DNA of 64,000 bases, taken from NCBI RefSeq assembly GCF_002723935.1, contig NZ_BEWM01000001.1:496001-560000 (forward strand), given 5' to 3'. The notes below the pieces were generated by a model. The model worked only from the letters and a program-made list of their open reading frames with translations, was not told the origin of the DNA and made no database searches. The position numbers and the translations under genes are program-made. The stretch comes from Gluconobacter cerinus. GTDB taxonomy: Bacteria > Pseudomonadota > Alphaproteobacteria > Acetobacterales > Acetobacteraceae. This document shows, piece after piece, positions 1 through 64,000 of this stretch (the stretch's first letter is position 1; each line of letters begins with the position of its first letter).

Positions 1-80
1 AATGATGCCCCCGCACCTTCTGCAGCCACGGCATGACGCGATATCACGTCTGACGCAATGCTTGATGGGTAAACCATATT

Positions 81-1100
81 GTGAAACACGGTCTTGTGCT
101 TGAAGACAACCCGCCTCACTTCGATGGAACACGTTATTTCAACCCACCTTCGTGGCGCCCGGATAACGCTGTTTCAGGACGAACCCCTGCCCAGCGCTTC
201 CGCAATATCCTGAAGTGGCAGCTCAGCCTGCGTCCCCGCTGGCCTGATGCCCTGCCCCCTCAGAAACCCCACACCCTGACTGCTCCCGCGCCCGGTGAAT
301 GTCTCGCAACGTTCATCGGCCATGCCACCGTTCTGCTCCAGTTCGGCCGACAGGGACGTGAACCATTACGCATCATCACGGACCCGGTGTTTTCAGAACG
401 CTGCTCCCCGTTCCGGAGTTTCGGCCCCAGACGCGTCCGGCCACCTGGCATCTGTTTTGAAGACCTGCCGCCAATCGATCTCATTCTGGTTTCACATTGC
501 CATTACGACCACATGGACCTCCCGACCCTGCGCATTCTGGCGCGCAAAGGTGATCCGCTGTGCATTACATTGCCGGGGAACCGTAGCCACCTGGAAAAAG
601 CTGGACTGCCCCGCATTGTCGAACTCGACTGGTGGAACAGCACGCAGGCGGAAGGCGCGCGCATTTCTGCAACGCCCGCCCTGCATGGAAGTGCCCGTAC
701 TCCGTTCGATCAGAACAAGGCCCTCTGGGGCGGCTTCGTGATCGAAACTCAGGACAAAACCGTGTTCTTCGCCGGAGACACAGCCTGGGGCCGTCACTTT
801 GATGCGATCCATAATCGCTGGAACACGATTGACCTCGCAATCCTGCCAATCGGTGCCTACGAGCCACGCAATTTCATGCGTCGTGTGCACATGAATCCAG
901 AAGAGGCGGTCATGGCCTTTGACACCCTCAAGCCCACCCAGGCGATGGCCATTCACTTCGGGACATTCCAGTTGACTGATGAAGCTATTCTGGAGCCTGC
1001 GGCACGCCTCAATCTGGCCTTTCAGGACCGTGCCCGTCCCTTTAAAGCTCTGGAAAACGGGGAAACCCTGGCTCTTTCGCCCCCTCCCGCAAGCCGCTAA
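81..1100 (+). CDS. MBL-fold metal-dependent hydrolase, NAPE-PLD/UlaG-like
   Basis: A 339-residue cytoplasmic protein with no signal peptide. The metallo-beta-lactamase metal site is visible as HCHYDH at residues 139-144 (the HxHxDH motif), followed by FAGDTAW near residue 230 and a late IHFGTF motif carrying another metal-ligand His. The GHATVLLQ block near residue 80 and the segment TDPVFSERCSPF are typical of the branch that contains NAPE-hydrolysing phospholipase D and UlaG-type lactonases. The substrate cannot be read from sequence; a phosphodiester or lactone is inferred. The start is GTG at 81 with only a weak ribosome-binding site. It precedes the ankyrin gene by about 35 bases on the same strand, so co-transcription is possible. 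Confidence 0.88.
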   Translation: MKHGLVLEDNPPHFDGTRYFNPPSWRPDNAVSGRTPAQRFRNILKWQLSLRPRWPDALPPQKPHTLTAPAPGECLATFIGHATVLLQFGRQGREPLRIITDPVFSERCSPFRSFGPRRVRPPGICFEDLPPIDLILVSHCHYDHMDLPTLRILARKGDPLCITLPGNRSHLEKAGLPRIVELDWWNSTQAEGARISATPALHGSARTPFDQNKALWGGFVIETQDKTVFFAGDTAWGRHFDAIHNRWNTIDLAILPIGAYEPRNFMRRVHMNPEEAVMAFDTLKPTQAMAIHFGTFQLTDEAILEPAARLNLAFQDRARPFKALENGETLALSPPPASR

Positions 1101-1135
1101 CCTAACGGCACTATGTCCCCCTTGTGGAAACCGTC

Positions 1136-1639
1136 ATGAACGCACAGACCGTCAATTTCACGCCTGAACAGATCACTGCCCTGTTCATTGACGCCGCCCG
1201 TGAGGGTGACACGGACCTCCTGACCCAGTTTCTGGATGCAGGAATGGTCATCGATACACCTGACAGTCGCGGCTACACGGCCCTCATTGTCTCGACCTAC
1301 AACGGACATCTGGACGCCGCGCGGCTACTCCTCGCACGCGGGGCCAATACGGAATCCGTTGATCTCAAGGGAGCCACAGCGCTGTCTGGCGTCGCCTTCA
1401 AAGGCATGACGGACATTGCACAGGTCCTGATCGACAATGGCGCTCAGGTGGATCACGCAAATTTCTCGGGCCGGACGCCTCTGATGTTCGCCATCATGTT
1501 TGGCCGTACGGACATGGCACGGCTTCTTCTGTCTGCAGGCGCCAATCCGGATCATCGGGACGGCGACGGCGTTTCTGCCCGTGACCTCGCAGAGCGACAG
1601 GGTGTGACCGGCTTTTTCGATCAGGAAACAGGCGCATGA
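1136..1639 (+). CDS. Ankyrin-repeat protein
   Basis: A 167-residue protein made almost entirely of ankyrin repeats. The recurring pattern (G-TAL or G-TPL, then a helix pair, then GA-) appears about four times, for example DSRGYTALIVSTYNGHL, LKGATALSGVAFKGM and FSGRTPLMFAIMFGR. There is no signal peptide or membrane segment, so a cytoplasmic protein-protein interaction module is inferred; the partner is unknown. ATG 1136 is preferred over GTG 1124, four codons upstream, because a GGAA motif lies a suitable distance before it. The stop overlaps the hisC start as ATGA, indicating translational coupling, although no functional link to histidine synthesis is evident. Confidence 0.88.
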   Translation: MNAQTVNFTPEQITALFIDAAREGDTDLLTQFLDAGMVIDTPDSRGYTALIVSTYNGHLDAARLLLARGANTESVDLKGATALSGVAFKGMTDIAQVLIDNGAQVDHANFSGRTPLMFAIMFGRTDMARLLLSAGANPDHRDGDGVSARDLAERQGVTGFFDQETGA

Positions 1640-2706
1640 GCCGCTTCTGGAACAAACGCGTCCACGCTCTAGACCCTTACGTCCCCGGCGAACAACCTAA
1701 ACTAACCAACCTGCTGAAGCTCAATACGAACGAGTCTCCGTATGGTCCGAGCCCGCGGGTGCTGGAGGCTATTCGAGAGACTGCAACGGACGACCTTCGC
1801 CTTTACCCGGACCCGACTGCAACGGTCCTGTGTGAAACCATCGCAAAGCGCTTCGGTGTCACAACAGACCGGGTTTTCGTTGGAAATGGCTCCGATGAAG
1901 TCTTGGCTCACGCCTTCCGTGCCCTCTTTCACGATGACGCACCGCTCTACTTCTCGGACGTCACTTACGGCTTCTATCCGGTCTATTGCAGCCTGTTTGA
2001 ACAGCCCTTCAAGCAGTTCCCGCTCAACGACGACTACGAGATCGACATCAACGCTTATGATGGCCCCTGCGGTGGCGTTGTCGTCGCGAACCCCAACGCG
2101 AATACGGGTCTAGCCCTCTCGCTTGAACAGATCGAGACGCTCGCTCTTCGTCATCCGGACCGGACGGTCATCATCGACGAAGCATACGTGGATTTCGGTG
2201 CCGACTCGGCCATCGAACTGACGAAGCGTCATGACAACCTTCTGGTCGTCCAGACACTGTCAAAATCCTATGCTCTGGCAGGGCTGCGCGTCGGTTTCGC
2301 AATCGGCTCGCCGGAGCTGATTGAAGGACTGATCCGCGTCAAGGACAGCTTCAACTCCTATCCGCTTTCACGCCCGGCGCAGGCGGGGGCTATCGCTGCT
2401 ATCAAAGACACGGACTGGCTGGAAGAGATTACAGCCCGGGTGATCGCCAGCCGGAAAACACTTGTCCCTGAACTGGAAAATCTCGGCTTCCAAGTCCTTC
2501 CATCCTGTGCCAACTTCATTCTCATGCGCCACCCGGCGCATCCGGCCGGATCGGTTGCGAGCGCCCTGCGCGAGCGTTCGATCCTGGTGCGGCATCTTTC
2601 AACCCCGCGTATCCAGAACTGGCTACGCGTCACGATCGGAACTGACGAGGCCTGCACACGCCTGATTGACGCCCTGCGGGCCATCATTCTCACAAACCGA
2701 TCCTGA
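1636..2706 (+). CDS. hisC: Histidinol-phosphate aminotransferase
   Basis: A 356-residue PLP-dependent class I/II aminotransferase, normal length for HisC. It converts imidazole-acetol phosphate and glutamate to L-histidinol phosphate and 2-oxoglutarate in histidine synthesis; some homologues also serve in Tyr/Phe synthesis. The N-terminal LNTNESPYGPSP block is the family hallmark. The PLP lysine is K210 in the segment TLSKSYALAGLRVGF. DEAYVDF and the C-terminal LRVTIGT arginine motif are also present. The start overlaps the ankyrin gene by four bases (ATGA). No other his gene is in the window, so the pathway is dispersed. A related aromatic aminotransferase role cannot be excluded. Confidence 0.93.
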   Translation: MSRFWNKRVHALDPYVPGEQPKLTNLLKLNTNESPYGPSPRVLEAIRETATDDLRLYPDPTATVLCETIAKRFGVTTDRVFVGNGSDEVLAHAFRALFHDDAPLYFSDVTYGFYPVYCSLFEQPFKQFPLNDDYEIDINAYDGPCGGVVVANPNANTGLALSLEQIETLALRHPDRTVIIDEAYVDFGADSAIELTKRHDNLLVVQTLSKSYALAGLRVGFAIGSPELIEGLIRVKDSFNSYPLSRPAQAGAIAAIKDTDWLEEITARVIASRKTLVPELENLGFQVLPSCANFILMRHPAHPAGSVASALRERSILVRHLSTPRIQNWLRVTIGTDEACTRLIDALRAIILTNRS

Positions 2707-2709
2707 ACC

Positions 2710-2815
2710 ACAGTTGGGCGGACTAATCCGCCCTCACGATCATGACCTTTCAGAGGCTGCCCGGTGTGCATTCGCGCACCGTTCCGCATTCAGTGATGAT
2801 GCGGAGGCCTCTGGC
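2710..2815 (+). ncRNA. Candidate structured RNA: hairpin plus three-way junction
   Basis: The hisC-downstream gap contains nested perfect or near-perfect pairings. A first hairpin is GGGCGG/CCGCCC (2716-2721 with 2728-2733). A closing stem CAGAGGC/GCCTCTG (2751-2757 with 2807-2813) encloses two hairpins: CGGTGTGC/GCGCACCG (2762-2769 with 2774-2781, one G-U pair) and CCGCAT/ATGCGG (2784-2789 with 2799-2804). Junction linkers are only 2-4 bases. It lies 25 bases upstream of the next start codon. I do not recognise it as a known riboswitch class. It could be a 5' leader, a processed 3' hisC RNA, or a chance fold. No covariation data were available. Confidence 0.4.
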
Positions 2816-2839
2816 GTTTCGTGCTGAAAGACCAAGACC

Positions 2840-3124
2840 ATGCGCGCATTCCACGGACAGATGTCCGACAATCAGCCTATCCGCCGTAACCAGGCAGAGA
2901 AGGAAAAGCAGCTTCGGGACCTCAAGGAAACACTTGCTTCCATGAAGTCTCACACATCCCCTGCTCTGAAAGAGAGCGTCCAGCGCCGTATCAAGGAACT
3001 GGAAACCGAACTCCGTGCCGCAGCCCGTGACAAGGCTACCCGCGCCGCCAACCCGAGCGCCCAACCGCAGGACCAGCAGCGTCAGCGCCGCGCGCCGCGC
3101 CGGAACACCATTCGCTCCATGTGA
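2840..3124 (+). CDS. Small basic coiled-coil protein, unknown function
   Basis: A 94-residue soluble protein, not recognised. The middle (about residues 18-65) is a charged heptad-rich helix, with segments such as EKEKQLRDLKETLASM and RIKELETELRAAARD suggesting a coiled coil. The C-terminal 25 residues are Gln/Arg-rich and strongly basic, ending RRAPRRNTIRSM, which suggests RNA, DNA or anionic-surface contact (inference). ATG 2840 is taken as the start; ATG 2861 is a plausible alternative. It stands alone between the putative structured RNA and a convergent glycosyltransferase. Codon use resembles the neighbours, so it is probably a real gene. Confidence 0.65.
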   Translation: MRAFHGQMSDNQPIRRNQAEKEKQLRDLKETLASMKSHTSPALKESVQRRIKELETELRAAARDKATRAANPSAQPQDQQRQRRAPRRNTIRSM

Positions 3125-3130
3125 AATTGC

Positions 3131-3162
3131 GAACCGGGCAGCCTTACAGGCCAGCCCGGTTC
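3131..3162. terminator. Inverted repeat at a convergent gene junction
   Basis: GAACCGGGC (3131-3139) and GCCCGGTTC (3154-3162) form a perfect 9-bp stem with a 14-base loop. It sits between the stop of the coiled-coil gene and the last codons of the convergent glycosyltransferase, a usual place for a shared terminator. Neither strand has a clear U-tract, so intrinsic termination is uncertain. Confidence 0.45.
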
Positions 3163-3935
3163 CATGCCTCTCCCATGCACTGCAGACGAACGGGATGCAT
3201 GCCGTCCGTTTCCGTCAGAACATAAAATGCTGAGTACTTTCCGGTAGGTTTGCCGGGCCGATTTTTCAGCCAGCTGAAAACACTTCGATCTGCCGTCATC
3301 CCGCCCTGATCCTGCGGAAGAGGCTGATTCCAGAGATCCAGAACCTCCGGAACTCTCGTCCGATCAATCATCAGACAATTCGGGTCTACAAACCCTCCAA
3401 AGGACTCGCGGAAGAGCCCTCCGCCCGGGCCCACAGATTCCCACTGATCTTCACAAACCGGCCTTAACGTTTTGGGATGTACAAACCATCGACCTGACCA
3501 GGCCCAGTCCTTTCCATCAATCGCTTCAAGAAGCGATGACAGATGATCTGGCGCCCACCAGTTGTCATCATCCAAATAAGCCACCCGACGCGCATTGGAG
3601 AGCTGGCTCAAGACACTCCGCAGCACGCCTCCATCACGTGCGCGGCCAAACCCTCCATGCCGCACAGACGTGGAATATCCGGGCCATAGCACGTCCACTG
3701 ACCAGCCCTCCGGACGCGCCTGACAGGCACTCTCCAGCATCTCCTGCGCTCCATCTGGTGGCGTAGTATCCGCACCGATCATGACCTGCACGCGCAGGTC
3801 ACCACTCTGGGCGAAGATCGACCGCAAAGCGTGAAATAATGAGGGCCTCAGCAGGCTGGGCATGACAACAGCGACATCAAACGGCTGCTGATCCGGCTGA
3901 CCATCGTCAGCGAAAATATGAAGTCCAGGACGCAT
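3144..3935 (-). CDS. GT-A type glycosyltransferase (family 2-like)
   Basis: A 263-residue protein resembling family 2 glycosyltransferases. The first strand VAVVMPSLLRPSLFHALRSI is the usual nucleotide-sugar entry segment. VAYLDDDNWWAPDHL holds the DxD-type metal-binding motif expected for a GT-A fold. There are no transmembrane segments, so it probably acts at the cytoplasmic face or in the cytosol. Donor and acceptor cannot be predicted. It stands alone, with no polysaccharide or O-antigen cluster around it, and is divergent from the M29 aminopeptidase gene. A role in surface glycan or protein glycosylation is only a guess. Confidence 0.75.
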   Translation of the reverse strand: MRPGLHIFADDGQPDQQPFDVAVVMPSLLRPSLFHALRSIFAQSGDLRVQVMIGADTTPPDGAQEMLESACQARPEGWSVDVLWPGYSTSVRHGGFGRARDGGVLRSVLSQLSNARRVAYLDDDNWWAPDHLSSLLEAIDGKDWAWSGRWFVHPKTLRPVCEDQWESVGPGGGLFRESFGGFVDPNCLMIDRTRVPEVLDLWNQPLPQDQGGMTADRSVFSWLKNRPGKPTGKYSAFYVLTETDGMHPVRLQCMGEAWNRAGL

Positions 3936-4132
3936 CCTGCAAGACTACGGCGTGCCGCACTCTCCGTCCATGCTGGTCAACCCGGCACTTCATCTCGTCC
4001 CATCTCAAAAAGCCACACCAACCGCATTAAAGCGAAGGTCCAACCACCTCAGACGCCCCCAGGCATGCTCTTGCACTTCGGACGTGCAGCCCCCACGATG
4101 AAAAACAGAATTCCACTGCGAAAGAGCAAGAT

Positions 4133-5380
4133 GTGTCCGCTACTTCCCAATTTTCGCACGAGCAGCTTCTTGACCGCCTTGGCGAAGTCGCAGTTCGCGT
4201 CGGACTGAACATCAAGCCGGGGCAGCAGCTCCTCATTACAGCCCCGCTGGATGCCGTTCCGCTGGTCCGGCGCGTTACCGAACACGCCTACAAGGCTGGA
4301 GCATCACTCGTCACAACGCTGTACGCCGACGATGAGACGACACTCGCCCGTTACGTCCATGCCTCTGATGCCGCCTTCGATACAGCCCCGACCTGGCTGG
4401 CTGACGGCATTGCCCGCGCCTTCCGTGAGGGAGCGGCGCGCATGGCTATTACTGGCGCCAACCCAACCCTTCTTGCAGGCCAGGATCCAGAGCGGATTTC
4501 ACGCGCAAACCGCGCAAACTCAGCAGCCAACCGACCGGCGATGGAAATCATTACCCAGTTCGCAGTGAACTGGAACATCATCGCCTGCGCCACCCCGGCA
4601 TGGGCCGCACAGGTCTTCCCCGATCTGGCTCCAGAAGATGCACTGACAGCGCTGTGGAACGGCATCTTCAAAGCTTCGCGCGTGGATGTCCCAGATCCGG
4701 TAGCAGACTGGAAGGCCCACAACGCCCGCCTGCATGCCCGTGCAAAATTCATGAACGACACACGCTTTGACGCTCTGCACTTCACCGGTCCCGGTACTGA
4801 TCTTACGGTTGGCCTTGCAGATGGCCATGCCTGGGCTGGCGGATCGGAAGAGGCACTGAACGGCATTGTCTGCAATCCGAACATTCCAACCGAAGAAATT
4901 TTCACAACACCGCATCGCTCCCGTGTGAACGGCACCGTCTGCAGTACCAAGCCGTTATTCCATCAGGGTACCCTGATCGATGACATTTCCGTCCGTTTTG
5001 AAGATGGCCGCATTGTCGAAGCACATGCGAGCAAGGGTGAAAACGTTCTCCATCGTATTCTGGACACTGATGAAGGCGCACGCCGGATTGGCGAGGTGGC
5101 TCTTGTGCCCCACTCGTCGCCAATTTCCGCAAGCGAAATCCTCTATCGGAACACCTTGTTCGATGAAAACGCGTCCAGCCACATTGCGCTGGGCCAAGCC
5201 TACACCAAGTGCATGGTCGACATTGAAGGTCTGACGCCGGAACAGCTTCTGGAGCGTGGCGTTAATGACTCCCTGATCCATATCGACTGGATGATTGGCT
5301 CGGATAAAATCGATCTCGATGGGATCAAAAACGGCAGCCGCACGCCTCTGATGCGTTCCGGCGAATGGGTAAACGCATGA
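4133..5380 (+). CDS. Aminopeptidase, M29 family
   Basis: A 415-residue metallopeptidase of the M29 (thermophilic aminopeptidase/AmpS/PepS) family, which removes N-terminal residues from peptides using two metal ions. Visible candidate ligands follow the family order: Glu in NIPTEEIFTTPH, Glu in GEVALVP, His in SHIALGQAY, and His/Asp in SLIHIDWMIGS. Length matches the family. The start is GTG 4133 after GAGCAAG; the ATG two bases earlier is in another frame and leads to a short dead end. There is no signal peptide, so it is cytoplasmic. The stop overlaps the next gene as ATGA (5377-5380), so the secreted protein downstream is translationally coupled. Confidence 0.92.
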   Translation: MSATSQFSHEQLLDRLGEVAVRVGLNIKPGQQLLITAPLDAVPLVRRVTEHAYKAGASLVTTLYADDETTLARYVHASDAAFDTAPTWLADGIARAFREGAARMAITGANPTLLAGQDPERISRANRANSAANRPAMEIITQFAVNWNIIACATPAWAAQVFPDLAPEDALTALWNGIFKASRVDVPDPVADWKAHNARLHARAKFMNDTRFDALHFTGPGTDLTVGLADGHAWAGGSEEALNGIVCNPNIPTEEIFTTPHRSRVNGTVCSTKPLFHQGTLIDDISVRFEDGRIVEAHASKGENVLHRILDTDEGARRIGEVALVPHSSPISASEILYRNTLFDENASSHIALGQAYTKCMVDIEGLTPEQLLERGVNDSLIHIDWMIGSDKIDLDGIKNGSRTPLMRSGEWVNA

Positions 5381-5889
5381 CTTTAAACATCAAAACGCTC
5401 ACAGCGCTCGCTCTCTTCGCCAGCGCGGCTCTTCCTTGTTCTGCGTACGCACAGGGCTACCCAAGCCAGACCCAGGTTGATGGGCAGCAAGCCCAGCAGC
5501 CTGCGCAGGTTCCCCCGCAGTTCAAGGCCGACACAGAGCGCGCTATGCGCTACGCCCTGCCAGCAGACTTCATGCCACGTGCAACGAGCGCGATTGGTGA
5601 ACTCCAGGCGCGCAATATCCAGCCCCCCAACTCTCAGGGACTTGGCTTGCAGGCGATGATTAGCCAGGCAGGTCAGGTTCCCGGTTTTGCCGCTGTGCTC
5701 TCATCCCATGGCTTTACGCCGGAAAGCTTCATCACGGGCATGACGACCTTTGGCATGACGCTTGCCGTAAGCAACGGACAGGTTCCAGCAGGCATGCCGT
5801 CTCCCAACCCGAACAACGTTGCGCTGTTCAAAGCCCATCCGGATCAGGTCAACGCCCTGATGCAGGCCATGGGCAACCCTCCCCACTAA
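5377..5889 (+). CDS. Secreted protein of unknown function
   Basis: A 170-residue exported protein. A Sec signal peptide is clear: MTLNIK, a hydrophobic run, then CSAYA before QGYPSQTQ. The mature part begins with a Gln/Pro-rich stretch, followed by an alpha-helical domain rich in Met, Ala and Gln and without an evident catalytic motif. ATG 5377 is chosen over the in-frame ATG 5365 because it overlaps the aminopeptidase stop (ATGA) and gives a proper signal peptide. I do not recognise the family. The coupling suggests shared regulation, but a cytoplasmic peptidase and a periplasmic protein need not share a pathway. Confidence 0.8.
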   Translation: MTLNIKTLTALALFASAALPCSAYAQGYPSQTQVDGQQAQQPAQVPPQFKADTERAMRYALPADFMPRATSAIGELQARNIQPPNSQGLGLQAMISQAGQVPGFAAVLSSHGFTPESFITGMTTFGMTLAVSNGQVPAGMPSPNPNNVALFKAHPDQVNALMQAMGNPPH

Positions 5890-5897
5890 TTTTTACG

Positions 5898-5937
5898 GGC
5901 GTGCCCTGACTTTGTGCAGGGCGCGCCTTCTTTTCCC
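5898..5937 (+). terminator. Rho-independent terminator
   Basis: GGCGTGCCCTG (5898-5908) pairs with CAGGGCGCGCC (5917-5927), an 11-bp stem with one G-U pair and an 8-base loop, followed by TTCTTTT. It lies just after the secreted-protein stop and ends the aminopeptidase transcription unit. Confidence 0.85.
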
Positions 5938-5962
5938 AATCCCTCGCTGATAAAAAGCCGAC

Positions 5963-6379
5963 ATGTCTGTCGTGCTTGATCCTTCCTCACTCCCTGCCGT
6001 CAACATTCTGGGGCTTGCCCAGTCTGGAGCTATTCTCCGTGCTGAACGGGAAACACCGCCCGATGGTGTTCCTGCGTTCATCACAAGAGAAGGATGGGAC
6101 GAGCTTGTTGCCGCCCACGCCGCAGAACATGATACGCCGCACACCATCGTGCTTCCGGCTCTCGAAAAAGCCGTAACGCGACTCTTGGCCCATGCCGCTC
6201 AGGCGGCGTCTGAAGAAGGCGGGACTGCTCCCGTCGTCAGCCTTGAAAGCGATCTTTTCCCGAGCGACAGGACTTTGATTCTCGCCTTCGTCCGTGATGA
6301 AACGCACCCTGTTGCCTGCACACTTATCGGAACGGCACACCAACTCGCAGTCGTTCTACGCTCGGCAACGTCAGTATAA
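5963..6379 (+). CDS. Conserved-looking hypothetical protein
   Basis: A 138-residue soluble protein with no signal peptide or membrane segment. It is mildly acidic, with alternating hydrophobic and Ala-rich helices and a hydrophobic C-terminal strand (CTLIGTAHQLAVVL). I recognise no motif. It starts at ATG 5963, 25 bases after a strong terminator, so it has its own promoter or is transcribed poorly. Its last three codons overlap the 3' end of the convergent fliJ-like gene (6371-6379). The position beside fliJ-fliI leaves open a flagellar accessory role, but nothing in the protein shows this. Confidence 0.65.
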   Translation: MSVVLDPSSLPAVNILGLAQSGAILRAERETPPDGVPAFITREGWDELVAAHAAEHDTPHTIVLPALEKAVTRLLAHAAQAASEEGGTAPVVSLESDLFPSDRTLILAFVRDETHPVACTLIGTAHQLAVVLRSATSV

Positions 6380-6796
6380 GGCCCTCTGACGCAGCGCCAG
6401 TTCATCCAGAGCGGCTTGCTCCTTACGGAGAGCGAGATAATTCATCTCAAGCCGCTGCTTATCCTGCAGTTTCTCAACAGCTTTTAGAGCTGCCTGAGCC
6501 ATTAGTAGAGCCGAACGAAGACAATCCCGATCGAGTGCTGCCTCCCGGCAAAGCTCCTGCGCGTCAGCGATCGCACGCTGGCCAACGGGCAACCAACGGC
6601 TGAATGCTTCTACTGCATCGTCATCAGCCTGTGGATCTGACGCCAGCCCCTGCTCCTGAATCAGGAGCAGATGGGCCTTGCTCAACACTGCTTCAGCAGC
6701 AGTCTCGCGCGCTACTGCTTCGCCAAACGCTTTCTCAACCACCTCGAGTTCATGGCGCCGCAGGCGCTTGAGCGTATCCAAGGGCATCTGCTTCAT
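6371..6796 (-). CDS. fliJ: FliJ-like flagellar export chaperone
   Basis: A 141-residue, almost entirely alpha-helical protein with long charged helices, as expected for FliJ, the antiparallel coiled-coil stalk that sits in the FliI ATPase ring and promotes export of flagellar rod, hook and filament subunits. FliJ sequences diverge strongly, so the call rests on length, coiled-coil character (KLQDKQRLEMNYLALRKEQAALDELALRQ region) and its place directly after fliI. ATG 6796 is preferred over ATG 6811 because GGAG lies eight bases before it. It overlaps the end of the convergent hypothetical gene. Confidence 0.75.
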   Translation of the reverse strand: MKQMPLDTLKRLRRHELEVVEKAFGEAVARETAAEAVLSKAHLLLIQEQGLASDPQADDDAVEAFSRWLPVGQRAIADAQELCREAALDRDCLRSALLMAQAALKAVEKLQDKQRLEMNYLALRKEQAALDELALRQRALY

Positions 6797-6816
6797 TTTA
6801 CCTGCTCCCATTGTGT

Positions 6817-8196
6817 CTAGGCCTCGGCATTCACAATGCTGGAAAGCTGTTCAAACGCTTCCGCACAGTTAGACCGTTCGCTCTTGCCTTGAGAAAGAAA
6901 CTCTTCAAGCCTGGGCATAAGCCGCACAGCCTCATCGACGTCCGGCTCCGTTCCAGCCTTGTACGCCCCCAGACGAATCATATCGGCCATCCGTTCATAG
7001 GTTGCCATGGTCGCCCGCGCCTGCTTCGTGAGCCTGTTTTCCTCAGCTGAATTACATCCCGGTACGGCACGTGACAGAGACCGAAGAACGTCAATCGCGG
7101 GGTAACGCCCCTGCTCACCGATCCGCCGATCCAACACAATATGTCCGTCGAGAATTCCACGAACGGCGTCTGCAACCGGCTCGTTATGATCGTCACCTTC
7201 CACAAGCACAGTGAACAGGGCGGTAATCATGCCTTCTCCCGGATAACCAGGCCCGGCGCGTTCCAGCAATCGCGGCAGTTCAGCAAAAACAGATGGAGGA
7301 TAGCCACGCGTGGCAGGAGGTTCGCCAGCTGACAGACCGATCTCACGCAGGGCCATGCAATAACGGGTCACACTATCCATTAGCAAAAGTACGGATTTAC
7401 CCTGATCACGAAAGTGCTCTGCAATCGCCATACCCGCAACGGCAGCATCCCGACGCATCAACGGCGGGGCATCTGATGTGGCAATGACCACCACACTCCG
7501 CGCCAGCCCCTCAGCCCTCAGATCGTCTTCAATGAATTCACGAACTTCACGGCCGCGCTCACCGACCAGTGCAATGACCGCCACATCGCAGTTGGCACCG
7601 CGCGCCAGCATGGACAGCAGAGTGGATTTTCCGACCCCAGACCCGGCAAACAATCCCAGCCTCTGACCACGCCGACAGGTTGTAAACGCATCGAGCGCCC
7701 GCACTCCCAAATCTATGCGCTCTCCAAGCCGTGCCCGCGTTGCAGCGTTTGGAGGTGCGGCACTGACAGGCTGTTGCTGGAATGCCGGCGCTAATGGCCC
7801 CTTCCCGTCGATCGGCATCCCGAGGGGGTCCACAACTCTTCCAAGCCAGCTCTCATTCACACCCAGACCGGCAGACTGACACCCACTCAAAGAAATACGC
7901 GCCTCACACCCAGGCCCAATCCCTTCAAGGCTACCAAAAGCCATGACCCGGGCGTGTGCATTATGAAACCCTACAACCTCAGACTGTATCGACACTCCAG
8001 AACGTGCCTTCACGTTAATTCTGTCACCGATAGAAACGAGTCCCTCAAGGCCGTGAATGGTCATGCACAACCCCGTTACATCCCGAACAACTCCGGTTGC
8101 ACCGTCAACGTGCAGGGATGAGAGCTTTTCGAGAAGGCTCTTCAACCCGCCTTTTCCCTGGATTTTCTGAGGATTTCCGAGGTGTGATGTCATCAA
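6817..8196 (-). CDS. fliI: Flagellum-specific ATP synthase (type III export ATPase)
   Basis: A 459-residue F1-beta-like ATPase that energises the flagellar type III export gate at the cytoplasmic base of the basal body. Walker A is GLFAGSGVGKSTL near residue 180, Walker B is LLLMDSVTRY, and the FliI/YscN signature GEPPATRGYPPSVF is present. The N-terminal beta-barrel and nucleotide-binding domain are complete. The first residues fit FliH/membrane contact. Its stop lies 20 bases before the fliJ start, so the two are one unit. It is divergent from a CtrA-family regulator, and a near-consensus CtrA box lies in the shared upstream region. No other flagellar gene is in the window. Confidence 0.95.
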   Translation of the reverse strand: MMTSHLGNPQKIQGKGGLKSLLEKLSSLHVDGATGVVRDVTGLCMTIHGLEGLVSIGDRINVKARSGVSIQSEVVGFHNAHARVMAFGSLEGIGPGCEARISLSGCQSAGLGVNESWLGRVVDPLGMPIDGKGPLAPAFQQQPVSAAPPNAATRARLGERIDLGVRALDAFTTCRRGQRLGLFAGSGVGKSTLLSMLARGANCDVAVIALVGERGREVREFIEDDLRAEGLARSVVVIATSDAPPLMRRDAAVAGMAIAEHFRDQGKSVLLLMDSVTRYCMALREIGLSAGEPPATRGYPPSVFAELPRLLERAGPGYPGEGMITALFTVLVEGDDHNEPVADAVRGILDGHIVLDRRIGEQGRYPAIDVLRSLSRAVPGCNSAEENRLTKQARATMATYERMADMIRLGAYKAGTEPDVDEAVRLMPRLEEFLSQGKSERSNCAEAFEQLSSIVNAEA

Positions 8197-8217
8197 ACAA
8201 CCATAAGGAGCGCAACC

Positions 8218-8232
8218 TTAACAAACCCTGAA
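8218..8232. promoter_or_regulatory. Near-consensus CtrA box upstream of fliI and ctrA
   Basis: TTAA (8218-8221), seven bases, then TGAA (8229-8232): seven of eight positions of the CtrA consensus TTAA-N7-TTAA. It lies in the 150-bp divergent region, 22 bases before the fliI start and about 115 before the regulator start. The site type is established in Caulobacter; binding here is inferred. Confidence 0.45.
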
Positions 8233-8346
8233 CACGCACCCTTTAATGAAGCAATGATGAAAATTTTACGCTTTTTGATTTGTATCTATCGACAAACACA
8301 ACTCTGGGTAGTAACCATTGCTTCACCAATCCGGGAGTTGAGAAAC

Positions 8347-9087
8347 ATGCGTATCCTTCTTGTCGATAGCGATCTTCAGGCCGCAGCCCATCTGTCTCAG
8401 ACCCTTCGTACGGCTGCCTTTACCGTCGATCATACGTCCTCTGGCGAGGAAGCAATCGAGATGCTCCGGCATTACGATTATGATCTGATGGTGCTGGAAC
8501 TGATGCTGAACGATATCGAAGGTTACGATGTCATCCGCCGTGTCCGCGCAGCCCGGATTACGACGCCCGTTCTCGTTCTCTCTGCGCTTCTCCGTCCCCA
8601 GGCTAAAATCCGTGCCTTCTCGATGGGTGCCGATGACTACATGACAAAGCCTTATGACTCAGGCGAGCTTGTTGCCCGCCTTCAGGCCGTCATGCGCCGC
8701 TCTCGCGGCTTTTCCGAACCTTGCCTGCGCATTGGTAATCTGGAACTGGACCTGAACGGGAAAAACGTCACTGTTGAGGGTAATCCCCTGCACCTGACGG
8801 GCAAGGAGTACGCCATTCTGGAGCTTCTGGTTATTCGGAAAGGCTCTGTCCTGACCAAGGATGCTTTTCTGAATCATCTTTATGGCGGCATTGATGAGCC
8901 TGAGATGAAGATCATCGATGTCTTCATCTGCAAACTTCGCCGCAAGCTTCAGAAAGCAGGGGCCAGCAATCTCATCTCTACAGTCTGGGGACGTGGCTAT
9001 ATTCTGCGTGAAGAAACAGCGGCCGAGCCCATGCCCGCTTCTGTCAGCCCAATGACCAGAGCCGTATCTGAACTGACAGTGGCCTAA
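8347..9087 (+). CDS. ctrA: CtrA-type response regulator with Glu in place of the phosphoacceptor Asp
   Basis: A 246-residue OmpR-family response regulator with receiver domain about 1-115 and winged helix about 123-223. The DNA-binding half is near-identical to CtrA, the alphaproteobacterial cell-cycle and flagellar master regulator (LTGKEYAILELL, FLNHLYGG, KIIDVFICKLRRKL). The receiver is altered: residue 51, the Asp in Caulobacter CtrA, is Glu (GAA, 8497-8499, in VLELMLND), and the second acidic pocket residue is Ser8. Switch residue S79 and K101 remain. ATG 8347 is chosen over ATG 8254 because it matches the family N-terminus and has GGGAG upstream. It diverges from fliI. Phosphorylation-independent activity is inferred. 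Confidence 0.9.
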   Translation: MRILLVDSDLQAAAHLSQTLRTAAFTVDHTSSGEEAIEMLRHYDYDLMVLELMLNDIEGYDVIRRVRAARITTPVLVLSALLRPQAKIRAFSMGADDYMTKPYDSGELVARLQAVMRRSRGFSEPCLRIGNLELDLNGKNVTVEGNPLHLTGKEYAILELLVIRKGSVLTKDAFLNHLYGGIDEPEMKIIDVFICKLRRKLQKAGASNLISTVWGRGYILREETAAEPMPASVSPMTRAVSELTVA

Positions 9088-9097
9088 AACAGACTCT

Positions 9098-9907
9098 TCA
9101 GGATTGGTACCAGTCCGGCCGGATCGTCACACCATGATTGACCGGCCCGTGACCAGCGCCATATCCCGGCGCATTTGAGAGCGCGAGCCGTAGATAGGCA
9201 TGAGCCCGCCGCACCGCCGCTTCAAGATCCATGCCCTGTGCAATGCCCGTCGCAATGGCACTGGCAAGTGTACAACCCGTTCCATGAGTATGACGCGTAT
9301 GAATTCGCGTTGCGCGGTGTACGTACTCATCTCCATTTGGGAAGACCAGAAGATCCTCGAGATCCTCTCCCGTCATATGCCCCCCCTTAAGCAGAACGGC
9401 CGCGGCTCCCCGCTTTTGCAGGATATGAGCTGCCCGACGCATTCCTGCCAGATCATGAATCACCTCACCCGTCATGACTTCTACTTCGGGAATATTGGGA
9501 GTCACGATTAAGGCCCGGGGCAAAAGACGGGTCATCACGGCATCTACGGCGTCATCAGCCAGAAGAGCTGACCCGCTGGTGGACACCATGACCGGGTCAA
9601 GCACCAAAGGGAGATGCGTATGACTTTCCAGTTCGTCAGCAACGGCATGAACAATGTCTGCTGTCGCGAGCATTCCGGTTTTGCAGCAATCTGCACCCAG
9701 ATCATCAAGAACGACCTGCATCTGCTGCCGAACAAACGCCGGGGAAACAGCCTCCACCCCAAAGACGCCGAGTGTATTTTGTGCCGTCAGAGCTGTAAGG
9801 GCGCTCATTCCAAAGCCCCCCAGAGCGGTAATGGTCTTCAGGTCGGCCTGAATCCCGGCCCCACCACCGGAGTCACTTCCCGCTACTGTCAGAACCCGGC
9901 CACGCAT
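9098..9907 (-). CDS. thiD: Hydroxymethylpyrimidine/phosphomethylpyrimidine kinase
   Basis: A 269-residue ribokinase-fold enzyme that phosphorylates HMP and HMP-P to HMP-PP for thiamine synthesis. The N-terminal VAGSDSGGGAGIQADLKT block and the GTGCTLASAIA motif with its catalytic Asp/Gly anion hole are diagnostic. VLLKGGHM is the other substrate-side signature. Length is typical. It starts three bases after the glmM stop, so it is the last gene of that unit. The 3' end of a probable thiC lies at the far right edge of the window, so thiamine genes are not clustered. It is convergent with the CtrA-type gene, 10 bases apart. Confidence 0.95.
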   Translation of the reverse strand: MRGRVLTVAGSDSGGGAGIQADLKTITALGGFGMSALTALTAQNTLGVFGVEAVSPAFVRQQMQVVLDDLGADCCKTGMLATADIVHAVADELESHTHLPLVLDPVMVSTSGSALLADDAVDAVMTRLLPRALIVTPNIPEVEVMTGEVIHDLAGMRRAAHILQKRGAAAVLLKGGHMTGEDLEDLLVFPNGDEYVHRATRIHTRHTHGTGCTLASAIATGIAQGMDLEAAVRRAHAYLRLALSNAPGYGAGHGPVNHGVTIRPDWYQS

Positions 9908-9910
9908 GCC

Positions 9911-11269
9911 TCAGGCCTCCGTAATTGCTCTGATCGCCTCACAGACATGATCCACAACCTGAAGAACCAGCGCATCGTCTTCTGCTTCCGCCATCACGCG
10001 AATCAGAGGTTCGGTGCCACTGGCTCTCAGAACAAGACGACCGCGCCCGGCGAGACGTTCTTCCGCCCAGGCTTTGGCAGCAGCCAGTTCTGGACTGCTC
10101 AACGGATTAGCTCCTGAGTAGCGAACGTTTTTGAGAAGCTGCGGGAAAGGCTGGAAGACCTGACAGATCTCGCTGGCAGGCTTCTTGGTCTCCACCGAAA
10201 CAGCCAGAACCTGGAGGGCGGCAATCAGCCCATCTCCGGTCGTAGCGTAATCGGACAGGACCATGTGCCCGGACTGCTCCCCGCCCAGGTTCCCACCATT
10301 CTCACGCATGCGCTCAACGACGTAGCGATCACCGACTGCCGTCCGCTGAAGCTCCAGACCATCTTCCGCCAGAGCCTTCTCCAGCCCCATATTGGACATG
10401 ACCGTGGCCACAACTGTGTTGGTCCGCAGACGTCCATGCTGCTTCCAGAAGCGGGCGATCAACCCAAGAATCTGATCGCCATCAACCAGATTGCCGTTCT
10501 CATCGGCGATCAGAACACGATCAGCATCTCCGTCCAGCGCAATGCCGAAGTCCGCGCCATGCTCCTTCACGGCAGCACAAAGTGTCTCTGGATGGGTAGA
10601 GCCAACACCATCATTGATGTTCAGGCCATCCGGTGAACAACCAATCTTGATGACTTCCGCACCCAGCTCCCAAAGAGCGGTTGGTGCCACGCGATATGCA
10701 GACCCATTTGCGCAATCGAGAACAATCTTCAAACCATCCAGACGCAGCCCGCGCGGGAAGGAAGCTTTGGCATTCTCAATGTAGCGACCAGCGGCATCGT
10801 TCAAACGAGAGGCACGCCCGATTTCTGCCGGTGAAGCCAAACGCTGAGACAGATCCTGCCCCATCATGGCTTCAATCTCCCCTTCAACTTCATCGGAGAG
10901 CTTGAAACCGTCTGGGCCAAACAGCTTGATGCCATTGTCGGTGAAGGGATTGTGAGAGGCCGAGATCATGACACCGAGGTCTGCCCGCAAAGACCGCGTC
11001 AGCATGGCAATCGCTGGCGTCGGAAGCGGACCGACAAGGATCACATCCATACCGGCAGACAGAAAGCCAGCCACAAGCGCACATTCAATCATATACCCGG
11101 ACAGGCGCGTGTCCTTGCCCAGCACAACAGTGTGTCGACGGCTCTGACTGCGCATGAAATACAGGCCTGCGGCCTGTCCAAGCTTCTGGGAAACTTCCAC
11201 CGTCATCGGAGCAGTGTTTGCGGTTCCCCTGATGCCGTCCGTCCCGAACAGAGCCCTCTTGCTGGCCAT
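9911..11269 (-). CDS. glmM: Phosphoglucosamine mutase
   Basis: A 452-residue alpha-D-phosphohexomutase converting glucosamine-6-phosphate to glucosamine-1-phosphate for UDP-GlcNAc, peptidoglycan and LPS synthesis. The catalytic phosphoserine is S105 in MISASHNPF, the metal loop is DGDADR, and the sugar-binding loop GGEQSGH and phosphate loop [12 protein letters not shown] follow in order. The start is ATG 11269 ([15 protein letters not shown]), preceded by AGGA; a longer in-frame start at 11317 adds 16 residues not typical of the family. It follows ftsH, separated by a terminator-like hairpin, so partial readthrough or its own promoter is likely. Confidence 0.97.
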
Positions 11270-11301
11270 GGTTATGAAATCCTGCCTGTCTCGATAGATA
11301 A

Positions 11302-11350
11302 GAAAAAGGCGCGGCACCAGAGAGGAAATTCCCCTCCAATGACGCGCCTT
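11302..11350 (-). terminator. Probable terminator after ftsH
   Basis: On the minus strand AAGGCGCG (11343-11350) pairs with CGCGCCTT (11306-11313), with a further imperfect GGAGGGGAATTTCCTC hairpin inside, then TTTTTCTTATC. It lies 20 bases after the ftsH stop. It would reduce transcription into glmM. Confidence 0.7.
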
Positions 11351-11371
11351 GCGGTGCGGTTAACGGTTTGA

Positions 11372-13276
11372 TTAGCCTGCCTGAAGAGCCGGATCAAACG
11401 CACCCGGACGCGTCGTCGGCACAGAGGCGCGGCGATTATCCGGCAATTGCTCGTCATCGGACGGGCGCTCGATCGCCTCTCCACGCATGATCCGACCGAC
11501 ATCGTCTCCGGTCAGGGTCTCATACTCGAGCAGAGCCGCTGTCAGACGGTGCAGATCATCAATCCGCGTCAGAAGCAGATGATGCGCCTGCTGGTAAGCC
11601 GTATCGATCAGAGCCTTGATCTCTACGTCGATATCGCGCGCCGTCTGCTCAGACAGATTTTTGTTCTGTGTGACAGAGTGCCCCAGGAAGACTTCCTGTC
11701 CGTTATCGCCATAGGAAATCATGCCGAGCTTGTCGCTCATGCCCCATTCCGTGACCATTCGGCGAGCCAGATCGGTAGCGCTCTTGATATCACCAGACGC
11801 ACCAGCACTGACTTCTTCCGGGCCAAAGATGATTTCTTCAGCCACACGGCCACCCATGGCAATCACCAGACGCGCCAGGCACCATTTCCGGCTGTAGGAA
11901 ATGTTGTCTTTCTCAGGCAGCGTCATCACCAGCCCCAGAGCGCGCCCACGCGGCACAATCGTAGCCTTGTGAATAGGGTCACTACCCGGCGTGAAGATCG
12001 CGCAGATGGCGTGACCAGCCTCATGATAAGCCGTCGAGCGCTTTTCATCTTCGGTCATGACCATGGACCGACGCTCTGCGCCCATCATGACTTTGTCCTT
12101 GGCCTCTTCGAACTGAGCCATTCCGACCGTGCGGCGTCCCTGACGGGCAGCCATCAGAGCAGCTTCGTTCACAAGATTGGCCAGATCAGCACCGGAGAAG
12201 CCTGGCGTACCACGAGCAATCACTTTTGGGTCCACATCTGAAGACAGCGGTACTTTCTTCATGTGAACGCGCAGGATCTTTTCGCGACCAGCAACATCAG
12301 GGTTCGGCACAACGACTTGACGATCAAAACGCCCCGGACGCAGCAGAGCCGGATCCAGAACATCCGGACGGTTGGTTGCTGCAATCAGGATAACGCCCTC
12401 ATTGCTCTCAAAACCATCCATCTCGACGAGCATCTGGTTAAGGGTCTGCTCGCGCTCATCATTGCCGCCACCAAGACCGGCACCACGATGGCGGCCAACA
12501 GCGTCAATTTCATCGATGAAGATGATGCACGGAGCAGCCTTCTTGCCCTGCTCAAACATGTCACGCACACGGGATGCACCGACACCAACGAACATCTCCA
12601 CGAAGTCCGAACCGGAAATCGTAAAGAACGGCACATTGGCTTCACCAGCAATCGCACGGGCCAGAAGCGTCTTACCCGTACCTGGAGGGCCGACCAGCAG
12701 GGCGCCCTTGGGGATCTTGCCACCCAGACGCGTGAACTTCTGCGGGTCTTTCAGGAATTCGACGATTTCCTCGAGCTCAGCCTTGGCTTCATCGATACCT
12801 GCCACATCATCAAATGTGACGCGGCCCGTCTTTTCCGTCAGCAGACGAGCCTTGGACTTGCCAAAACCCATCGCACGGCCACCACCGGCCTGCATCTGGC
12901 GAAACACCATAAAGCACAGGCCAACAAGCAGAAGAACGGGAAGATAATTTCCCACATACCGCAGGATGGAGTTCTCACCGCTATCCATTGGCTTGGCTGT
13001 CACTTCAACACCCGCGCCGGTCAGACGAGCCGGAAGGCCCGGATCCATCGGTGCATAGGTTTCGAAGGAGGTACCGTTCGTCAGTGTTCCAGAAATATTC
13101 TGTTCCTGGATAACCACCGAGCGCACCTGGTGCTCGTCCACATCATGGACAAAATCGGAATAGGCGATCTGCTGGGCAGCATGCTGGCTTCCACCGGGCT
13201 GGAAGGCGGTCAGCACTGCCATTCCGACCATGATGATGACCACCCAGATCGCAACGTTACGGCCTAAATTGTTCAT
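11372..13276 (-). CDS. ftsH: ATP-dependent membrane zinc metalloprotease FtsH
   Basis: A 634-residue inner-membrane AAA protease that degrades misfolded membrane proteins and regulators such as heat-shock sigma factor and LpxC in related bacteria. A transmembrane helix at residues 8-24 ([14 protein letters not shown]) and one near 112-125 flank a periplasmic domain. Walker A is GPPGTGKT, Walker [12 protein letters not shown], the second-region motif [18 protein letters not shown], and the zinc site HEAGH near residue 425. Length is normal. The position between tilS and glmM is the common bacterial order. A hydrophilic Pro/Arg tail ends the protein. Upstream is a 167-bp gap probably holding its promoter. 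Confidence 0.97.
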
Positions 13277-13443
13277 CTCGTTCTCTGTCGTCCTTCAGAC
13301 TGTCCGTCAGATGCAGCGGGGCTTCATCATCTCAACAGGCCGACGTCATAGTCTGCGTTGACTTCATAACATAGGCGGTCCTGCCCATGATCCTACCCCA
13401 CCAAGGGCAGGAAAACGCATTTCCACGCATTTTGGTACGCTTT

Positions 13444-14688
13444 TCACCCATTTACGCCGTTTTCGCCGGTAACTGGAACCCCGCCAGCCCAGACGAATGG
13501 AACCGTTCCGGCCCTTTCCAGAAAATCTGGCAACCCTATGACATAGCCGTCGCGCCAGAGAGCGGGGAGTGCCTGTAATGCTTCGACAGGAATTCCCAAT
13601 CGTCTGGCATCAAGACCCTGCGCCCCACTTCCAAGAGCTCCAATAAGAGTTCCTTCAGGCACATCCTCTTGCAGGCATCGCCAGCGCCCATCCCAGAGAG
13701 GCTGCCCGGCAGCACAGACAGATGCCTCTACAGATCGCATTTCTCTGACAAAGATAACGCCGTCCCCAAATCGCCCTGCTGTCCGCATGATCACGCCCCC
13801 GAGTGAGCCTCGTCCCTGCTTTATGAGTGACAGGACTTTCTCACGCGATGGGCGATAACGACTGCCAGAGACCAACCGTACCAGAGCAGACACGCTGTCC
13901 TCGCAAACGCCGTTTTTTCTTAAGAAAACCCAGCCCGCAGGATGCCATACGGCCTCATTCGCCAGTAAGTCAGCTAAACCAGCGTCTCTTACCGCGCGGT
14001 TCAGTACGGCGCCTGCTTGCCACTCGCGAGCTTGAGTCCGCTCGCTCTGTGTCAGATCCTGGCGCCATCGCACCCGTTCAAATCGACGATTCTGATTGGA
14101 AGGATCTTCGACCCAACTCAGGCTGGCAGCTCGCAGCGTCCCTCTCAGGCGTTCGGGATGACAGGCCAACAACGGCCGAACAATCCTGATCCGCCCCCGA
14201 ATGGCAGAGGCAGCAATCCCAGCCAAACCGGCCTGTCCGCTTCCAGCACCATGCCGCATCGAGACGGTTTCATCCTGGTCATGAAGATGGTGCGCCACCA
14301 GAAGGTCCAGGCACCCTGCGTCGACACATGCCCGTTCCAGAGTATCAAATCTCGCATCCCGGGCTCGCTCCTGAAGCCGCCCCTTTGGAAATGGCCCCAG
14401 AGTTAATACCCGGGCTTCCACCCCCATCTCGGACAGCCTTTGAGCCGTTAGTCTCGCTTCTGCTGCGGACTCGGGACGCAGGGCATGGTCAACAATGAAG
14501 GCGAGAACATACTGGCGCCAGCGCCGTGCAAGCCATGCCAGCGCCAGAGAGTCTGCGCCTCCGGAAACTGCAAGCCCGACCGGCGCGATTGGCGCATCAG
14601 GCAACCAAGGCCCCAAAGACTCCATCCAGGCAGAAAACTCTGCCGCCTGGATGGGAGTTTTTACATCAGTGACAGGCTGCACGCCCAC
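13444..14688 (-). CDS. tilS: tRNA(Ile)-lysidine synthase
   Basis: A 414-residue N-type ATP pyrophosphatase that attaches lysine to C34 of tRNA-Ile(CAU), changing its codon recognition from AUG to AUA. The PP-loop SGGADSLALA is at about residue 44. The downstream VAHHLHDQDETVSMRHGAGSGQAGL block is the family signature (HHxxDQxET). Length is that of the longer TilS forms with a C-terminal tRNA-binding region, which is weakly conserved here. It starts 23 bases inside the end of cpoB, so translation is coupled. It sits between the Tol-Pal genes and ftsH, as in many proteobacteria. Confidence 0.93.
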   Translation of the reverse strand: MGVQPVTDVKTPIQAAEFSAWMESLGPWLPDAPIAPVGLAVSGGADSLALAWLARRWRQYVLAFIVDHALRPESAAEARLTAQRLSEMGVEARVLTLGPFPKGRLQERARDARFDTLERACVDAGCLDLLVAHHLHDQDETVSMRHGAGSGQAGLAGIAASAIRGRIRIVRPLLACHPERLRGTLRAASLSWVEDPSNQNRRFERVRWRQDLTQSERTQAREWQAGAVLNRAVRDAGLADLLANEAVWHPAGWVFLRKNGVCEDSVSALVRLVSGSRYRPSREKVLSLIKQGRGSLGGVIMRTAGRFGDGVIFVREMRSVEASVCAAGQPLWDGRWRCLQEDVPEGTLIGALGSGAQGLDARRLGIPVEALQALPALWRDGYVIGLPDFLERAGTVPFVWAGGVPVTGENGVNG

Positions 14689-15553
14689 GGAACGTCGCTG
14701 CTGCCGATTTGACGCGAGGCGTCGGTGTCGGGAATTCGGTCTTCAGCTTATCAAGTGCCTGACAGGCCGAGTTCTTATCGCCCATAGCCAGCAGAGAAGC
14801 CGCAACACCCAGGAGGGAGTCCTGTGCTTTCGGCGTTTTCGGAGCTTTATTGTAGGCGTCGTAATAGGCGACTGCAGACTCACGATACTGCTTCTGCCCC
14901 GCTAGGGACTGAGCCAGCAGGAACTGAGAATCCATTTTACCCGAAGCGCTTTTGGCGGTCTTCACGGCAAAGCGTGCATTCGTTTCAGCATCTTCATACT
15001 TGCCAGCCTTGAGGGCAGCATTGCCGGCCTTCAAAGCTTCAAGAGCCGTTTTGGGGGCCTCATCGGAAGACGCAGGCGCCGTCTCTGCTGCTTTAGACGA
15101 GGCCACAGCAGCACCGGCGGCGGCAGGAGCAGATGCTCCACCTCCACTGCCACCATTCTGGGAGGCGAACTGCATGTCAGAAATCTGCTTGGACAGATTG
15201 GCCTGCGTTTCCTTCTGCGCATTGCTGAGCTGATCCAGCTCACCCCGCATCTGACGGTTCTGCTCTTCAAGCGCAGCAACACGCTCGAGAAGCTGGGCCG
15301 TCATGTTGCCATCAGTTCCCGAAGAGGAGGAACCACGCGATGATGACGAACTTGGCGCAGGCAAAGGCCCACTATTCTGGATCTGCGAAAGCTGCTGCCG
15401 CAATGAGGCAATTTCATCCTGAAGGGCAATCGCCTCGCGGGAGGAAATACCCCCACCATCTGACGCGTCCTGAGCCATGACTGGCAGGACAGGACAAAGC
15501 ACAGAAAGCGCCGTTCCGAGCATGACGGCACGGAGGGGACGGGACAGGGCCAT
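14666..15553 (-). CDS. cpoB: Tol-Pal coordinator CpoB/YbgF
   Basis: A 295-residue periplasmic protein. A signal peptide (MALSRPLRAVMLGTALSVL to VMAQ) precedes a coiled-coil trimerisation region (EIASLRQQLSQIQ and LLERVAALEEQNRQM), a Ser/Ala/Gly linker and a C-terminal TPR domain (ALEALKAGNAALKAGKYEDAE onward). CpoB links Tol-Pal constriction to peptidoglycan synthesis by PBP1b in E. coli. ATG 15553 is chosen because it starts the signal peptide; the longer frame to 15604 adds a non-signal extension. It follows pal after a strong terminator and overlaps tilS. Confidence 0.92.
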   Translation of the reverse strand: MALSRPLRAVMLGTALSVLCPVLPVMAQDASDGGGISSREAIALQDEIASLRQQLSQIQNSGPLPAPSSSSSRGSSSSGTDGNMTAQLLERVAALEEQNRQMRGELDQLSNAQKETQANLSKQISDMQFASQNGGSGGGASAPAAAGAAVASSKAAETAPASSDEAPKTALEALKAGNAALKAGKYEDAETNARFAVKTAKSASGKMDSQFLLAQSLAGQKQYRESAVAYYDAYNKAPKTPKAQDSLLGVAASLLAMGDKNSACQALDKLKTEFPTPTPRVKSAAATFRGRAACH

Positions 15554-15643
15554 GCAAGATCTCCTGAAACATGTTCGACGCCCGGCCTGAGCGCCCTCTC
15601 GCAATCACCGGCGAGTTCGGCTGATGAACAGTCTTAAAACAGA

Positions 15644-15674
15644 AACGGCCGGGGGATAAACTCCCCCGGCCGTT
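15644..15674 (-). terminator. Strong hairpin between pal and cpoB
   Basis: A perfect 13-bp stem AACGGCCGGGGGA/TCCCCCGGCCGTT (15644-15656 with 15662-15674), loop 5, followed on the minus strand by TCTGTTTTAAG. It is 35 bases after the pal stop, so it would terminate or attenuate transcription inside the tol-pal run. Confidence 0.8.
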
Positions 15675-15708
15675 CAAACTGTCAGTCCGTCAGACGGATG
15701 ACCTGGGT

Positions 15709-16188
15709 TCAGCGAACCGAGGTGATCGCGTTACGGTTCTGAGCCCATGAGGCTTCATCGTCACCGTCAGCCGTCGGACGATCCTTGCCGTAGGAAATCG
15801 TCGTGATGCGGGAAGCGCTCACGCCCTTGGCAACAAGGTAGTCACGAGCAGCATTCGCACGACGCTGGCCGAGAGCAATGTTGTATTCTTCGGTGCCGCG
15901 ATCATCGCAGTTACCAGCGATCTGAACGCTGACCTGCGGGTACTTCGCAAGCCATGCAACCTGCTTATCCAGCGTCGCACGAGCTTCTTCAGAAAGCTGG
16001 GATACATTCAGCTCGTAGAAGATACGGTCGCCAACATTGGCAACCAGGTCAGCTTCGCTGCCCGGCGTCGGGCCGGCTTCCTGCGTGGCTGCGCCAGCAC
16101 CGGTGCTGTTGCCCGTATCGGTTTTGCCGTCGGAGCAGGCTGCGAGAACAAGCGCCAGACCAAGCGCACCAAACACCTTGAACTTCAT
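15709..16188 (-). CDS. pal: Peptidoglycan-associated lipoprotein Pal
   Basis: A 159-residue outer-membrane lipoprotein. The signal peptide MKFKVFGALGLALVLAAC has a lipobox with the acylated Cys18. The mature part holds an OmpA-like peptidoglycan-binding domain: VQIAGNCDDRGTEEYNIALGQRRANAARDYL is its central motif (broken here only by its position, residues about 102-132), with the Asp and Arg that hold diaminopimelate. It works with TolB and TolQRA in outer-membrane constriction. ATG 16188 is chosen because it begins the signal peptide; longer frames upstream are not credible. It is separated from tolB by about 600 bp, unusual for these genes. Confidence 0.95.
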   Translation of the reverse strand: MKFKVFGALGLALVLAACSDGKTDTGNSTGAGAATQEAGPTPGSEADLVANVGDRIFYELNVSQLSEEARATLDKQVAWLAKYPQVSVQIAGNCDDRGTEEYNIALGQRRANAARDYLVAKGVSASRITTISYGKDRPTADGDDEASWAQNRNAITSVR

Positions 16189-16786
16189 GTGTCTCAACCC
16201 TGAGAACGGTTCCGTATCAGAAACCGAAATGCGGCATATTGCCGCGTTGTTCCGGACCACACACCCTTCCACTCAGGAACGCTCAAGAATCCTTTACGAA
16301 CTCTCTGCGACCCACTGGAAAAGCACTGGCCACTAGCGCCCATACCCATGACTTAAATCCGGGGTCAAGCATCCTGTGAGGGCCTACCCCCGAGCCAGAG
16401 AACGATTCTGTTTCGAAACTAGAAAATGCAACATAAATGTCACAGCAGTTAGACAGGAATGTGGCGGAATTCTGCCAGTTGTTTTGCTGAACATTCTTTA
16501 ATCGTTTTATCCTCATGCAAGCCTTGCGTATCAGCCAAGCGCCGCATGCGGGGCACATTCAATCCGGGAGCTGAGGCGCTAAAGTCGATTTACAGAAGAT
16601 GCGATGGAACGCCGGACTCTGACACCTGGAGAGAACGCCCAAAATCGACTCCGTTCAAACCCATTTTTTACGCATTTCATCAGGACAGATGTTTCGTGCC
16701 CCTGTGTGATCGAGCGAACGCTCCAGATCTGTTCAGGGCAAAATACTCCCCGTTGATCGTTGCCAACGGGGAGGGAAAAAAGCTGA
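16189..16786. other. Non-coding gap between pal and tolB
   Basis: About 600 bp without a convincing gene. It contains the tolB terminator (16746-16773), a distant inverted repeat AGTCGATTT/AAATCGACT (16583-16591 with 16642-16650), and a GCGGCA/TGCCGC hairpin (16231-16236 with 16240-16245) in the probable pal leader. The part nearest pal presumably holds a pal promoter, but I see no confident -35/-10 pair. Two open frames here lack ribosome-binding sites and family features. Confidence 0.5.
16746..16773 (-). terminator. Terminator after tolB
   Basis: A perfect 10-bp stem CTCCCCGTTG/CAACGGGGAG (16746-16755 with 16764-16773), loop 8, followed on the minus strand by TATTTTGCC. It lies 14 bases after the tolB stop, separating tolQRAB from pal transcription. 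Confidence 0.7.
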
Positions 16787-18151
16787 TCAGCCGTTCAGTG
16801 GAGACCAGGCTGGATCAGAAGCCCCTGTTGCCGTGCGAATTGGGCGCTCATTGAAGCCCGTGATGTCGATTGTACCGATGCCAGATGCAAACCCGGCACC
16901 GCCCGCACCCGAAGCGCTTTGACGGCAGAACGCCAGCACACGGCCATTCGGGCAGAACGTCGGAGACTCGACAGTAAAGCCCTGCGTCAGGATACGTTCA
17001 CCCGTACCATCCGGGTTCATGACGCCCAGAGAGAAGCCACCATGCCCAATGCGGGTAAAGGCAATCAGATCGCCACGAGGTGACCAGACCGGAGATCCAT
17101 ACTGGCCGGAGCCATAGGAAATCCGGCGTGCACCACCGCCCGATGCTCCCATGATGTAAAGCTGCGGGCTGCCACCACGATCGGAGTTGAACACGATCTG
17201 GCTGCCATCCGGGCTGAAGCACGGGCTGGTATCAATCGCACCACCAGAGCTGGTGATCTGATGCTTGCTGCGGGAGGCCAGATCTACAACAAAGATGTCA
17301 GATCCACCACCGCGCGTTGCAGACAGAACAACGCGGCTTCCATCCGGAGAGAAGCGCGGCGCGAAGGAAATGCCGTCAAACTCACCCAGCATCTGCTGAC
17401 GGCCAGAGCCCAGATCAAACAGATACACGCGCGGACGGTTGTTCGCATACGACATGAACGCAACCTGATCGCGCGCCGGGTTAAAACGCGGTGTCAGGGT
17501 CAGCCACTGGCCGCCTGTCAGCATTCGGGAATTGAACCCGTCCTGATCCATCAGCGCCAAACGGGTGATCTGATGACGGCGCGGACCTGTACGGGCAATA
17601 TAAGCGATACGGGTATCGAAGTACCCCTTCTCGCCCAACATCCGCTCGTAAATCACGTCAGCAATAATATGTGCAATCCGACGCCAGTTGGATGGCGACG
17701 CCGTATAGGCCGTACCCTGAAGCTGCTCACCGGCAACAACATTCCACAGGCGCATCTCAACGCGAACACTGCCCGAACCAACTGCACGTCCGGCAACAGC
17801 AGCGCGCGCGCCCTGAGCCTTGAGCGCACTGAAATCCGGCGTGCCACTGGGCGACACATCGCCTGTCATCACTTTGAACAGGCCAGTCCCAGCCAGATCG
17901 GAAGAAATGACACTGGAGATCTGTTCACCCATTCCGGCACCAAAGCTCGGAATGACAATGGGGATAGGCGCCTGACGAGCCTGATCAACAGTAATTTCAG
18001 CTTCCCCAGCCCCACCGGCCGCAGTTCCTTGCGCAAAAGCAGAAAGCGGGGTTGCAAGAAGACCACCAGCCGCGGCTGTGGCACCGAGGATGGAACGGCG
18101 CGACAGCAGCGCGCTCAGAGCATCAGCTTCGGAATCGGAAATGAAGGTCAT
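16787..18151 (-). CDS. tolB: Tol-Pal beta-propeller protein TolB, with Tat-like signal
   Basis: A 454-residue periplasmic protein with an N-terminal domain (about 45-190) and a C-terminal six-bladed beta-propeller built from repeats such as PRFSPDGSRVVLSA, PCFSPDGSQIVFNSDRGG and PVWSPRGDLIAFTR. It links Pal to TolA. The signal region is odd: SRRSILGA at residues 17-24 after a 16-residue hydrophilic leader, then a moderately hydrophobic segment ending LSAFA, which looks like a Tat signal rather than the Sec signal usual for TolB. Start ATG 18151 is the first Met. It follows tolA by 17 bases. Confidence 0.94.
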   Translation of the reverse strand: MTFISDSEADALSALLSRRSILGATAAAGGLLATPLSAFAQGTAAGGAGEAEITVDQARQAPIPIVIPSFGAGMGEQISSVISSDLAGTGLFKVMTGDVSPSGTPDFSALKAQGARAAVAGRAVGSGSVRVEMRLWNVVAGEQLQGTAYTASPSNWRRIAHIIADVIYERMLGEKGYFDTRIAYIARTGPRRHQITRLALMDQDGFNSRMLTGGQWLTLTPRFNPARDQVAFMSYANNRPRVYLFDLGSGRQQMLGEFDGISFAPRFSPDGSRVVLSATRGGGSDIFVVDLASRSKHQITSSGGAIDTSPCFSPDGSQIVFNSDRGGSPQLYIMGASGGGARRISYGSGQYGSPVWSPRGDLIAFTRIGHGGFSLGVMNPDGTGERILTQGFTVESPTFCPNGRVLAFCRQSASGAGGAGFASGIGTIDITGFNERPIRTATGASDPAWSPLNG

Positions 18152-18168
18152 GATGATTCCTCTAGGGT

Positions 18169-19164
18169 TTACGGCCTGAAGACAAAACGCAGCTGATGCG
18201 TCTGGCCTAGCAGGTTGGAAGGAATGGGGAGATGGGCACAGGTCGGGCTCAGAACCGCATCCCGCGCACGCTCGGCCAGCACACGATAGGATGGGTCTGA
18301 CGCCATCTTCGCTGCCGTATCAGGAGCATACTTCACAAGACGCGCCTCACCCGTTGCATCCACCGTCACAATCAGATGCGCGACAAAGCTCGCATAGTTC
18401 CGCGCTTCCGTGTCTTCCGTGTAGCAACGCCGCACGGAGCCACCGATCGCCTTCTGATCCGCCATGGACAGAGACTTGGTGATATCGCCATTCGGCACAC
18501 CGCCGCCATCCGGCGCACCACCCTGTGGCGGATTGGCCTTCGCCTTGGGTGCATGCGTCTGCTTCTGGTCAGACCGGAAACTATCCAGTGTGGCCAGCAG
18601 GGAGTGACTGTCCGCCTGCGTATTCTTGGACGCATTCGGCTGGGTCAAATGCGAGAACTTCGGCGTATCCGGCAGCTTGTCAGCCTTCTGTGTCTGCGGG
18701 CTCGGGGGAGCCACCATTGCAGACTTAGACGGCGGAGACGGCTTCGGCGGAGACGCAGGAACAGGCTCAGGCGACGACTCCGTAATTTTTGGCGGAAGCT
18801 TCGTCGGCGGCAGAGGCTGAGGCTTTGTCTCAGGCGTAGGCGGAACAGGCTGCGGCGGCGGTGGTGGCGGAGGCGGTTCTTCCGTCGGCGCCTTCAGAGG
18901 AGGCGTCGGAGACGGAGGAGCCTCGTTCTTCACGGGCGCAGGCGCAGGAGCCGGCTTCGGAGCCGGATGGTCAGCCTTGATGGGATGGGTGGGAGGCCCT
19001 GCCTCCTCAAATTCCATCTGCACCGCCGGAGGCTCCGGCGGTTCAGGTGGTTTCTCGAACGGGATCCGCACAACCAGGTACAGGATCAGTGCCGCATGGA
19101 CACCGACTGAACCCAGAAGCGCGTTGCGAAAGCGACGCCTGTCCGAACGACGTGGACGCACCAC
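18169..19164 (-). CDS. tolA: TolA/TonB-family energy-transducing protein
   Basis: A 331-residue inner-membrane protein. A short basic N-terminus and one transmembrane helix (LLGSVGVHAALILYLVV, about residues 16-32, with the Ser/His pair used by TolA and TonB to couple to TolQ/ExbB) are followed by a long Pro/Lys/Glu-rich periplasmic stalk to about residue 170. The C-terminal domain (about 235-331) has two cysteines in RRCYTED and SPTCAHL and a TolA-type layout. Position between tolR and tolB identifies it as TolA, although TolA usually has an Ala/Lys helical stalk rather than a Pro-rich one, which is more TonB-like. Confidence 0.88.
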   Translation of the reverse strand: MVRPRRSDRRRFRNALLGSVGVHAALILYLVVRIPFEKPPEPPEPPAVQMEFEEAGPPTHPIKADHPAPKPAPAPAPVKNEAPPSPTPPLKAPTEEPPPPPPPPQPVPPTPETKPQPLPPTKLPPKITESSPEPVPASPPKPSPPSKSAMVAPPSPQTQKADKLPDTPKFSHLTQPNASKNTQADSHSLLATLDSFRSDQKQTHAPKAKANPPQGGAPDGGGVPNGDITKSLSMADQKAIGGSVRRCYTEDTEARNYASFVAHLIVTVDATGEARLVKYAPDTAAKMASDPSYRVLAERARDAVLSPTCAHLPIPSNLLGQTHQLRFVFRP

Positions 19165-19176
19165 TGCGGTGTCCTC

Positions 19177-19614
19177 TTACTGGCCGCTCTGAGGCTGCTG
19201 AGCCAGCAGTGCCACATGCGTAAAGCCGCCAGACGTAATCTGTCCCATGACCTGCATCACGCGACCATAGTCGATATGTGCATCAGCCCGGACAAAGATC
19301 CGATGGTTCGGATCGTTCTGGGACTGGACCTTGAGCTGGTCCACAAGCTGCTCGGGTGTGATCGGGTCTTCCCCCAGATACAACGAACCATCGTTGCGCA
19401 GGGAAACCGTGATCGGCTTGGTGTCAGCATTGACCGGGCTGGCATCCGTCTTGGGCAGATCGACATTGACGCCACTGGTCATCATCGGCGCCGTCACCAT
19501 GAAAATGATGAGCAGCACCAGCATGACGTCCACAAGCGGCGTAACGTTGATCTCAGACGCGGGGCGCCGACGACGGCCACCCATACGCCCACCTCCTCCA
19601 GCGGACATCCCCAT
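19177..19614 (-). CDS. tolR: Tol-Pal protein TolR (ExbD family)
   Basis: A 145-residue single-pass inner-membrane protein. A Gly/Arg-rich cytoplasmic tail leads to EINVTPLVDVMLVLLIIFMVTAP, the helix carrying the conserved proton-path Asp (in PLVDVML). The remaining periplasmic domain (VNVDLPKTDASP to the end) is typical. TolR and TolQ form the proton-driven motor that energises TolA. The start lies four bases after the tolQ stop and tolA follows after 12 bases, so it is a tight operon. Confidence 0.95.
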   Translation of the reverse strand: MGMSAGGGGRMGGRRRRPASEINVTPLVDVMLVLLIIFMVTAPMMTSGVNVDLPKTDASPVNADTKPITVSLRNDGSLYLGEDPITPEQLVDQLKVQSQNDPNHRIFVRADAHIDYGRVMQVMGQITSGGFTHVALLAQQPQSGQ

Positions 19615-19617
19615 GGA

Positions 19618-20361
19618 TCAGGCCTTCCCGCTGGACGTCTCGTCCGCACGTTCTTCCGACTGACGGGAAAGAATGGCGGCAAATTCGGTCCCGAACGCAT
19701 CCATGCGGTCCGCGAACTTGTCCAGCGAGTTGCTGATGACGTTATAGGCCACATAGGCTGGGATAGCGGTCACAAGACCGATCGCCGTTGCGAACAGAGC
19801 TTCAGAAATACCCGGGGCCACAACGGAGAGGTTGGTGTTGTGCATGGCAGCGATCGAGCCGAACGCATGCATGATACCCCAGACCGTTCCGAACAGTCCG
19901 ACGAACGGCGCAACCGGGCCAATCGTGGCAAGGAAAATCACGCGGCGACCCAGACGGTCGTTTTCGCGCGAAACGGTGATGTTGATGGCACGGTCGATAC
20001 GGTCCCGCACGCCACCGCGCGCCAGATCAATTCCGACAATCCGTGCCGAACGACGCCATTCGCCCATGGCAGCGCCGAACACGGCAGCCATCGGATGAGT
20101 CGGGCGTGCGCCATCAGATTCGTAAAGGTCGTCCAGCGAACCGCCGGACCAGAAACGGTCTTCAAATTCCGTTGCTTCGCGATTGACGCGACGCATCAGA
20201 AGGATTTTTTCCGCAATGATCGCCCACACGCCTGCACTGCACAGGACGAGCCCGACCATGACCAGCTTAACGACGATGGACGCGTGCAGGAACAGGTCCA
20301 GAGGCGACAGACCGGCCGCACCGACCGCCCCAAGCGCACTCGAACTTACCTCATGATCCAC
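19618..20361 (-). CDS. tolQ: Tol-Pal protein TolQ (MotA/TolQ/ExbB family)
   Basis: A 247-residue three-helix inner-membrane protein. The first helix is near residues 27-48 (ASIVVKLVMVGLVLCSAGVW); the second and third are in FLATIGPVAPFVGLFGTVWGIM and ATAIGLVTAIPAYVAYNVISN, the latter with the conserved Thr/Pro pore motif. It makes the pentameric proton channel of the Tol motor. The order ybgC-tolQ-tolR-tolA-tolB is the standard one. A 77-base gap separates it from ybgC. Confidence 0.96.
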   Translation of the reverse strand: MDHEVSSSALGAVGAAGLSPLDLFLHASIVVKLVMVGLVLCSAGVWAIIAEKILLMRRVNREATEFEDRFWSGGSLDDLYESDGARPTHPMAAVFGAAMGEWRRSARIVGIDLARGGVRDRIDRAINITVSRENDRLGRRVIFLATIGPVAPFVGLFGTVWGIMHAFGSIAAMHNTNLSVVAPGISEALFATAIGLVTAIPAYVAYNVISNSLDKFADRMDAFGTEFAAILSRQSEERADETSSGKA

Positions 20362-20438
20362 TGTTCTCTCCTGTCCAGATCCTGTCCCTTACGGGTCAAG
20401 ACTCTCCATTGCACTTCGTGAGGAAACAGGAAAGTGGG

Positions 20439-20864
20439 TCAGACCTCTCCAGCCTCGAGTTTTCGAACAGCATCACACCACCGAGGCGGAATTTTGGCAG
20501 GTTTCATGGCTTCAGCAGAAAGACACGCCAGCTCTACGTCAATGACGACGGCGGTTTCGTTGCCATTCGTGCTGTTTCGAACAGTTTGTTCAAGTTTCAA
20601 CCGCGTTGGCGTCATTGCAACCAGCGCTGTCTCGATTTCCATTTCATCATCGAGTCGCAACGGCGCGCGATAACGCACCCCAACTTGCCGCACGACAAAC
20701 GCCAGACCAAAATCGCGCAGAAGCTCCGTCACCGAAGCCCCTGCATCGCGCATGGCTTCACTGCGCGCACGTTCCGCAAAGCCGAGATAGCGGGCATGAT
20801 AGACGATGCCACCTGCATCCGTGTCTTCATAATAAACCCGGAAACGGATCTTATGCGTTGCCAT
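20439..20864 (-). CDS. ybgC: Acyl-CoA thioesterase YbgC (hot-dog fold)
   Basis: A 141-residue 4-hydroxybenzoyl-CoA thioesterase-family protein, the usual first gene of tol-pal operons. The signature YYEDTDAGGIVYHARYLGFAERAR (residues about 10-33) carries the catalytic Asp in DTDAGG. It hydrolyses short- or medium-chain acyl-CoA, or acyl-ACP in phospholipid metabolism, in E. coli. There is no membrane segment. It begins 29 bases after the ruvB stop. The link to Tol-Pal is positional and not mechanistically settled. Confidence 0.95.
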   Translation of the reverse strand: MATHKIRFRVYYEDTDAGGIVYHARYLGFAERARSEAMRDAGASVTELLRDFGLAFVVRQVGVRYRAPLRLDDEMEIETALVAMTPTRLKLEQTVRNSTNGNETAVVIDVELACLSAEAMKPAKIPPRWCDAVRKLEAGEV

Positions 20865-20893
20865 CAGTTTCTCCGCTCATTGGCAGTAGCTCT

Positions 20894-21937
20894 TCAGCCT
20901 GCCGTGTCGTCGTCGAGCCCGGACAGAAGATCAACCTGGCTCGCTGGCGGGTTCAGGCCCAGATGTCTCCACCCAGCCTCACCCAGCATGCGCCCCCGCG
21001 CTGTCCGCAGGATGAGCCCCTCCTGAATCAGATAAGGCTCGATGACGTCTTCCAGTGTGTCACGCGCCTCTGCCAGACCGGCAGCCAGCGTCTCAACACC
21101 TACAGGGCCACCATGGTGGTGCTCTGCGATACGCTGCAGATAGCGGCGGTCCATCGCATCCAGACCGCGCTCATCAACTTCAAGACGGGAAAGTGCGGCA
21201 TCAGCCGTTGCGCGATCAATGATCGGCTTCTTCGCGACAAGCGCAAAATCCCGAACACGGCGCAGAAGACGGCCCGCGATACGGGGCGTGCCGCGAGAAC
21301 GACGGGCAATTTCCTCTGCTCCGTCATCATTCAGATGAACCCCGAGCTTCGTGGCGCCGCGTGATACGATCGCCCGCAACTCTTCCGGCGTGTAGAACAC
21401 CAACCGCAGGGGAATACCAAAACGATCCCGAAGAGGCGTTGCCAACAGGCCTGCACGGGTTGTCGCAGCTACAAGCGTGAACGGCGCCAGATCAATCCGC
21501 ACCGAACGTGCTGCCGGCCCTTCCCCGATAATCAGGTCGAGCTGGAAATCTTCCATCGCCGGATAGAGAATTTCCTCGATCGCCGGCTGAAGACGATGAA
21601 TTTCATCGATGAACAGCACATCACGAGGCTGGAGATTTGTCAGGATTGCCGCAAGGTCTCCAGCGCGCTGAATCACCGGCCCAGATGTCGCCCGAAATCC
21701 AACGCCCAATTCACGCGCCACAATCTGCGCTAGTGTCGTCTTCCCCAGACCTGGCGGTCCATGCAGCAACACGTGATCCAAGGCATCCCCACGGGCCTTT
21801 GTTGCCTCGATGAAGATAGCCAGATTTTCACGGCTTGCTTTTTGCCCTGTAAAATCCGCTAGCGTTTCAGGCCGCAAGCCGCCTTCGGCAATATCGTCCG
21901 GCAGCCGCGCGGCGTCCGTTTCACGAAATTCGCTCAT
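20894..21937 (-). CDS. ruvB: Holliday junction branch-migration helicase RuvB
   Basis: A 347-residue AAA+ motor that forms hexameric rings on either side of RuvA and drives branch migration. Walker [12 protein letters not shown] near residue 65, Walker [10 protein letters not shown], sensor motif AATTRAGLL and the C-terminal winged helix with [11 protein letters not shown] are all present. ATG 21937 (MSEFRE) is chosen; it overlaps the ruvA stop as ATGA. A longer frame to 21958 is possible but would deepen the overlap. Last gene of the coupled ruvCAB unit. Confidence 0.97.
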
Positions 21938-22536
21938 CGGGCGAGATCCTTCAGGCAAAGGCGAATTGCCAGATCAAGCGAGGCATTTTCGTTTTCGGCC
22001 AGAACACGACTGAGAACAGGCCACGCCTCTGCCCGCCGAAAGCCGAGACCAGCCAGAGCCAGGAGCGCATCATTCTCGACGTTTGGCCCGGTCACCACGC
22101 CTGGCATAGGGGCGGACGCGCCACCACCGGGCATCTTGGCGACTTTGTTGCGAAGTTCGCTCAGAATTCGATCGGCAAGACGAGGGCCGACACCTGCCGC
22201 CCGCGTCAGAGAACCACGATCGCCCGCATTGATTGCCAAGAGAAGCTCACCGGGAGAGTTGGCCGAAAGGATCGCCAGCGCGACCTTGGCACCCACACCT
22301 TGCACGGTCGTCAACAGGCGGAACCACTCACGTTCGTCCGTTGTCACGAACCCATACAGAAGGATCGCGTCTTCCCGAACAACGGTTTCGATCAGAAGAC
22401 GCACGACTTCCGGAGGCTGCGGAACGGATGAGAGTGTGCGTGTTGACGCTGACACCACATAACCAACGCCATTGACGTCAACGATGCAGCGCTCTCCTTC
22501 GATCTGCCCGACAAGCCCTGTAAGCTGTCCAATCAC
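21934..22536 (-). CDS. ruvA: Holliday junction-binding protein RuvA
   Basis: A 200-residue DNA-binding protein. The N-terminal OB fold ([28 protein letters not shown]) is followed by two helix-hairpin-helix motifs ([17 protein letters not shown] and [22 protein letters not shown]) and a C-terminal helical RuvB-contact domain after an acidic/Pro linker. It recognises four-way junctions and loads RuvB. It overlaps ruvC and ruvB by four bases each. Confidence 0.97.
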
Positions 22537-23039
22537 GCCATCCGCCTTCCAGCCGTTACATAGGCCGCACTTGCACGATAATGGGCATGGCAGATCGCTA
22601 CAGCCAGCGCATCCGAAGCATCGGCCTTGTAGATGGCGACGCCGGGCAATAGCCGCTTCACCATCATCGTGACCTGTTCCTTCGTGGCAGACCCGGTTCC
22701 CACAACAGATTTCTTGACTGTCATAGCGCCATATTCCGCTACCGGAAGGCCTTCGTAAGCGGGCGTCAAAAGCGCCACGCCACGTGCATAACCGAGCTTG
22801 AGCGTGGAAGAGCCATTGCGGTTTACGTAAGTTTCCTCAACCGCCGCCTCGGCGGGAGCATACTCACGGATCAGGTTCTGGAGTTTCCCGTGCAGCTCAC
22901 AGAGCCGCAGGGGAACCGATTCATGACCATCCGTCGCAATCACACCAGAGGCCACATGCTTCAGGCGGTTGCCATCCACATCAATAATTCCCCAGCCCAT
23001 GAAACGCAGGCCGGGGTCTATTCCCATCAGACGGATCAA
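22533..23039 (-). CDS. ruvC: Holliday junction resolvase RuvC
   Basis: A 168-residue RNase H-fold endonuclease that cleaves Holliday junctions symmetrically. The first catalytic Asp is in [15 protein letters not shown] (Asp7), a Glu is in [11 protein letters not shown] near residue 68, and the last pair is in [15 protein letters not shown] near 140. Length is normal. Its start overlaps the yebC stop by four bases (ATGA), and its stop overlaps ruvA, so yebC-ruvC-ruvA-ruvB is one coupled unit. Confidence 0.97.
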
Positions 23040-23785
23040 GCGGCGAGCGCCTGCGCCACATCGTCTGGAAGGTCAAAGTTGGCGTAAACAGCCTGAATAT
23101 CGTCGTTATCTTCCAGAACGTCGATCAGCTTCAGAACTGTCCGGGCCTTCTCTTCGTCCAGAGAAATGCTGTTTTCCGGGCGCCAGTCGAGCTTGGCGGA
23201 CTGTGGCTCGCCGAAACGACCTTCAAGAGCGTCACGCACTGCGAAGAAGTTTTCCATCTCGCAGGTGATCTCGTGCCCTTCCTCGGTCAGCACGGCATTA
23301 TCCGCACCAGCCTCAATGGCGGCTTCCAGCATCTCGTCTTCAGAGGCGGCATCGACCGGATACGTCACAACACCCAGGCGCTGGAACATGAAGGACACGG
23401 AGTTCGATTCACCCAGCGAGCCGCCATGCTTGGAGAACGCTGCCCGAACTTCACCAGCCGTCCGGTTCCGGTTGTCGGTCAGGCCTTCGACGATGATCGC
23501 CACGCCAGCCGGGCCGTAGCCTTCGTAGCGCACTTCCACATAGTCTTCGCCGCCAGCAGCACCAGATGCCTTCTTGATGGCACGCTCGACGTTATCTTTC
23601 GGCATATTCGCTTCACGCGCTGCGGTGACAGCAGCACGCAGACGCGGGTTGGATGCCGGGTCAGGCAGACCGGACCGCGCTGCAACCGTGATTTCACGCA
23701 GGATCTTGGCGAACTGCTTGGCGCGCTTGGCATCCTGCGCACCTTTACGGTGCATGATGTTCTTAAACTGTGAATGACCGGCCAT
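23036..23785 (-). CDS. yebC: YebC/PmpR-family protein
   Basis: A 249-residue protein beginning [21 protein letters not shown], the family hallmark. The family was first described as DNA-binding transcription regulators and has been linked to translation of difficult, proline-rich sequences in some bacteria. No transmembrane segment or signal peptide. [19 protein letters not shown] and [15 protein letters not shown] are other family blocks. Its coupling to ruvCAB is the classical yebC-ruvCAB order. The start is ATG 23785, 32 bases after secA. Confidence 0.95.
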
Positions 23786-23817
23786 CGGTCGCTCCTTCCT
23801 CTACGGGTGTCAGAGGC

Positions 23818-26556
23818 TCAGACGAGCCTGCCATGACAGTGTTTGAACTTCTGGCCCGAGCCACACGGGCAAAGCGCATTGCGCGGCGTTTCTTCATACC
23901 ACTGCTGAAGCGTCGCTGCATCCGGCTCGTTAACTGAGCCAGCAGCCGCAAACTGTGCCTGCGGCGCTGCAAAGCTCACAACAGGCTCTGGCTGCGTCAG
24001 TGCGGGCGCTGCTGGCGGCGCTTCGAAGCTTTCATGGTGTGCAGAGCTATCGACCACCGGATACGGTGGCGGCTCACTCACAGCCTGGATCCGGCACATC
24101 GTCTGCGTCACACGCAGGCGCATGTCATCCAGCATCGCCGTGAACATCTGGAAGGCTTCCTGCTTGTATTCGTTCAGCGGATCCCGCTGACCATACGCAC
24201 GCAGGCCGATACCCTGGCGAAGCTGATCCAGCCCATGCAGATGCTCTTTCCAGACGGCATCGAACGTGGTGAGAACAACCTGCTTCTCGATCATGCGCAT
24301 AAGGTCCGGCCCCATATTGGCCGTCCGGGCAGCCTGAGCCTTCTGGGCTTCGGCTTCCACGCGCTCGATCACGCTGTCAGCGTCCATACCGTCTTCCTTC
24401 GCCCAGTCAGCGATCGGAAGTTCGAGATTCAGGACGCGGGAAATTTCAGCAGTGAGCCCAGCCGTATCCCAAGCCTCGGCAAAGGATTTCTCAGGAATAT
24501 GGGCATGAACCAGATCTTCAATTGTGTGCAGGCGCAGTTCCGCAATCACACCCGACAGATCTTCGGACGACATATATTCCTTGCGCTGGGAATACACTTC
24601 CTTGCGCTGGTCATTCATGACGTCGTCGTATTTCAGCGTGTTCTTGCGCATGTCGAAGTTACGGGCTTCAACGCGCTTCTGAGCCTTCTCGACGGCCTTG
24701 TTCAGCCAGGGGTGAACAATCGCCTCCCCTTCCTTCAGGCCCATCTTCTGCATCATCGCGCCCATACGGTCGCCAGAGAAAATGCGGATCAGATCGTCTT
24801 CGAGGGACAGGAAGAAGCGGGAATTCCCCGGATCACCCTGACGTCCCGAACGGCCACGCAACTGGTTATCAACACGACGGCTCTCATGCCGCTCCGTCCC
24901 GATGACGTATAGGCCGCCGGATTCATGAACCGCGCCATGATTGGCTTCAACGGCTGCACGGATTTCTTCGGTGATGCGCGCACGCTCTGCGTCATCCTCG
25001 ATCCCATCCGTGTAAGCATGGGTCAGCATCTCGATGTTGCCGCCCAGTTTGATGTCCGTTCCACGACCCGCCATGTTGGTGGCAATCGTAATGGCACCCG
25101 GCGCACCAGCCTGCGCGATGATGCTGGCTTCTTTCTCATGATGACGCGCATTGAGCACGCTGTGCTTGATGCCGCGCTGATCCAGAATGCTGGAAAGGTA
25201 CTCGCTTCTTTCGATGGACGTCGTCCCCACCAGAATTGGCTGCCCCTTGGCGCTCACTTCCTGGATCAGATCTGCAACGGCGTTATATTTTTCGCCCGCA
25301 GTCAGATAGACTTCATCGTCCGTATCAATCCGCTTGACGGCACGGTTCGTCGGAATTTCAACAACCGTCAGGTTATAGATTTCCGCGAACTCATCCGCTT
25401 CCGTCATAGCCGTACCCGTCATGCCGGAGAGCTTCGGATACAGGCGGAAGTAGTTCTGGAATGTGATGGATGCGAGCGTCTGGTTTTCCTGCTGGATCTC
25501 GACGTGCTCTTTCGCTTCCAGAGCCTGATGTAGGCCATCGGAATAACGACGGCCGTCCATCATACGTCCGGTGAATTCATCAATGATGATCACCTTGCCG
25601 TCACGGACGATGTAATCAACGTCCCGCGTGAACAGCGTATAGGCGCGAAGCGACTGCTGAACGTGGTGAACAACAGCCACGTTATGAATGTCGTACAGAC
25701 CACCTTCCTGCAGAACACCGTCCTGGTTTAGTAGCTCTTCGATACGGTGTGAGCCAGCTTCCGTCAGCGTAACACTGCGCAGCTTCTCATCCTTGTCGTA
25801 AGCTTCCGGCTCCAGCACCAGCTTGGCCACAACCGCATCAACAGTCCGATAAAGGTCGGAGCTGTCATCTGCCGGGCCAGAAATGATCAGCGGCGTCCGG
25901 GCTTCGTCGATCAGGATGCTATCCACCTCATCCACGATCGCGTGGTTGAACGGACGCTGCACCATATCGCCGAGCGAATATTTCATATTGTCGCGCAGAT
26001 AATCGAACCCGAACTCGTTGTTCGTTCCGTAAGTAATATCTGCTGCGTAAGCTTCACGACGTTCCTCATCCCCCAGATTCGGGATGATCACGCCGGTTGT
26101 CAGACCGAGGAAGCTGTAAAGAACAGACATTTCCTCGGCATCACGACGGGCCAGATAATCGTTCACCGTCACAACATGCACGCCCTTGCCGGACAGCGCG
26201 TTCAGGTAAACAGCCAGCGTTGCAACAAGGGTCTTGCCCTCACCGGTCCGCATTTCCGCAATGCGACCGTCATGCAGAACCATCGCGCCGATCAGCTGCA
26301 CGTCAAAATGACGCTTGCCCAGAACACGGCGGGAGGCCTCACGGCAGACGGCAAAAGCTTCAGGCAGCAGTTTATCAAGGGTTTCGCCTTGGGCGACCCG
26401 CTCCTTGAACTCTACAGTCTTGTGCTGAAGCTGCTCGTCACTGAGCCCCTGAACCGTGGGCTCCAGAGCGTTGATCTCCGGCACACGGCGCTGATACGCC
26501 TTGAGCGAACGATCATTGGCGGAGCCGAAAAGGGCGCGTGCGAGGCGTGCGAACAT
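23818..26556 (-). CDS. secA: Preprotein translocase ATPase SecA
   Basis: A 912-residue motor that pushes unfolded preproteins through SecYEG. Nucleotide-binding motifs [16 protein letters not shown] near residue 105, [20 protein letters not shown] and [14 protein letters not shown] are present, as is the preprotein cross-linking domain. The C-terminus ends with the zinc/SecB-binding motif [17 protein letters not shown] 26556 ([17 protein letters not shown]) is preferred; an in-frame start at 26631 adds 25 atypical residues. It is divergent from the periplasmic foldase gene, sharing a 272-bp promoter region. Confidence 0.98.
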
Positions 26557-26828
26557 GCTGAACCTTGAGATGCCGAGCACCCGGCCGGAAAAGCTCTTTC
26601 CACCATCGGAAAGACCTCCCAAACCGGGCAATGACGATTTTCACGTCAGGTGGAGATAGGACCCGTGTGCCCATGGGTCAATGGAGAGGGACCAGAGAAG
26701 GCCCTCAAAATACCCATTTCCGCTACGTGACGGAATGGTAAGGGTGCGCGCACTTGCAGGGTTGAGCGGCCTTTGTCATGGTGCAGTCCATTCGTTTTTT
26801 CTTATTCTTTATGGTCCGAGGTATTTTC

Positions 26829-27749
26829 ATGCGGCTTTCCCGCTCCACTCTCGCCTGTGCAGCTCTTCTGGCTGGCACGTCGGTTTCGGCTCCCCTCGCA
26901 TTTGCTGCTCCGGCCGCACCTGCTGCAACCGCTCCGGCCCCGGCTGCTGCACCTGCTCCGAACCCGGACATGGTGATTGCAACCGTTAACGGCGAAAAAA
27001 TTACCTTGGGTGACGTTCAGCAGGCTGCTGGCAACCTGCCGCCGCAGGCTCGTCAGCTTCAGCCGTCCATGCTGATTCCGCTGCTGGTCAACCAGCTCGT
27101 CGATCAGAAGGCAATCCAGATTGCCGCTGGCAAGGAAGGCCTGACCAACAAGCCTGAAGTCAAGGAAGCCATGCAGAACGCCGCCAACAGCGCGCTGCAG
27201 AATGCTTATCTTGAAACCAAGGTTGGCCCGCAGATCACGGATGCTGCCCTGCACGACTACTACCAGACGCATTACGCCAACCAGAAGCCAGAGCAGGAAG
27301 TCCACGCTCGCCACATTCTGGTGGAGACGGAAGCTCAGGCCAAGGACATCATCGCCCAGCTCAACAAGGGCGCTGACTTCGCCAAGCTTGCTGGCCAGCT
27401 GTCCAAGGACAAGGGCTCCGCTGGTGCCAATGGTGGCGATCTGGGCTGGTTCAAGAAGGGCGACATGCTGCCGGCTTTCTCTGAAGCCGCTTTCTCCATG
27501 AAGCCGAACACAATCTCCCAGACGCCGGTTCACACGCAGTACGGTTACCACGTGATTCAGGTTCTGGGCTCCCGCACGGCTCCGATCCCGAGCTTTGACC
27601 AGATCCATGACCAGGTCCGTCAGGAACTGATCCGCGAGAAGGTTCGCCAGATCGTTCAGCAGGCTGAATCCCAGGTGAAGGTTGTTCACTTCGACGCACA
27701 GGGCAAGCCGGTCACGGCCGCTCCGGCACCGGCTCCTGTCAAGAAGTAA
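26829..27749 (+). CDS. Periplasmic peptidyl-prolyl cis-trans isomerase (parvulin/SurA-PrsA type)
   Basis: A 306-residue exported foldase. A signal peptide (MRLSRSTLACAALLAG to LAFA) is followed by an Ala/Pro linker, a helical chaperone domain (VNGEKITLGDVQQAAGNLPPQ to about residue 150), and one parvulin domain (VHARHILVETEAQAKDI, GSAGANGGDLGWFKKG, TQYGYHVIQVLG). It helps outer-membrane and periplasmic proteins fold. ATG 26829 with CGAGG upstream fits the signal peptide; the longer frame from 26778 does not. Divergent from secA and 10 bases ahead of argJ, a conserved alphaproteobacterial arrangement. Confidence 0.94.
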   Translation: MRLSRSTLACAALLAGTSVSAPLAFAAPAAPAATAPAPAAAPAPNPDMVIATVNGEKITLGDVQQAAGNLPPQARQLQPSMLIPLLVNQLVDQKAIQIAAGKEGLTNKPEVKEAMQNAANSALQNAYLETKVGPQITDAALHDYYQTHYANQKPEQEVHARHILVETEAQAKDIIAQLNKGADFAKLAGQLSKDKGSAGANGGDLGWFKKGDMLPAFSEAAFSMKPNTISQTPVHTQYGYHVIQVLGSRTAPIPSFDQIHDQVRQELIREKVRQIVQQAESQVKVVHFDAQGKPVTAAPAPAPVKK

Positions 27750-27759
27750 GACTAAGACC

Positions 27760-28995
27760 ATGGCAAAGCCGATCCCCGTCTCTCCGCTGGCCCGTCCTCT
27801 CCCGGACCTTTCAACGGTTGCTGGTGTTCGGCTTTCCGCCGTCGCCGCGGGCGTCCGCTATCAGGGACGAACAGACCTGATGCTCGCGGAATTTGTCCCC
27901 GGCACGATTGTCGCAGGCGTTTACACCAAGAACGCCTGCCCTGGCGCACCCATCCTGTGGTGCCGCCAGGCTCAGACAACTCCCTATGCGCGCGCTCTTC
28001 TGGTCAATGCTGGAAACGCCAACGTCTTCACAGGCCGGGCCGGCATTCAGGCCTGCGAAGACTGTGCAGACGCTGTGAGCAAGCTGCTCGACTGCCCCCC
28101 GCAGGACGTTTTCCTCTCATCGACAGGCGTCATTGGGGAAAAGCTTCCACAGGACAGAATTATTGCTGCCCTGCCCGCTGCCCAAGCTGGCCTCTTGGAA
28201 GATAACTGGGCGCAGGCTGCCCGCGCCATCATGACGACGGATACCTTCCCCAAGGCCGCGCGTCGCGACGTGACGATTGGTGGCAAGCCGGTTCGCCTTC
28301 AGGGTATAGCCAAGGGTTCTGGAATGGTCGCCCCCGACATGGCCACGATGCTGGCCTATGTTGCGACGGATGCGAAGCTTCCCCAAAATGTTCTCCAGTC
28401 CCTTTTAGCCTCTGGCTGCGCGCAAAGTTTCAACTCCATCACAGTCGATTCGGACACCTCCACGTCAGACACCCTGATGCTGTTCGCAACCGGCCTGGCC
28501 GATAATCCGGCCGTTGATGACGTCAACGATCCCGCTCTCGCCGAATTTACCCTCGCCCTGAATGACCTGCTTCTGGAGCTTGCCCTGCTGGTTGTCCGGG
28601 ATGGCGAAGGGGCGACGAAGCAGATCCGCGTTGAAGTCACCGGTGCTGACTCCAATCTTTCCGCACATCGCATTGCGCTCTCGATTGCCAACTCGCCACT
28701 GGTCAAAACGGCCATCGCTGGTGAAGACGCAAACTGGGGCCGTGTCGTGATGGCTGTAGGCAAGAGTGGTGAACCCGCAGACCGCGACCTTCTGTCCGTT
28801 GCCATCGGCGGAACCTGGATCGCGCGCGATGGTGGCGTTGTAGAGAACTACGATGAAGCCCCGGTCGTCGCGCACATGAAGGGCCAGGACATCGAAATTA
28901 CAGTCGATATGGGGCTTGATGATGGACAGGCCCGCGTGTGGACGTGTGACCTGACGCATGGCTACATCGACATCAATGGTTCTTACCGCAGCTAG
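27760..28995 (+). CDS. argJ: Bifunctional ornithine acetyltransferase/N-acetylglutamate synthase
   Basis: A 411-residue self-cleaving enzyme of the arginine acetyl cycle. It transfers acetyl from N-acetylornithine to glutamate, and in bifunctional forms also uses acetyl-CoA. The autoproteolysis and nucleophile site is T196 in GMVAPDMATMLAYVATDA, dividing alpha and beta chains. SSTGVIGEKLP and EDANWGRVVMAVGKSG are further family blocks. ATG 27760 follows AAGAC; the longer frame from 27682 overlaps the foldase gene and is not credible. Whether it is mono- or bifunctional cannot be settled by eye. Confidence 0.96.
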   Translation: MAKPIPVSPLARPLPDLSTVAGVRLSAVAAGVRYQGRTDLMLAEFVPGTIVAGVYTKNACPGAPILWCRQAQTTPYARALLVNAGNANVFTGRAGIQACEDCADAVSKLLDCPPQDVFLSSTGVIGEKLPQDRIIAALPAAQAGLLEDNWAQAARAIMTTDTFPKAARRDVTIGGKPVRLQGIAKGSGMVAPDMATMLAYVATDAKLPQNVLQSLLASGCAQSFNSITVDSDTSTSDTLMLFATGLADNPAVDDVNDPALAEFTLALNDLLLELALLVVRDGEGATKQIRVEVTGADSNLSAHRIALSIANSPLVKTAIAGEDANWGRVVMAVGKSGEPADRDLLSVAIGGTWIARDGGVVENYDEAPVVAHMKGQDIEITVDMGLDDGQARVWTCDLTHGYIDINGSYRS

Positions 28996-29098
28996 AGCGA
29001 TCAACACGAGAGCGGGAGCGGGGGTTGTGCAGCCCTCCGCCTCCCGTTAGCACAGGTATCGCTCCAATTGGCGGGCGCTTGGTATGAGGAAACTGTCC

Positions 29099-30328
29099 AT
29101 GTCTGCTGCAACTCGTGTCGTTGTTCTCGGTGGCGGTGTCGGAGGTCTTGAGGCTGCTACGGCCCTTGGTCGCCGAAACAACATAGCCGTGACACTCGTT
29201 GACCGCAGCCCGGTCCATTACTGGAAGCCTTCACTGCATGAATTTGCAGCAGGCACGATGCAGCACGACGGCAACTGTATTCCTTTCACCGAAACTGCTG
29301 AAAAATTCGGTTTCAGCTTTGTCCAGAGCCTGCCCACCGCCGTTGACCGTACCGCTCAGACAGTCACGCTCGAAAACGGGAGCACCCTCCCCTACGACTA
29401 TCTGGTTGTCGCGCTGGGTTCCCGCGCCAATGATTTTGGCATTCCAGGCATTCTCGATCACTGTCGCTTCATTGACAGCCTCAATGACGCAGACACTCTG
29501 TACTCCGAATTCCGCAAGGCTCTTCAGGCAGCGCGCGCTGCTGGTCAAAAACTGAGCCTCGGTATTGTTGGTGGTGGCGCCACAGGTGTTCAGCTCGCTG
29601 CCGAGCTTTGCAAAGCCATTGATGAAGCGCCCGGCCTCGGCCCGTCAGTTCGCAAAACGGGTCTTGATGCTGTCCTGATTGAAACCGGGCCGCGCATCCT
29701 TCCCGCCTTCCCGGAAGCCGTGTCCACGGCAGCAGCCAGCCAGCTCGAAAAGCTTGGCATTTCTGTGCGTACGGGCGCCATGGTTGTTGGCGCTGACGAG
29801 CATGGTTTTAATCTCAAGTCCGGCGAGCAGATTCCTGCGACTCTCCGGGTCTGGGCTGCGGGTGTTCGCGCCTCTGATGCCACAGGCCTCTTTGATGGCC
29901 TGGAACGCGGCCGTGCAGGGCAGCTTGGCGTGACACAGACGCTTCAGACAACTGAAGATGCCAAGATCTTTGCGATTGGCGACTGCGCCCGCATTGACGC
30001 CGCACCAGTGGCCCCAACGGCTCAGGCTGCCCGCCAGCAAGGCCAGTATGTTGGGCGCGTCCTGCCGCAGATCGTTGCGGGCCAGACACCTGCACCATTC
30101 GTCTATAATGATCGCGGCGCCGTCGTGGCCCTCGGCGATTATAACGGCTGGGGCATGCTGGATGCCAATCGCAGCTTCGGTGGCGGCCTGGTGTCCGGTC
30201 TGTTTGCACGCCTTATTCACGAAGGGCTGTACCGCCAGCATCAGGCTGGTATCGTGGGCCTGATAAAGACGGCTTGCACAACGGTGAAAGAGCATCTTTC
30301 TCCCGTAAAGCCAGACCTCGGCGCCTGA
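29099..30328 (+). CDS. ndh: Type II NADH dehydrogenase (NDH-2)
   Basis: A 409-residue FAD-dependent oxidoreductase that passes electrons from NADH to ubiquinone without proton pumping. The FAD fold is VVVLGGGVGGLEAATALG near the start, and the NADH fold is GIVGGGATGVQLAAEL near residue 160. IFAIGDCAR and QAARQQGQYVGRVL are the FAD/quinone-side motifs. The C-terminal amphipathic segment, LFARLIHEGLYRQHQAGIVG, fits membrane anchoring. ATG 29099 has AGGA eight bases before it; ATG 29084 is the alternative. NDH-2 is a principal NADH oxidase in acetic acid bacteria (established for Gluconobacter). Confidence 0.9.
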   Translation: MSAATRVVVLGGGVGGLEAATALGRRNNIAVTLVDRSPVHYWKPSLHEFAAGTMQHDGNCIPFTETAEKFGFSFVQSLPTAVDRTAQTVTLENGSTLPYDYLVVALGSRANDFGIPGILDHCRFIDSLNDADTLYSEFRKALQAARAAGQKLSLGIVGGGATGVQLAAELCKAIDEAPGLGPSVRKTGLDAVLIETGPRILPAFPEAVSTAAASQLEKLGISVRTGAMVVGADEHGFNLKSGEQIPATLRVWAAGVRASDATGLFDGLERGRAGQLGVTQTLQTTEDAKIFAIGDCARIDAAPVAPTAQAARQQGQYVGRVLPQIVAGQTPAPFVYNDRGAVVALGDYNGWGMLDANRSFGGGLVSGLFARLIHEGLYRQHQAGIVGLIKTACTTVKEHLSPVKPDLGA

Positions 30329-30332
30329 AATC

Positions 30333-30356
30333 GCCCGACAGATGTGACCGTCGGGC
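30333..30356 (+). terminator. Weak hairpin after ndh
   Basis: GCCCGAC (30333-30339) and GTCGGGC (30350-30356) form a perfect 7-bp stem with a 10-base loop, five bases after the ndh stop. There is no U-tract, so termination may need Rho or may not occur. Confidence 0.35.
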
Positions 30357-30380
30357 CGTGGCATCACCAAGTGAGCGGAC

Positions 30381-31130
30381 ATGACCGACGCACATCTGCC
30401 TTCCACGTTCGATCAGACCATGCAGCGGGTCGAAAACGTCCTGTCTGACAAGGGCTTCAAATTTCTCCAGGCGGATACCATGCGTCCGCTTCTGGAGCAC
30501 GAAGGCCTGACAGACTGGGACAGTTTTGCCGCCAGCTGGAACGACCTCGGTCTTGATCTCTACATGGCCGATGGGGGCCGCTACCGCCGCCGTCGCTATG
30601 CGACCTTTACGGTCAGTTCCGAAAACATCACGCGCAAACCAAATCAGCCTCACTATCAGAGCCGGGATCACAACCTGCTCAATGGCGGCATCGAGCGCTG
30701 GTTCGGGCCGATTGAAGACGCGATTGCCACTCATCCCGCCATGCTGGCAGCCATTCGGACAATTGGCCGATTCGCAGATGCCCTGACACCCTCCGAATCA
30801 CGGCCCGAAACGTGGCATGCAGAGGTTCACCAGTTCCGGATTGAAGCCAATCCTGACAGTGAAGGGCGCCCCACCCCGGAAGGCATGCACCGCGACGGTG
30901 TGGACTGGGTGCTCGTCCTGATGATCGGCCGCCACAACGTTGAGCAGGGTGTGACGACGATCCACGATGACCAGAAAGATCTTCTGGGCTCATTCACCCT
31001 GACCAAGCCATTTGATGCTGCGATCGTGGACGATCATCGCGTTTACCACGGCGTTACAGCCGTCACCCCACAGGATGCAGACAAACCTGCCTATCGTGAT
31101 GTGCTGGTTATCACCCTTCGCCACGAATAA
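30381..31130 (+). CDS. 2OG-Fe(II) dioxygenase-like protein
   Basis: A 249-residue soluble protein resembling the 2OG-Fe dioxygenase family that includes bacterial amino-acid hydroxylases. Candidate iron ligands are His and Asp in MHRDGVDWVLVLMI near residue 170 and a distal His in IVDDHRVYHGVTAV near residue 220. The fold order (variable helical N-terminus, then a jelly-roll core) matches. The substrate is unknown; a free amino acid or a peptide is plausible. It sits alone between ndh and a secreted-protein gene. Start ATG 30381 has a weak ribosome-binding site. Confidence 0.72.
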   Translation: MTDAHLPSTFDQTMQRVENVLSDKGFKFLQADTMRPLLEHEGLTDWDSFAASWNDLGLDLYMADGGRYRRRRYATFTVSSENITRKPNQPHYQSRDHNLLNGGIERWFGPIEDAIATHPAMLAAIRTIGRFADALTPSESRPETWHAEVHQFRIEANPDSEGRPTPEGMHRDGVDWVLVLMIGRHNVEQGVTTIHDDQKDLLGSFTLTKPFDAAIVDDHRVYHGVTAVTPQDADKPAYRDVLVITLRHE

Positions 31131-31158
31131 ACCTGAAATCTCCGATGGATCGACAGGC

Positions 31159-31173
31159 TTAATTCCGTGTTAA
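31159..31173. promoter_or_regulatory. Perfect CtrA-box sequence TTAA-N7-TTAA
   Basis: TTAA (31159-31162), TTCCGTG, TTAA (31170-31173): all eight consensus positions match the CtrA site. It ends 10 bases before the ATG of a secreted-protein gene that has no evident Shine-Dalgarno. Function is inferred; such a position would be within or just beyond a core promoter. Confidence 0.4.
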
Positions 31174-31183
31174 GAATAACATC

Positions 31184-31744
31184 ATGACGATCCAGCAGAT
31201 TCTTTCCCGTATCCGGCTTCGCCATCTGGCGCTGCTCACAGTCTCAGCCCTCTCGGTCGCCGCTACGGTGAGCGCTGCGACAACGCATCACCGGACGCAT
31301 CACACGCGTCAGGCAAATGCCGTCAGCGCAGGGGCCGCACCGGTCATCCTGTCTGCCCATCCCGGCACGCAGCTTGATATCGATGCCCGCAAACTGAACA
31401 CGGACGATCTGGAAGATGCCGCCAAGCATCACGATCAGCCGGTCGTGCTCGTCGGCTCTGCCCCGCTCTCTGCTGGGAAGAATGACGAAGCCCTGTTCGT
31501 TCAGCTTCAGTCAGCCCGGCTCTGTGGGTCTGCTGGCTGCACCACATCCGTCTATCTGCGCCACAACGACAGCTGGAAAACAGTTCTGGATTCCGTGAAC
31601 GGCGATATTTCCGTTCTCCCCACACGCCATAAAGGCATGCATGACCTTCTCGTTGGCAAGAACGACAAGTGGATCTGGGACGGCAACGAGTATCAGGACA
31701 CGCTCAGCGCGCCACCCATGCCCAAAATGAACGGGCCGAACTAA
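31184..31744 (+). CDS. Exported protein of unknown function
   Basis: A 186-residue protein with an N-terminal signal or anchor (HLALLTVSALSVAATVSAATTHH). A His/Thr-rich stretch HHRTHHTRQ follows the cleavage region and could bind metal. The C-terminal half is beta-rich with one cysteine pair (LCGSAGCTTSVYLR), and ends in a Pro/Met-rich tail. I do not recognise the family. ATG 31184 lacks a clear ribosome-binding site, and a perfect CtrA-type sequence lies just upstream. The tRNA-Gly gene follows on the opposite strand. Confidence 0.75.
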   Translation: MTIQQILSRIRLRHLALLTVSALSVAATVSAATTHHRTHHTRQANAVSAGAAPVILSAHPGTQLDIDARKLNTDDLEDAAKHHDQPVVLVGSAPLSAGKNDEALFVQLQSARLCGSAGCTTSVYLRHNDSWKTVLDSVNGDISVLPTRHKGMHDLLVGKNDKWIWDGNEYQDTLSAPPMPKMNGPN

Positions 31745-31761
31745 TAATTTTCAGGAAAGTC

Positions 31762-31835
31762 TGGAGCGGGTGAAGGGAATCGAACCCTCGTATGCAGCTT
31801 GGGAAGCTGCCGTTCTACCATTGAACTACACCCGC
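31762..31835 (-). tRNA. tRNA-Gly (anticodon CCC)
   Basis: Read on the minus strand it starts GCGGGTG and ends CACCCGC, a perfect 7-bp acceptor stem, then T and an encoded CCA. The D-loop region AGTTCAATGGTAGAAC, anticodon arm GCAGC-TTCCCAA-GCTGC with CCC at 34-36, and T-arm GAGGGTTCGATTCCCTT are all canonical. It is 74 bases including CCA and decodes GGG. It stands alone. Confidence 0.97.
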
Positions 31836-31891
31836 GACGTCGCTGCTTATATCCCCCCCTTTGCGCCTCTGCAATCCATGCCGAAGGGGTG

Positions 31892-31921
31892 TTGACGCAA
31901 AACCACTCCTCGGCCCATAGT
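31892..31921 (+). promoter_or_regulatory. Putative promoter of the SAM-II/metZ transcript
   Basis: TTGACG (31892-31897) and CATAGT (31916-31921), 18 bases apart, resemble sigma-70 elements and lie about 30 bases before the SAM-II aptamer. Transcription is away from the tRNA gene. Confidence 0.45.
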
Positions 31922-31950
31922 CCGCTCGTGAAATGGCCATAAAGACCGTT

Positions 31951-32012
31951 TCATCCTCGTGATTTGAGCGGCCGGCTTGCGGCGAGGATAAATAACTGCG
32001 CTAAAGAGGCCC
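31951..32012 (+). promoter_or_regulatory. SAM-II riboswitch
   Basis: The compact SAM-II aptamer is visible: stem TCCTCG/CGAGGA (31954-31959 with 31983-31988), conserved CGTGATTTG (31958-31966), the GC-rich loop segment with GGCTTGC, and the 3' strand GCTAAAGAGG (32000-32009). GGCC at 31970-31973 can pair with GGCC at 32008-32011 as the pseudoknot. SAM-II lies upstream of metA/metX/metZ genes in alphaproteobacteria and lowers expression when S-adenosylmethionine is plentiful (established). Here it is about 95 bases before the metZ start, so it does not itself cover the metZ ribosome-binding site (32091-32096). Confidence 0.88.
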
Positions 32013-32104
32013 TGCGGTTTTCCATTCAAGATTTCCCAGGACTTCCACGGCCCGCCACATGCTTTCCGCCTATCCGGGTGGAAACCTTATGGAGGGACTG
32101 ATCT

Positions 32105-33298
32105 ATGTCTTCAGAAAACTGGCGTACTGCTACCCGTCTCCTGCACGACGCACCGAACCGCACTGAATTCGGTGAAACGTCCGAAGCCATCTTCCTGACA
32201 TCGGGCTTTGTCTACGACAGCGCCGAACAGGCTGCAGCGACGTTTACGGGTGACGTGGAGCACTTCCAGTATTCCCGCTTCGGCAACCCTACTGTCGACA
32301 CGTTGCAGGAGCGTCTCGCTCTGCTCGAAGGGGCTGAAGCCTGCATCGCGACCTCTACAGGCATGGGTGCCGTTTCTTCGGCTCTTCTGGCCCATGTGAA
32401 GACTGGGGAGCGCGTCGTCGCATCCCGCGCCATCTTCGGGTCCTGTTACTGGATCGTCACCAGTCTGCTGCCGCGCTACGGCATTGAGACGGAACTGGTC
32501 GATGGTGATGACTATGAGGCATGGGAGCGCGCGCTGTCCCGCCCGACAGCCGCTGTTCTGATTGAAAGCCCGTCCAACCCAATGCTGGACGTTCTCGATA
32601 TCCAGCGCATCGCAGACCTTGCGCACAAGGCAGGCGCGCTGCTGATGGTGGACAATGTGTTCGCATCCCCCATCGGACAGTCTCCCCTCAAGCTCGGTGC
32701 TGACGTCGTGCTGTATTCCTGCACGAAGCACATTGATGGTCAGGGCCGTGTCCTAGGTGGCGCTGTTCTGGGCAGCGACAAATGGATCAAGGAGACCCTC
32801 CAGCCCTTCACCCGCAACACGGGTAACGCGCTGTCTCCGTTCAATGCATGGGTACTGCTGAAGGGGCTGGAAACTCTCAAGCTTCGGACCGAAGCCATGG
32901 CACGCAATGCTGCAGATGTCGCAGATGCGCTCGCTGGCCTGCCGGGCGTTGTGAATGTCCGCTATCCAGGCCGTAGCGATCACCCGCAGCATGAACTTGC
33001 TCAGAAGCAAATGAGCAACGGTGGATCTCTCGTCGCTTTCGAAGTCGAGAACGGCAAGGCCGGTGCTTTCGCATGCCTCAACGCCTTCGGTCTCATCGCA
33101 ATTTCCAACAACCTGGGTGACGCCCGCAGTCTGGCCACGCATCCGGCAACCACAACGCATATGCGTGTTGGCGAAGATGAACGCGCACGTCTGGGCATCA
33201 CCGACGGCGTGATTCGTCTCTCCGTTGGTCTGGAAGATGCAGCCGATCTGATTGCAGACGTCACCGCCGGTGCCGCTGCTGCTCACGCTGCAAAATAA
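32105..33298 (+). CDS. metZ: O-succinylhomoserine sulfhydrylase
   Basis: A 397-residue PLP enzyme of the Cys/Met metabolism family that makes homocysteine from O-succinyl- (or O-acetyl-) homoserine and sulfide. The PLP lysine is K208 in YSCTKHIDGQGR. YSRFGNPTVDTLQERLALLEGAEA and VIRLSVGLEDAADLI are family signatures. The SAM-II riboswitch upstream supports a methionine role and favours MetZ over cystathionine beta/gamma-lyases. The ribosome-binding site is GGAGGG (32091-32096). A hairpin TTTCCGCC/GGTGGAAA (32063-32070 with 32077-32084) stands just before it. Confidence 0.93.
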   Translation: MSSENWRTATRLLHDAPNRTEFGETSEAIFLTSGFVYDSAEQAAATFTGDVEHFQYSRFGNPTVDTLQERLALLEGAEACIATSTGMGAVSSALLAHVKTGERVVASRAIFGSCYWIVTSLLPRYGIETELVDGDDYEAWERALSRPTAAVLIESPSNPMLDVLDIQRIADLAHKAGALLMVDNVFASPIGQSPLKLGADVVLYSCTKHIDGQGRVLGGAVLGSDKWIKETLQPFTRNTGNALSPFNAWVLLKGLETLKLRTEAMARNAADVADALAGLPGVVNVRYPGRSDHPQHELAQKQMSNGGSLVAFEVENGKAGAFACLNAFGLIAISNNLGDARSLATHPATTTHMRVGEDERARLGITDGVIRLSVGLEDAADLIADVTAGAAAAHAAK

Positions 33299-33339
33299 GT
33301 TTTCCTGACAAAGGCGCGGGATGACATTAGAATGGCGTT

Positions 33340-33813
33340 ATGCCTGACAAGTCATCCCAACCCCATCTCCTGGCTGATCCGGAAGCGGCAATGGCCGAAG
33401 CCATGGAAAACGCCCCCCGTTTCAGCCAGATAACGGACGACGTGACCGTAACCGTCCGCACGTTCTGGCTGGACGACCAGTCCCAGCCCGAAGACCACCG
33501 CTTTGCGTGGGCGTATCACATCTGCATTGAAAATGGTCGGAAGGACACCTTCCAGCTAATTTCCCGGAGTTGGGAAATTGTGGACGGCCTTGGACGGACT
33601 GAACACGTTCACGGAGATGGCGTTGTTGGAGAACAGCCCATCATCGGTTCGAAAGACCAGTATGATTATACGTCTGGCGCCATGCTCACCACACCGAGTG
33701 GCTTCATGCGCGGCACGTACCACATGCTCGAACCTGTTTCAGGCCAGCGCTTTGACGTGCATATCCCCACGTTCAGCCTCGACAGCCCCCACGAAGCCGG
33801 GCTGCTGCACTAA
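33340..33813 (+). CDS. apaG: ApaG domain protein
   Basis: A 157-residue protein with a single ApaG immunoglobulin-like beta fold (about residues 30-157). Characteristic segments are YHICIENGRKDTFQLISRSWEIVDG, GDGVVGEQPIIGSKDQYDYTSGAML and GFMRGTYHML. ApaG has been linked to cobalt/magnesium resistance and, by fusion in eukaryotes, to F-box proteins; its molecular role is unsettled. The 28-residue N-terminal extension is longer than usual, and a later start is possible. It lies between metZ and ispDF on the same strand, with a gap of 42 bases from metZ. Confidence 0.92.
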   Translation: MPDKSSQPHLLADPEAAMAEAMENAPRFSQITDDVTVTVRTFWLDDQSQPEDHRFAWAYHICIENGRKDTFQLISRSWEIVDGLGRTEHVHGDGVVGEQPIIGSKDQYDYTSGAMLTTPSGFMRGTYHMLEPVSGQRFDVHIPTFSLDSPHEAGLLH

Positions 33814-33865
33814 CTCCTGACACCTACCCTTGACGTTGCGCGCCCGGCAGCCCATTCCTGCGCGC

Positions 33866-35032
33866 ATGCGTATTGCTGCCCTTCTTCTCGCCGCCGGTCG
33901 TGGCCGGCGCTTTGCAGCTGGCTCGCCCGAGGATGAGGGCTCCAGCAAGCAATTCCGGATGCTCAGGGGAAAACCCGTCATCCGCCGTGCCGCTGAAGCT
34001 TTGCTTCCACACGTGGATATCCTGCTTCCCGTAGGAGATGACCCACTGCTGGCTGACAGTCTGGCCGGGCTGAATGTTCTGCCGCCCGTATCAGGCGGTG
34101 CAGAGCGTCATGACAGTGTACGCAACGGACTGGAAACGCTCGCAAATCTGACAGAGCCCCCGGATCTCGTGCTTGTCCATGACGGAGCACGCCCCTGCGT
34201 GCCGCCCGAGGTAGTTCAGAACGTCATTGAGGCATTGAAGGCCCATGCCGGTGTTATCCCTGCCGTTGCGGTCAGCGATACGATCAAGAAAGTGGAAAAC
34301 GGTATCATTGTCGATACAGTCTCCCGTGAAGGGCTGTGGCGCGCACAGACCCCGCAGGGCTTTCACTTCCCGACCCTGCTCGAACTTCACCGAACCCAAC
34401 GTGATGCCCGCACCGATGATGCCGCATTGCTGGAACATGCAGGCCATCCGGTCGCCATCGTTCAGGGCTCGGACAACAATATCAAACTGACAGTTGCGGA
34501 GGATCTGATGCGTCTTGAAGGTGTAATCGACGGTAACCTGCTACCCCGCGTTGGGCTTGGCTATGACGTCCACGCATTCGAGGAAGGCCGCAAGCTGATC
34601 CTCTGCGGTATTGAAGTTCCCCATACGAAGGGTCTGGCCGGTCATTCAGACGCCGATGTCGGCATCCATACGCTCTGTGACGCCATTTATGGTGCGCTGG
34701 CTGAGGGCGACATTGGGCGTCATTTCCCACCAACGGACAACGAGTGGAAGGATATGGACTCCGCCCGCTTCCTCATCCACGCTGGCGAACGTATCCGTGC
34801 CCGTGGCGGCTTCCTTGTCAACGCTGACATCACTCTGATCTGCGAACGCCCGAAAATCGGCCCTCATGCCAAGGCGATGCAGGACCGTCTGGCAGAGCTG
34901 CTACAGGTGAATGTCAGCCGCATCTCCGTGAAAGCCACCACATCGGAACGCCTCGGCTTCACAGGCCGTGAGGAAGGGATTGCAGCAACAGCTGCCGTCA
35001 GCATTATGGTGCCGGATAACGGAGACGCCTGA
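33866..35032 (+). CDS. ispDF: Bifunctional MEP cytidylyltransferase / MECDP synthase
   Basis: A 388-residue fusion of IspD and IspF of the methylerythritol-phosphate isoprenoid pathway. The IspD part (about 1-225) has [25 protein letters not shown] and [13 protein letters not shown]. The IspF part (about 230-388) has [19 protein letters not shown] with metal-binding Asp and His, [26 protein letters not shown] and [17 protein letters not shown]. Such fusions are normal in alphaproteobacteria. ATG 33866 is taken because it opens at the conserved [11 protein letters not shown]; a TTG at 33830 is in frame but less likely. Confidence 0.97.
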
Positions 35033-35064
35033 GCGTCCAGGTTTACTTTCGAGGAAAAATCCAG

Positions 35065-35099
35065 AGCCCATTCTTCATAGCGGAGAGTGGGCTTTTTTC
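35065..35099 (+). terminator. Rho-independent terminator after ispDF
   Basis: AGCCCATTCT (35065-35074) pairs with AGAGTGGGCT (35084-35093), 10 bp with one G-U, followed by TTTTTCTTG. It ends the metZ-apaG-ispDF direction of transcription. Confidence 0.88.
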
Positions 35100-35122
35100 T
35101 TGTCGCACTAACAAAAGCGACA

Positions 35123-35143
35123 GGCCTGACAGGTTCTCAGGCC
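35123..35143 (-). terminator. Short terminator downstream of the 42-residue ORF
   Basis: GGCCTGA/TCAGGCC (35123-35129 with 35137-35143), a perfect 7-bp stem with a 7-base loop, followed on the minus strand by TGTCGCTTTTGTT. It lies 14 bases past the minus-strand peptide gene and would back a real transcript there. Confidence 0.5.
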
Positions 35144-35157
35144 CAGTTCATGGCGCT

Positions 35158-35286
35158 TCAACCGTGGATAGCGCAGACCACGACAATAATCGGCGTAGCG
35201 GCAAGCAGAAACCATGCCCCCATGGAGCACTTTGCTACAAGACGTTTACCCATGTGACGCATGGGACGACTGACGGATACCGACAT
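35158..35286 (-). CDS. Putative 42-residue membrane peptide
   Basis: A minus-strand ORF of 42 codons in the ispDF/ATP12 gap. It has GAGGAAGAT just before ATG 35286, a good ribosome-binding site. The product has a basic N-terminal half (RPMRHMGKRLVAK) followed by one hydrophobic helix (GAWFLLAATPIIVVVCAIHG), the layout of a small inner-membrane protein with Nin/Cout tendency and two cysteines. A terminator hairpin follows 14 bases later. No family is recognised. It may be the last gene of the ATP12-side transcription unit or an independent one. Alternative internal starts exist at ATG 35262 and 35253. Confidence 0.45.
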   Translation of the reverse strand: MSVSVSRPMRHMGKRLVAKCSMGAWFLLAATPIIVVVCAIHG

Positions 35287-35426
35287 ATCTTCCTCGACTC
35301 TGACATTGCAGGACAGAGCGGAAACTGCGCCATAACTCCCTGTGGAAGCCAGTCACTAATCATCTCGTTCTGTCACAGCGCCAGATGCGCCCCGATTATG
35401 GCAAGATCATGCCCTAAACCGGGAAA

Positions 35427-36116
35427 TCAGGTGTTTTGGGCCAACTTTAGAAACTGAATGGTTTCCGCAGCATCTTTTTCCCGAATTGCCATGATGCGAA
35501 TCAGCTCATCGTCCTGTCCCCAGACCAGAAGTTGCTGCCGTTCATCAGCATTCGCGACAAAAACCGCCTCTTCCAAGCTGATCGCGTCGTAAAGCAGCGC
35601 CAGAGATAGCAGCAGACTTCCAAAACACTGTGTCAGCACCCCTAGGGCCGCGAGCTCCGCTTCTCCCTGCCGGGATAGCAGACGCTCCAGCCCCGTCACG
35701 TAATCGCCAGACTGCGTTACAGGCATAAGCCCGTCTGTTACTTCCGGACGAATGCCCTGCGTCGCCAGCCAGGCAAAGACGCGCTCCACTGTCGAGTCGG
35801 CAGGACCTTTGCGATAGCAGAGCCCGTCATCCAGACCCAACCGTAGAAGCGCTTCCCGCGCCTCAATTAGATCCGGGCGAATCCGCTCGATCATGGTTCC
35901 GGCAACGCGGGTCATGGAAAGCTGTTCAGGCGTAAAGGAGGCATCCTTTGGAATAGCCTCCCATTCTGCCGCAATCGCCTGCGCCAGGGACTGCGAGGCA
36001 ACGGCCAGTACAGTTCCCTGAGGAAGACGGATGGGCCGTCCGTCCAACTCAGGAGAGAACAACCCGTCGCGCTCCCCAACTGAAACGCTCTGCCAGAATC
36101 GTTTGCGGCTGCTCAA
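35427..36116 (-). CDS. ATP12-family F1-ATPase assembly chaperone
   Basis: A 229-residue soluble protein of the ATP12 family, which in mitochondria binds the F1 alpha subunit during assembly; alphaproteobacterial members are assumed to do the same. Recognisable segments are SVSVGERDGLFSPELDGRPIRLPQG near the start, AAEWEAIP, DLIEAREALLRLGLDDGLCYR, and the late ALGVLTQCFGSLLLSLALL helix. It has no transmembrane segment. Its start overlaps the stop of the upstream AsmA-like gene (ATGA, 36113-36116). No F1 genes lie in the window. Confidence 0.88.
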   Translation of the reverse strand: MSSRKRFWQSVSVGERDGLFSPELDGRPIRLPQGTVLAVASQSLAQAIAAEWEAIPKDASFTPEQLSMTRVAGTMIERIRPDLIEAREALLRLGLDDGLCYRKGPADSTVERVFAWLATQGIRPEVTDGLMPVTQSGDYVTGLERLLSRQGEAELAALGVLTQCFGSLLLSLALLYDAISLEEAVFVANADERQQLLVWGQDDELIRIMAIREKDAAETIQFLKLAQNT

Positions 36117-38686
36117 TGGAGAACTCCCAGCGCGCGCAGAATGTCACCCGCTTTGTTGTGATGATGAGACTGCTCGGACGGCGGCGGTCCAGCCTGCCCT
36201 TCACGGGCAGCCGCAAGCGCGGCTGTGCAGGGATCAGCCGACGCTTCCCCACCAATCGAAAGCTGGAATCGGCCACCGGCATCCCTGTCCTGCTTCGCCT
36301 GTGGCGCAGACAAGGTGCCCGTTACGATAACAGGGGTGGAAGCACCGGCACCTTCGAAGTCAATACTGGGCACGAGATGCAACTGGATTTCCTGCGATCC
36401 CAGACGGACCTCACCATGCCCAGCCGTAGAGAACCGGCCAGACTGGAGCCCAATCGTGTCCAGCGTGGCCGTATCGTTGGCAAGCGCCATGTGCAGACCG
36501 ATACAACGCAGTGGCCGCACTCCGCTTCCCAGAAGGGAATCCGCGCCTGGGCCAGCAATGCGGCCCAGGATCTGGCTGTCCACTTTCCCGTCCACCATGG
36601 AGACGCCCAGATGCCCGCTCAAAGACTGCCGCAAATCCTCGGCCGTCTGGCCCTGACCCGACACTTCCCCCACAAGCTGGACTGGCCCCTGAAGCAGCAA
36701 TGGCAGCCCCAGCCCCTCTTCCAGAAGACCGATCGGGAGTACCAAAGGCTGGAACGTCAAATGAGTTGTGACCGGCAGATGGGATGCATCCAGATCGGCC
36801 TGTCCCGATAAGGTCAGTCCCTGCCCTTGTCCGGAAATCGGCTCAAGGCGCAGATGACCGTCTGACAGGGTCAGGTGCGTGGCAAGGTTGGTGTAGTCAT
36901 GTCCATAGAACACAACCCGGTCGAGCGTCAGATGAAGGTCAAGGTCCTGGGCTCGCAGACGCTTGACCCATGAAGGCACAGCCGCACTCTCCACAACACC
37001 TGCGTCAGACACGGCGGGAACAGAAGACTGATCCTGCATCTGAACAGGCTGTGTCGCTGCTTTTTCTACGGTCCCCGTCGCTCCCGGAATAGTTGCAGGC
37101 GGAGCTTTCGCAGGCTGCTGAGCAGTTGCTTTCACATCCTTCAGCCAGACATCTCTCAGCGCATCCAGATCAAGCTGGGTTGCATGCAGATGCCCGTTAA
37201 GGAGCGGCGTAGAGTTTTCATCAGTCAGAAGATGAAGGGCGCCATCGAAGTCTGCCTCGCGGCTCTTGAAAGCCATATCATCCAGCGTGGCTTCACTCAG
37301 CCCTTTACTGCTGACCGTGCCCTGAAGTGAAACGTCATGCAAAAGAACGCGCGGCAGATGAAGCGCCTTAGCCCCGCCCTGCACCACGAGATGACTCTTC
37401 TCGGCTCCTACAGTGCCGGAGACCGTTACTTTGGCATCATCCTGAGCATTAATGGGCGGCGTCGCGCCTTCAACATTCAACGCGGTGGACAGAGACAGCG
37501 GCATGGACCGCAGTTCTGCCTCAACAGGTACTTCCGTATGGAAATGATCACGTCTTGCGAGATCAACCTGTTCGAGGGTCCCGGCTTTACCAAGGATTCT
37601 CCAACCCGTATCGCGCCACAGCACATCTGCGGCCACCGAAAGCGGCGCAGATGCTGCATCAGCATCAAGGTGCAGATTACTGACCGCTGTTCCACGAACC
37701 GTCAGACCCGCAACATGCAGATGGATGCGGCTGGGTGCCAGACTCGCCAGTAAGGCCCGCGCCTTTTCGGTCCAGGTCGCATTCGCCACTTGCCCGGCAT
37801 CACCCTGCACCGTGATGTCTCCACCCAGTCCACGCATGTCAGGCAAGCTGGCATGAGGAAACAGGCGATGAGCATCCTGCAGATTAGGCCATTCTCCCTG
37901 CGCAGTCAGAACGAGGCCGCGCAGATTCGATGCATCATGAATCTGACCGTCCACATTCAGCCAGTCGCGCTTGGCATCCGTTCCAAGCGTCGAACCCAGG
38001 CTGAAAGTCCATGGCTTTGCGCCAGAGCGCAGAAGGGCCAGATCCCCCACATGCCCCTGCACCGTGAAGGGGGTTCCGCCGTGGCTCCCCTGCAAATTGA
38101 TCCAAGGGCTTTGGCTTCGCAGACCAGCCAGATCCATCGTGCCGATCTGGAAGCTACCGCTCATTTTCTGAGCCTGGTCGCGCCAACTCACTGTGCTGTT
38201 CGTCAGATGCAGCGCATCCAGAGAAAGATCCCAGTGAGCCTGCACGCGCTCACCAACATGCTGTCGAACCGGCAACGGGGCCTCTGCGCCACCTGCGTCT
38301 GAACGCGATGGCTGACTGAACGTCCAGTTGGCATTCCCGTCCGCATCGCGCTCCAGTGAGAGCGTGGCGCCATCCACTACGAAATCCTGAAATCGGACCT
38401 CGCGGTGAAGAAGCGCCAGAACGGAAAGACCTGCATGCACGGTCCTGGCCTGAAACACCGGAGCCTGGCCTGGGCGCTGCAACACCAGATTGCGCGCCTC
38501 GAAAGACGGCCAGGGCAGGATCTGGATGGTGGAGCTTTTCACCACCATCGAAAGACCCGTCTCTTTTTTCAGAGCCTCGGCCACACGCTGGCGCAGCGCA
38601 TCCTGATCAATCAGCTCATGTGCAGCAATGCTGACGCCCACGAAGGCAACGATGACCCCGATGAGCGCGCCAGTGAGTTTCCTCAT
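36113..38686 (-). CDS. AsmA-family envelope protein
   Basis: An 857-residue protein with one N-terminal transmembrane helix (LTGALIGVIVAFVGVSIAAHEL) and a very long periplasmic part of repeated beta strands, the layout of AsmA/YicH bridge-like lipid-transport proteins. DALRQRVAEALKKETGLSMVV and LPWPSFEARNLVL near the start and the C-terminal DFEGAGASTPVIVTGTLSAPQ are AsmA-type. The central region has an Ala/Pro/Gln low-complexity linker near residues 515-565. AsmA proteins are thought to help carry phospholipids or affect LPS and outer-membrane assembly (inferred here). It overlaps both neighbours by four bases, making a four-gene coupled chain from rarA to the ATP12 gene. Confidence 0.88.
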   Translation of the reverse strand: MRKLTGALIGVIVAFVGVSIAAHELIDQDALRQRVAEALKKETGLSMVVKSSTIQILPWPSFEARNLVLQRPGQAPVFQARTVHAGLSVLALLHREVRFQDFVVDGATLSLERDADGNANWTFSQPSRSDAGGAEAPLPVRQHVGERVQAHWDLSLDALHLTNSTVSWRDQAQKMSGSFQIGTMDLAGLRSQSPWINLQGSHGGTPFTVQGHVGDLALLRSGAKPWTFSLGSTLGTDAKRDWLNVDGQIHDASNLRGLVLTAQGEWPNLQDAHRLFPHASLPDMRGLGGDITVQGDAGQVANATWTEKARALLASLAPSRIHLHVAGLTVRGTAVSNLHLDADAASAPLSVAADVLWRDTGWRILGKAGTLEQVDLARRDHFHTEVPVEAELRSMPLSLSTALNVEGATPPINAQDDAKVTVSGTVGAEKSHLVVQGGAKALHLPRVLLHDVSLQGTVSSKGLSEATLDDMAFKSREADFDGALHLLTDENSTPLLNGHLHATQLDLDALRDVWLKDVKATAQQPAKAPPATIPGATGTVEKAATQPVQMQDQSSVPAVSDAGVVESAAVPSWVKRLRAQDLDLHLTLDRVVFYGHDYTNLATHLTLSDGHLRLEPISGQGQGLTLSGQADLDASHLPVTTHLTFQPLVLPIGLLEEGLGLPLLLQGPVQLVGEVSGQGQTAEDLRQSLSGHLGVSMVDGKVDSQILGRIAGPGADSLLGSGVRPLRCIGLHMALANDTATLDTIGLQSGRFSTAGHGEVRLGSQEIQLHLVPSIDFEGAGASTPVIVTGTLSAPQAKQDRDAGGRFQLSIGGEASADPCTAALAAAREGQAGPPPSEQSHHHNKAGDILRALGVLH

Positions 38687-39675
38687 TTTGCAGGCCCTCT
38701 GCTTCCCTTGATGCGCTTCGGCGCAGGTGTATCGCCCGGCACGAACCCAAGTGAACGGAACGTTTCACGCATATGCGGCGGCAGTGGTGCCGTCACGATC
38801 AGACGACCACCGGCCGGATGCGGAATATCCAGCTGACGGGCATGCAGATGCAGCTTGTCGATAAAGCCTTCCGGATGAGCGGTTTTCCCACCGTAGCGCG
38901 GATCACCCACAATCGGCGTGCCCAGAGACTCACAATGCACACGAAGCTGATGTGTCCGTCCCGTCAGCGGAGACAGGCCCAACCAAGAGAACTTCTTTCC
39001 CGCAGCGTCGATCGTCTCGTATTCGCTCTTGGCGGAAACCGCATCTTCTTCACCGCGGGACGCCGCCACGACAAGAGCAGCACCACCCGCACCAATTTTG
39101 GCCAGAGGCTGGTCAATAATGCCAGACGCCTGCGCCGGGCGGCCGACAACAATCGCCCAGTAGGTCTTACCAACATCACGCCCACGGAATGCTGCTGCCA
39201 GTTTGGCAGCGACACCAGGCGTACGCGCAATCAGGAGAATACCGGACGTGTCCCGGTCAATCCGGTGCACAAGGCGCGGACGGTCTTCGTCTTCCTTGCG
39301 CAAGCCGTCCAGCATCATGTCCACATGCTTGGTGATACCCGGGCCACCTTGCGTAGCCAGACCGGATGGCTTGTCCAGCACCAGAAGATGATCATCCTGA
39401 TAGATCACCATCTTCTCGATTTCGCGCACCAGCATCGGATCTGGCGGCGGCAGCGGGGCCTGACGGGTCATGTCCGGCAGCGGCGGAATACGCACGCTCT
39501 GCCCAGGAGCAAGACGTGCGTTGCTCTGAACCCGGCCACCATCAACGCGGATCTGGCCTTTACGGCACAGCTTCTGGAGCGCGCCCTGGGTGAGATTGGG
39601 GTAGTGACGTCTGAACCAGCGATCGAGGCGCAGATCGGCTTCGTCTTCGGTTACAATGCGGTTGGAAACTTTCAT
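38683..39675 (-). CDS. RluC/RluD-type pseudouridine synthase
   Basis: A 330-residue enzyme with an N-terminal S4 RNA-binding domain (RLDRWFRRHYPNLTQGALQKLCRKG) and a catalytic domain whose nucleophilic Asp is in HRIDRDTSGILLIART. DDHLLVLDKPSGLATQGG and GRTHQLRVHCESLG are family blocks. RluC modifies 23S rRNA at 955, 2504 and 2580 in E. coli; RluD acts at 1911-1917. Which target applies here is not certain. It overlaps the AsmA-like gene and rarA. Confidence 0.93.
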   Translation of the reverse strand: MKVSNRIVTEDEADLRLDRWFRRHYPNLTQGALQKLCRKGQIRVDGGRVQSNARLAPGQSVRIPPLPDMTRQAPLPPPDPMLVREIEKMVIYQDDHLLVLDKPSGLATQGGPGITKHVDMMLDGLRKEDEDRPRLVHRIDRDTSGILLIARTPGVAAKLAAAFRGRDVGKTYWAIVVGRPAQASGIIDQPLAKIGAGGAALVVAASRGEEDAVSAKSEYETIDAAGKKFSWLGLSPLTGRTHQLRVHCESLGTPIVGDPRYGGKTAHPEGFIDKLHLHARQLDIPHPAGGRLIVTAPLPPHMRETFRSLGFVPGDTPAPKRIKGSRGPAK

Positions 39676-41084
39676 GGATCGCGGGATGCCCTTTTGGCGG
39701 CCCGTATGTCCAGAAGTTTTCTGATACGGCCCTCGTAACCCCGGTCTGTCGGCTGATAGAGCGAGACCCGCTCCATGCCCTCCGGGAAATAATTCTGTCC
39801 CGAAAATGCGTCTTCGGAATCATGGTCGTACTCGTAGCCCTTCCCGTAGCCAATGTCTTTCATCAACGTTGTCGGGGCATTGAGAATATGAGACGGCGGC
39901 ATGCGGCTTCCGGTCTCACGGGCCAGCTTCCGCGCCGCCTTGTAAGCCATATACACCGCATTCGACTTGGGCGCCGTCGCCAGATGAACCACGACCTGCG
40001 CCAGCGCCAGCTCACCTTCCGGCGACCCCAGCCGCTCGTAAGTCTGCCAGGCAGCTACGGCCATCGGCAGAGCGTTCGGGTCCGCCTGCCCAACGTCTTC
40101 CGCTGCAAACCGGGTCAGGCGACGGGCGATATACCGCGGATCTTCGCCACCTTCGAGCATCCGGGCGAACCAGTATAGCCCTGCATCCGGATCGCTTCCC
40201 CGCAGGGATTTGTGCAGTGCAGAAATGAGATTGTAATGCTCTTCCCGATCACGATCATACAGAATGGCCCGTCGGGACAGGATAGCCGCAAGATCTTTCG
40301 GGGTCAGTTCCCTGTCAGGGTCCAGAACAACCAGCTGCTCCACCATGTTCAACAGGTAGCGTCCATCGCCATCCGCCATTGCCCGAAGGCTGGCACGCGC
40401 CTCCCGATCCAGCGGCAGGCGATGGCCTACGTTTTTTTCCGCATGCGTCAGCAATGCTTCCAGACTGGCATCGTCCAACCGGTTTAGCACCAGAACCTGA
40501 CATCGGGATAAAAGCGCGGCGTTCAGTGCAAAAGATGGATTCTCTGTTGTCGCCCCCACCAGCACGACCGTCCCGCGCTCGACATACGGCAGGAATCCAT
40601 CCTGCTGCGCCCGGTTGAACCGATGGATTTCGTCCACGAAAAGCAACGTGCCACGGCCTGTTACTTCCTGACGCCGATCTGCCTCTTCAAAGGCTTTGCG
40701 CAGTTCAGCCACACCAGAAAAAACAGCCGAAATCTGTGCATAATGAAGATTGGCTTTGCCTGCCAACAGGCGCGCAATGGTCGTTTTGCCGCAGCCGGGC
40801 CCACCCCACAGGATGAGGCTGGACAATGTGCCCCGCGCAAGCATTCGCGTCAGAGTACCTTCTGGCCCCAGCAGATGATCCTGGCCGCGCACCTCTTCCA
40901 GAGTTTTCGGGCGCAGACGATCTGCGAGGGGCTGCGTCCGTGAAGGCGGACGAGCGGGTATTTTTGGAGCCTCAATAGGGCGGGGCGGTGAAGGCTGCCG
41001 AGCAGACTGCATGTTCCCACGGGACGGCGGCTCGCGCCCCGCAGGTCCGGGATTTGTCCCGAACAGATCTGTCATGTCCGCCAT
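39672..41084 (-). CDS. rarA: Replication-associated recombination ATPase RarA/MgsA
   Basis: A 470-residue AAA+ protein acting at stalled replication forks. Walker A is LWGGPGCGKTTIARLLAG near residue 95, Walker B is LLFVDEIHRFNRAQQDGF, and ATTENPSFALNAALLSR and YWFARMLEGGEDPRYIARRL are highly specific to this family. The N-terminal 50 residues are Pro/Arg-rich and variable. It is upstream in a coupled minus-strand chain: rarA, pseudouridine synthase, AsmA-like, ATP12. The start is ATG 41084. Confidence 0.95.
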   Translation of the reverse strand: MADMTDLFGTNPGPAGREPPSRGNMQSARQPSPPRPIEAPKIPARPPSRTQPLADRLRPKTLEEVRGQDHLLGPEGTLTRMLARGTLSSLILWGGPGCGKTTIARLLAGKANLHYAQISAVFSGVAELRKAFEEADRRQEVTGRGTLLFVDEIHRFNRAQQDGFLPYVERGTVVLVGATTENPSFALNAALLSRCQVLVLNRLDDASLEALLTHAEKNVGHRLPLDREARASLRAMADGDGRYLLNMVEQLVVLDPDRELTPKDLAAILSRRAILYDRDREEHYNLISALHKSLRGSDPDAGLYWFARMLEGGEDPRYIARRLTRFAAEDVGQADPNALPMAVAAWQTYERLGSPEGELALAQVVVHLATAPKSNAVYMAYKAARKLARETGSRMPPSHILNAPTTLMKDIGYGKGYEYDHDSEDAFSGQNYFPEGMERVSLYQPTDRGYEGRIRKLLDIRAAKRASRDP

Positions 41085-41161
41085 GGCTGCCTCCTGATAC
41101 GGGAACGATCATAGAACTCCCGTACATATTTCGGAACAGCTGTGACTTTAAGGAAGAGCGC

Positions 41162-44100
41162 CTACTGGAGAATTTTCCGTAAAGCTCCAGGAAGAAGCAT
41201 GGAAAGCGGATTGACGGTCAACTCAGGCTGACCAACGACACCCGTCACATCAAATGTTGCGGCCAATACACCGCCGCCCTTCTCTGGCGCCAGAATATGC
41301 CCGATCCCCGGTAGTTTCCCCGGCAGCGCGTTTAGGCCAAAGAGTGGCACAATAGTGCCATGCAGAGACAACGCTGACGTATCCAGATCCACCGGCCCTT
41401 CTACAGTGGCGCCAAGCGCCTGATTCCCGATTGTTCCATCGCGCAGAACGAGCTTTCGCCCTTCCAGAGCAATCTTCGTGGACACGTGGCTTACGCTAAA
41501 ACGATCCGTGCGGCTTTGCGACCAGTGAAGCGGGGAAAGATCGGAAACGGCTGTCAGGGTAAAGGGCGGCTGCAGGAACTGGAACGGCCCGATTTCCAGC
41601 TGCCCCCGGAAGGGCGGAAGTCCCAGCCCAAGGCCCGACGTGCCAGCTTTCTCGCGCAGGAAATTCCCATCCAAATGTGCCGCGCCGCCGCCGATCCGAT
41701 CATATAAGCCCAACCCTTTCAGCAGTGCTCCCAGATTGTCCACATCCAGAACGAAGGGCTGCCTCCGGCCTGTATCGGCCAGAACGGCTCTCACACGCGA
41801 TGGGGCATCCAATGCAAATCGCCCGGATGTCAGGCTGCCGTTTCGCAGCTCAATATGCGACACGACGCCCCCAACCAGCCCTTTAGGACCAAAATAGACC
41901 CGCGGGGCGTGCAGATCGATGGACCAGGCATCGCCAACACCGGAAGTCTTGTCGGCGGCAGGGCTCCCTGCTTCGCGTGACGCAGCTTCTGCCGCATCCC
42001 GGGCAGCCTTGCGCGAGGCCGGATCGAAGAGTGGCGCAAGATCCAGCGGATCAGCGTCCAGAGCGATCTGAATGGGAGCGGACGGCTCCTTCGGTAACAT
42101 AATCTGGGCGTCACCTTCGCTTCGGCCCAGACGGAATCCTTCAATAATGATGCTGCTTAAACGTCCAGCCTGCGTTACGCCGCGACCTGCGACAGAAAGC
42201 GTCTGACCATGCGCCTGCAACCCATCCAGCGCCACCATGTCATGGCCCCGAAAGCCAATATGGGCAGCCGCAACAGCTGCCTCCCCTTCAGGCTTGGTCC
42301 AGACCGGAACAGTAATTCCGGCCTTCTCCATGTTCAGGGAAAGAGCAAGATCCGCAAGCGTATCAGCATGCTCAATGTAATGCGCTGAAAGCGTGGCCTG
42401 CCCCGTGAACAAACCCGCCGGCACAAGATGCGACTTCACTGCAGACAGGGGGTCCAGAAGCGCCGTTGCACGAATATCCTGCAACACCCTTCCCGGCGCT
42501 CCCTGCTGGAAATTTTCATCCAGCGCGACATGAACAGGGATACCTGACAACCGCCCATCCCCTGTCAGGTTCAGGCCGTTTTCCGTCGCCCCCAGTGTGC
42601 CGGACGCTCCATCAACAGGCCGCCCCATCAGAACATTGCCCAGATGCACATTGGCGAATGAGGCTTTGGCCTGAACATGAATGTCACTGTTTTTGAGACG
42701 CGCCGTCAGCGGCAGCGTTAGCCGAGCCTCCGCATCAATAGTCCCCGAAGGCTCCGTGAACGGAAGCGGATGCCGTGACAGAAGATGCAGCCTGGGATGA
42801 GAGAGAATATCCCGAAAAGCCGCGACCGATCCCTGAAGATGGGTTTTGATGTCCCCTGTCGTCGGACCTTTCTCGTAAAGATTGCCAATGCGCACCTGAC
42901 CGTCAGGAATGCTGATGTTTCCATCTGGCGTGGCCTGCTGACCATGCTCCAGATCAAGAACCAGCGTATCAAATCCATCAAACCCGAGACGTGCATCAAT
43001 CCCCGTCGCGGGCGGCACAGGCCGCAGCCAGTGCACGGTCAGGTCATGGCCCAGCAACTGGCCATCCATGCTGGTGGGGAGGATGTGCGACAGCCCATCG
43101 CTCGTATGAAGATGGGTTCGGACCATCAGGTCCCGGCCCTGCCCGCTGGTGATGTTAGCAGCGATCCATTTCCGCCCGCCCTTGATGATACCAGCAGGCC
43201 AAACGCTCCCGAGCGTCGCAAAATCAAACCCATCAAGACTGGCCGTCGCATCTCCATCCAGCACATGAATATGCTGGAGATCATCGACGGTCAGATCAGC
43301 AGTCGCATGAAGGTGCGTCAGGGCATTATTGGTATCAGCAAGCGTCAGCGAACAGTCAGGAACGGAAAGCCTTGCAGCGCCCTCTGTCCCAGGTTTTGCC
43401 ATAACCAGATGAAGGGATGCCTTGCCGTCACGCAGATCAACGGGCAGCGCTTCTTTCTGCGCAACATGCCCGGCTCCAAGGGCAACTTGCATCTCAATGC
43501 TGGCTGGAAGCTCTCCCATGCCATGAGGCACGACATGAATATCCGCACCCACTGTGAGGGGAACGTCCCATGCCGCCAGAGCCGGGGCAAACATACTTAA
43601 CCCGGACGGTCGGAACGTCGTAGACGTCAGATGCCACTGGCCAGTGGTCGCGGATGTCTGTCCGCCTTTTGCCGTCAGAAGCGTCTGGAATGGTCCAACG
43701 CGCACGGAACTGCGCCACCAACCATTCCATAGGTAATCATGAGACGCAGCAGCGACTTTCAGCCGCTGCCCGTGTGCTTCAATCGGCCCCAATAGCAGTC
43801 GTTGTCCATTGGGAAGCCCTAGCAGCGTAATGCTGACGTTCTTGAGGTCCAGGGCCGCCAATCGGTCCATCTGTGTCGGAACACCGCGGCCGCCGTGTTT
43901 CTGGGATGGCAGATCCAGATCGACATCGCCATTCGGCTGACGACGCAAAACCAGCGTGACATCCTGCAGGCGCAATCTGCGCGGGGCGATGATGCCGTGC
44001 AGAAGCGGGGCAAGTGCCAGAACCGTATCGGCCTCACCGGCCTGTTCGGCAGGCGTTCCATCCAGCCGGGCAACCGTCAGCCCGCGTGCTTCAAGCATCA

Positions 44101-44392
44101 GCCCCGCAGAAATACCACCTGAGCTTGGTTGCCATTGAACACGCAGCCGGGACCACGAAAGGCGCCCCGCGGGATGCCCCGGCTTTTTGCCTGCGACGAC
44201 AGACACCGGCTCAATGAGACGTGAAACCGCAGTGATATCGACCGGCCCATGCGCCAGCTTCCACAACAGGACAGCCGACAGCGCGCCTGCCACGGCGACA
44301 GGAGCAACAAAGGCAATGCAGGCCCACCGTGCAACATGCAGATGACGGGGCAAATGAAACGGGCCAGGTGTGTAAGGATCAGGGAGGGCCAT
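41162..44392 (-). CDS. Large AsmA-like/YhdP-like envelope protein
   Basis: A 1076-residue protein with one N-terminal transmembrane helix (WACIAFVAPVAVAGALSAVLLW, about residues 24-45), then a long beta-strand periplasmic region. GLMLEARGLTVARLDG and VLALAPLLHGIIAPRRLRLQDV near the start fit the DUF3971 domain of YhdP. The C-terminal ALPGKLPGIGHILAPEKGGGVLAATFDVTG fits the AsmA-like C-terminal region. YhdP-type proteins help phospholipid traffic to the outer membrane. It is the second such protein within 3 kb. It is separated from rarA by 77 bases. Confidence 0.85.
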   Translation of the reverse strand: MALPDPYTPGPFHLPRHLHVARWACIAFVAPVAVAGALSAVLLWKLAHGPVDITAVSRLIEPVSVVAGKKPGHPAGRLSWSRLRVQWQPSSGGISAGLMLEARGLTVARLDGTPAEQAGEADTVLALAPLLHGIIAPRRLRLQDVTLVLRRQPNGDVDLDLPSQKHGGRGVPTQMDRLAALDLKNVSITLLGLPNGQRLLLGPIEAHGQRLKVAAASHDYLWNGWWRSSVRVGPFQTLLTAKGGQTSATTGQWHLTSTTFRPSGLSMFAPALAAWDVPLTVGADIHVVPHGMGELPASIEMQVALGAGHVAQKEALPVDLRDGKASLHLVMAKPGTEGAARLSVPDCSLTLADTNNALTHLHATADLTVDDLQHIHVLDGDATASLDGFDFATLGSVWPAGIIKGGRKWIAANITSGQGRDLMVRTHLHTSDGLSHILPTSMDGQLLGHDLTVHWLRPVPPATGIDARLGFDGFDTLVLDLEHGQQATPDGNISIPDGQVRIGNLYEKGPTTGDIKTHLQGSVAAFRDILSHPRLHLLSRHPLPFTEPSGTIDAEARLTLPLTARLKNSDIHVQAKASFANVHLGNVLMGRPVDGASGTLGATENGLNLTGDGRLSGIPVHVALDENFQQGAPGRVLQDIRATALLDPLSAVKSHLVPAGLFTGQATLSAHYIEHADTLADLALSLNMEKAGITVPVWTKPEGEAAVAAAHIGFRGHDMVALDGLQAHGQTLSVAGRGVTQAGRLSSIIIEGFRLGRSEGDAQIMLPKEPSAPIQIALDADPLDLAPLFDPASRKAARDAAEAASREAGSPAADKTSGVGDAWSIDLHAPRVYFGPKGLVGGVVSHIELRNGSLTSGRFALDAPSRVRAVLADTGRRQPFVLDVDNLGALLKGLGLYDRIGGGAAHLDGNFLREKAGTSGLGLGLPPFRGQLEIGPFQFLQPPFTLTAVSDLSPLHWSQSRTDRFSVSHVSTKIALEGRKLVLRDGTIGNQALGATVEGPVDLDTSALSLHGTIVPLFGLNALPGKLPGIGHILAPEKGGGVLAATFDVTGVVGQPELTVNPLSMLLPGALRKILQ

Positions 44393-44456
44393 GACTGGTA
44401 TGCCGGGAAGCCTCCGGCGTTCTCCCTGTCTGTGAAAGAGATGGCTGGAGAGGCTC

Positions 44457-44951
44457 TCAGGCCCCTGAGGTCAGGCTCCGGAAAGCTTCTGCCACCAGGG
44501 CAGAGTGCTCAGCAGGCTTAACTTTGCGCCAGATATGACGGATTACGCCGCTCCCATCCACCAGAAAGGAACTGCGTTCCATACCCATGTAGGTGCGGCC
44601 ATACATGGATTTCTCAACCCACGTACCATAGGCCTCAGCCACCACATGGTCTTCATCCGACGCCAACGGGAACGTCAGTGAGTACTTTGCAGCAAAGCGT
44701 TCGATTTTTGAGACGGCGTCCGGGCTGACACCAACAATGGTGAGGCCTTCACTGTCAAAAGCCGGCAGGTTCTCCTGAATGGAGCAGGCCTGCGTCGTAC
44801 AGCCGGGCGTGTCAGCTTTCGGATAGAAATAAAGCAGATATGGCTTACCCTTCAGCGCATCGCTGCTGACGGTACCGCCTCCTGAGACGGGAAGCGAAAA
44901 CGCAGGGGCCTGGTCGCCCACCTGAAGAGCATGATCTGTCATAAGCACCAT
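44457..44951 (-). CDS. bcp: Thiol peroxidase, BCP/PrxQ type peroxiredoxin
   Basis: A 164-residue thioredoxin-fold peroxidase reducing hydrogen peroxide and organic hydroperoxides. The peroxidatic cysteine and the resolving cysteine are five residues apart in PGCTTQACSIQENL, the PrxQ alpha form. FYPKADTPG and SFLVDGSGVIRHIWRKV are further matches. ATG 44951 is chosen with AGG five bases before it; ATG 44942 is an alternative. No signal peptide, so cytoplasmic. It sits ahead of the large AsmA-like gene on the same strand. Confidence 0.95.
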   Translation of the reverse strand: MVLMTDHALQVGDQAPAFSLPVSGGGTVSSDALKGKPYLLYFYPKADTPGCTTQACSIQENLPAFDSEGLTIVGVSPDAVSKIERFAAKYSLTFPLASDEDHVVAEAYGTWVEKSMYGRTYMGMERSSFLVDGSGVIRHIWRKVKPAEHSALVAEAFRSLTSGA

Positions 44952-44962
44952 GATTGCCTGAC

Positions 44963-44993
44963 ACCCTTCGCCCGATCAAGGCGGACGAAGGGT
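44963..44993 (-). terminator. Hairpin between the Pro-rich protein gene and bcp
   Basis: ACCCTTCG/CGAAGGGT (44963-44970 with 44986-44993), 8 bp, can extend inward imperfectly. It follows the stop of the exported Pro-rich protein on the minus strand, 10 bases on. No U-tract follows, so termination is uncertain. Confidence 0.45.
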
Positions 44994-45002
44994 AAAAAGG
45001 GC

Positions 45003-45389
45003 TCAGTATTGCGGATAAACCACAACTGGCGGCGGCGGAGCATAAACGACCGGCGGCGGTGGCGCATAAACCACGCGTGGCGGCGGGGCGTACACGACCG
45101 GCGGTGGTGGCGGACCATAAGAGTTGCTCAGCATAGCGCCACCAACAGCACCGATTGCCAGACCACCTAGAATGCCACCGACGACGGCACCGGTATTTCC
45201 ACGATGACCGCCACGATGCCAGCCCGGTCCCGGGCCATAATATCCACGCCCTGGGCCACCGTATCCGGGGCCGCCATATCCGCCATGCCAATGAGCTTCA
45301 GCGGCGGGAACTACGGCATTCGGGGCAACTACTGCCGTGCCGATCAGCAGGGGCGCAGCCAGAAGGACTGCACGGGTGATGCGACGCAT
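45003..45389 (-). CDS. Exported glycine-zipper protein with Pro-rich repeat tail
   Basis: A 128-residue secreted protein. A signal peptide (MRRITRAVLLAAPLLIG to AAEAHW) leads to a His/Gly/Tyr-rich section, then a glycine-zipper segment GAVVGGILGGLAIGAVGGAM that could insert in or line a membrane, and a C-terminal tail of tandem PPPxVVYA units. ATG 45389 is chosen because GAGGAG lies seven bases upstream; longer frames lack a signal. Similar short Gly-zipper proteins are often outer-membrane associated, but the function is not known. Confidence 0.8.
   Translation of the reverse strand: MRRITRAVLLAAPLLIGTAVVAPNAVVPAAEAHWHGGYGGPGYGGPGRGYYGPGPGWHRGGHRGNTGAVVGGILGGLAIGAVGGAMLSNSYGPPPPPVVYAPPPRVVYAPPPPVVYAPPPPVVVYPQY
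45012..45116 (-). repeat. Tandem repeat encoding PPPxVVYA units
   Basis: About four imperfect 24-27 bp units encoding PPPPPVVYA, PPPRVVYA, PPPPVVYA and PPPPVVVY at the C-terminus of the exported protein. Variation between units is mostly at third codon positions, suggesting selection on the peptide. Confidence 0.75.
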
Positions 45390-45531
45390 GGCAAATCTCC
45401 TCATTACGTCAGACGGGGGATCAGAAGAGATCCTGTCCGTCCTGTGAGAAGAAATCTGCCACACGAAAATGGCAGGAAAAGGCAACAATCATGGCAAGAT
45501 TTTCTCAAATTATGACTATTGCCCGCCCCTC

Positions 45532-46104
45532 TCAGTGCTTCAGGTCAATCCGGTGATAACCGGCTGGTGGATCAAAGAGTTCTGCTGACTGAGACGCTCG
45601 ATTTACCGAGGCAGCCTGTACCACAAGCCGTCCGCTCTGGGTCGCGCCGAGCAGCAGACCATCCGCCGTGTAACAGAAGTCTGTGGGCTTGTTGTCCGTG
45701 TCCGCGGCTTCCCAGATGACACACGGCTCCCCAGCAATTGTGGCCGGACCGACCTGTTTCCACACCCCTGGCGCAGGTGTTCCCGGAGCGGAAAACGATT
45801 CGCCCGGGGCCCCGGTAACCGTGGCAGTTTTCAGAGCCGTATCCAGAACCATCAGACGATGAAGCCGGTAATCCGTCAGCATGACCGTTGCGGCCCCTTC
45901 CGGATCAACGCGCTGACGCCACATCTGCGAGTTCCAGCGCATCCGCTGGTGAAGATGCTGCCCTCCCGGCCCCACCATGACGTAATCGATATCCGCATCG
46001 TGCATCGGTGTGACAAAGGGGGCCGTCATGGTGTCAGCAGCGTTCGCTGCGCCGACTACGAGAACAGCCAAGGTAAAGGCGGCGACCAGAGAAATACGCT
46101 TCAT
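45532..46104 (-). CDS. Exported protein, paralogue of its upstream neighbour
   Basis: A 190-residue protein with a signal peptide (MKRISLVAAFTLAVLVVG to ANA). The mature part is beta-rich and shares a layout with the neighbouring product: a Cys in GEPCVIWEA followed about 15 residues later by FCYTADGLLL, and a closing DPPAGYHRID. It probably forms a lipid- or ligand-binding beta fold like other small DUF4412-type periplasmic proteins (inference). No lipobox. It overlaps the upstream gene by four bases, so the two and aat form one coupled unit. Confidence 0.75.
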   Translation of the reverse strand: MKRISLVAAFTLAVLVVGAANAADTMTAPFVTPMHDADIDYVMVGPGGQHLHQRMRWNSQMWRQRVDPEGAATVMLTDYRLHRLMVLDTALKTATVTGAPGESFSAPGTPAPGVWKQVGPATIAGEPCVIWEAADTDNKPTDFCYTADGLLLGATQSGRLVVQAASVNRASQSAELFDPPAGYHRIDLKH

Positions 46105-46979
46105 TCTTTCATGCCACCGTTTACTGGTCCGCTTGGCGGCTGATCAGGTGAGGAGACCGTTCCGTCGCCAGCCGAATCATTAGGAACAGATGGCTGGGTT
46201 GTATCCTGTGACGGCGCAACCTGCCCTGGCAAAAGCGTTGGAGCCGCAGGACCTGACGTTTCCGCAGGAGTACCTTCTGCCGCAATATGACCCGGCGTCT
46301 GCACACTGGAATCGCCTGCAGCGCCACCTTCCGGCACAGGAGACGGGGTTAGTGTGTTCGCCTGATTGCTGGCTCCCCCCTGACGGCGAGACGCCGTGCG
46401 GGGCGTAATTTCCTGGAAACCAGCCGGGGGCTGGAACGTCGCGGTAGGGAGATCCCCGTAGGACAGGCTTACAGCGCGGATAGAGCCCGAGGCACCATCG
46501 GCATCCACACCATCCTCGGCGAGAATGACACCATCATCCGTCACGCAGGCCGAAGCTTTGCCATGGGCTGTCTGGATATCCCAATGATCACAGACGGCCC
46601 CGGCAATCGGCTCTTTACCGCCCTTGGTGTACTTCATGCCCAGATCCAGCATGAACGGATTATGCAGTCCGTGCTGGGGACGAATATGTGCGTACAGTTT
46701 GCGCGGCACCATCACGAGCGTCACGACCTGCCCCGGCCGGTCCAGAATCGTGATGCCTTGCCCATCTGCTGAGTCGATCCGCAGCAGATCACCCGAGCCT
46801 GAGAAATAGACCTTCACATCGCCGCCCTGAGAGGCCGGAGCAGACAGGTGATAGGTCACGGTCGCATCACGCGCTGGCGCCAGTCTCGGATGGTCATCAG
46901 CGAGAGCCGATCCGCCACTGCCTGCGAGAAGCAGGCCAATGAGAAGAGCAGACTGATGCCGCCGGAGGAATGAAATCAT
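46101..46979 (-). CDS. Exported protein with beta domain and Pro/Ser-rich tail
   Basis: A 292-residue protein with a signal peptide (LRRHQSALLIGLLLAGSGGSALA). The N-terminal domain (about 35-200) resembles the next product: GAVCDHWDIQTAHGKASACVTDDGVIL gives the same paired-Cys pattern, ending QPPAGFQEITP. A C-terminal extension of about 90 residues is rich in Pro, Ser, Thr and Gly and probably disordered or surface exposed. Function unknown. Its start overlaps the aat stop by one base (TGATG), and its stop overlaps the next start. Confidence 0.75.
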   Translation of the reverse strand: MISFLRRHQSALLIGLLLAGSGGSALADDHPRLAPARDATVTYHLSAPASQGGDVKVYFSGSGDLLRIDSADGQGITILDRPGQVVTLVMVPRKLYAHIRPQHGLHNPFMLDLGMKYTKGGKEPIAGAVCDHWDIQTAHGKASACVTDDGVILAEDGVDADGASGSIRAVSLSYGDLPTATFQPPAGFQEITPRTASRRQGGASNQANTLTPSPVPEGGAAGDSSVQTPGHIAAEGTPAETSGPAAPTLLPGQVAPSQDTTQPSVPNDSAGDGTVSSPDQPPSGPVNGGMKE

Positions 46980-47638
46980 CAGGATTCTCCTGGATGTGGG
47001 CGCAGAGACGCGATGTCATCGCGCAGGGCGTGCAGACTGAAATCATCCGGCCAGATGGTACGGACAGTCAAAGCCTGGTTCAGCAGCGCCAGATAATCTG
47101 CCGCCGGGATACCGATGCCCCCAAGCGTTGTCAGATGGGGAGTGGTATATTGCGTATCCAGAAGGCGATACCCTCCCTTTCGCAATCCTGCAACGAGATG
47201 AACCAATGCAATCTTGGAAACATCACGCTGGCGGGAAAACATGCTCTCCCCGAAAAATGCTCCGCCAAGGGCAACGCCATACAGCCCCCCGACTAGGGTA
47301 CCGTCGTCCCAGACTTCGATCGAATGCGCAAAACCACGCTGATGCAGAGCGCCATAGAGGTCACAGATTTTCGGGCTGATCCATGTTTCCTCCCGGCCCG
47401 GCGCAGGGTCTGCACAGGCCAGCATGACATCTCCAAAGGCCCGATCCGATGTAACCTGAACCTTGCCGGACCGGATCGTACGCATCAGTTTGCGGGGAAC
47501 AATCATTGCGTCGAGCGGAAGTACTCCACGCTCCTCTGGAAAATACCAGCTGAGCTCATCACTGTCCCGATCAGGGGCCATCGGGAAAATCCCCGAGGCG
47601 TAAGCATCCAGCAGGATTTCAGGCGTAATGTCAGACAT
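46979..47638 (-). CDS. aat: Leucyl/phenylalanyl-tRNA-protein transferase
   Basis: A 219-residue enzyme attaching Leu or Phe to N-terminal Lys/Arg of proteins, marking them for ClpSAP degradation under the N-end rule. LLDAYASGIFPMA, SWYFPEERGVLPLD, VWDDGTLVGGLYGVALGGAFFGESMFS and LLDTQYTTPHLTTLGG are family hallmarks. ATG 47638 (MSDITPEILL) is chosen; the longer frame to 47731 has no family match. It is the first gene of a coupled minus-strand unit and diverges from a small membrane protein gene. Confidence 0.95.
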   Translation of the reverse strand: MSDITPEILLDAYASGIFPMAPDRDSDELSWYFPEERGVLPLDAMIVPRKLMRTIRSGKVQVTSDRAFGDVMLACADPAPGREETWISPKICDLYGALHQRGFAHSIEVWDDGTLVGGLYGVALGGAFFGESMFSRQRDVSKIALVHLVAGLRKGGYRLLDTQYTTPHLTTLGGIGIPAADYLALLNQALTVRTIWPDDFSLHALRDDIASLRPHPGES

Positions 47639-47682
47639 CCGGTTTCTGCTTCGCGTCGCACATGGGGGATTATTCACCTTTC

Positions 47683-47727
47683 TGTACCCGGATGTGGTAC
47701 ATAGTACTCCAATCTCGATGGAGTACT
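47683..47727. promoter_or_regulatory. Paired inverted repeats in the aat divergent region
   Basis: Two perfect inverted repeats in 45 bases: TGTACC-7-GGTACA (47683-47688 with 47696-47701) and AGTACTCC-9-GGAGTACT (47703-47710 with 47720-47727). The second includes the GGAG ribosome-binding site of the following gene. They could be operator half-sites or an mRNA hairpin closing that site. Confidence 0.5.
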
Positions 47728-47730
47728 GCA

Positions 47731-47898
47731 TTGCCTATAGCGTTTGTTTATCTGATCTGTCTGATTCCGCTCGGGCTCGCACGCTTCCTGCTCCCTGAAG
47801 CTGACGGCCTGCTGATGGCCCTCGTCAAAATCTGTTTTGCAGGAATTGTGTTCTGGGGCCTGCTGGACTTCTGGCGCCTTCGCCCCAAGCGAAGCTGA
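47731..47898 (+). CDS. Small two-helix membrane protein
   Basis: A 55-residue protein with two hydrophobic helices (FVYLICLIPLGLARFLL and LLMALVKICFAGIVFWGLL) and a basic C-terminus (RLRPKRS), so both ends are probably cytoplasmic. The start is TTG 47731 with GGAG seven bases upstream; an in-frame upstream start at 47662 would place weakly matching residues ahead. An inverted repeat overlaps the ribosome-binding site. Its function is unknown. It is convergent with the MAPEG gene, three bases apart. Confidence 0.6.
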   Translation: MPIAFVYLICLIPLGLARFLLPEADGLLMALVKICFAGIVFWGLLDFWRLRPKRS

Positions 47899-47901
47899 TC
47901 G

Positions 47902-48294
47902 TCAGATCAGTCCGCCCAGAACCAGAAACAGCCCGATCATAGACACACCCCAGATCAAACTGCGGATGCTTCCCAGACCCAGGGCATAGGCTGGAATATA
48001 AGCCAGTCGCCCCAGGAAGTAGAGGCCTGCTCCCCAGGTCACCAGACTTCCGTCCCGACCGGCCACATGGGCCACAAGGACTGCCCCGATAAAGATCGGG
48101 AGCGTCTCCTGAAAATTTGCCTGTGCCCGCCGCATTCTGGCGGCAACGCCTGTGTATCGCGGGGCTTCGCCATCCCGGTTACTCGTGGCCCACTGCACAC
48201 CATCCTGCCTGCGGCAGGCAGCTGACGTCAGAAACAGCTGCACGACAGCCAGAACCAATGTGAAACTCAGCCAGACAAGACTGCTCGGCATCAT
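47902..48294 (-). CDS. MAPEG-family membrane protein
   Basis: A 130-residue protein of four predicted transmembrane helices in the MAPEG family (membrane-associated proteins in eicosanoid and glutathione metabolism). RMRRAQANFQETLPIFIGAVLVAH carries the family Arg/Asn/Glu motif on helix 2, and FLGRLAYIPAYALGL is typical of helix 3. Bacterial members are poorly understood and may have glutathione-dependent activity. No signal peptide beyond helix 1. It lies 28 bases after the EcsC-type gene's stop on the same strand, so co-transcription is possible. Confidence 0.9.
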   Translation of the reverse strand: MMPSSLVWLSFTLVLAVVQLFLTSAACRRQDGVQWATSNRDGEAPRYTGVAARMRRAQANFQETLPIFIGAVLVAHVAGRDGSLVTWGAGLYFLGRLAYIPAYALGLGSIRSLIWGVSMIGLFLVLGGLI

Positions 48295-48325
48295 ATTTCC
48301 AGCTTTCGTTCAGCGCCCTGAAAAA

Positions 48326-49159
48326 TCAGGAAAAAGTTTCCGATGCGGCACCTGAGCGAATGTCCACTGCAGCTTCGTGAACAGCGCGACCGTGAGTGCG
48401 CTCCAGACGACGGATCGTGAAATGTGCCCGCGCAAGTGCGCGATAATGGGCGAGGAAGGCAGCGTTAAGCGAAGCACCACAGAGCGCACCTGCAACAGGA
48501 ACCATCTGCAACGCGAACTTCCGCGACAGGCCAATTCCATAATGAGAGGCCACTTCGGAAATCAGCATCACGACCGGGCGTCCACGCAGCAAAGCACGCG
48601 CGGAGAAGAACCCGAGCTCCCCATCGTCCTCTTCCTGACGGGCAGGGAAAGTTTTGAGTGCAAACACTTCAAGGCACGCGCGGCGTGTTCCCTCATCACG
48701 CAGGTCTTCACCCTCTTCTCGGGCAATCCGCGCGATTTCCCGCATGATGGTCAGGGTTGTGAACCCGACGTCAGGGGCCAGTCCAAAAATTCCACCAAAC
48801 CCGCCGACGGCGCCCGACACGGCAACAGCAGCCTGTCCGGCGTTCTCACGCCACGGTTCACGAACGAGCGGGACGTCATTCTTGATCCCGACAATTGCAA
48901 TATTGAAAGCACGTTCAATCGCGATTTCAGCCGTCTTCTGAATTTTCTGTTGCACCGTGGGCGCAAGGCCGAGACCTTTCATCCCGAGTCGCGCAGCCTG
49001 CCCGACGGCTCCTCCCATCAGATCCGCCAGACGGACAAGGACACCACGCCCCTGTTCGACGCGTTCCAGCACGGACTGAAGCTGGGCCAACGAGTCCCCG
49101 TCCAGCGCCAGTGATGCAAATTCGCTACTCGGAAGCTGCGAGCCATTCTCTACGGTCAT
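48326..49159 (-). CDS. EcsC-family protein
   Basis: A 277-residue protein of the EcsC family, named for a Bacillus protein linked to an ABC exporter but of unknown molecular role. The pattern VGQAARLGMKGLGLAPTVQQKIQ, GGFGGIFGLAPDVGFTTLTIMREIARIAREEGED and QMVPVAGALCGASLNAAFLAHYRALARAHFTIRRLE is typical. Weak amphipathic helices suggest peripheral membrane contact. ATG 49159 is preferred to the in-frame TTG 49168, which lies too close to AGGAG. Confidence 0.88.
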   Translation of the reverse strand: MTVENGSQLPSSEFASLALDGDSLAQLQSVLERVEQGRGVLVRLADLMGGAVGQAARLGMKGLGLAPTVQQKIQKTAEIAIERAFNIAIVGIKNDVPLVREPWRENAGQAAVAVSGAVGGFGGIFGLAPDVGFTTLTIMREIARIAREEGEDLRDEGTRRACLEVFALKTFPARQEEDDGELGFFSARALLRGRPVVMLISEVASHYGIGLSRKFALQMVPVAGALCGASLNAAFLAHYRALARAHFTIRRLERTHGRAVHEAAVDIRSGAASETFS

Positions 49160-49279
49160 GACGATCAAAACTCCTGTTCGTAAGACCTGAAACCGTTTAC
49201 CCGATAGCAGGTTTCATATCGCATCACGAAAGCCCCCTGCTTGACGGGTGCCCCGGCCGGGTGTGGAGAAGGACATATT

Positions 49280-49795
49280 ATGAAAACATTTTCCCGCTGG
49301 ATCCTGTCTGCCCCGCTGGTAGCCAGCCTCCTTGTGACAGCAGCCACACCGGCTCTGTCCGCTCCACATCATGCCCATCGTAGCCACAGTACAGCCGATC
49401 TGCCACAGATCCCGCCGTCAACGGCGCATCAGCTGAACAACCCGCCAGAGAAGAACCTGACGCCGGCCCAGCAGGTTGCACTACCCGACGGTGGAGCGCC
49501 GCCGCCGCCGCACGGCTATGTTGCCGTGGAAGACTCCGAGGAAAGACTCGCAAATTTCAGCGGTGAAGTGCGGACGCATCTTCCTGTCGGCATGCCGGGC
49601 ACCAATGCTGAGCAGAAAACCAACGGCACAAACAACCTGCCGTCCCACTTCAGCATTTTCGGTATGCCGGTGAAGTTCAACGCCCCCGTTACGGCACCCT
49701 ATCACAGCGAAGATCTTCCTCTGACCTACGCCGGGCACCCGTCCAACGGGCAGACAAATGTTCTCGTCAACGGGGATGCGTCAGACATTCACTAA
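49280..49795 (+). CDS. Exported protein of unknown function
   Basis: A 171-residue secreted protein. A signal peptide (MKTFSRWILSAPLVASLL to ALSA) precedes a His-rich segment (PHHAHRSHST) that could bind metals. The mature part is Pro/Asn-rich and has no clear domain or cysteine pair. ATG 49280 has AAGGA upstream; the frame from 49241 would add 13 residues. It resembles the exported His-rich protein at 31.2 kb only in general character. It converges on the EVE-domain gene, 15 bases away. Confidence 0.7.
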   Translation: MKTFSRWILSAPLVASLLVTAATPALSAPHHAHRSHSTADLPQIPPSTAHQLNNPPEKNLTPAQQVALPDGGAPPPPHGYVAVEDSEERLANFSGEVRTHLPVGMPGTNAEQKTNGTNNLPSHFSIFGMPVKFNAPVTAPYHSEDLPLTYAGHPSNGQTNVLVNGDASDIH

Positions 49796-49810
49796 CCCGT
49801 AACGGGTCCG

Positions 49811-50227
49811 TCAGGCGCGGACCCACCCGCCGATTTTCGTCAAATGCCGGAACTCCTGCTCCGTCACCGGGGCGACAGAAAGGCGGGATTGCCTGAGAAG
49901 AGCCATCTCTTCCAGAGCCGGATCTGCCTTGATCTGAGCCAGGGTTACCGGAGTCGTGAAAGCACCATTCGCCTTCACATCCACGCAAACCCAACGCGGA
50001 TCGTCCGCAGTCGGGTCCGGATAAGCCTCTTTCACGACCCTGACGACACCAACGATCTGCTTTTCGCTCACCGAATGATAGAAAAACGCCAGGTCATCCG
50101 TCTTCATGGCCGCAAGATTGTTCCGCGCCTGATAGTTGCGAACGCCGGTCCATGGTTCGATGTCATTACGAACCTGTTCATTCCACGAAAAGGCTTCGGG
50201 TTCGGATTTTATCAGCCAGTACGCCAC
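49811..50227 (-). CDS. EVE-domain protein
   Basis: A 138-residue protein consisting of one EVE domain (PUA-like beta barrel). MAYWLIKSEPEAFSWNEQ, GVRNYQARNNLAAMKTDDLAFFYHS and VGVVRVVKEAYPDP are diagnostic. EVE domains bind modified bases in nucleic acids; some act with restriction or toxin-antitoxin systems. None is adjacent here. It diverges from ccmC, sharing a 136-bp region. Confidence 0.93.
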   Translation of the reverse strand: MAYWLIKSEPEAFSWNEQVRNDIEPWTGVRNYQARNNLAAMKTDDLAFFYHSVSEKQIVGVVRVVKEAYPDPTADDPRWVCVDVKANGAFTTPVTLAQIKADPALEEMALLRQSRLSVAPVTEQEFRHLTKIGGWVRA

Positions 50228-50363
50228 GTCTTTCTCCTGCGGAAAGTTCCCATTTCGCGCTCATTTCCGTGAAACGTGATAACAGTCATAGGAACAATGG
50301 GACAATGCGCCCCTTCCGAATGCGTGGGGTTCGGACTATTTCAAGTAGAAATATTTCTCCGAG

Positions 50364-51137
50364 TTGAGAGTTCCCGTGCGCCCTACGCCCAATCTGCTCC
50401 ATCGTTATGCCAATCCGGGGCAATTCCTGCGTCTGGCCCGTGCGCTTCAGCCGTGGCTATCCACAGGTGCGATCATCTTCCTGACCGTCGGCATTGTCTG
50501 GGGCCTCTTCTTCGCTCCCGCTGACTGGCAACAGGGCGAGACAGTCCGGATCATGTATGTGCATGTCCCGATGGCCTGGCTTGCGTCCTCCTGCTACCTT
50601 GGTCTCGCTGTCTGCGGGCTTCTCTCCCTCGTGTGGCGGCATCCACTGGCGGATCTCGCCGCCATCGAAATTGGCCCGGTCGGGGCCTGCGCAGCCGCTC
50701 TTTGCCTCATCACAGGCTCCCTCTGGGGACAGCCGATGTGGGGCACCTGGTGGGTATGGGACGCGCGCCTAACGTCGGTGCTCGTGCTGTTTTTTCTATA
50801 TTTAGGGCACATCGCCCTGATCCGGGCCTTCGATGAACCTGCCCGTGGACAGCGCGCCGCTGCCATTCTGGCACTGGCCGGCGCCATCGATCTGCCGATC
50901 ATCAAGTTCAGCGTTCAATGGTGGAATACGCTGCATCAGCCGGACAGCATCACGCTGACCGGTGCACCGACCATGTCTATGACGATGCTCTGGCCGCTTC
51001 TCATCACAACCATCGGCTTCACACTTGGTGTCGCCGCTGTCATTTTCGCCCGGCTGAGTGCCGCAATCCACGAGAGCCGCGCGCGTCAGCTGATGGCACG
51101 CTCCAGGCTCAACCGTCCGGACAGGTCCGCAGCATGA
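50364..51137 (+). CDS. ccmC: Heme exporter protein CcmC
   Basis: A 257-residue protein with six predicted transmembrane helices and the tryptophan-rich heme-handling motif WGTWWVWDARLTS near residue 130. Conserved His lie in YVHVPMAW and QWWNTLHQPD. It presents heme to CcmE for cytochrome c maturation (System I). Start TTG 50364 is the annotation frame; GTG 50376 is possible because the motif content begins later. First gene of the ccm run here; ccmA and ccmB are not in the window. Confidence 0.95.
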   Translation: MRVPVRPTPNLLHRYANPGQFLRLARALQPWLSTGAIIFLTVGIVWGLFFAPADWQQGETVRIMYVHVPMAWLASSCYLGLAVCGLLSLVWRHPLADLAAIEIGPVGACAAALCLITGSLWGQPMWGTWWVWDARLTSVLVLFFLYLGHIALIRAFDEPARGQRAAAILALAGAIDLPIIKFSVQWWNTLHQPDSITLTGAPTMSMTMLWPLLITTIGFTLGVAAVIFARLSAAIHESRARQLMARSRLNRPDRSAA

Positions 51138-51301
51138 TGCACCTTCCCAATCACTGGCCCTATATCGCCGCAGCTTATGGTCTCACCATCGGCTGCTCGC
51201 TGGTTCTCGGTATCGGCGCGGCTTTGCGCCTGCGCCGCGCCAAAGCCAGGCTGGCGGCCGTCGAAAGCCAGCTCCGTCACCGTGAAAGCTCTGCATCATG
51301 A
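51134..51301 (+). CDS. ccmD: Heme exporter accessory protein CcmD
   Basis: A 55-residue single-helix membrane protein. MHLPNHWPYIAAAYGLTIGC with the conserved early His/Trp/Tyr segment and a basic C-terminal tail (LRLRRAKARLAAVES) match CcmD, which holds CcmC and CcmE together. It overlaps ccmC by four bases (ATGA) and ccmE by four, between which no other reading frame fits. Confidence 0.88.
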   Translation: MMHLPNHWPYIAAAYGLTIGCSLVLGIGAALRLRRAKARLAAVESQLRHRESSAS

Positions 51302-51801
51302 CCCGCAAGACACGTCGCCTGTGGATTGTCATCGCCTGCCTCGCCTGCATCAGTTCCGCGGCAGCACTGACGCTGAGGGCCTTCTCGTCCAACATCGTGT
51401 TCTTCATGGCCCCGTCTCAGGTCAAGGCGCACCCCCCGGCGCCTGATCGCACGATCCGCCTGGGCGGAATGGTCGTTGCGGGCTCACTGCACCGCATCAC
51501 GGAACACGACGCCCCGGTAAACTCCTTCAACGTGACGGATGGTCAGGCTTCAGTCGAAGTTCACTACACCGGTATCCTTCCTGACCTTTTCCGCGAAGGC
51601 CAGAGCGTCGTGGCACTCGGCACGGTGCAGAAGGATGGTGGTTTCACGGCCAGTGAAGTGCTCGCCAAACATGATGAGACCTACATGCCCAAAGAAGTGG
51701 CCGAAGAACTGAAGCGTACCGGCAAGTGGGACCCACGCTTTGGTAAAGCCCCTGACGCGGCAAGCTGGGACACCATGACAGCCAAGAAAACCGGAGGCTG
51801 A
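51298..51801 (+). CDS. ccmE: Heme chaperone CcmE
   Basis: A 167-residue membrane-anchored periplasmic heme chaperone. One N-terminal helix (LWIVIACLACISSAAALTLRAF) precedes an OB fold. The covalent heme site is H125 in AKHDETYMP. It accepts heme from CcmC and delivers it to CcmF/H. Start ATG 51298 overlaps ccmD. Length is normal for the His-type CcmE. Confidence 0.97.
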   Translation: MTRKTRRLWIVIACLACISSAAALTLRAFSSNIVFFMAPSQVKAHPPAPDRTIRLGGMVVAGSLHRITEHDAPVNSFNVTDGQASVEVHYTGILPDLFREGQSVVALGTVQKDGGFTASEVLAKHDETYMPKEVAEELKRTGKWDPRFGKAPDAASWDTMTAKKTGG

Positions 51802-51809
51802 ACGCCATA

Positions 51810-53789
51810 ATGTTTGGACCAGAACAGGGCCATTTTGCCCTGGCCCTCGCCTGCGTTCTCGCACTCATTCAGTTTGTCGTTCCCCTCTGGGGCGCTCACA
51901 AGCGCAATGCCCGCCTTGTCGCCATGGCGCCTTTTCTCGCGGTTTCACAGCTTTTCGCTCTGGCCATCTCTTTCTTCAGCCTGATCATTTGCGCCGTTCG
52001 GGATGATTTCTCCGTCCAGAATGTCGCGGCAAACTCCGCTGCCTCCAAACCGCTGCTGTATAAAATCACGGGCGTCTGGGGGAACCATGAAGGGTCCGTT
52101 CTGCTCTGGACCCTGATCCTCGGCGTCTGCGGCGCAGCCGTATCGACATTTGGACGCAATCTCCCAGACATTCTCCGTGGCCGCGTTCTGGCCGTTCTTG
52201 GCGGTGTTTCAGCCGGATTCCAGCTTTTCTGCCTTCTGACCTCCGACCCATTCGACCGTGTTTTTCCGGCTCCCATGGATGGTCAGGGCATGAACCCGCT
52301 GCTTCAGGACCCCGGCCTCGCCTTCCATCCGCCCATTCTCTACACGGGCTATGTTGGCTTTGCCGTCCCATTTGCGTTTGCAGTTGCCGCTTTGCTTGAA
52401 GGCCGAGTAGATGCCGCGTGGGGCCGCTGGGTTCGCCCTTGGGCCGTAGCGGCCTGGTGCTTCCTGACCTGCGGCATCGCACTTGGGTCCTGGTGGTCTT
52501 ATTATGTGCTGGGTTGGGGCGGCTACTGGTTCTGGGACCCGGTTGAGAACGCTTCGCTCATTCCGTGGCTGACCGGAACCGCACTCGTTCATTCCGCCAT
52601 CGTCGTAGAAAAGCGCGAGGGCCTGAAAATCTGGACGGTTCTGCTGGCTATTGCGACATTCTCATTCTCCCTGTCCGGCACATTCCTCGTCCGTTCAGGT
52701 ATTCTGAATTCAGTCCATGCCTTCGCGAATGATCCGGCCCGTGGCGTGTTCATTCTGGCACTTCTGGCTCTGGTTATCGGCGGTTCACTCGCGCTCTTTG
52801 CATGGCGCGCACCGTCTTTGACATCTGGCGGCCTGTTCTCGCCTGTCTCGCGAGAAGGCTCGCTCGTTCTGAACAATATCCTGCTGTGCTCGATCTGTGC
52901 GGTTGTTGTGACAGGCACGATGTACCCGCCATTCATGCAGCTTCTGGCAGGGCGCACCATTTCAGTGGGCAAGCCCTTCTTCGATGCGGCAACCATCCCG
53001 CTCACAATTCCGCTCCTTCTGGCCATGGGCGTCGGAACAGCGCTTCCGTGGAAACGGGCGCAACTGGCACGAACATTCTCCCACCTGTTTGTCGCGGCCA
53101 TTCTCGCGGCCATCGGCCTGGTCCTGTGTTTCTGGAAATTTTCCGGAGCATTGCCTATCGCCTGTGGCGCTCTGGCGATCTGGGTCATGGCGGCCTCCGT
53201 TACGGATGTTCTGCGCCGCATTGGCCTTGGTCATTCCAGCCGCAGTGAGATGCTGGCGCGCGCCAAGAGCCTTCCCCGCTCAAGCTGGGGAGCAGCGCTG
53301 GCACATATCGGTGCGGGCATTACCGTGCTGGGTCTGTGTGGAATGTCTGGTGCCCAGCATGCGATCGTAGAGATCCACGTTGGCGAGACCCGCAGCCTTG
53401 CTGGTGATGACTGGACGCTCGTCAACGTTCATGACTATGCCGGGCCGAATTACCGCGCGATGCAGGCAGATATTGCCGTACGCCACAACGGCAAACTGGT
53501 CACGATGCTGCATCCGGAAAAGCGGGACTTCACCACACAGAACCAGACCACAACGGAAGTCGCGATCCATACGAACTTCATCACGGATCTTTATGGCGTC
53601 GTGGGAGACCGGCACGGAACGGGCGCCGATGCGACCTATGTGCTACGTCTGCACAAGAACCCGCTTGCCCCGTGGATGTGGCTTGGCGGGCTTGTTATGG
53701 CCATCGGCGGAGCGTTCTCGCTCTCGGATCGTCGTCTGCGCGTTGGCGCACCGAAGCGGTCTGCCGCACGGACCATGGCCAAAGCCTGA
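51810..53789 (+). CDS. ccmF: Cytochrome c heme lyase subunit CcmF
   Basis: A 659-residue membrane protein with about fourteen predicted helices. The tryptophan-rich motif GWGGYWFWDPVENASLIPW near residue 235 and the conserved HPPILYTGYVGF region are diagnostic. With CcmH it attaches heme to apocytochrome c CXXCH motifs. NHEGSVLLWTLIL near residue 90 is another landmark. It follows ccmE after eight bases. Confidence 0.97.
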   Translation: MFGPEQGHFALALACVLALIQFVVPLWGAHKRNARLVAMAPFLAVSQLFALAISFFSLIICAVRDDFSVQNVAANSAASKPLLYKITGVWGNHEGSVLLWTLILGVCGAAVSTFGRNLPDILRGRVLAVLGGVSAGFQLFCLLTSDPFDRVFPAPMDGQGMNPLLQDPGLAFHPPILYTGYVGFAVPFAFAVAALLEGRVDAAWGRWVRPWAVAAWCFLTCGIALGSWWSYYVLGWGGYWFWDPVENASLIPWLTGTALVHSAIVVEKREGLKIWTVLLAIATFSFSLSGTFLVRSGILNSVHAFANDPARGVFILALLALVIGGSLALFAWRAPSLTSGGLFSPVSREGSLVLNNILLCSICAVVVTGTMYPPFMQLLAGRTISVGKPFFDAATIPLTIPLLLAMGVGTALPWKRAQLARTFSHLFVAAILAAIGLVLCFWKFSGALPIACGALAIWVMAASVTDVLRRIGLGHSSRSEMLARAKSLPRSSWGAALAHIGAGITVLGLCGMSGAQHAIVEIHVGETRSLAGDDWTLVNVHDYAGPNYRAMQADIAVRHNGKLVTMLHPEKRDFTTQNQTTTEVAIHTNFITDLYGVVGDRHGTGADATYVLRLHKNPLAPWMWLGGLVMAIGGAFSLSDRRLRVGAPKRSAARTMAKA

Positions 53790-53801
53790 GGAGAGACACG
53801 C

Positions 53802-54356
53802 ATGAATGCAACACGACGCGGCCTCCTGACGGCCCTTCCGATTGTTGGCGCTGGCGTTCTGGGCGTCGGGTTCTGGAAAATGCTGCAAGGAATGGAAAGC
53901 GGCGGCTTTGACCCGCGGGCCATCAAAAACCCAAATGTCGGCCGCCCTATTCCTGAATTCGCCATGCCGGGTCTGCCCGGGCTGGGTGACGGATTTACGG
54001 ATAAGGAGCTGAAGGCTGAAACACGCCCGGTTCTGGTAAATTTCTTTGCGTCCTGGTGCATTCCCTGCGTTCAGGAAATGCCTGGCCTACGATCCATTTC
54101 CCGCAATATGCCCATCTGGGGCATCGCATATGAAGACAAGCCAGAAAATGCGAGCGCCTTTGTTCAACGTGATGGCACGCCTTATGCCCGCGTGGCTTCT
54201 GACAGACATGGCCGCGTCGCAATCGACTGGGGTGTAACAGGCGTTCCCGAAAGCTTTCTTGTCGCCCCCGGCGGCCGGATTCTTTGGCATGGCAGTGCCG
54301 CTCTCGATCCGCAAATCTACGACGCGGAAATCCGGCCAAGGCTTGCAGGACTATGA
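53802..54356 (+). CDS. ccmG: Thiol-disulfide oxidoreductase CcmG/DsbE
   Basis: A 184-residue thioredoxin-like protein anchored by an N-terminal helix (GLLTALPIVGAGVLGVGFW). The active site is C86-IP-C89 in NFFASWCIPCVQEMP; the DsbE-specific GIAYEDKPENASAF and GVTGVPESFLV cis-Pro regions follow. It reduces apocytochrome thiols before heme attachment. The start follows ccmF after 12 bases; the stop overlaps ccmH (ATGATGA). Confidence 0.96.
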   Translation: MNATRRGLLTALPIVGAGVLGVGFWKMLQGMESGGFDPRAIKNPNVGRPIPEFAMPGLPGLGDGFTDKELKAETRPVLVNFFASWCIPCVQEMPGLRSISRNMPIWGIAYEDKPENASAFVQRDGTPYARVASDRHGRVAIDWGVTGVPESFLVAPGGRILWHGSAALDPQIYDAEIRPRLAGL

Positions 54357-54814
54357 TGAAACGTCTGTCTGCCCTGCTGCTTGCTGTGGCACTGGCGGGA
54401 GGCGGCATCGCTCTCGCAGTTGATGACCCGTCAGAAATGCTCCCCAATTCAGTGCAGGAAAAGCGTGCGGAAGCCATCGGTGCTCACCTCCGCTGCCTCG
54501 TCTGTCAGAATGAGAGCATCGAAGACAGCAGTGCACCGCTGGCCCGCGATTTGCGCAAAGTTGTTCGCGAGCAGGTCGCGGCGGGGAAGTCTGACCAGCA
54601 GATCATGGACTGGATGGGCGATCGCTATGGCGAATTCATCCGTCTGGCTCCCCAGTTTTCATGGTCTACAGCCCTGCTTTGGCTGATGCCTGCTCTGGCT
54701 CTGGTGGCCGGTCTTGTTATTGCGTGGCGTGCGACGAGAAGTCGCATCGTTACACCTGTGCCGCTCTCGGATGATGAGCGTGCACGCCTGGATGCCCTGT
54801 CGGGCCGGGAGTAA
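54353..54814 (+). CDS. ccmH: Cytochrome c maturation protein CcmH
   Basis: A 153-residue protein. A signal peptide (RLSALLLAVALAGGGIALA) precedes LRCLVCQNESIEDSSAPLARDLR, the CcmH redox motif, and a C-terminal transmembrane helix (ALLWLMPALALVAGLVIAWR). It is the short, alphaproteobacterial form; the TPR part is supplied by a separate CcmI. ATG 54353 is used; ATG 54356 is equally possible, and both overlap ccmG. Confidence 0.95.
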   Translation: MMKRLSALLLAVALAGGGIALAVDDPSEMLPNSVQEKRAEAIGAHLRCLVCQNESIEDSSAPLARDLRKVVREQVAAGKSDQQIMDWMGDRYGEFIRLAPQFSWSTALLWLMPALALVAGLVIAWRATRSRIVTPVPLSDDERARLDALSGRE

Positions 54815-54818
54815 AGTC

Positions 54819-55559
54819 TTGTTCTGGTTGGGAATCCTGAGTGTTGCAGCTATCACGCTGCTACCGGCCCTTTATGGCCTCCGCCGCCTCCGCCGCCGCG
54901 TGGACGCGCGGGACTCTGCTTTGACGCTCTATCGCGGCCAGCTCGCCGAACTCGATCGGGACCGGGATCTGGGTCTCGTCAACGGAGATGAATACGGGGC
55001 AGCCCGCATCGAGGTCCAGCGGAGGCTTCTGGCTGCCGACGAATCTTCCGCCACACCAGACCTGAAAGATGCAACGGCCCGTTCGAAGCGTTTTCTCCCC
55101 CTTCTGGCCGTTGGTCTTGGCATCCCGGTTGCAGCATTTGCGCTGTATATCGTGAACGGGCACCCGTCCCTGCCGCCACAGCCTCTAAGCGCCCGTCAGG
55201 TCAAGCCAGACGCTAAAGCCATGGTCATGATCCAGAAGCTTCAGGCGCAGGTCGCCACGATTCCAAAGGACAATCCGACCTACGAGACAGGTCATGTCCT
55301 GCTGGGTCAGATCGAGGCGCGCGCTGGCCTGACCTCAGAAGCAATCGCTGACTGGAAATCGGCTCTGGACATTCATTTCACTCCAGAGCTTGCAATCCAG
55401 CTCGCAGAACTCCAGACCCTGAAGGACGGGCACATTTCCGCGAGCAGTCTTGATCTGTATCGCCGTGCCCTGGCGGCCGCCCCGGCTGATGCGCAATGGC
55501 GCCTGGCTGTGGAAGCGCGGATCGCCGTCGGTGAACATGAGGAGAATCACGGCCAATGA
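54819..55559 (+). CDS. ccmI: Cytochrome c maturation protein CcmI
   Basis: A 246-residue apocytochrome chaperone. Two hydrophobic helices (WLGILSVAAITLLPALYGL and RFLPLLAVGLGIPVAAFALYI) flank a basic Arg-rich cytoplasmic region with a leucine-zipper-like segment; the rest is periplasmic with TPR motifs. The start is TTG 54819 with GGAG seven bases upstream, inferred because the ATG frame at 54714 overlaps ccmH extensively. It delivers apocytochrome c to the CcmFH complex. It overlaps the next gene by four bases. Confidence 0.88.
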   Translation: MFWLGILSVAAITLLPALYGLRRLRRRVDARDSALTLYRGQLAELDRDRDLGLVNGDEYGAARIEVQRRLLAADESSATPDLKDATARSKRFLPLLAVGLGIPVAAFALYIVNGHPSLPPQPLSARQVKPDAKAMVMIQKLQAQVATIPKDNPTYETGHVLLGQIEARAGLTSEAIADWKSALDIHFTPELAIQLAELQTLKDGHISASSLDLYRRALAAAPADAQWRLAVEARIAVGEHEENHGQ

Positions 55560-55840
55560 TGGAACCCCTTTCCACAGCCGTCACAATCTGTCCGGTCTGC
55601 CGGCAAAAAATCCGGTCGACCGCAGAACACTGTCCGAACTGCGGTGCTGAACGTCATTTTGGCCCCCGGATGATCGAATCCGCCATCTGTGCCTTCGCAG
55701 GGATGGTTCTGCTTTCAGCCGTTTCGACCATGCTCCTCCCGATCTCCCTGTGGACGATCGTCTTTGCGGCCGCAGGTCTTTGCGCGGGTTTTCTGTTCTC
55801 CCACAATCGCTTCGGTGGGGATCGCTGGCTCGGCCGTTAA
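55556..55840 (+). CDS. Zinc-ribbon membrane protein coupled to ccmI
   Basis: A 94-residue protein. The N-terminus has a zinc ribbon (CPVCRQK, then CPNCGAE, about 18 residues apart) and the rest has two hydrophobic helices (SAICAFAGMVLLSAVSTML and IVFAAAGLCAGFLFSH) followed by a short basic end. It overlaps ccmI as ATGA, so it belongs to the ccm operon, but I know no ccm gene of this type. A zinc-binding or cysteine-redox role in the membrane is possible (inference). Confidence 0.75.
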   Translation: MMEPLSTAVTICPVCRQKIRSTAEHCPNCGAERHFGPRMIESAICAFAGMVLLSAVSTMLLPISLWTIVFAAAGLCAGFLFSHNRFGGDRWLGR

Positions 55841-56038
55841 AGGCCGACATCTCAGTCAGCAGTTGTCTGTGCTTCAAGCGGAAGCGCCATCTGCTGATTG
55901 TCTGCGTCCGACAATGCTGGGGAACGTTTTTCACGCGCCCAGCCTCATCTGCACCCCTTCCCCTGTTTTCCCCCCGATCCTTCTGGGATAGTTTCCGCGC
56001 AGGCATGAACTCCGTCCTGCAGGAAAGCTCCAGACCGC

Positions 56039-57445
56039 ATGAGCCGTATTGAAACCGATGGCATGGGCCAGATTGAAGTTGCTGATGATGTTCTGTGGGG
56101 TGCTCAGACACAGCGTTCCCTGAAGTATTTCAGCATCGGCCGCGAACTGATGCCGCAGGAAATGATCGAGGCTTATGCGATCATGAAGCGTGCCTGCGCC
56201 TCGGCCAATGCAGCCAGTGGTCGTCTGTCTCAGGATCGCGCGGATCTGATCCATACCGTCTGCGATGAGATCATGACCGGGCAGCATAACGGGATGTTCC
56301 CGCTCCATGTCTGGATGACGGGCTCTGGCACGCAGTTCAACATGAACGTCAATGAAGTCATCGCAAACCGGGCCAGCCAACTCACGGGTCAGCCGTTGGG
56401 TAGCAAGACACCATTGCACCCGAACGACCACGTCAACATGGCGCAGTCCACCAACTGCAACTTCCCAACCGCCATGCACATTGCGACTGTTCTGGGTGTA
56501 CATCGCCGCCTCATTCCTGCCCTCACCAGACTGCGGGATGCCATCGCTGCCAAAGCTGAAGAATGGAAGGATCTGGTCAAGGTTGGCCGCACGCATCTTC
56601 AGGATGCTGTCCCCATTACGCTTGGTCAGGAATGGCATGGCTACGCCGGGATGCTGACAGACAACATCGCACGCCTTGAAGCAGCCCGTGATGGCCTCCT
56701 CCCGTTGGCTCTCGGCGGAACGGCGCTCGGCACTGGCGTGAATACAGATCCCGGATTTGACACCCGTGCCTGTGGAGAAATCGCGCATCTGACGCAACTG
56801 GGCTTCACGGCTGGCGAAAACAAATTCGCCCTTCAGGGCGCGCACGATGCGCTGGTCCACCTGTCGGGTTGCCTGCGGACTGCGGCGGGAAGCCTGTTCA
56901 AAATCGCCAATGACATCCGCCTGCTGGCCTGCGGCCCTCGTGCCGGTTTCGGCGAACTGCTGCTGCCAGAAAACGAGCCGGGCTCTTCCATCATGCCTGG
57001 CAAAATCAACCCAACACAGGCTGAAGCCCTGTCCATGCTGGCCCTGCAGGTCATGAGCAATGATGTGGCGGTTGGCCTGGGTGGCGCGTCCGGCATGATC
57101 GACATGAACGTGTACAAGCCACTCATGATCCACAACATTATGCAGGGCATCACGCTCCTTCATGACGGGTCAGAGAACTTCCGTCAGCATCTTGTCGAAG
57201 GTATTCGCGCTAACGAAGACAAACTGAAGCAGGATCTGGACCGCTCCCTCGTTCTTGTTACGGCGCTTTCTCCCGCCATTGGATACGACAAGGCCGCACA
57301 GGTCGCCCATCATGCCATGGAAAAGAACCTGAGCCCGAAGGAAGCTGCTCTGAAACTGGGCTTCATGACAGCCGATGACTATGATCGCGTTGCCAATCCG
57401 CGGCTGATGCTGTCTCCCAACATCAAGGCGCCTCAGGGCCAGTAA
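56039..57445 (+). CDS. fumC: Fumarate hydratase, class II
   Basis: A 468-residue homotetrameric, iron-independent fumarase. [20 protein letters not shown] near the start, [27 protein letters not shown] and the class signature [13 protein letters not shown] are complete. It interconverts fumarate and malate. In acetic acid bacteria the TCA cycle is often incomplete, so it may supply malate or aspartate. Start ATG 56039, after a 198-bp gap from the zinc-ribbon gene that holds no gene I can find. Confidence 0.97.
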
Positions 57446-57454
57446 CAAGACGAT

Positions 57455-57492
57455 ACCGGCCCCGCATGACGAAAACTTCATGCGGGGCCGGT
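57455..57492 (+). terminator. Long perfect hairpin after fumC
   Basis: ACCGGCCCCGCATGA (57455-57469) and TCATGCGGGGCCGGT (57478-57492) form a perfect 15-bp stem with an 8-base loop, 10 bases after the fumC stop. It lacks a U-tract, so it may act as a stabiliser or a Rho-assisted terminator. Confidence 0.7.
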
Positions 57493-57559
57493 GGCAGACG
57501 AGCATCCGTGCTGGTAGGGCAGAAACAACCCTGCAATTCTCATCGGAGATGACAGACAG

Positions 57560-59062
57560 ATGATGTCCCGCCGCGCGCTGCTGCTTGCCCTGTCCCTTCT
57601 TTCACCCGTTTCTGCCTTTCCTGCCCTGGCGGCAGATGCCCCGAAGGACACGCCCAAAGCTGACGCAGCCAAGGCCTCAGACAGCTTTACCGGTGAAGCC
57701 GCTCTGCTTCCCACTGACTCGGTTACGAAGCATCATCTGAATGGCATCGCCTACACCGCGCATGCCGGCACCCTGACCCTCCGTGGCCCCGATGGGAAGC
57801 CGACGGCGCGCATGTTTTACGTGTCCTACACCAAGGACGGCGCAGCGGACGCCAAGCGTCCTGTCTCGTATTTCTTCAACGGTGGCCCCGGTGCCGCAAC
57901 AGCCTACCTGAACCTTGGCGCCGCAGGCCCGGTCGCACTGACCATGCCTCCCAAGGATGCAACCGACGGCACTCACGCGAAGCTCGGTGACAATCCGGAC
58001 AGCTGGCTTCCGTTCACGGACATGGTGTTCTTCGATGCCGTGGGCACGGGCTATTCCCGTCCGCTCGACACCGCCAAGGCTGCAGACCAGTTCTACGGCG
58101 TCAAGCAGGATGCCAGCACGTTTGCCAAGGCCATCCAGCTCTGGACAGCCAAGAACAGTCGCCAGTCGTCCCCCCATTATCTGGTGGGTGAAAGCTACGG
58201 CGGCATTCGTTCCATCCAGGTCGCCAATGCGCTTCAGATGGAACAGGGAATTCTGTTGAACGGCGTCGTGATGCTGTCGCCTGCCATTGAGATGCCGCTT
58301 CTGGACACGGACGAGAACCCTCTGTCTGCTGCCCTCATGATCCCCAGTCTGATTTCGGCGCATGAAAGCCCGAACGTCACCCAGCAGTCGGCTGATGCAG
58401 CATATGAATGGGCGATGGGCACTTATCTTCCCAAGGTTGCGGGCAAAATCCCCAGCGGCGAAGACGGAAAGACATTCTACGCCGAAGTCGCTCACCGTAC
58501 GGGCCTTCCAGAGGATGTGGTAACGCGCCAGCATGGTGTTCCGGCTATCGGGTCGCATGACGTCATGTCCCAGAACGGTCGCCTTCACGGCCTGTATGAC
58601 TTTACGCAGACGATTGCCGACCCTGCGGCAGACGGTCTGGACGAAAGCCCTGACCCAACGCTGTTTGGCTTTGGCCGGGCCTATGGCAATGCGTTCTCTG
58701 GTTATGCCGCCAACGACCTCGGTTTCCAGACTCCGCTGACCTATGATCTGCTTTCCTTCAAGGTCAATTCAAGCTGGAAATGGAGCGAAAACGGCCCCGC
58801 TCCCATCCATCAGATTCCGGTTCTGAACCGTCTTCTGGCGCTTGACCCCGGCCTGCGTGTGTTCGTTGCAAACGGGTACTACGATCTTGCCTGCCCATTC
58901 GGCACAGCCCGCTGGATGAAAGACCATCTGACGGTCGGAGCAGACCGCGTTTCCCTGCATCTCTATCAGGGTGGCCACATGCTCTATACGCGCCCCGCCA
59001 GCCGTCATGCCCTGTCTCTGGACGTCGCATCCTGGATGCAGCAGGACGCAATCCAGCAGTAA
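57560..59062 (+). CDS. Exported S10-type serine carboxypeptidase
   Basis: A 500-residue alpha/beta hydrolase of peptidase family S10. The oxyanion segment YFFNGGPGAATAYLN, nucleophile S212 in VGESYGGIRS, acid D442 in NGYYDLACPFG and base H473 in YQGGHMLYTR complete the triad. The first 25 residues (MMSRRALLLALSLL to ALAAD) are a signal peptide with an SRRALLL start that could be read as Tat-like. It should release C-terminal residues from peptides in the periplasm or outside. ATG 57560 is preferred; the second Met is nearly equivalent. Confidence 0.9.
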   Translation: MMSRRALLLALSLLSPVSAFPALAADAPKDTPKADAAKASDSFTGEAALLPTDSVTKHHLNGIAYTAHAGTLTLRGPDGKPTARMFYVSYTKDGAADAKRPVSYFFNGGPGAATAYLNLGAAGPVALTMPPKDATDGTHAKLGDNPDSWLPFTDMVFFDAVGTGYSRPLDTAKAADQFYGVKQDASTFAKAIQLWTAKNSRQSSPHYLVGESYGGIRSIQVANALQMEQGILLNGVVMLSPAIEMPLLDTDENPLSAALMIPSLISAHESPNVTQQSADAAYEWAMGTYLPKVAGKIPSGEDGKTFYAEVAHRTGLPEDVVTRQHGVPAIGSHDVMSQNGRLHGLYDFTQTIADPAADGLDESPDPTLFGFGRAYGNAFSGYAANDLGFQTPLTYDLLSFKVNSSWKWSENGPAPIHQIPVLNRLLALDPGLRVFVANGYYDLACPFGTARWMKDHLTVGADRVSLHLYQGGHMLYTRPASRHALSLDVASWMQQDAIQQ

Positions 59063-59068
59063 GCCAAA

Positions 59069-59099
59069 TTGACAACAGGGGGCCGAAAACCTTAAGGTT
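59069..59099 (+). promoter_or_regulatory. Putative promoter and palindrome upstream of phytochrome gene
   Basis: TTGACA (59069-59074) is a perfect -35 hexamer. Seventeen bases on, the expected -10 position is occupied by the 12-base palindrome AACCTTAAGGTT (59088-59099), so a regulator could bind over the -10. No sharp -10 hexamer is visible. This is weak evidence. Confidence 0.3.
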
Positions 59100-59166
59100 C
59101 ACGATATATTCCTGTTGAATTGTCGTATTTTCACAGGGGTTTGCTTTTCGAGCAGCCCCTGCCTAG

Positions 59167-61422
59167 ATGACAAGACCAAACACTTTCTGCATTTCCGCCA
59201 AGAGGGATTTTCAGACCTTGACCTTATCGTCGAAGATCTCTCTCCAGTCGGGGCAGCCCCTTTCAGATGCGCTGCTCACATCCTGTGATCGTGAGCAGAT
59301 CCATCGCCCGGATGCGATCCAGCCCTACGGGCTTCTCCTGATTGCCAAGGCCGATACTCTTCAGATTATTGCCGGCGCAGGCGATCTGGAAGCGCGCCTC
59401 AATCCGAACTGGCTGGGCCAGAGCCTACCTGATCTTCTGAACATTCCAGCAGATGGGCTGAAACTGTCAGGCGGCAAGGCCCTGAACAATACCCGGGTCT
59501 CCGGCCTGCAGGACGAGACGTTCAATGCCCAGTTCCACGTCTCTGGCGAGCACCTTCTGGTAGAACTGGAGCCTCTGGACAGTCGTAATTTCCTGACGTG
59601 GGAAATCTTCAGCCAGATTGATGCCACAGCTGACCGTTTCGAGCGTTGCCCGGACATTGCCGCCGTGTGCCATCACGGCGCACAGGTCTTCGCGAAGCTG
59701 ACCGAATTTGATCGCGTGCTTGTCTACCGCTTTCAGGAAGACGGCTCTGGCTGCGTGATGGGGGAAAAGCGCAATGAGGCTTTCCCATCCCTCATGAACC
59801 ACCACTTTCCGGCCAGCGATATTCCCCGGCAGGCGCGTGCGCTTTATCTGCGCAACCGTATCCGTGTCATTCCAGACATTCATTACGAAGCTGCCCCTAT
59901 TCGCCCTGTTGAGGCTGGCACCACAGGTATCGACCTGAGCGATGTGCAGCTTCGCAGCATCTCACCCGTTCATTTGCAGTATATGTCGAATATGGGCGTG
60001 GCGGCCTCAGCCTCCATCTCGCTGGTCGTGGACGGCATTCTGTGGGGCATGATCACCTGCCACAACGCGACACCGCGCATTCTCTCCGAGGACATCAGAG
60101 CCGCATGCCGGACGCTCGCTGGCGTCATGTCACGTCAGCTTCGGAACAAGGAAGAACTCATCACGTATCAGGAGCGTTTGCGCCTGAGGAACGCCATTGA
60201 GTTCGCGACGTCCCATTTCGACCCTGCCGCGTCCGTAAAGGACAACCTGCAGCGATCCGTCACGGAGTTACGCAGCCTGTTTCCCTGCGATGGCTTTGCA
60301 GTCATTGATCAGAAAGAGATCAAAACGTCTGGCAAGGTTCCTGAACATTCGGATCTCCTGGCCATTCGAGACTGGCTCCGTCTGGGCAGCAACGGCGGGA
60401 TTTTCTGTAGCTCCTGCCTGGGCAAGGACTACCCTCCCGCAGAAATGTGGCCCGAGGCTTCTGCCGGAATTCTGGCCATCACACTGCCTTTCCGAACCTC
60501 CCTGACGCTTGTCTGGAGCCGGGTCGAGATCGTTCAGGTCATTGAGTGGGCTGGCAATCCTCACAAGGGAGCGCCTGACCACGACGGGATTCTGCATCCT
60601 CGCAAATCTTTTGAGTCCTGGGAGCAGACCGTTCTTGGTCATTCCCATCGATGGACGACAGAACAGAAGCAGGCCGCCCGTCGCCTTCGCCGCAGCCTGA
60701 TTGCCGATTATCAGACCCAGCAACTCCGCGAGTTGAATGCGACCCTGACGGCGACAGTTCAGGAACGTGAGAGCCTGATTCAACAGAAAGACTTCCTGAT
60801 CCGTGAGGTAAACCACCGTGTGCAGAACTCACTGCAAATGGTGGCATCTTTCCTGAAGCTTCAGGCCCGGACGTCCACGAACGAAGAAACCACCGAAGCC
60901 CTTTCTGAAGCCCAGCACCGGATTGCGGCCATCGGGCTAGTTCATCGGCGCCTGTATCGTGGCGATCAGATGGGCATGGTTGATCTGAGCCGCTACCTTG
61001 AAGAGTTGATTGAAGAGCTCTGCTCTTCACTCGGCGAAGAATGGCAGGCGCAACTTCGCATGGTTCTGTCACCCGTCTCCATTTCGGCAGACCGCGCCAT
61101 TAATGTCGGGCTGGTGCTGACGGAGCTGGTCATCAATGCCAGCAAATATGCCTACGGCGGCCAGGCCGGTCCGCTTTACCTCTCACTTTCCGTCACTGGC
61201 GACCGTCTGACGTTGACTGTTTCCGATCAGGGCCGTCATGACATCAATCTGAACGGAAGTGGTTTCGGGACACGCATGATGAAGGCTGTCGTCGGCAGTC
61301 TTGGTGGCACCCTCACCTATACGCCGCTTTCCCCTGGCCTTGAGGCTGTCATGGCCGTGCCGCTTGACATCAACGGACCAGCTTCAGCGCATGAAGACAT
61401 TCCTGACGGTCTGTATTCCTGA
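59167..61422 (+). CDS. Bacteriophytochrome sensor histidine kinase
   Basis: A 751-residue red/far-red photoreceptor kinase. The N-terminal biliverdin-attachment Cys is C40 in LLTSCDREQIHRPDAIQPYG. PAS, GAF and PHY domains follow. GAF motifs are D218-I219-P220 in FPASDIPRQARALY, H269 in SPVHLQYMSNMG and H299 in WGMITCHN (the residue after H299 is Asn; DrBphP has His). The PHY tongue has WAG (461-463) and PRKSF (478-482). The C-terminal HWE/HisKA_2 kinase has the phosphoacceptor H550 in REVNHRVQNSLQMV and an ATPase domain. No heme oxygenase or response regulator is adjacent. Start ATG 59167. Confidence 0.9.
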   Translation: MTRPNTFCISAKRDFQTLTLSSKISLQSGQPLSDALLTSCDREQIHRPDAIQPYGLLLIAKADTLQIIAGAGDLEARLNPNWLGQSLPDLLNIPADGLKLSGGKALNNTRVSGLQDETFNAQFHVSGEHLLVELEPLDSRNFLTWEIFSQIDATADRFERCPDIAAVCHHGAQVFAKLTEFDRVLVYRFQEDGSGCVMGEKRNEAFPSLMNHHFPASDIPRQARALYLRNRIRVIPDIHYEAAPIRPVEAGTTGIDLSDVQLRSISPVHLQYMSNMGVAASASISLVVDGILWGMITCHNATPRILSEDIRAACRTLAGVMSRQLRNKEELITYQERLRLRNAIEFATSHFDPAASVKDNLQRSVTELRSLFPCDGFAVIDQKEIKTSGKVPEHSDLLAIRDWLRLGSNGGIFCSSCLGKDYPPAEMWPEASAGILAITLPFRTSLTLVWSRVEIVQVIEWAGNPHKGAPDHDGILHPRKSFESWEQTVLGHSHRWTTEQKQAARRLRRSLIADYQTQQLRELNATLTATVQERESLIQQKDFLIREVNHRVQNSLQMVASFLKLQARTSTNEETTEALSEAQHRIAAIGLVHRRLYRGDQMGMVDLSRYLEELIEELCSSLGEEWQAQLRMVLSPVSISADRAINVGLVLTELVINASKYAYGGQAGPLYLSLSVTGDRLTLTVSDQGRHDINLNGSGFGTRMMKAVVGSLGGTLTYTPLSPGLEAVMAVPLDINGPASAHEDIPDGLYS

Positions 61423-61442
61423 AAATCATCTGTCTGAGCACA

Positions 61443-61484
61443 AAAAAAAGCGCCTGCTCCCTCATGAGAGCAGGCGCTTTTTTT
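61443..61484. terminator. Bidirectional terminator
   Basis: GCGCCTGCTC/GAGCAGGCGC (61450-61459 with 61468-61477), a perfect 10-bp stem, flanked by A7 on the left and T7 on the right, so it works from both strands. It separates the phytochrome gene (plus) from purF (minus). Confidence 0.95.
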
Positions 61485-61511
61485 ATAAGGTCGCAATAGA
61501 GCGAATATCAC

Positions 61512-62951
61512 TCAGGAAACCAGATTGCCTTCTTTGTCCACGAGCGTGATCGGATAATCACCCGTGAAGCAGGCATCGCAGTAGCGACCTGCGCCATCCG
61601 TACGACTTTCATGACCCAGCGCCCGATAGAGGCCATCAAAGCTGATGAAGGCGAGGCTATCTACGCCGATAACGGCCGCCATTTCTTCCATCGTATGGGT
61701 TGCTGCCATCAGCTTGCTCTCTTCGGGCGTATCAATGCCATAGAAGCAAGGATGGCGCGTTGGCGGAGACGTAATGCGCATATGCACTTCCGTCGCACCG
61801 GCCGCGCGCACCATATCCACAATCTTGCGAGACGTCGTTCCACGTACAATCGAGTCATCGACCAGAACGACCCGACGTCCAGCCAGAACCGGACGATTGG
61901 CGGAATGCTTCATCTTCACGCCAAGATTTCGGATCTGATCCGTTGGCTCAATGAATGTCCGGCCGACGTAATGATTACGGATAATGCCCAGCTCAAACGG
62001 GATACCGCTCTCAGCCGCATATCCGATCGCAGACGGAACGCCAGAGTCCGGCACTGGCACGACAACATCTGCTTCGACTGCCGTCTCGCGTGCCAGCTCT
62101 GCACCGATGCGCTTGCGGGCTTCATAGACAGGCTGGCCTTCAAGCACTGAATCAGGCCTTGCAAAGTAGATGTATTCAAAAACGCAGAAGCGCCCACCCT
62201 GATCGCCAAACGGGCGAAGGGACCGAAGCCCCTCAGAGTTTATCACCACGATTTCGCCTGGCTCGATGTCCCGAACGTATTCCGCACCAATGATGTCGAG
62301 CGCACAGGTCTCACTGGAAAGAACCCAGCCACCGTTCGAATCTTCGTAACCCGGCATCCGGCCAAGAACCAGCGGACGAACGCCCAATGGGTCACGCATA
62401 CCAATCAGGCCATCATCGGGCGTCAGGGTAATGAGGGAGTAAGCCCCCTTCACCTGCTTGACGGCGTCAATGAAGCGATCGAGTACCGTGGTATAGAGGG
62501 AAATGGCGATGAGATGGATGAAGACTTCCGTATCCGTAGAGGAATGGAAGATACATCCGCGCTTCACCAGCGCTTGCTTCAGTGTGGCAGAGTTGGTCAG
62601 ATTTCCGTTATGGGCAACGGCCAGACCACCGAACTCGTAATCCGCATACAGCGGCTGCACATTCCGGACATGCGTTCCGCCTGTGGTGGCGTATCGGTTA
62701 TGACCGATGGCAACACTTCCAGGCAGCGTTGCCATGACACGGCTGTCTCCGAAGACATCACCAACCAACCCCAGACCTTTATGCTGATGGAACCGTTCGT
62801 TATCGAAACTGACGATTCCGGCAGCTTCCTGACCACGATGCTGAAGCGCATGGAGTCCAAGAGCGGTCAGGGCAGACGCATCAGGCACGCCCCAGACGCC
62901 GAAAACGCCACATTCCTCGTAAGGACGGTTAAGAGTATCGGAGGCAGTCAT
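61512..62951 (-). CDS. purF: Amidophosphoribosyltransferase
   Basis: A 479-residue enzyme of purine synthesis that makes phosphoribosylamine from PRPP and glutamine. After a short propeptide the nucleophile Cys is in PYEECGVFGVWG. The glutaminase domain has IGHNRYATTGGTHVRNVQPL; the PRPP domain has VVLVDDSIVRGTTSRKIVDMVR; the C-terminus has YCDACFTGDYPI. ATG 62951 is chosen; longer frames lack family similarity. It follows cvpA by 25 bases, the classical cvpA-purF order. Confidence 0.97.
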   Translation of the reverse strand: MTASDTLNRPYEECGVFGVWGVPDASALTALGLHALQHRGQEAAGIVSFDNERFHQHKGLGLVGDVFGDSRVMATLPGSVAIGHNRYATTGGTHVRNVQPLYADYEFGGLAVAHNGNLTNSATLKQALVKRGCIFHSSTDTEVFIHLIAISLYTTVLDRFIDAVKQVKGAYSLITLTPDDGLIGMRDPLGVRPLVLGRMPGYEDSNGGWVLSSETCALDIIGAEYVRDIEPGEIVVINSEGLRSLRPFGDQGGRFCVFEYIYFARPDSVLEGQPVYEARKRIGAELARETAVEADVVVPVPDSGVPSAIGYAAESGIPFELGIIRNHYVGRTFIEPTDQIRNLGVKMKHSANRPVLAGRRVVLVDDSIVRGTTSRKIVDMVRAAGATEVHMRITSPPTRHPCFYGIDTPEESKLMAATHTMEEMAAVIGVDSLAFISFDGLYRALGHESRTDGAGRYCDACFTGDYPITLVDKEGNLVS

Positions 62952-62976
62952 GCAGTTCGGCCTTTCCGGACTGGGT

Positions 62977-63540
62977 TCACAACGACGCGTCATGACCGCT
63001 TGTGGGCGGCGATGCAAGATGTGGTTGCAATGAATGTGGCAGATAACCGGCAAGTCGGGATGCTCCGGCCTCAATATATGGCCCGGTGAAGCTTCCCTGC
63101 ATCAGGTAGGAGGTCCAGGACCCGAAAAAAGACCCTGCCAGCAGATAAAGTGCGATCAGCATCACATATCCGCGCAGAATGCCGAAAATAGCGCCCAGTA
63201 TGCGATCTACGCCGCCAAAAAGAGTGCCCCTCACCGCTGCACCGACACGTCCGGCGATCGTCGTCAGGGTCAGGAGGATGACGATGAACAGGACTGCGGC
63301 GCTTGCGCTTTCCGCCAGCCAGCTCTCATGCAGATAGGGAGAGATCCATGGAACCAGGGCAGCATGGAACCGATAGGTGAGAATGACGGCCGAAGCCCAG
63401 GCGACAAGCCCGGAAAGCTCTGTGGTAAAACCGCGTGTCAGCCCCCAGAGAGCAGACAGACCAATCACGATCAGCACGCCGATATCCAGCCGGCTCAGGT
63501 CATCCGGCGAAATATGAGACAGATCTGGAAGAGAGGGCAT
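62977..63540 (-). CDS. cvpA: CvpA family membrane protein
   Basis: A 187-residue inner-membrane protein of four predicted helices. DIGVLIVIGLSALWGLTRGFTTELSGLVAWASAVIL and GGVDRILGAIFGILRGYVMLIALYLL contain the family's small-residue and Gly-Arg motifs. CvpA was named for colicin V production and is needed for resistance to bile salts and envelope stress in enterics; the molecular role is unsettled. It lies just ahead of purF and follows a small unknown gene by three bases. Confidence 0.93.
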   Translation of the reverse strand: MPSLPDLSHISPDDLSRLDIGVLIVIGLSALWGLTRGFTTELSGLVAWASAVILTYRFHAALVPWISPYLHESWLAESASAAVLFIVILLTLTTIAGRVGAAVRGTLFGGVDRILGAIFGILRGYVMLIALYLLAGSFFGSWTSYLMQGSFTGPYIEAGASRLAGYLPHSLQPHLASPPTSGHDASL

Positions 63541-63543
63541 GGC

Positions 63544-63846
63544 TCAGGGCAATTTGGTGGAACGATAGTGGCCGCCTTTACGCGGACGGATGCCATTAGC
63601 ACGAAGTTCTTCCGCAAGGCGGATTCTTTCGTTCAGTTCTGCCCAGACCTGATCGCCTTCAACGCCGCGGGCTTTCCATACCTTCTCAAGAAGACCGACG
63701 AAAGCCGCGCTTTCACGGACCAAACCGGCGCGATCATTGACCATGACATGCAGAACGCAGTTTGAAGCCGAATTGCCCAGCCGGGTCGCCAGTTTCGTGA
63801 CTTTGCGGGTTTTCCGGAATGGGAGAAGGTCTTCCTTAAGCGGCAT
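63544..63846 (-). CDS. Small basic protein of unknown function
   Basis: A 100-residue soluble protein with no signal peptide, rich in Lys/Arg and predicted to be helical. The N-terminus is basic (LKEDLLPFRKTRKVTKLATRLGNS) and the C-terminus ends in basic RPRKGGHYRSTKLP. I do not recognise the family. ATG 63846 is favoured because the longer frame (63900) runs through the large hairpin at 63857-63895. Three bases separate its stop from the cvpA start, so it is probably co-transcribed with cvpA-purF. Confidence 0.6.
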   Translation of the reverse strand: MPLKEDLLPFRKTRKVTKLATRLGNSASNCVLHVMVNDRAGLVRESAAFVGLLEKVWKARGVEGDQVWAELNERIRLAEELRANGIRPRKGGHYRSTKLP

Positions 63847-63856
63847 CACTATATGA

Positions 63857-63895
63857 TGAGGGTGATGGCCTATGGACGCAAGGCCATCACCCTCA
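63857..63895 (-). terminator. Long hairpin between thiC and the next gene
   Basis: TGAGGGTGATGGCC (63857-63870) and GGCCATCACCCTCA (63882-63895) form a perfect 14-bp stem with an 11-base loop, 18 bases after the thiC stop. No U-tract follows, so its role as terminator or leader structure is not certain. Confidence 0.55.
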
Positions 63896-63913
63896 ATCAT
63901 TCCGCGTCAGGTG

Positions 63914-64000
63914 TTATTCCGCAATCGTTTCCACTTCATTTTCCGGAACATAAAGTTTTGCACCATGTTCCTGAAAGACTTCACTCATCTGCGCCATACC
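63914..64000 (-). CDS. thiC: Phosphomethylpyrimidine synthase (C-terminal fragment)
   Basis: Only the last 28 codons are visible, cut by the window edge. The translated tail has GMAQMSEVFQEHGAKLYVPE and ends near VETIAE, a C-terminal layout matching ThiC, which makes HMP-P from aminoimidazole ribotide in thiamine synthesis. The call rests on this short segment and is not certain. If it is right, thiD is far away in the same window rather than adjacent. Confidence 0.55.
   Translation of the reverse strand, partial: GMAQMSEVFQEHGAKLYVPENEVETIAE

Follow-up and report, generated by a model that had tools for sequence, protein, structure and literature searches.

CtrA is the textbook case of a regulator that needs a phosphorelay to be active. 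In Caulobacter, the C-terminal Ala-Ala of CtrA is required for turnover of the protein. Rem of Rhizobiales is an OmpR-type flagellar pseudo-receiver regulator that is thought to be independent of phosphorylation. Engineered CtrA in which Asp51 is replaced with Glu (D51E) has been used as a phosphomimetic, and a Caulobacter CtrA allele in which the three final residues are exchanged has been called stabilized (PMC12186491). The full site of CtrA is described as TTAA-N7-TTAA, and in R. sphaeroides CtrA controls the fliI gene of the fla2 set (PMC6180460). Glu is the commonest substitute (26%) in the receivers that lack the phosphoacceptor aspartate (PMC4395418). What makes pseudo-receivers active is called a mystery in a 2025 perspective, which also poses the question of how they are switched on and off (PMC12632262). 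Missing chpT in Rhodospirillales has already been reported (Brilli et al., 2010, PMC2877005; Tomasch et al., 2021, PMC8116508), in passages that do not mention the phosphoacceptor. No report of a CtrA with Glu51 in acetic acid bacteria was found in the titles and abstracts of the open-licence literature searched, a scope outside which most subscription papers fall.

The locus described here lies in a window of Gluconobacter cerinus DNA, which is the whole stretch of 64,000 nt that was analysed. The ctrA orthologue (8347..9087, + strand) encodes a protein of 246 residues and is the sole copy found in the genome. A longer alternative frame starts at 8254; the start at 8347 matches the MRxLL start of relatives. 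The protein begins with MRILLVDSDL and carries D7, S8, D9, E51, S79, and K101 in the translation of 8347-9087. The receiver domain (residues 1-118, 8347..8700, + strand; PF00072 at 3-112, 80.6 bits) is without the phosphoacceptor and without the second Mg2+ acid. Glu51 (codon GAA, 8497..8499, + strand) replaces the phosphoacceptor Asp51, and Ser8 (codon AGC, 8368..8370, + strand) replaces the second Mg2+-binding acid, which is D8 in 31/31 ChpT-positive rows of the rate set described below. The conserved receiver Ser/Thr is kept as Ser79 (8581..8583, + strand) and the conserved pocket lysine is kept as Lys101 (8647..8649, + strand); in the acetic-acid-bacteria clade, these positions are S/T in 38/38 rows and K/R in 37/38 rows, respectively. 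The DNA-binding domain spans residues 125-223 (8719..9015, + strand) with the OmpR-type PF00486 at 145-220, and the C-terminal tail (residues 221-246, 9007..9084, + strand) ends with VA and has no terminal AA. The first-pass annotation had described a CtrA-type regulator with Glu51 and Ser8, and both the translation and the codons agree with it.

The top NCBIfam model among 93 was CtrA (Rhodobacterales), with 329.8 bits that fall under the cut-off of 350 of a model built for another order. In the genome from which the window was taken (3.58 Mb, 99.96% complete), the protein scored 530.3 bits, and the runner-up was an OmpR-type protein with 144.9 bits and 37% identity. A second ctrA with D51 in the same genome, which had been named as a reason to doubt the reading, was ruled out by this difference. 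The Gluconobacter protein is taken as CtrA by descent from its close match, its CtrA-type DNA-binding domain, and its place beside fliI. By residue content, it groups with the aspartate-less receivers, where the phosphoacceptor Asp is replaced in a recognisable receiver.

The gene is similar to that of the canonical CckA-ChpT-CtrA system in its sequence, its place beside fliI, its DNA-binding domain, and the CtrA-type box upstream, but it differs in that the phosphoacceptor and the second Mg2+ acid are missing and neither ChpT nor CckA was detected in the genome. As in engineered CtrA D51E, Glu stands in place of Asp51; the Gluconobacter form, in contrast, is natural and clade-wide and has a changed pocket (S8) with no relay left. 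It is also similar to atypical OmpR/PhoB regulators such as ChxR in the Glu replacement, the lost second acid, the kept Lys, and a presumed phosphorylation-independent dimer. For Gluconobacter CtrA, unlike regulators of the ChxR type, a classical phosphorelay ancestor and apparent intermediates can be traced among living relatives. Rem is similar in being OmpR-type, flagellar, and thought to be free of phosphorylation, and it differs in that the Gluconobacter protein is CtrA by descent.

The divergent neighbour of ctrA is fliI, the gene of the flagellar export ATPase (6817..8196, - strand; PF00006, ATP-synt_ab, 287.7 bits; PF18269, T3SS_ATPase_C, 75.1 bits), and fliJ lies downstream of fliI (6371..6811, - strand; PF02050, FliJ, 42.8 bits). 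These Pfam domains confirm both flagellar neighbours that had been assigned earlier. The other flank of ctrA is a phosphomethylpyrimidine kinase gene (9098-9907, - strand). Divergent fliI was found beside ctrA in 26/26 genomes of the genus group g1, the genus code that includes Gluconobacter and that seems to include Neokomagataea-like genomes, and in 22/33 ChpT-positive rows; the other 11 rows have none within the fetched flank.

An open and full-length ctrA match was found in all 26 g1 genomes, and all of them carry E51, encoded by GAA in 23 and by GAG in three. E51 was also found in 10/10 named Gluconobacter records (L107-L116), including G. oxydans, G. thailandicus, and G. japonicus; these records are partly the same genomes as the g1 set and are not an independent sample. 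A sequencing error at codon 51, which had been considered at first, was ruled out by this constancy. Among the best 80 of 542 loci, the nearest named relatives of the gene were those of Gluconobacter (L107-L116), followed by Neokomagataea, Tanticharoenia, Brytella, Acidomonas, Acetobacter musti, and Asaia, with Bombella further away.

Residue 51 was compared in 139 rows that cover Acetobacteraceae together with six other Alphaproteobacteria. Asp was found in 63 rows, Glu in 58, Arg in seven, Ala in four, and Asn in two; Thr, His, and Ser each occur once, and two rows are unaligned there. The second copies of G277 and G032 (G277b and G032b) were excluded from the counts. The E51 rows belong to 19 Acetobacteraceae genus codes, and 51/58 of them are in genera of the main acetic-acid-bacteria clade. 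The remaining seven rows are from g105, g55, and g65, where the CtrA tree puts the g55 and g65 rows outside the main clade. The first-pass annotation had asked whether E51 is clade-wide among Acetobacteraceae; a family-wide E51 was ruled out by D51 in 33/33 ChpT-positive rows, and E51 is instead concentrated in the acetic-acid-bacteria clade.

A single E51 origin for the 38-row main clade together with G129 was weakly rejected (AU p 0.036 against one clade), in a test that was made after the tree had been seen. The row L082 (G129, g105) carries E51 outside the main clade with no ChpT or CckA detected, and its E51 is perhaps a second origin. The genus code g55 appears at two places on the CtrA tree, which is probably a long-branch effect, and E51 origins were therefore not counted further. 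Asp51 was observed within the E51 clade in L089 and L090 (g84) and in L092 and L094 (g71); all four rows have Arg101, which also occurs in six E51 rows. Extra CtrA-like copies with degenerate receivers were observed in G082 (L269-L272; five matches in total), G277 (L208), G032 (L237), and G069 (L268). The ctrA matches of Bombella dulcis (L146/L204), G110 (L199), G405 (L213), and G292 (L216) were in two aligned pieces, which reflect either disrupted genes or errors of assembly. With the thresholds applied, no ctrA match was found in G078 and G164 (g54), G125 and G191 (g101), or G148 and G204 (g124); the two g54 genomes each had a single first-look ctrA candidate.

The relay was searched for in the same genomes. 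ChpT-positive denotes a stand-alone PF10090 match of at least 28 bits (one reading was 28.0), and matches inside kinases of 500-1200 aa were not counted. The genome of the window had nine first-look ChpT candidates, and none of them passed at E 0.001. No match above the cut-off was found in any of the 26 g1 genomes, where G012 had 20.4 bits within a 636-aa frame that fall under the cut-off. The ChpT of Acetobacteraceae scores low with PF10090 (28-64 bits) and a much diverged ChpT could escape this search, yet a ChpT was seen in each of the 29 genomes that have CckA.

The search for CckA was led by a sequence that we take to be CckA. In the tree of the 32 kinase matches, a starred branch separates the CckA group, with 12 Acetobacteraceae proteins and seven proteins of other families, from both hybrid kinases of the genome of the window, one of which is a long branch of unsure place. 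The profile of the twelve Acetobacteraceae CckA proteins scored 386.8-653.4 bits in 29/80 genomes, all of which are ChpT-positive. The threshold for CckA-positive, 386 bits, was picked after the score table had been seen. With this profile, the best score in the genome of the window was 317.7 bits and the best among the 48 ChpT-negative genomes was 355.3 bits (G147). Over the 80 genomes, 29 have both ChpT and CckA, 48 have neither, three have ChpT only (G073, G124, and G302, with 344-351 bits for the CckA profile), and none has CckA only. The sole Hpt domain above the Pfam cut-off in the genome of the window sits in CheA (Hpt, H-kinase_dim, HATPase), and a second, weak Hpt match has 16.6 bits in a 1317-aa frame. 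Neither cckA nor chpT was thus detected, and the absent PF10090, the lack of a CckA-like scorer, and an Hpt domain only in CheA support the earlier proposal that control by the CckA-ChpT relay has been lost. Gluconobacter CtrA stands apart from phosphorelay-controlled regulators because it has no Asp51 and no ChpT or CckA was detected.

Across Acetobacteraceae, D51 is found in 33/33 ChpT-positive rows and in 9/76 ChpT-negative ctrA rows (Fisher 5e-20, with kinship not taken into account). When the g1 rows, 26 in number, are set aside, the ChpT-negative rows consist of nine with D and 41 without. The ChpT-negative row of G134, which has no residue 51, was omitted from this table, and the ChpT verdicts and the links from loci to genomes were transcribed by hand into the analysis script. 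All five pocket features (an acid at 7, an acid at 8, D51, S/T79, and K101) are kept in 32/33 ChpT-positive rows and in 3/76 ChpT-negative rows; G147, G062, and G079 have the pocket intact with no detected ChpT. G029 is counted as ChpT-positive with D51, yet the one ctrA match in this genome is degenerate, with APD at 7-9 and V101. On the CtrA tree, from which the trait columns had been removed, ChpT absence requires at least five changes and E51 requires nine. The tree kept 115/139 rows, where rows with fewer than 180 aligned residues and 18/26 g1 rows were dropped. Only three independent pairs are available on starred branches, and the sign test therefore has no significance (p 0.25 at best). 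Over random pairings, ChpT loss was accompanied by non-D51 in 2.6 pairs and opposed by it in 0.0, with no difference in 0.4.

Changes were counted by parsimony on the tree for 38 rows of the main ChpT-less clade (eight from g1) and for 31 ChpT-positive rows, a set that leaves out G029 and one row that is too short or absent from the tree. The receiver has 7.25 changes per column in the ChpT-less rows versus 4.05 in the ChpT-positive rows, and the DNA-binding domain has 3.79 versus 3.68. The ratio of receiver to DNA-binding domain is 1.92 versus 1.10, which gives a ratio of ratios of 1.74 (column bootstrap 95% 1.42-2.15). Without ChpT, the receiver evolves faster and the DNA-binding domain is at normal constraint. 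The most accelerated columns are A14 and H15 (helix 1), N55, A80, S31, R89, and S8, with strong acceleration at helix 1, the second Mg2+ acid, and the loops of the pocket. Helix 1 of receivers is the docking place of kinases and phosphotransfer proteins. The pocket columns and helix borders were defined from general knowledge of receivers. Six receiver columns combine conservation in the presence of ChpT with fast change in its absence, and with that pocket set, five of them are at the phosphorylation pocket (Fisher 0.005 over 38 conserved columns). The acceleration is partly general because parts of the receiver other than the pocket and helix 1 are also faster.

In the 38-row clade, an acid is kept at position 7 in 37 rows and at position 8 in three, residue 51 is acidic in 36 (Glu in 32), and S/T79 and K/R101 are kept as given above. 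This decay pattern is as would be expected if phosphotransfer chemistry were dispensable but a contact among Glu, Ser, and Lys were useful. Structural constraint or a passenger Glu also fits to a degree, because E51 changed more than most of the formerly conserved columns: it changed four times against a median of one over the 38 formerly conserved receiver columns, of which 26 changed less and nine changed more.

A candidate CtrA-type full site, TTAA-N7-TGAAC with one mismatch, is predicted between fliI and ctrA (8218..8233, + strand), 129 nt upstream of the ctrA start. A TTAA-N7-TTAAC site with at most one mismatch starts at -132 to -125 in 21/26 g1 genomes, and, apart from the pair of 8-base bins in which this cluster falls, no bin of the 300 bp upstream of ctrA exceeds two sites. 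Such a site lies within 200 bp upstream in 22/25 g1 loci (the locus of the window is not counted; two are at -169) versus 2.2 expected from simple shuffles. Among relatives with fliI alongside, it was found in 3/13 ChpT-negative loci versus 0.8 expected and in 2/22 ChpT-positive loci versus 0.8 expected. The half sites of the box stay in g1 and the spacer varies. The 64,000-nt window has three such matches, which is no more than chance, and exact TTAA-N7-TTAAC sites show no enrichment over the genome (nine at seven places versus 12 in the reversed control). Exact full sites were observed between flgD and fliF (L339 near 1501; G000:C5:132901-132916) and between an ABC-transporter gene, which reads as ftsE-like, and a zinc-ribbon gene (L340 near 1501; G000:C5:291763-291778).

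The alignments of the genus also show a block upstream of ctrA (8289..8340, + strand), with TCGACA, GGTAGTAACC, and the ribosome site in this order, that is more conserved within the genus than the rest of the fliI-ctrA intergenic region. The block may be a promoter or a leader. A search for an RNA leader upstream of ctrA gave no Rfam family above its gathering score and no base pair that was changed on both sides. GANTC is the CcrM methylation site, and it occurs 114 times in the whole window versus 304 expected from shuffles, as if avoided.

The C-terminal AA is present in 0/26 g1 proteins, 18/30 ChpT-positive Acetobacteraceae proteins, 1/21 proteins of the rest of the clade, and 0/6 ChpT-positive outgroup proteins. 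A loss of CtrA turnover in Gluconobacter would be only a guess, because its VA ending is also found in 6/30 ChpT-positive Acetobacteraceae proteins. The first-pass annotation had proposed abundance or degradation as the control that replaced the relay. Its degradation part is not favoured by the contrast between 0/26 and 18/30, a weak argument in view of the 0/6 in the outgroup, and abundance set through transcription fits better with the conserved CtrA-type box.

The mechanism that we consider likeliest, though with confidence only a little above even, is a phosphorelay-free CtrA with a natural D51E, in a lineage without CckA-ChpT, that would be always on and set by transcription. The lineage would have lost the CckA-ChpT phosphorelay. 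Glu51 would imitate phospho-Asp by bonding to Ser79 and Lys101, and this bonding may hold the receiver in the dimeric, DNA-binding state, with CtrA on whenever it is made. The output would be set by ctrA transcription through the CtrA-type box between fliI and ctrA, which would join autoregulation with flagellar control, and not by phosphorylation. That E51 renders native CtrA active is inferred by analogy with the engineered mutants. Several observations count against this mechanism: the exact sites are not enriched, the independent ChpT losses are few, the conservation of E51 is below that of most columns, the receiver acceleration is partly general, and the pockets of G147, G062, and G079 are intact. 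Published results also count against it. Overexpressed CtrA D51E slightly lowered gene-transfer-agent transfer in R. capsulatus, the exchange of D for E alone is often insufficient for activation (PMC4395418), and the phosphomimic idea has been described as disproved for two pseudo-receivers (PMC12632262).

A rather unlikely alternative is that Glu51 is a passenger, where the dimer would be constitutive through the alpha4-beta5-alpha5 face and residue 51 would contribute little, as for ChxR. The constitutive DNA binding of ChxR was not abolished when its Glu was changed to Asp or Ala (PMC4395418), which also counts against the likeliest mechanism. Within the 38-row clade, D51 in four rows and A51 in two, together with the 26 columns that changed less than E51, favour a passenger. 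The same holds for D96, D97, R111, R117, and R118, which are invariant in the clade and which we presume to lie on the dimer face. Against it, E51 changed only four times, in comparison with 11, 16, and 17 times for pocket columns 8, 55, and 80 that are invariant or nearly so with ChpT. The Arg101 of all four D51 rows also looks as if positions 51 and 101 were coupled, which is a weak point as Arg101 occurs in 6/32 E51 rows. It is improbable that another input, such as a ligand, an anti-activator, or another modification acting on the receiver, replaced the relay. The receiver is still constrained with 15 columns unchanged in the 38-row clade, and Rem, an atypical flagellar regulator in Agrobacterium, is acted on by an anti-activator, but no candidate partner is found next door, where the flanks are fliI/fliJ and the phosphomethylpyrimidine kinase gene. 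A ctrA decaying on its way to loss is very improbable: collapsed receivers in other ChpT-less genera (R51 with lost K101 in g92 and g120), split or truncated copies in some relatives, and the missing matches in g54, g101, and g124 would agree with it, but the match is open and full-length throughout g1, the constraint on the DNA-binding domain equals that seen in ChpT-positive relatives, and the upstream CtrA-type box holds its place.

The relatives can be placed in an apparent order. G034, G338, and G413 carry E51 with E7, D8, D9, and K101 intact and the C-terminal AA in 3/3. Position 8 in g1 is Ser in 25/26 genomes and Asn in one. The rows of g92 and g120, with R51 and no K101, are set off by a branch with 2.05 changes per column. 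We tentatively propose, as a possibility that we hold to be less likely than not, that acetic acid bacteria keep the stages of a phosphorelay regulator turning autonomous. Loss of the relay would have come with D51E at a stage when the rest of the pocket and the Ala-Ala were intact (G034, G338, and G413); decay would then have reached the second Mg2+ acid, the helix used for docking, and the Ala-Ala, and a CtrA box upstream of ctrA would have been gained (Gluconobacter); and in other ChpT-less lineages the whole receiver would have collapsed. Glu would be a gateway for surviving the loss of the kinase.

Gluconobacter is an industrial organism (PMC7567684). These bacteria would offer natural intermediates for asking what activates pseudo-receivers. 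A whole clade that carries the laboratory phosphomimetic allele, and in which the relay is undetectable, suggests that CtrA is able to work in the absence of its relay.
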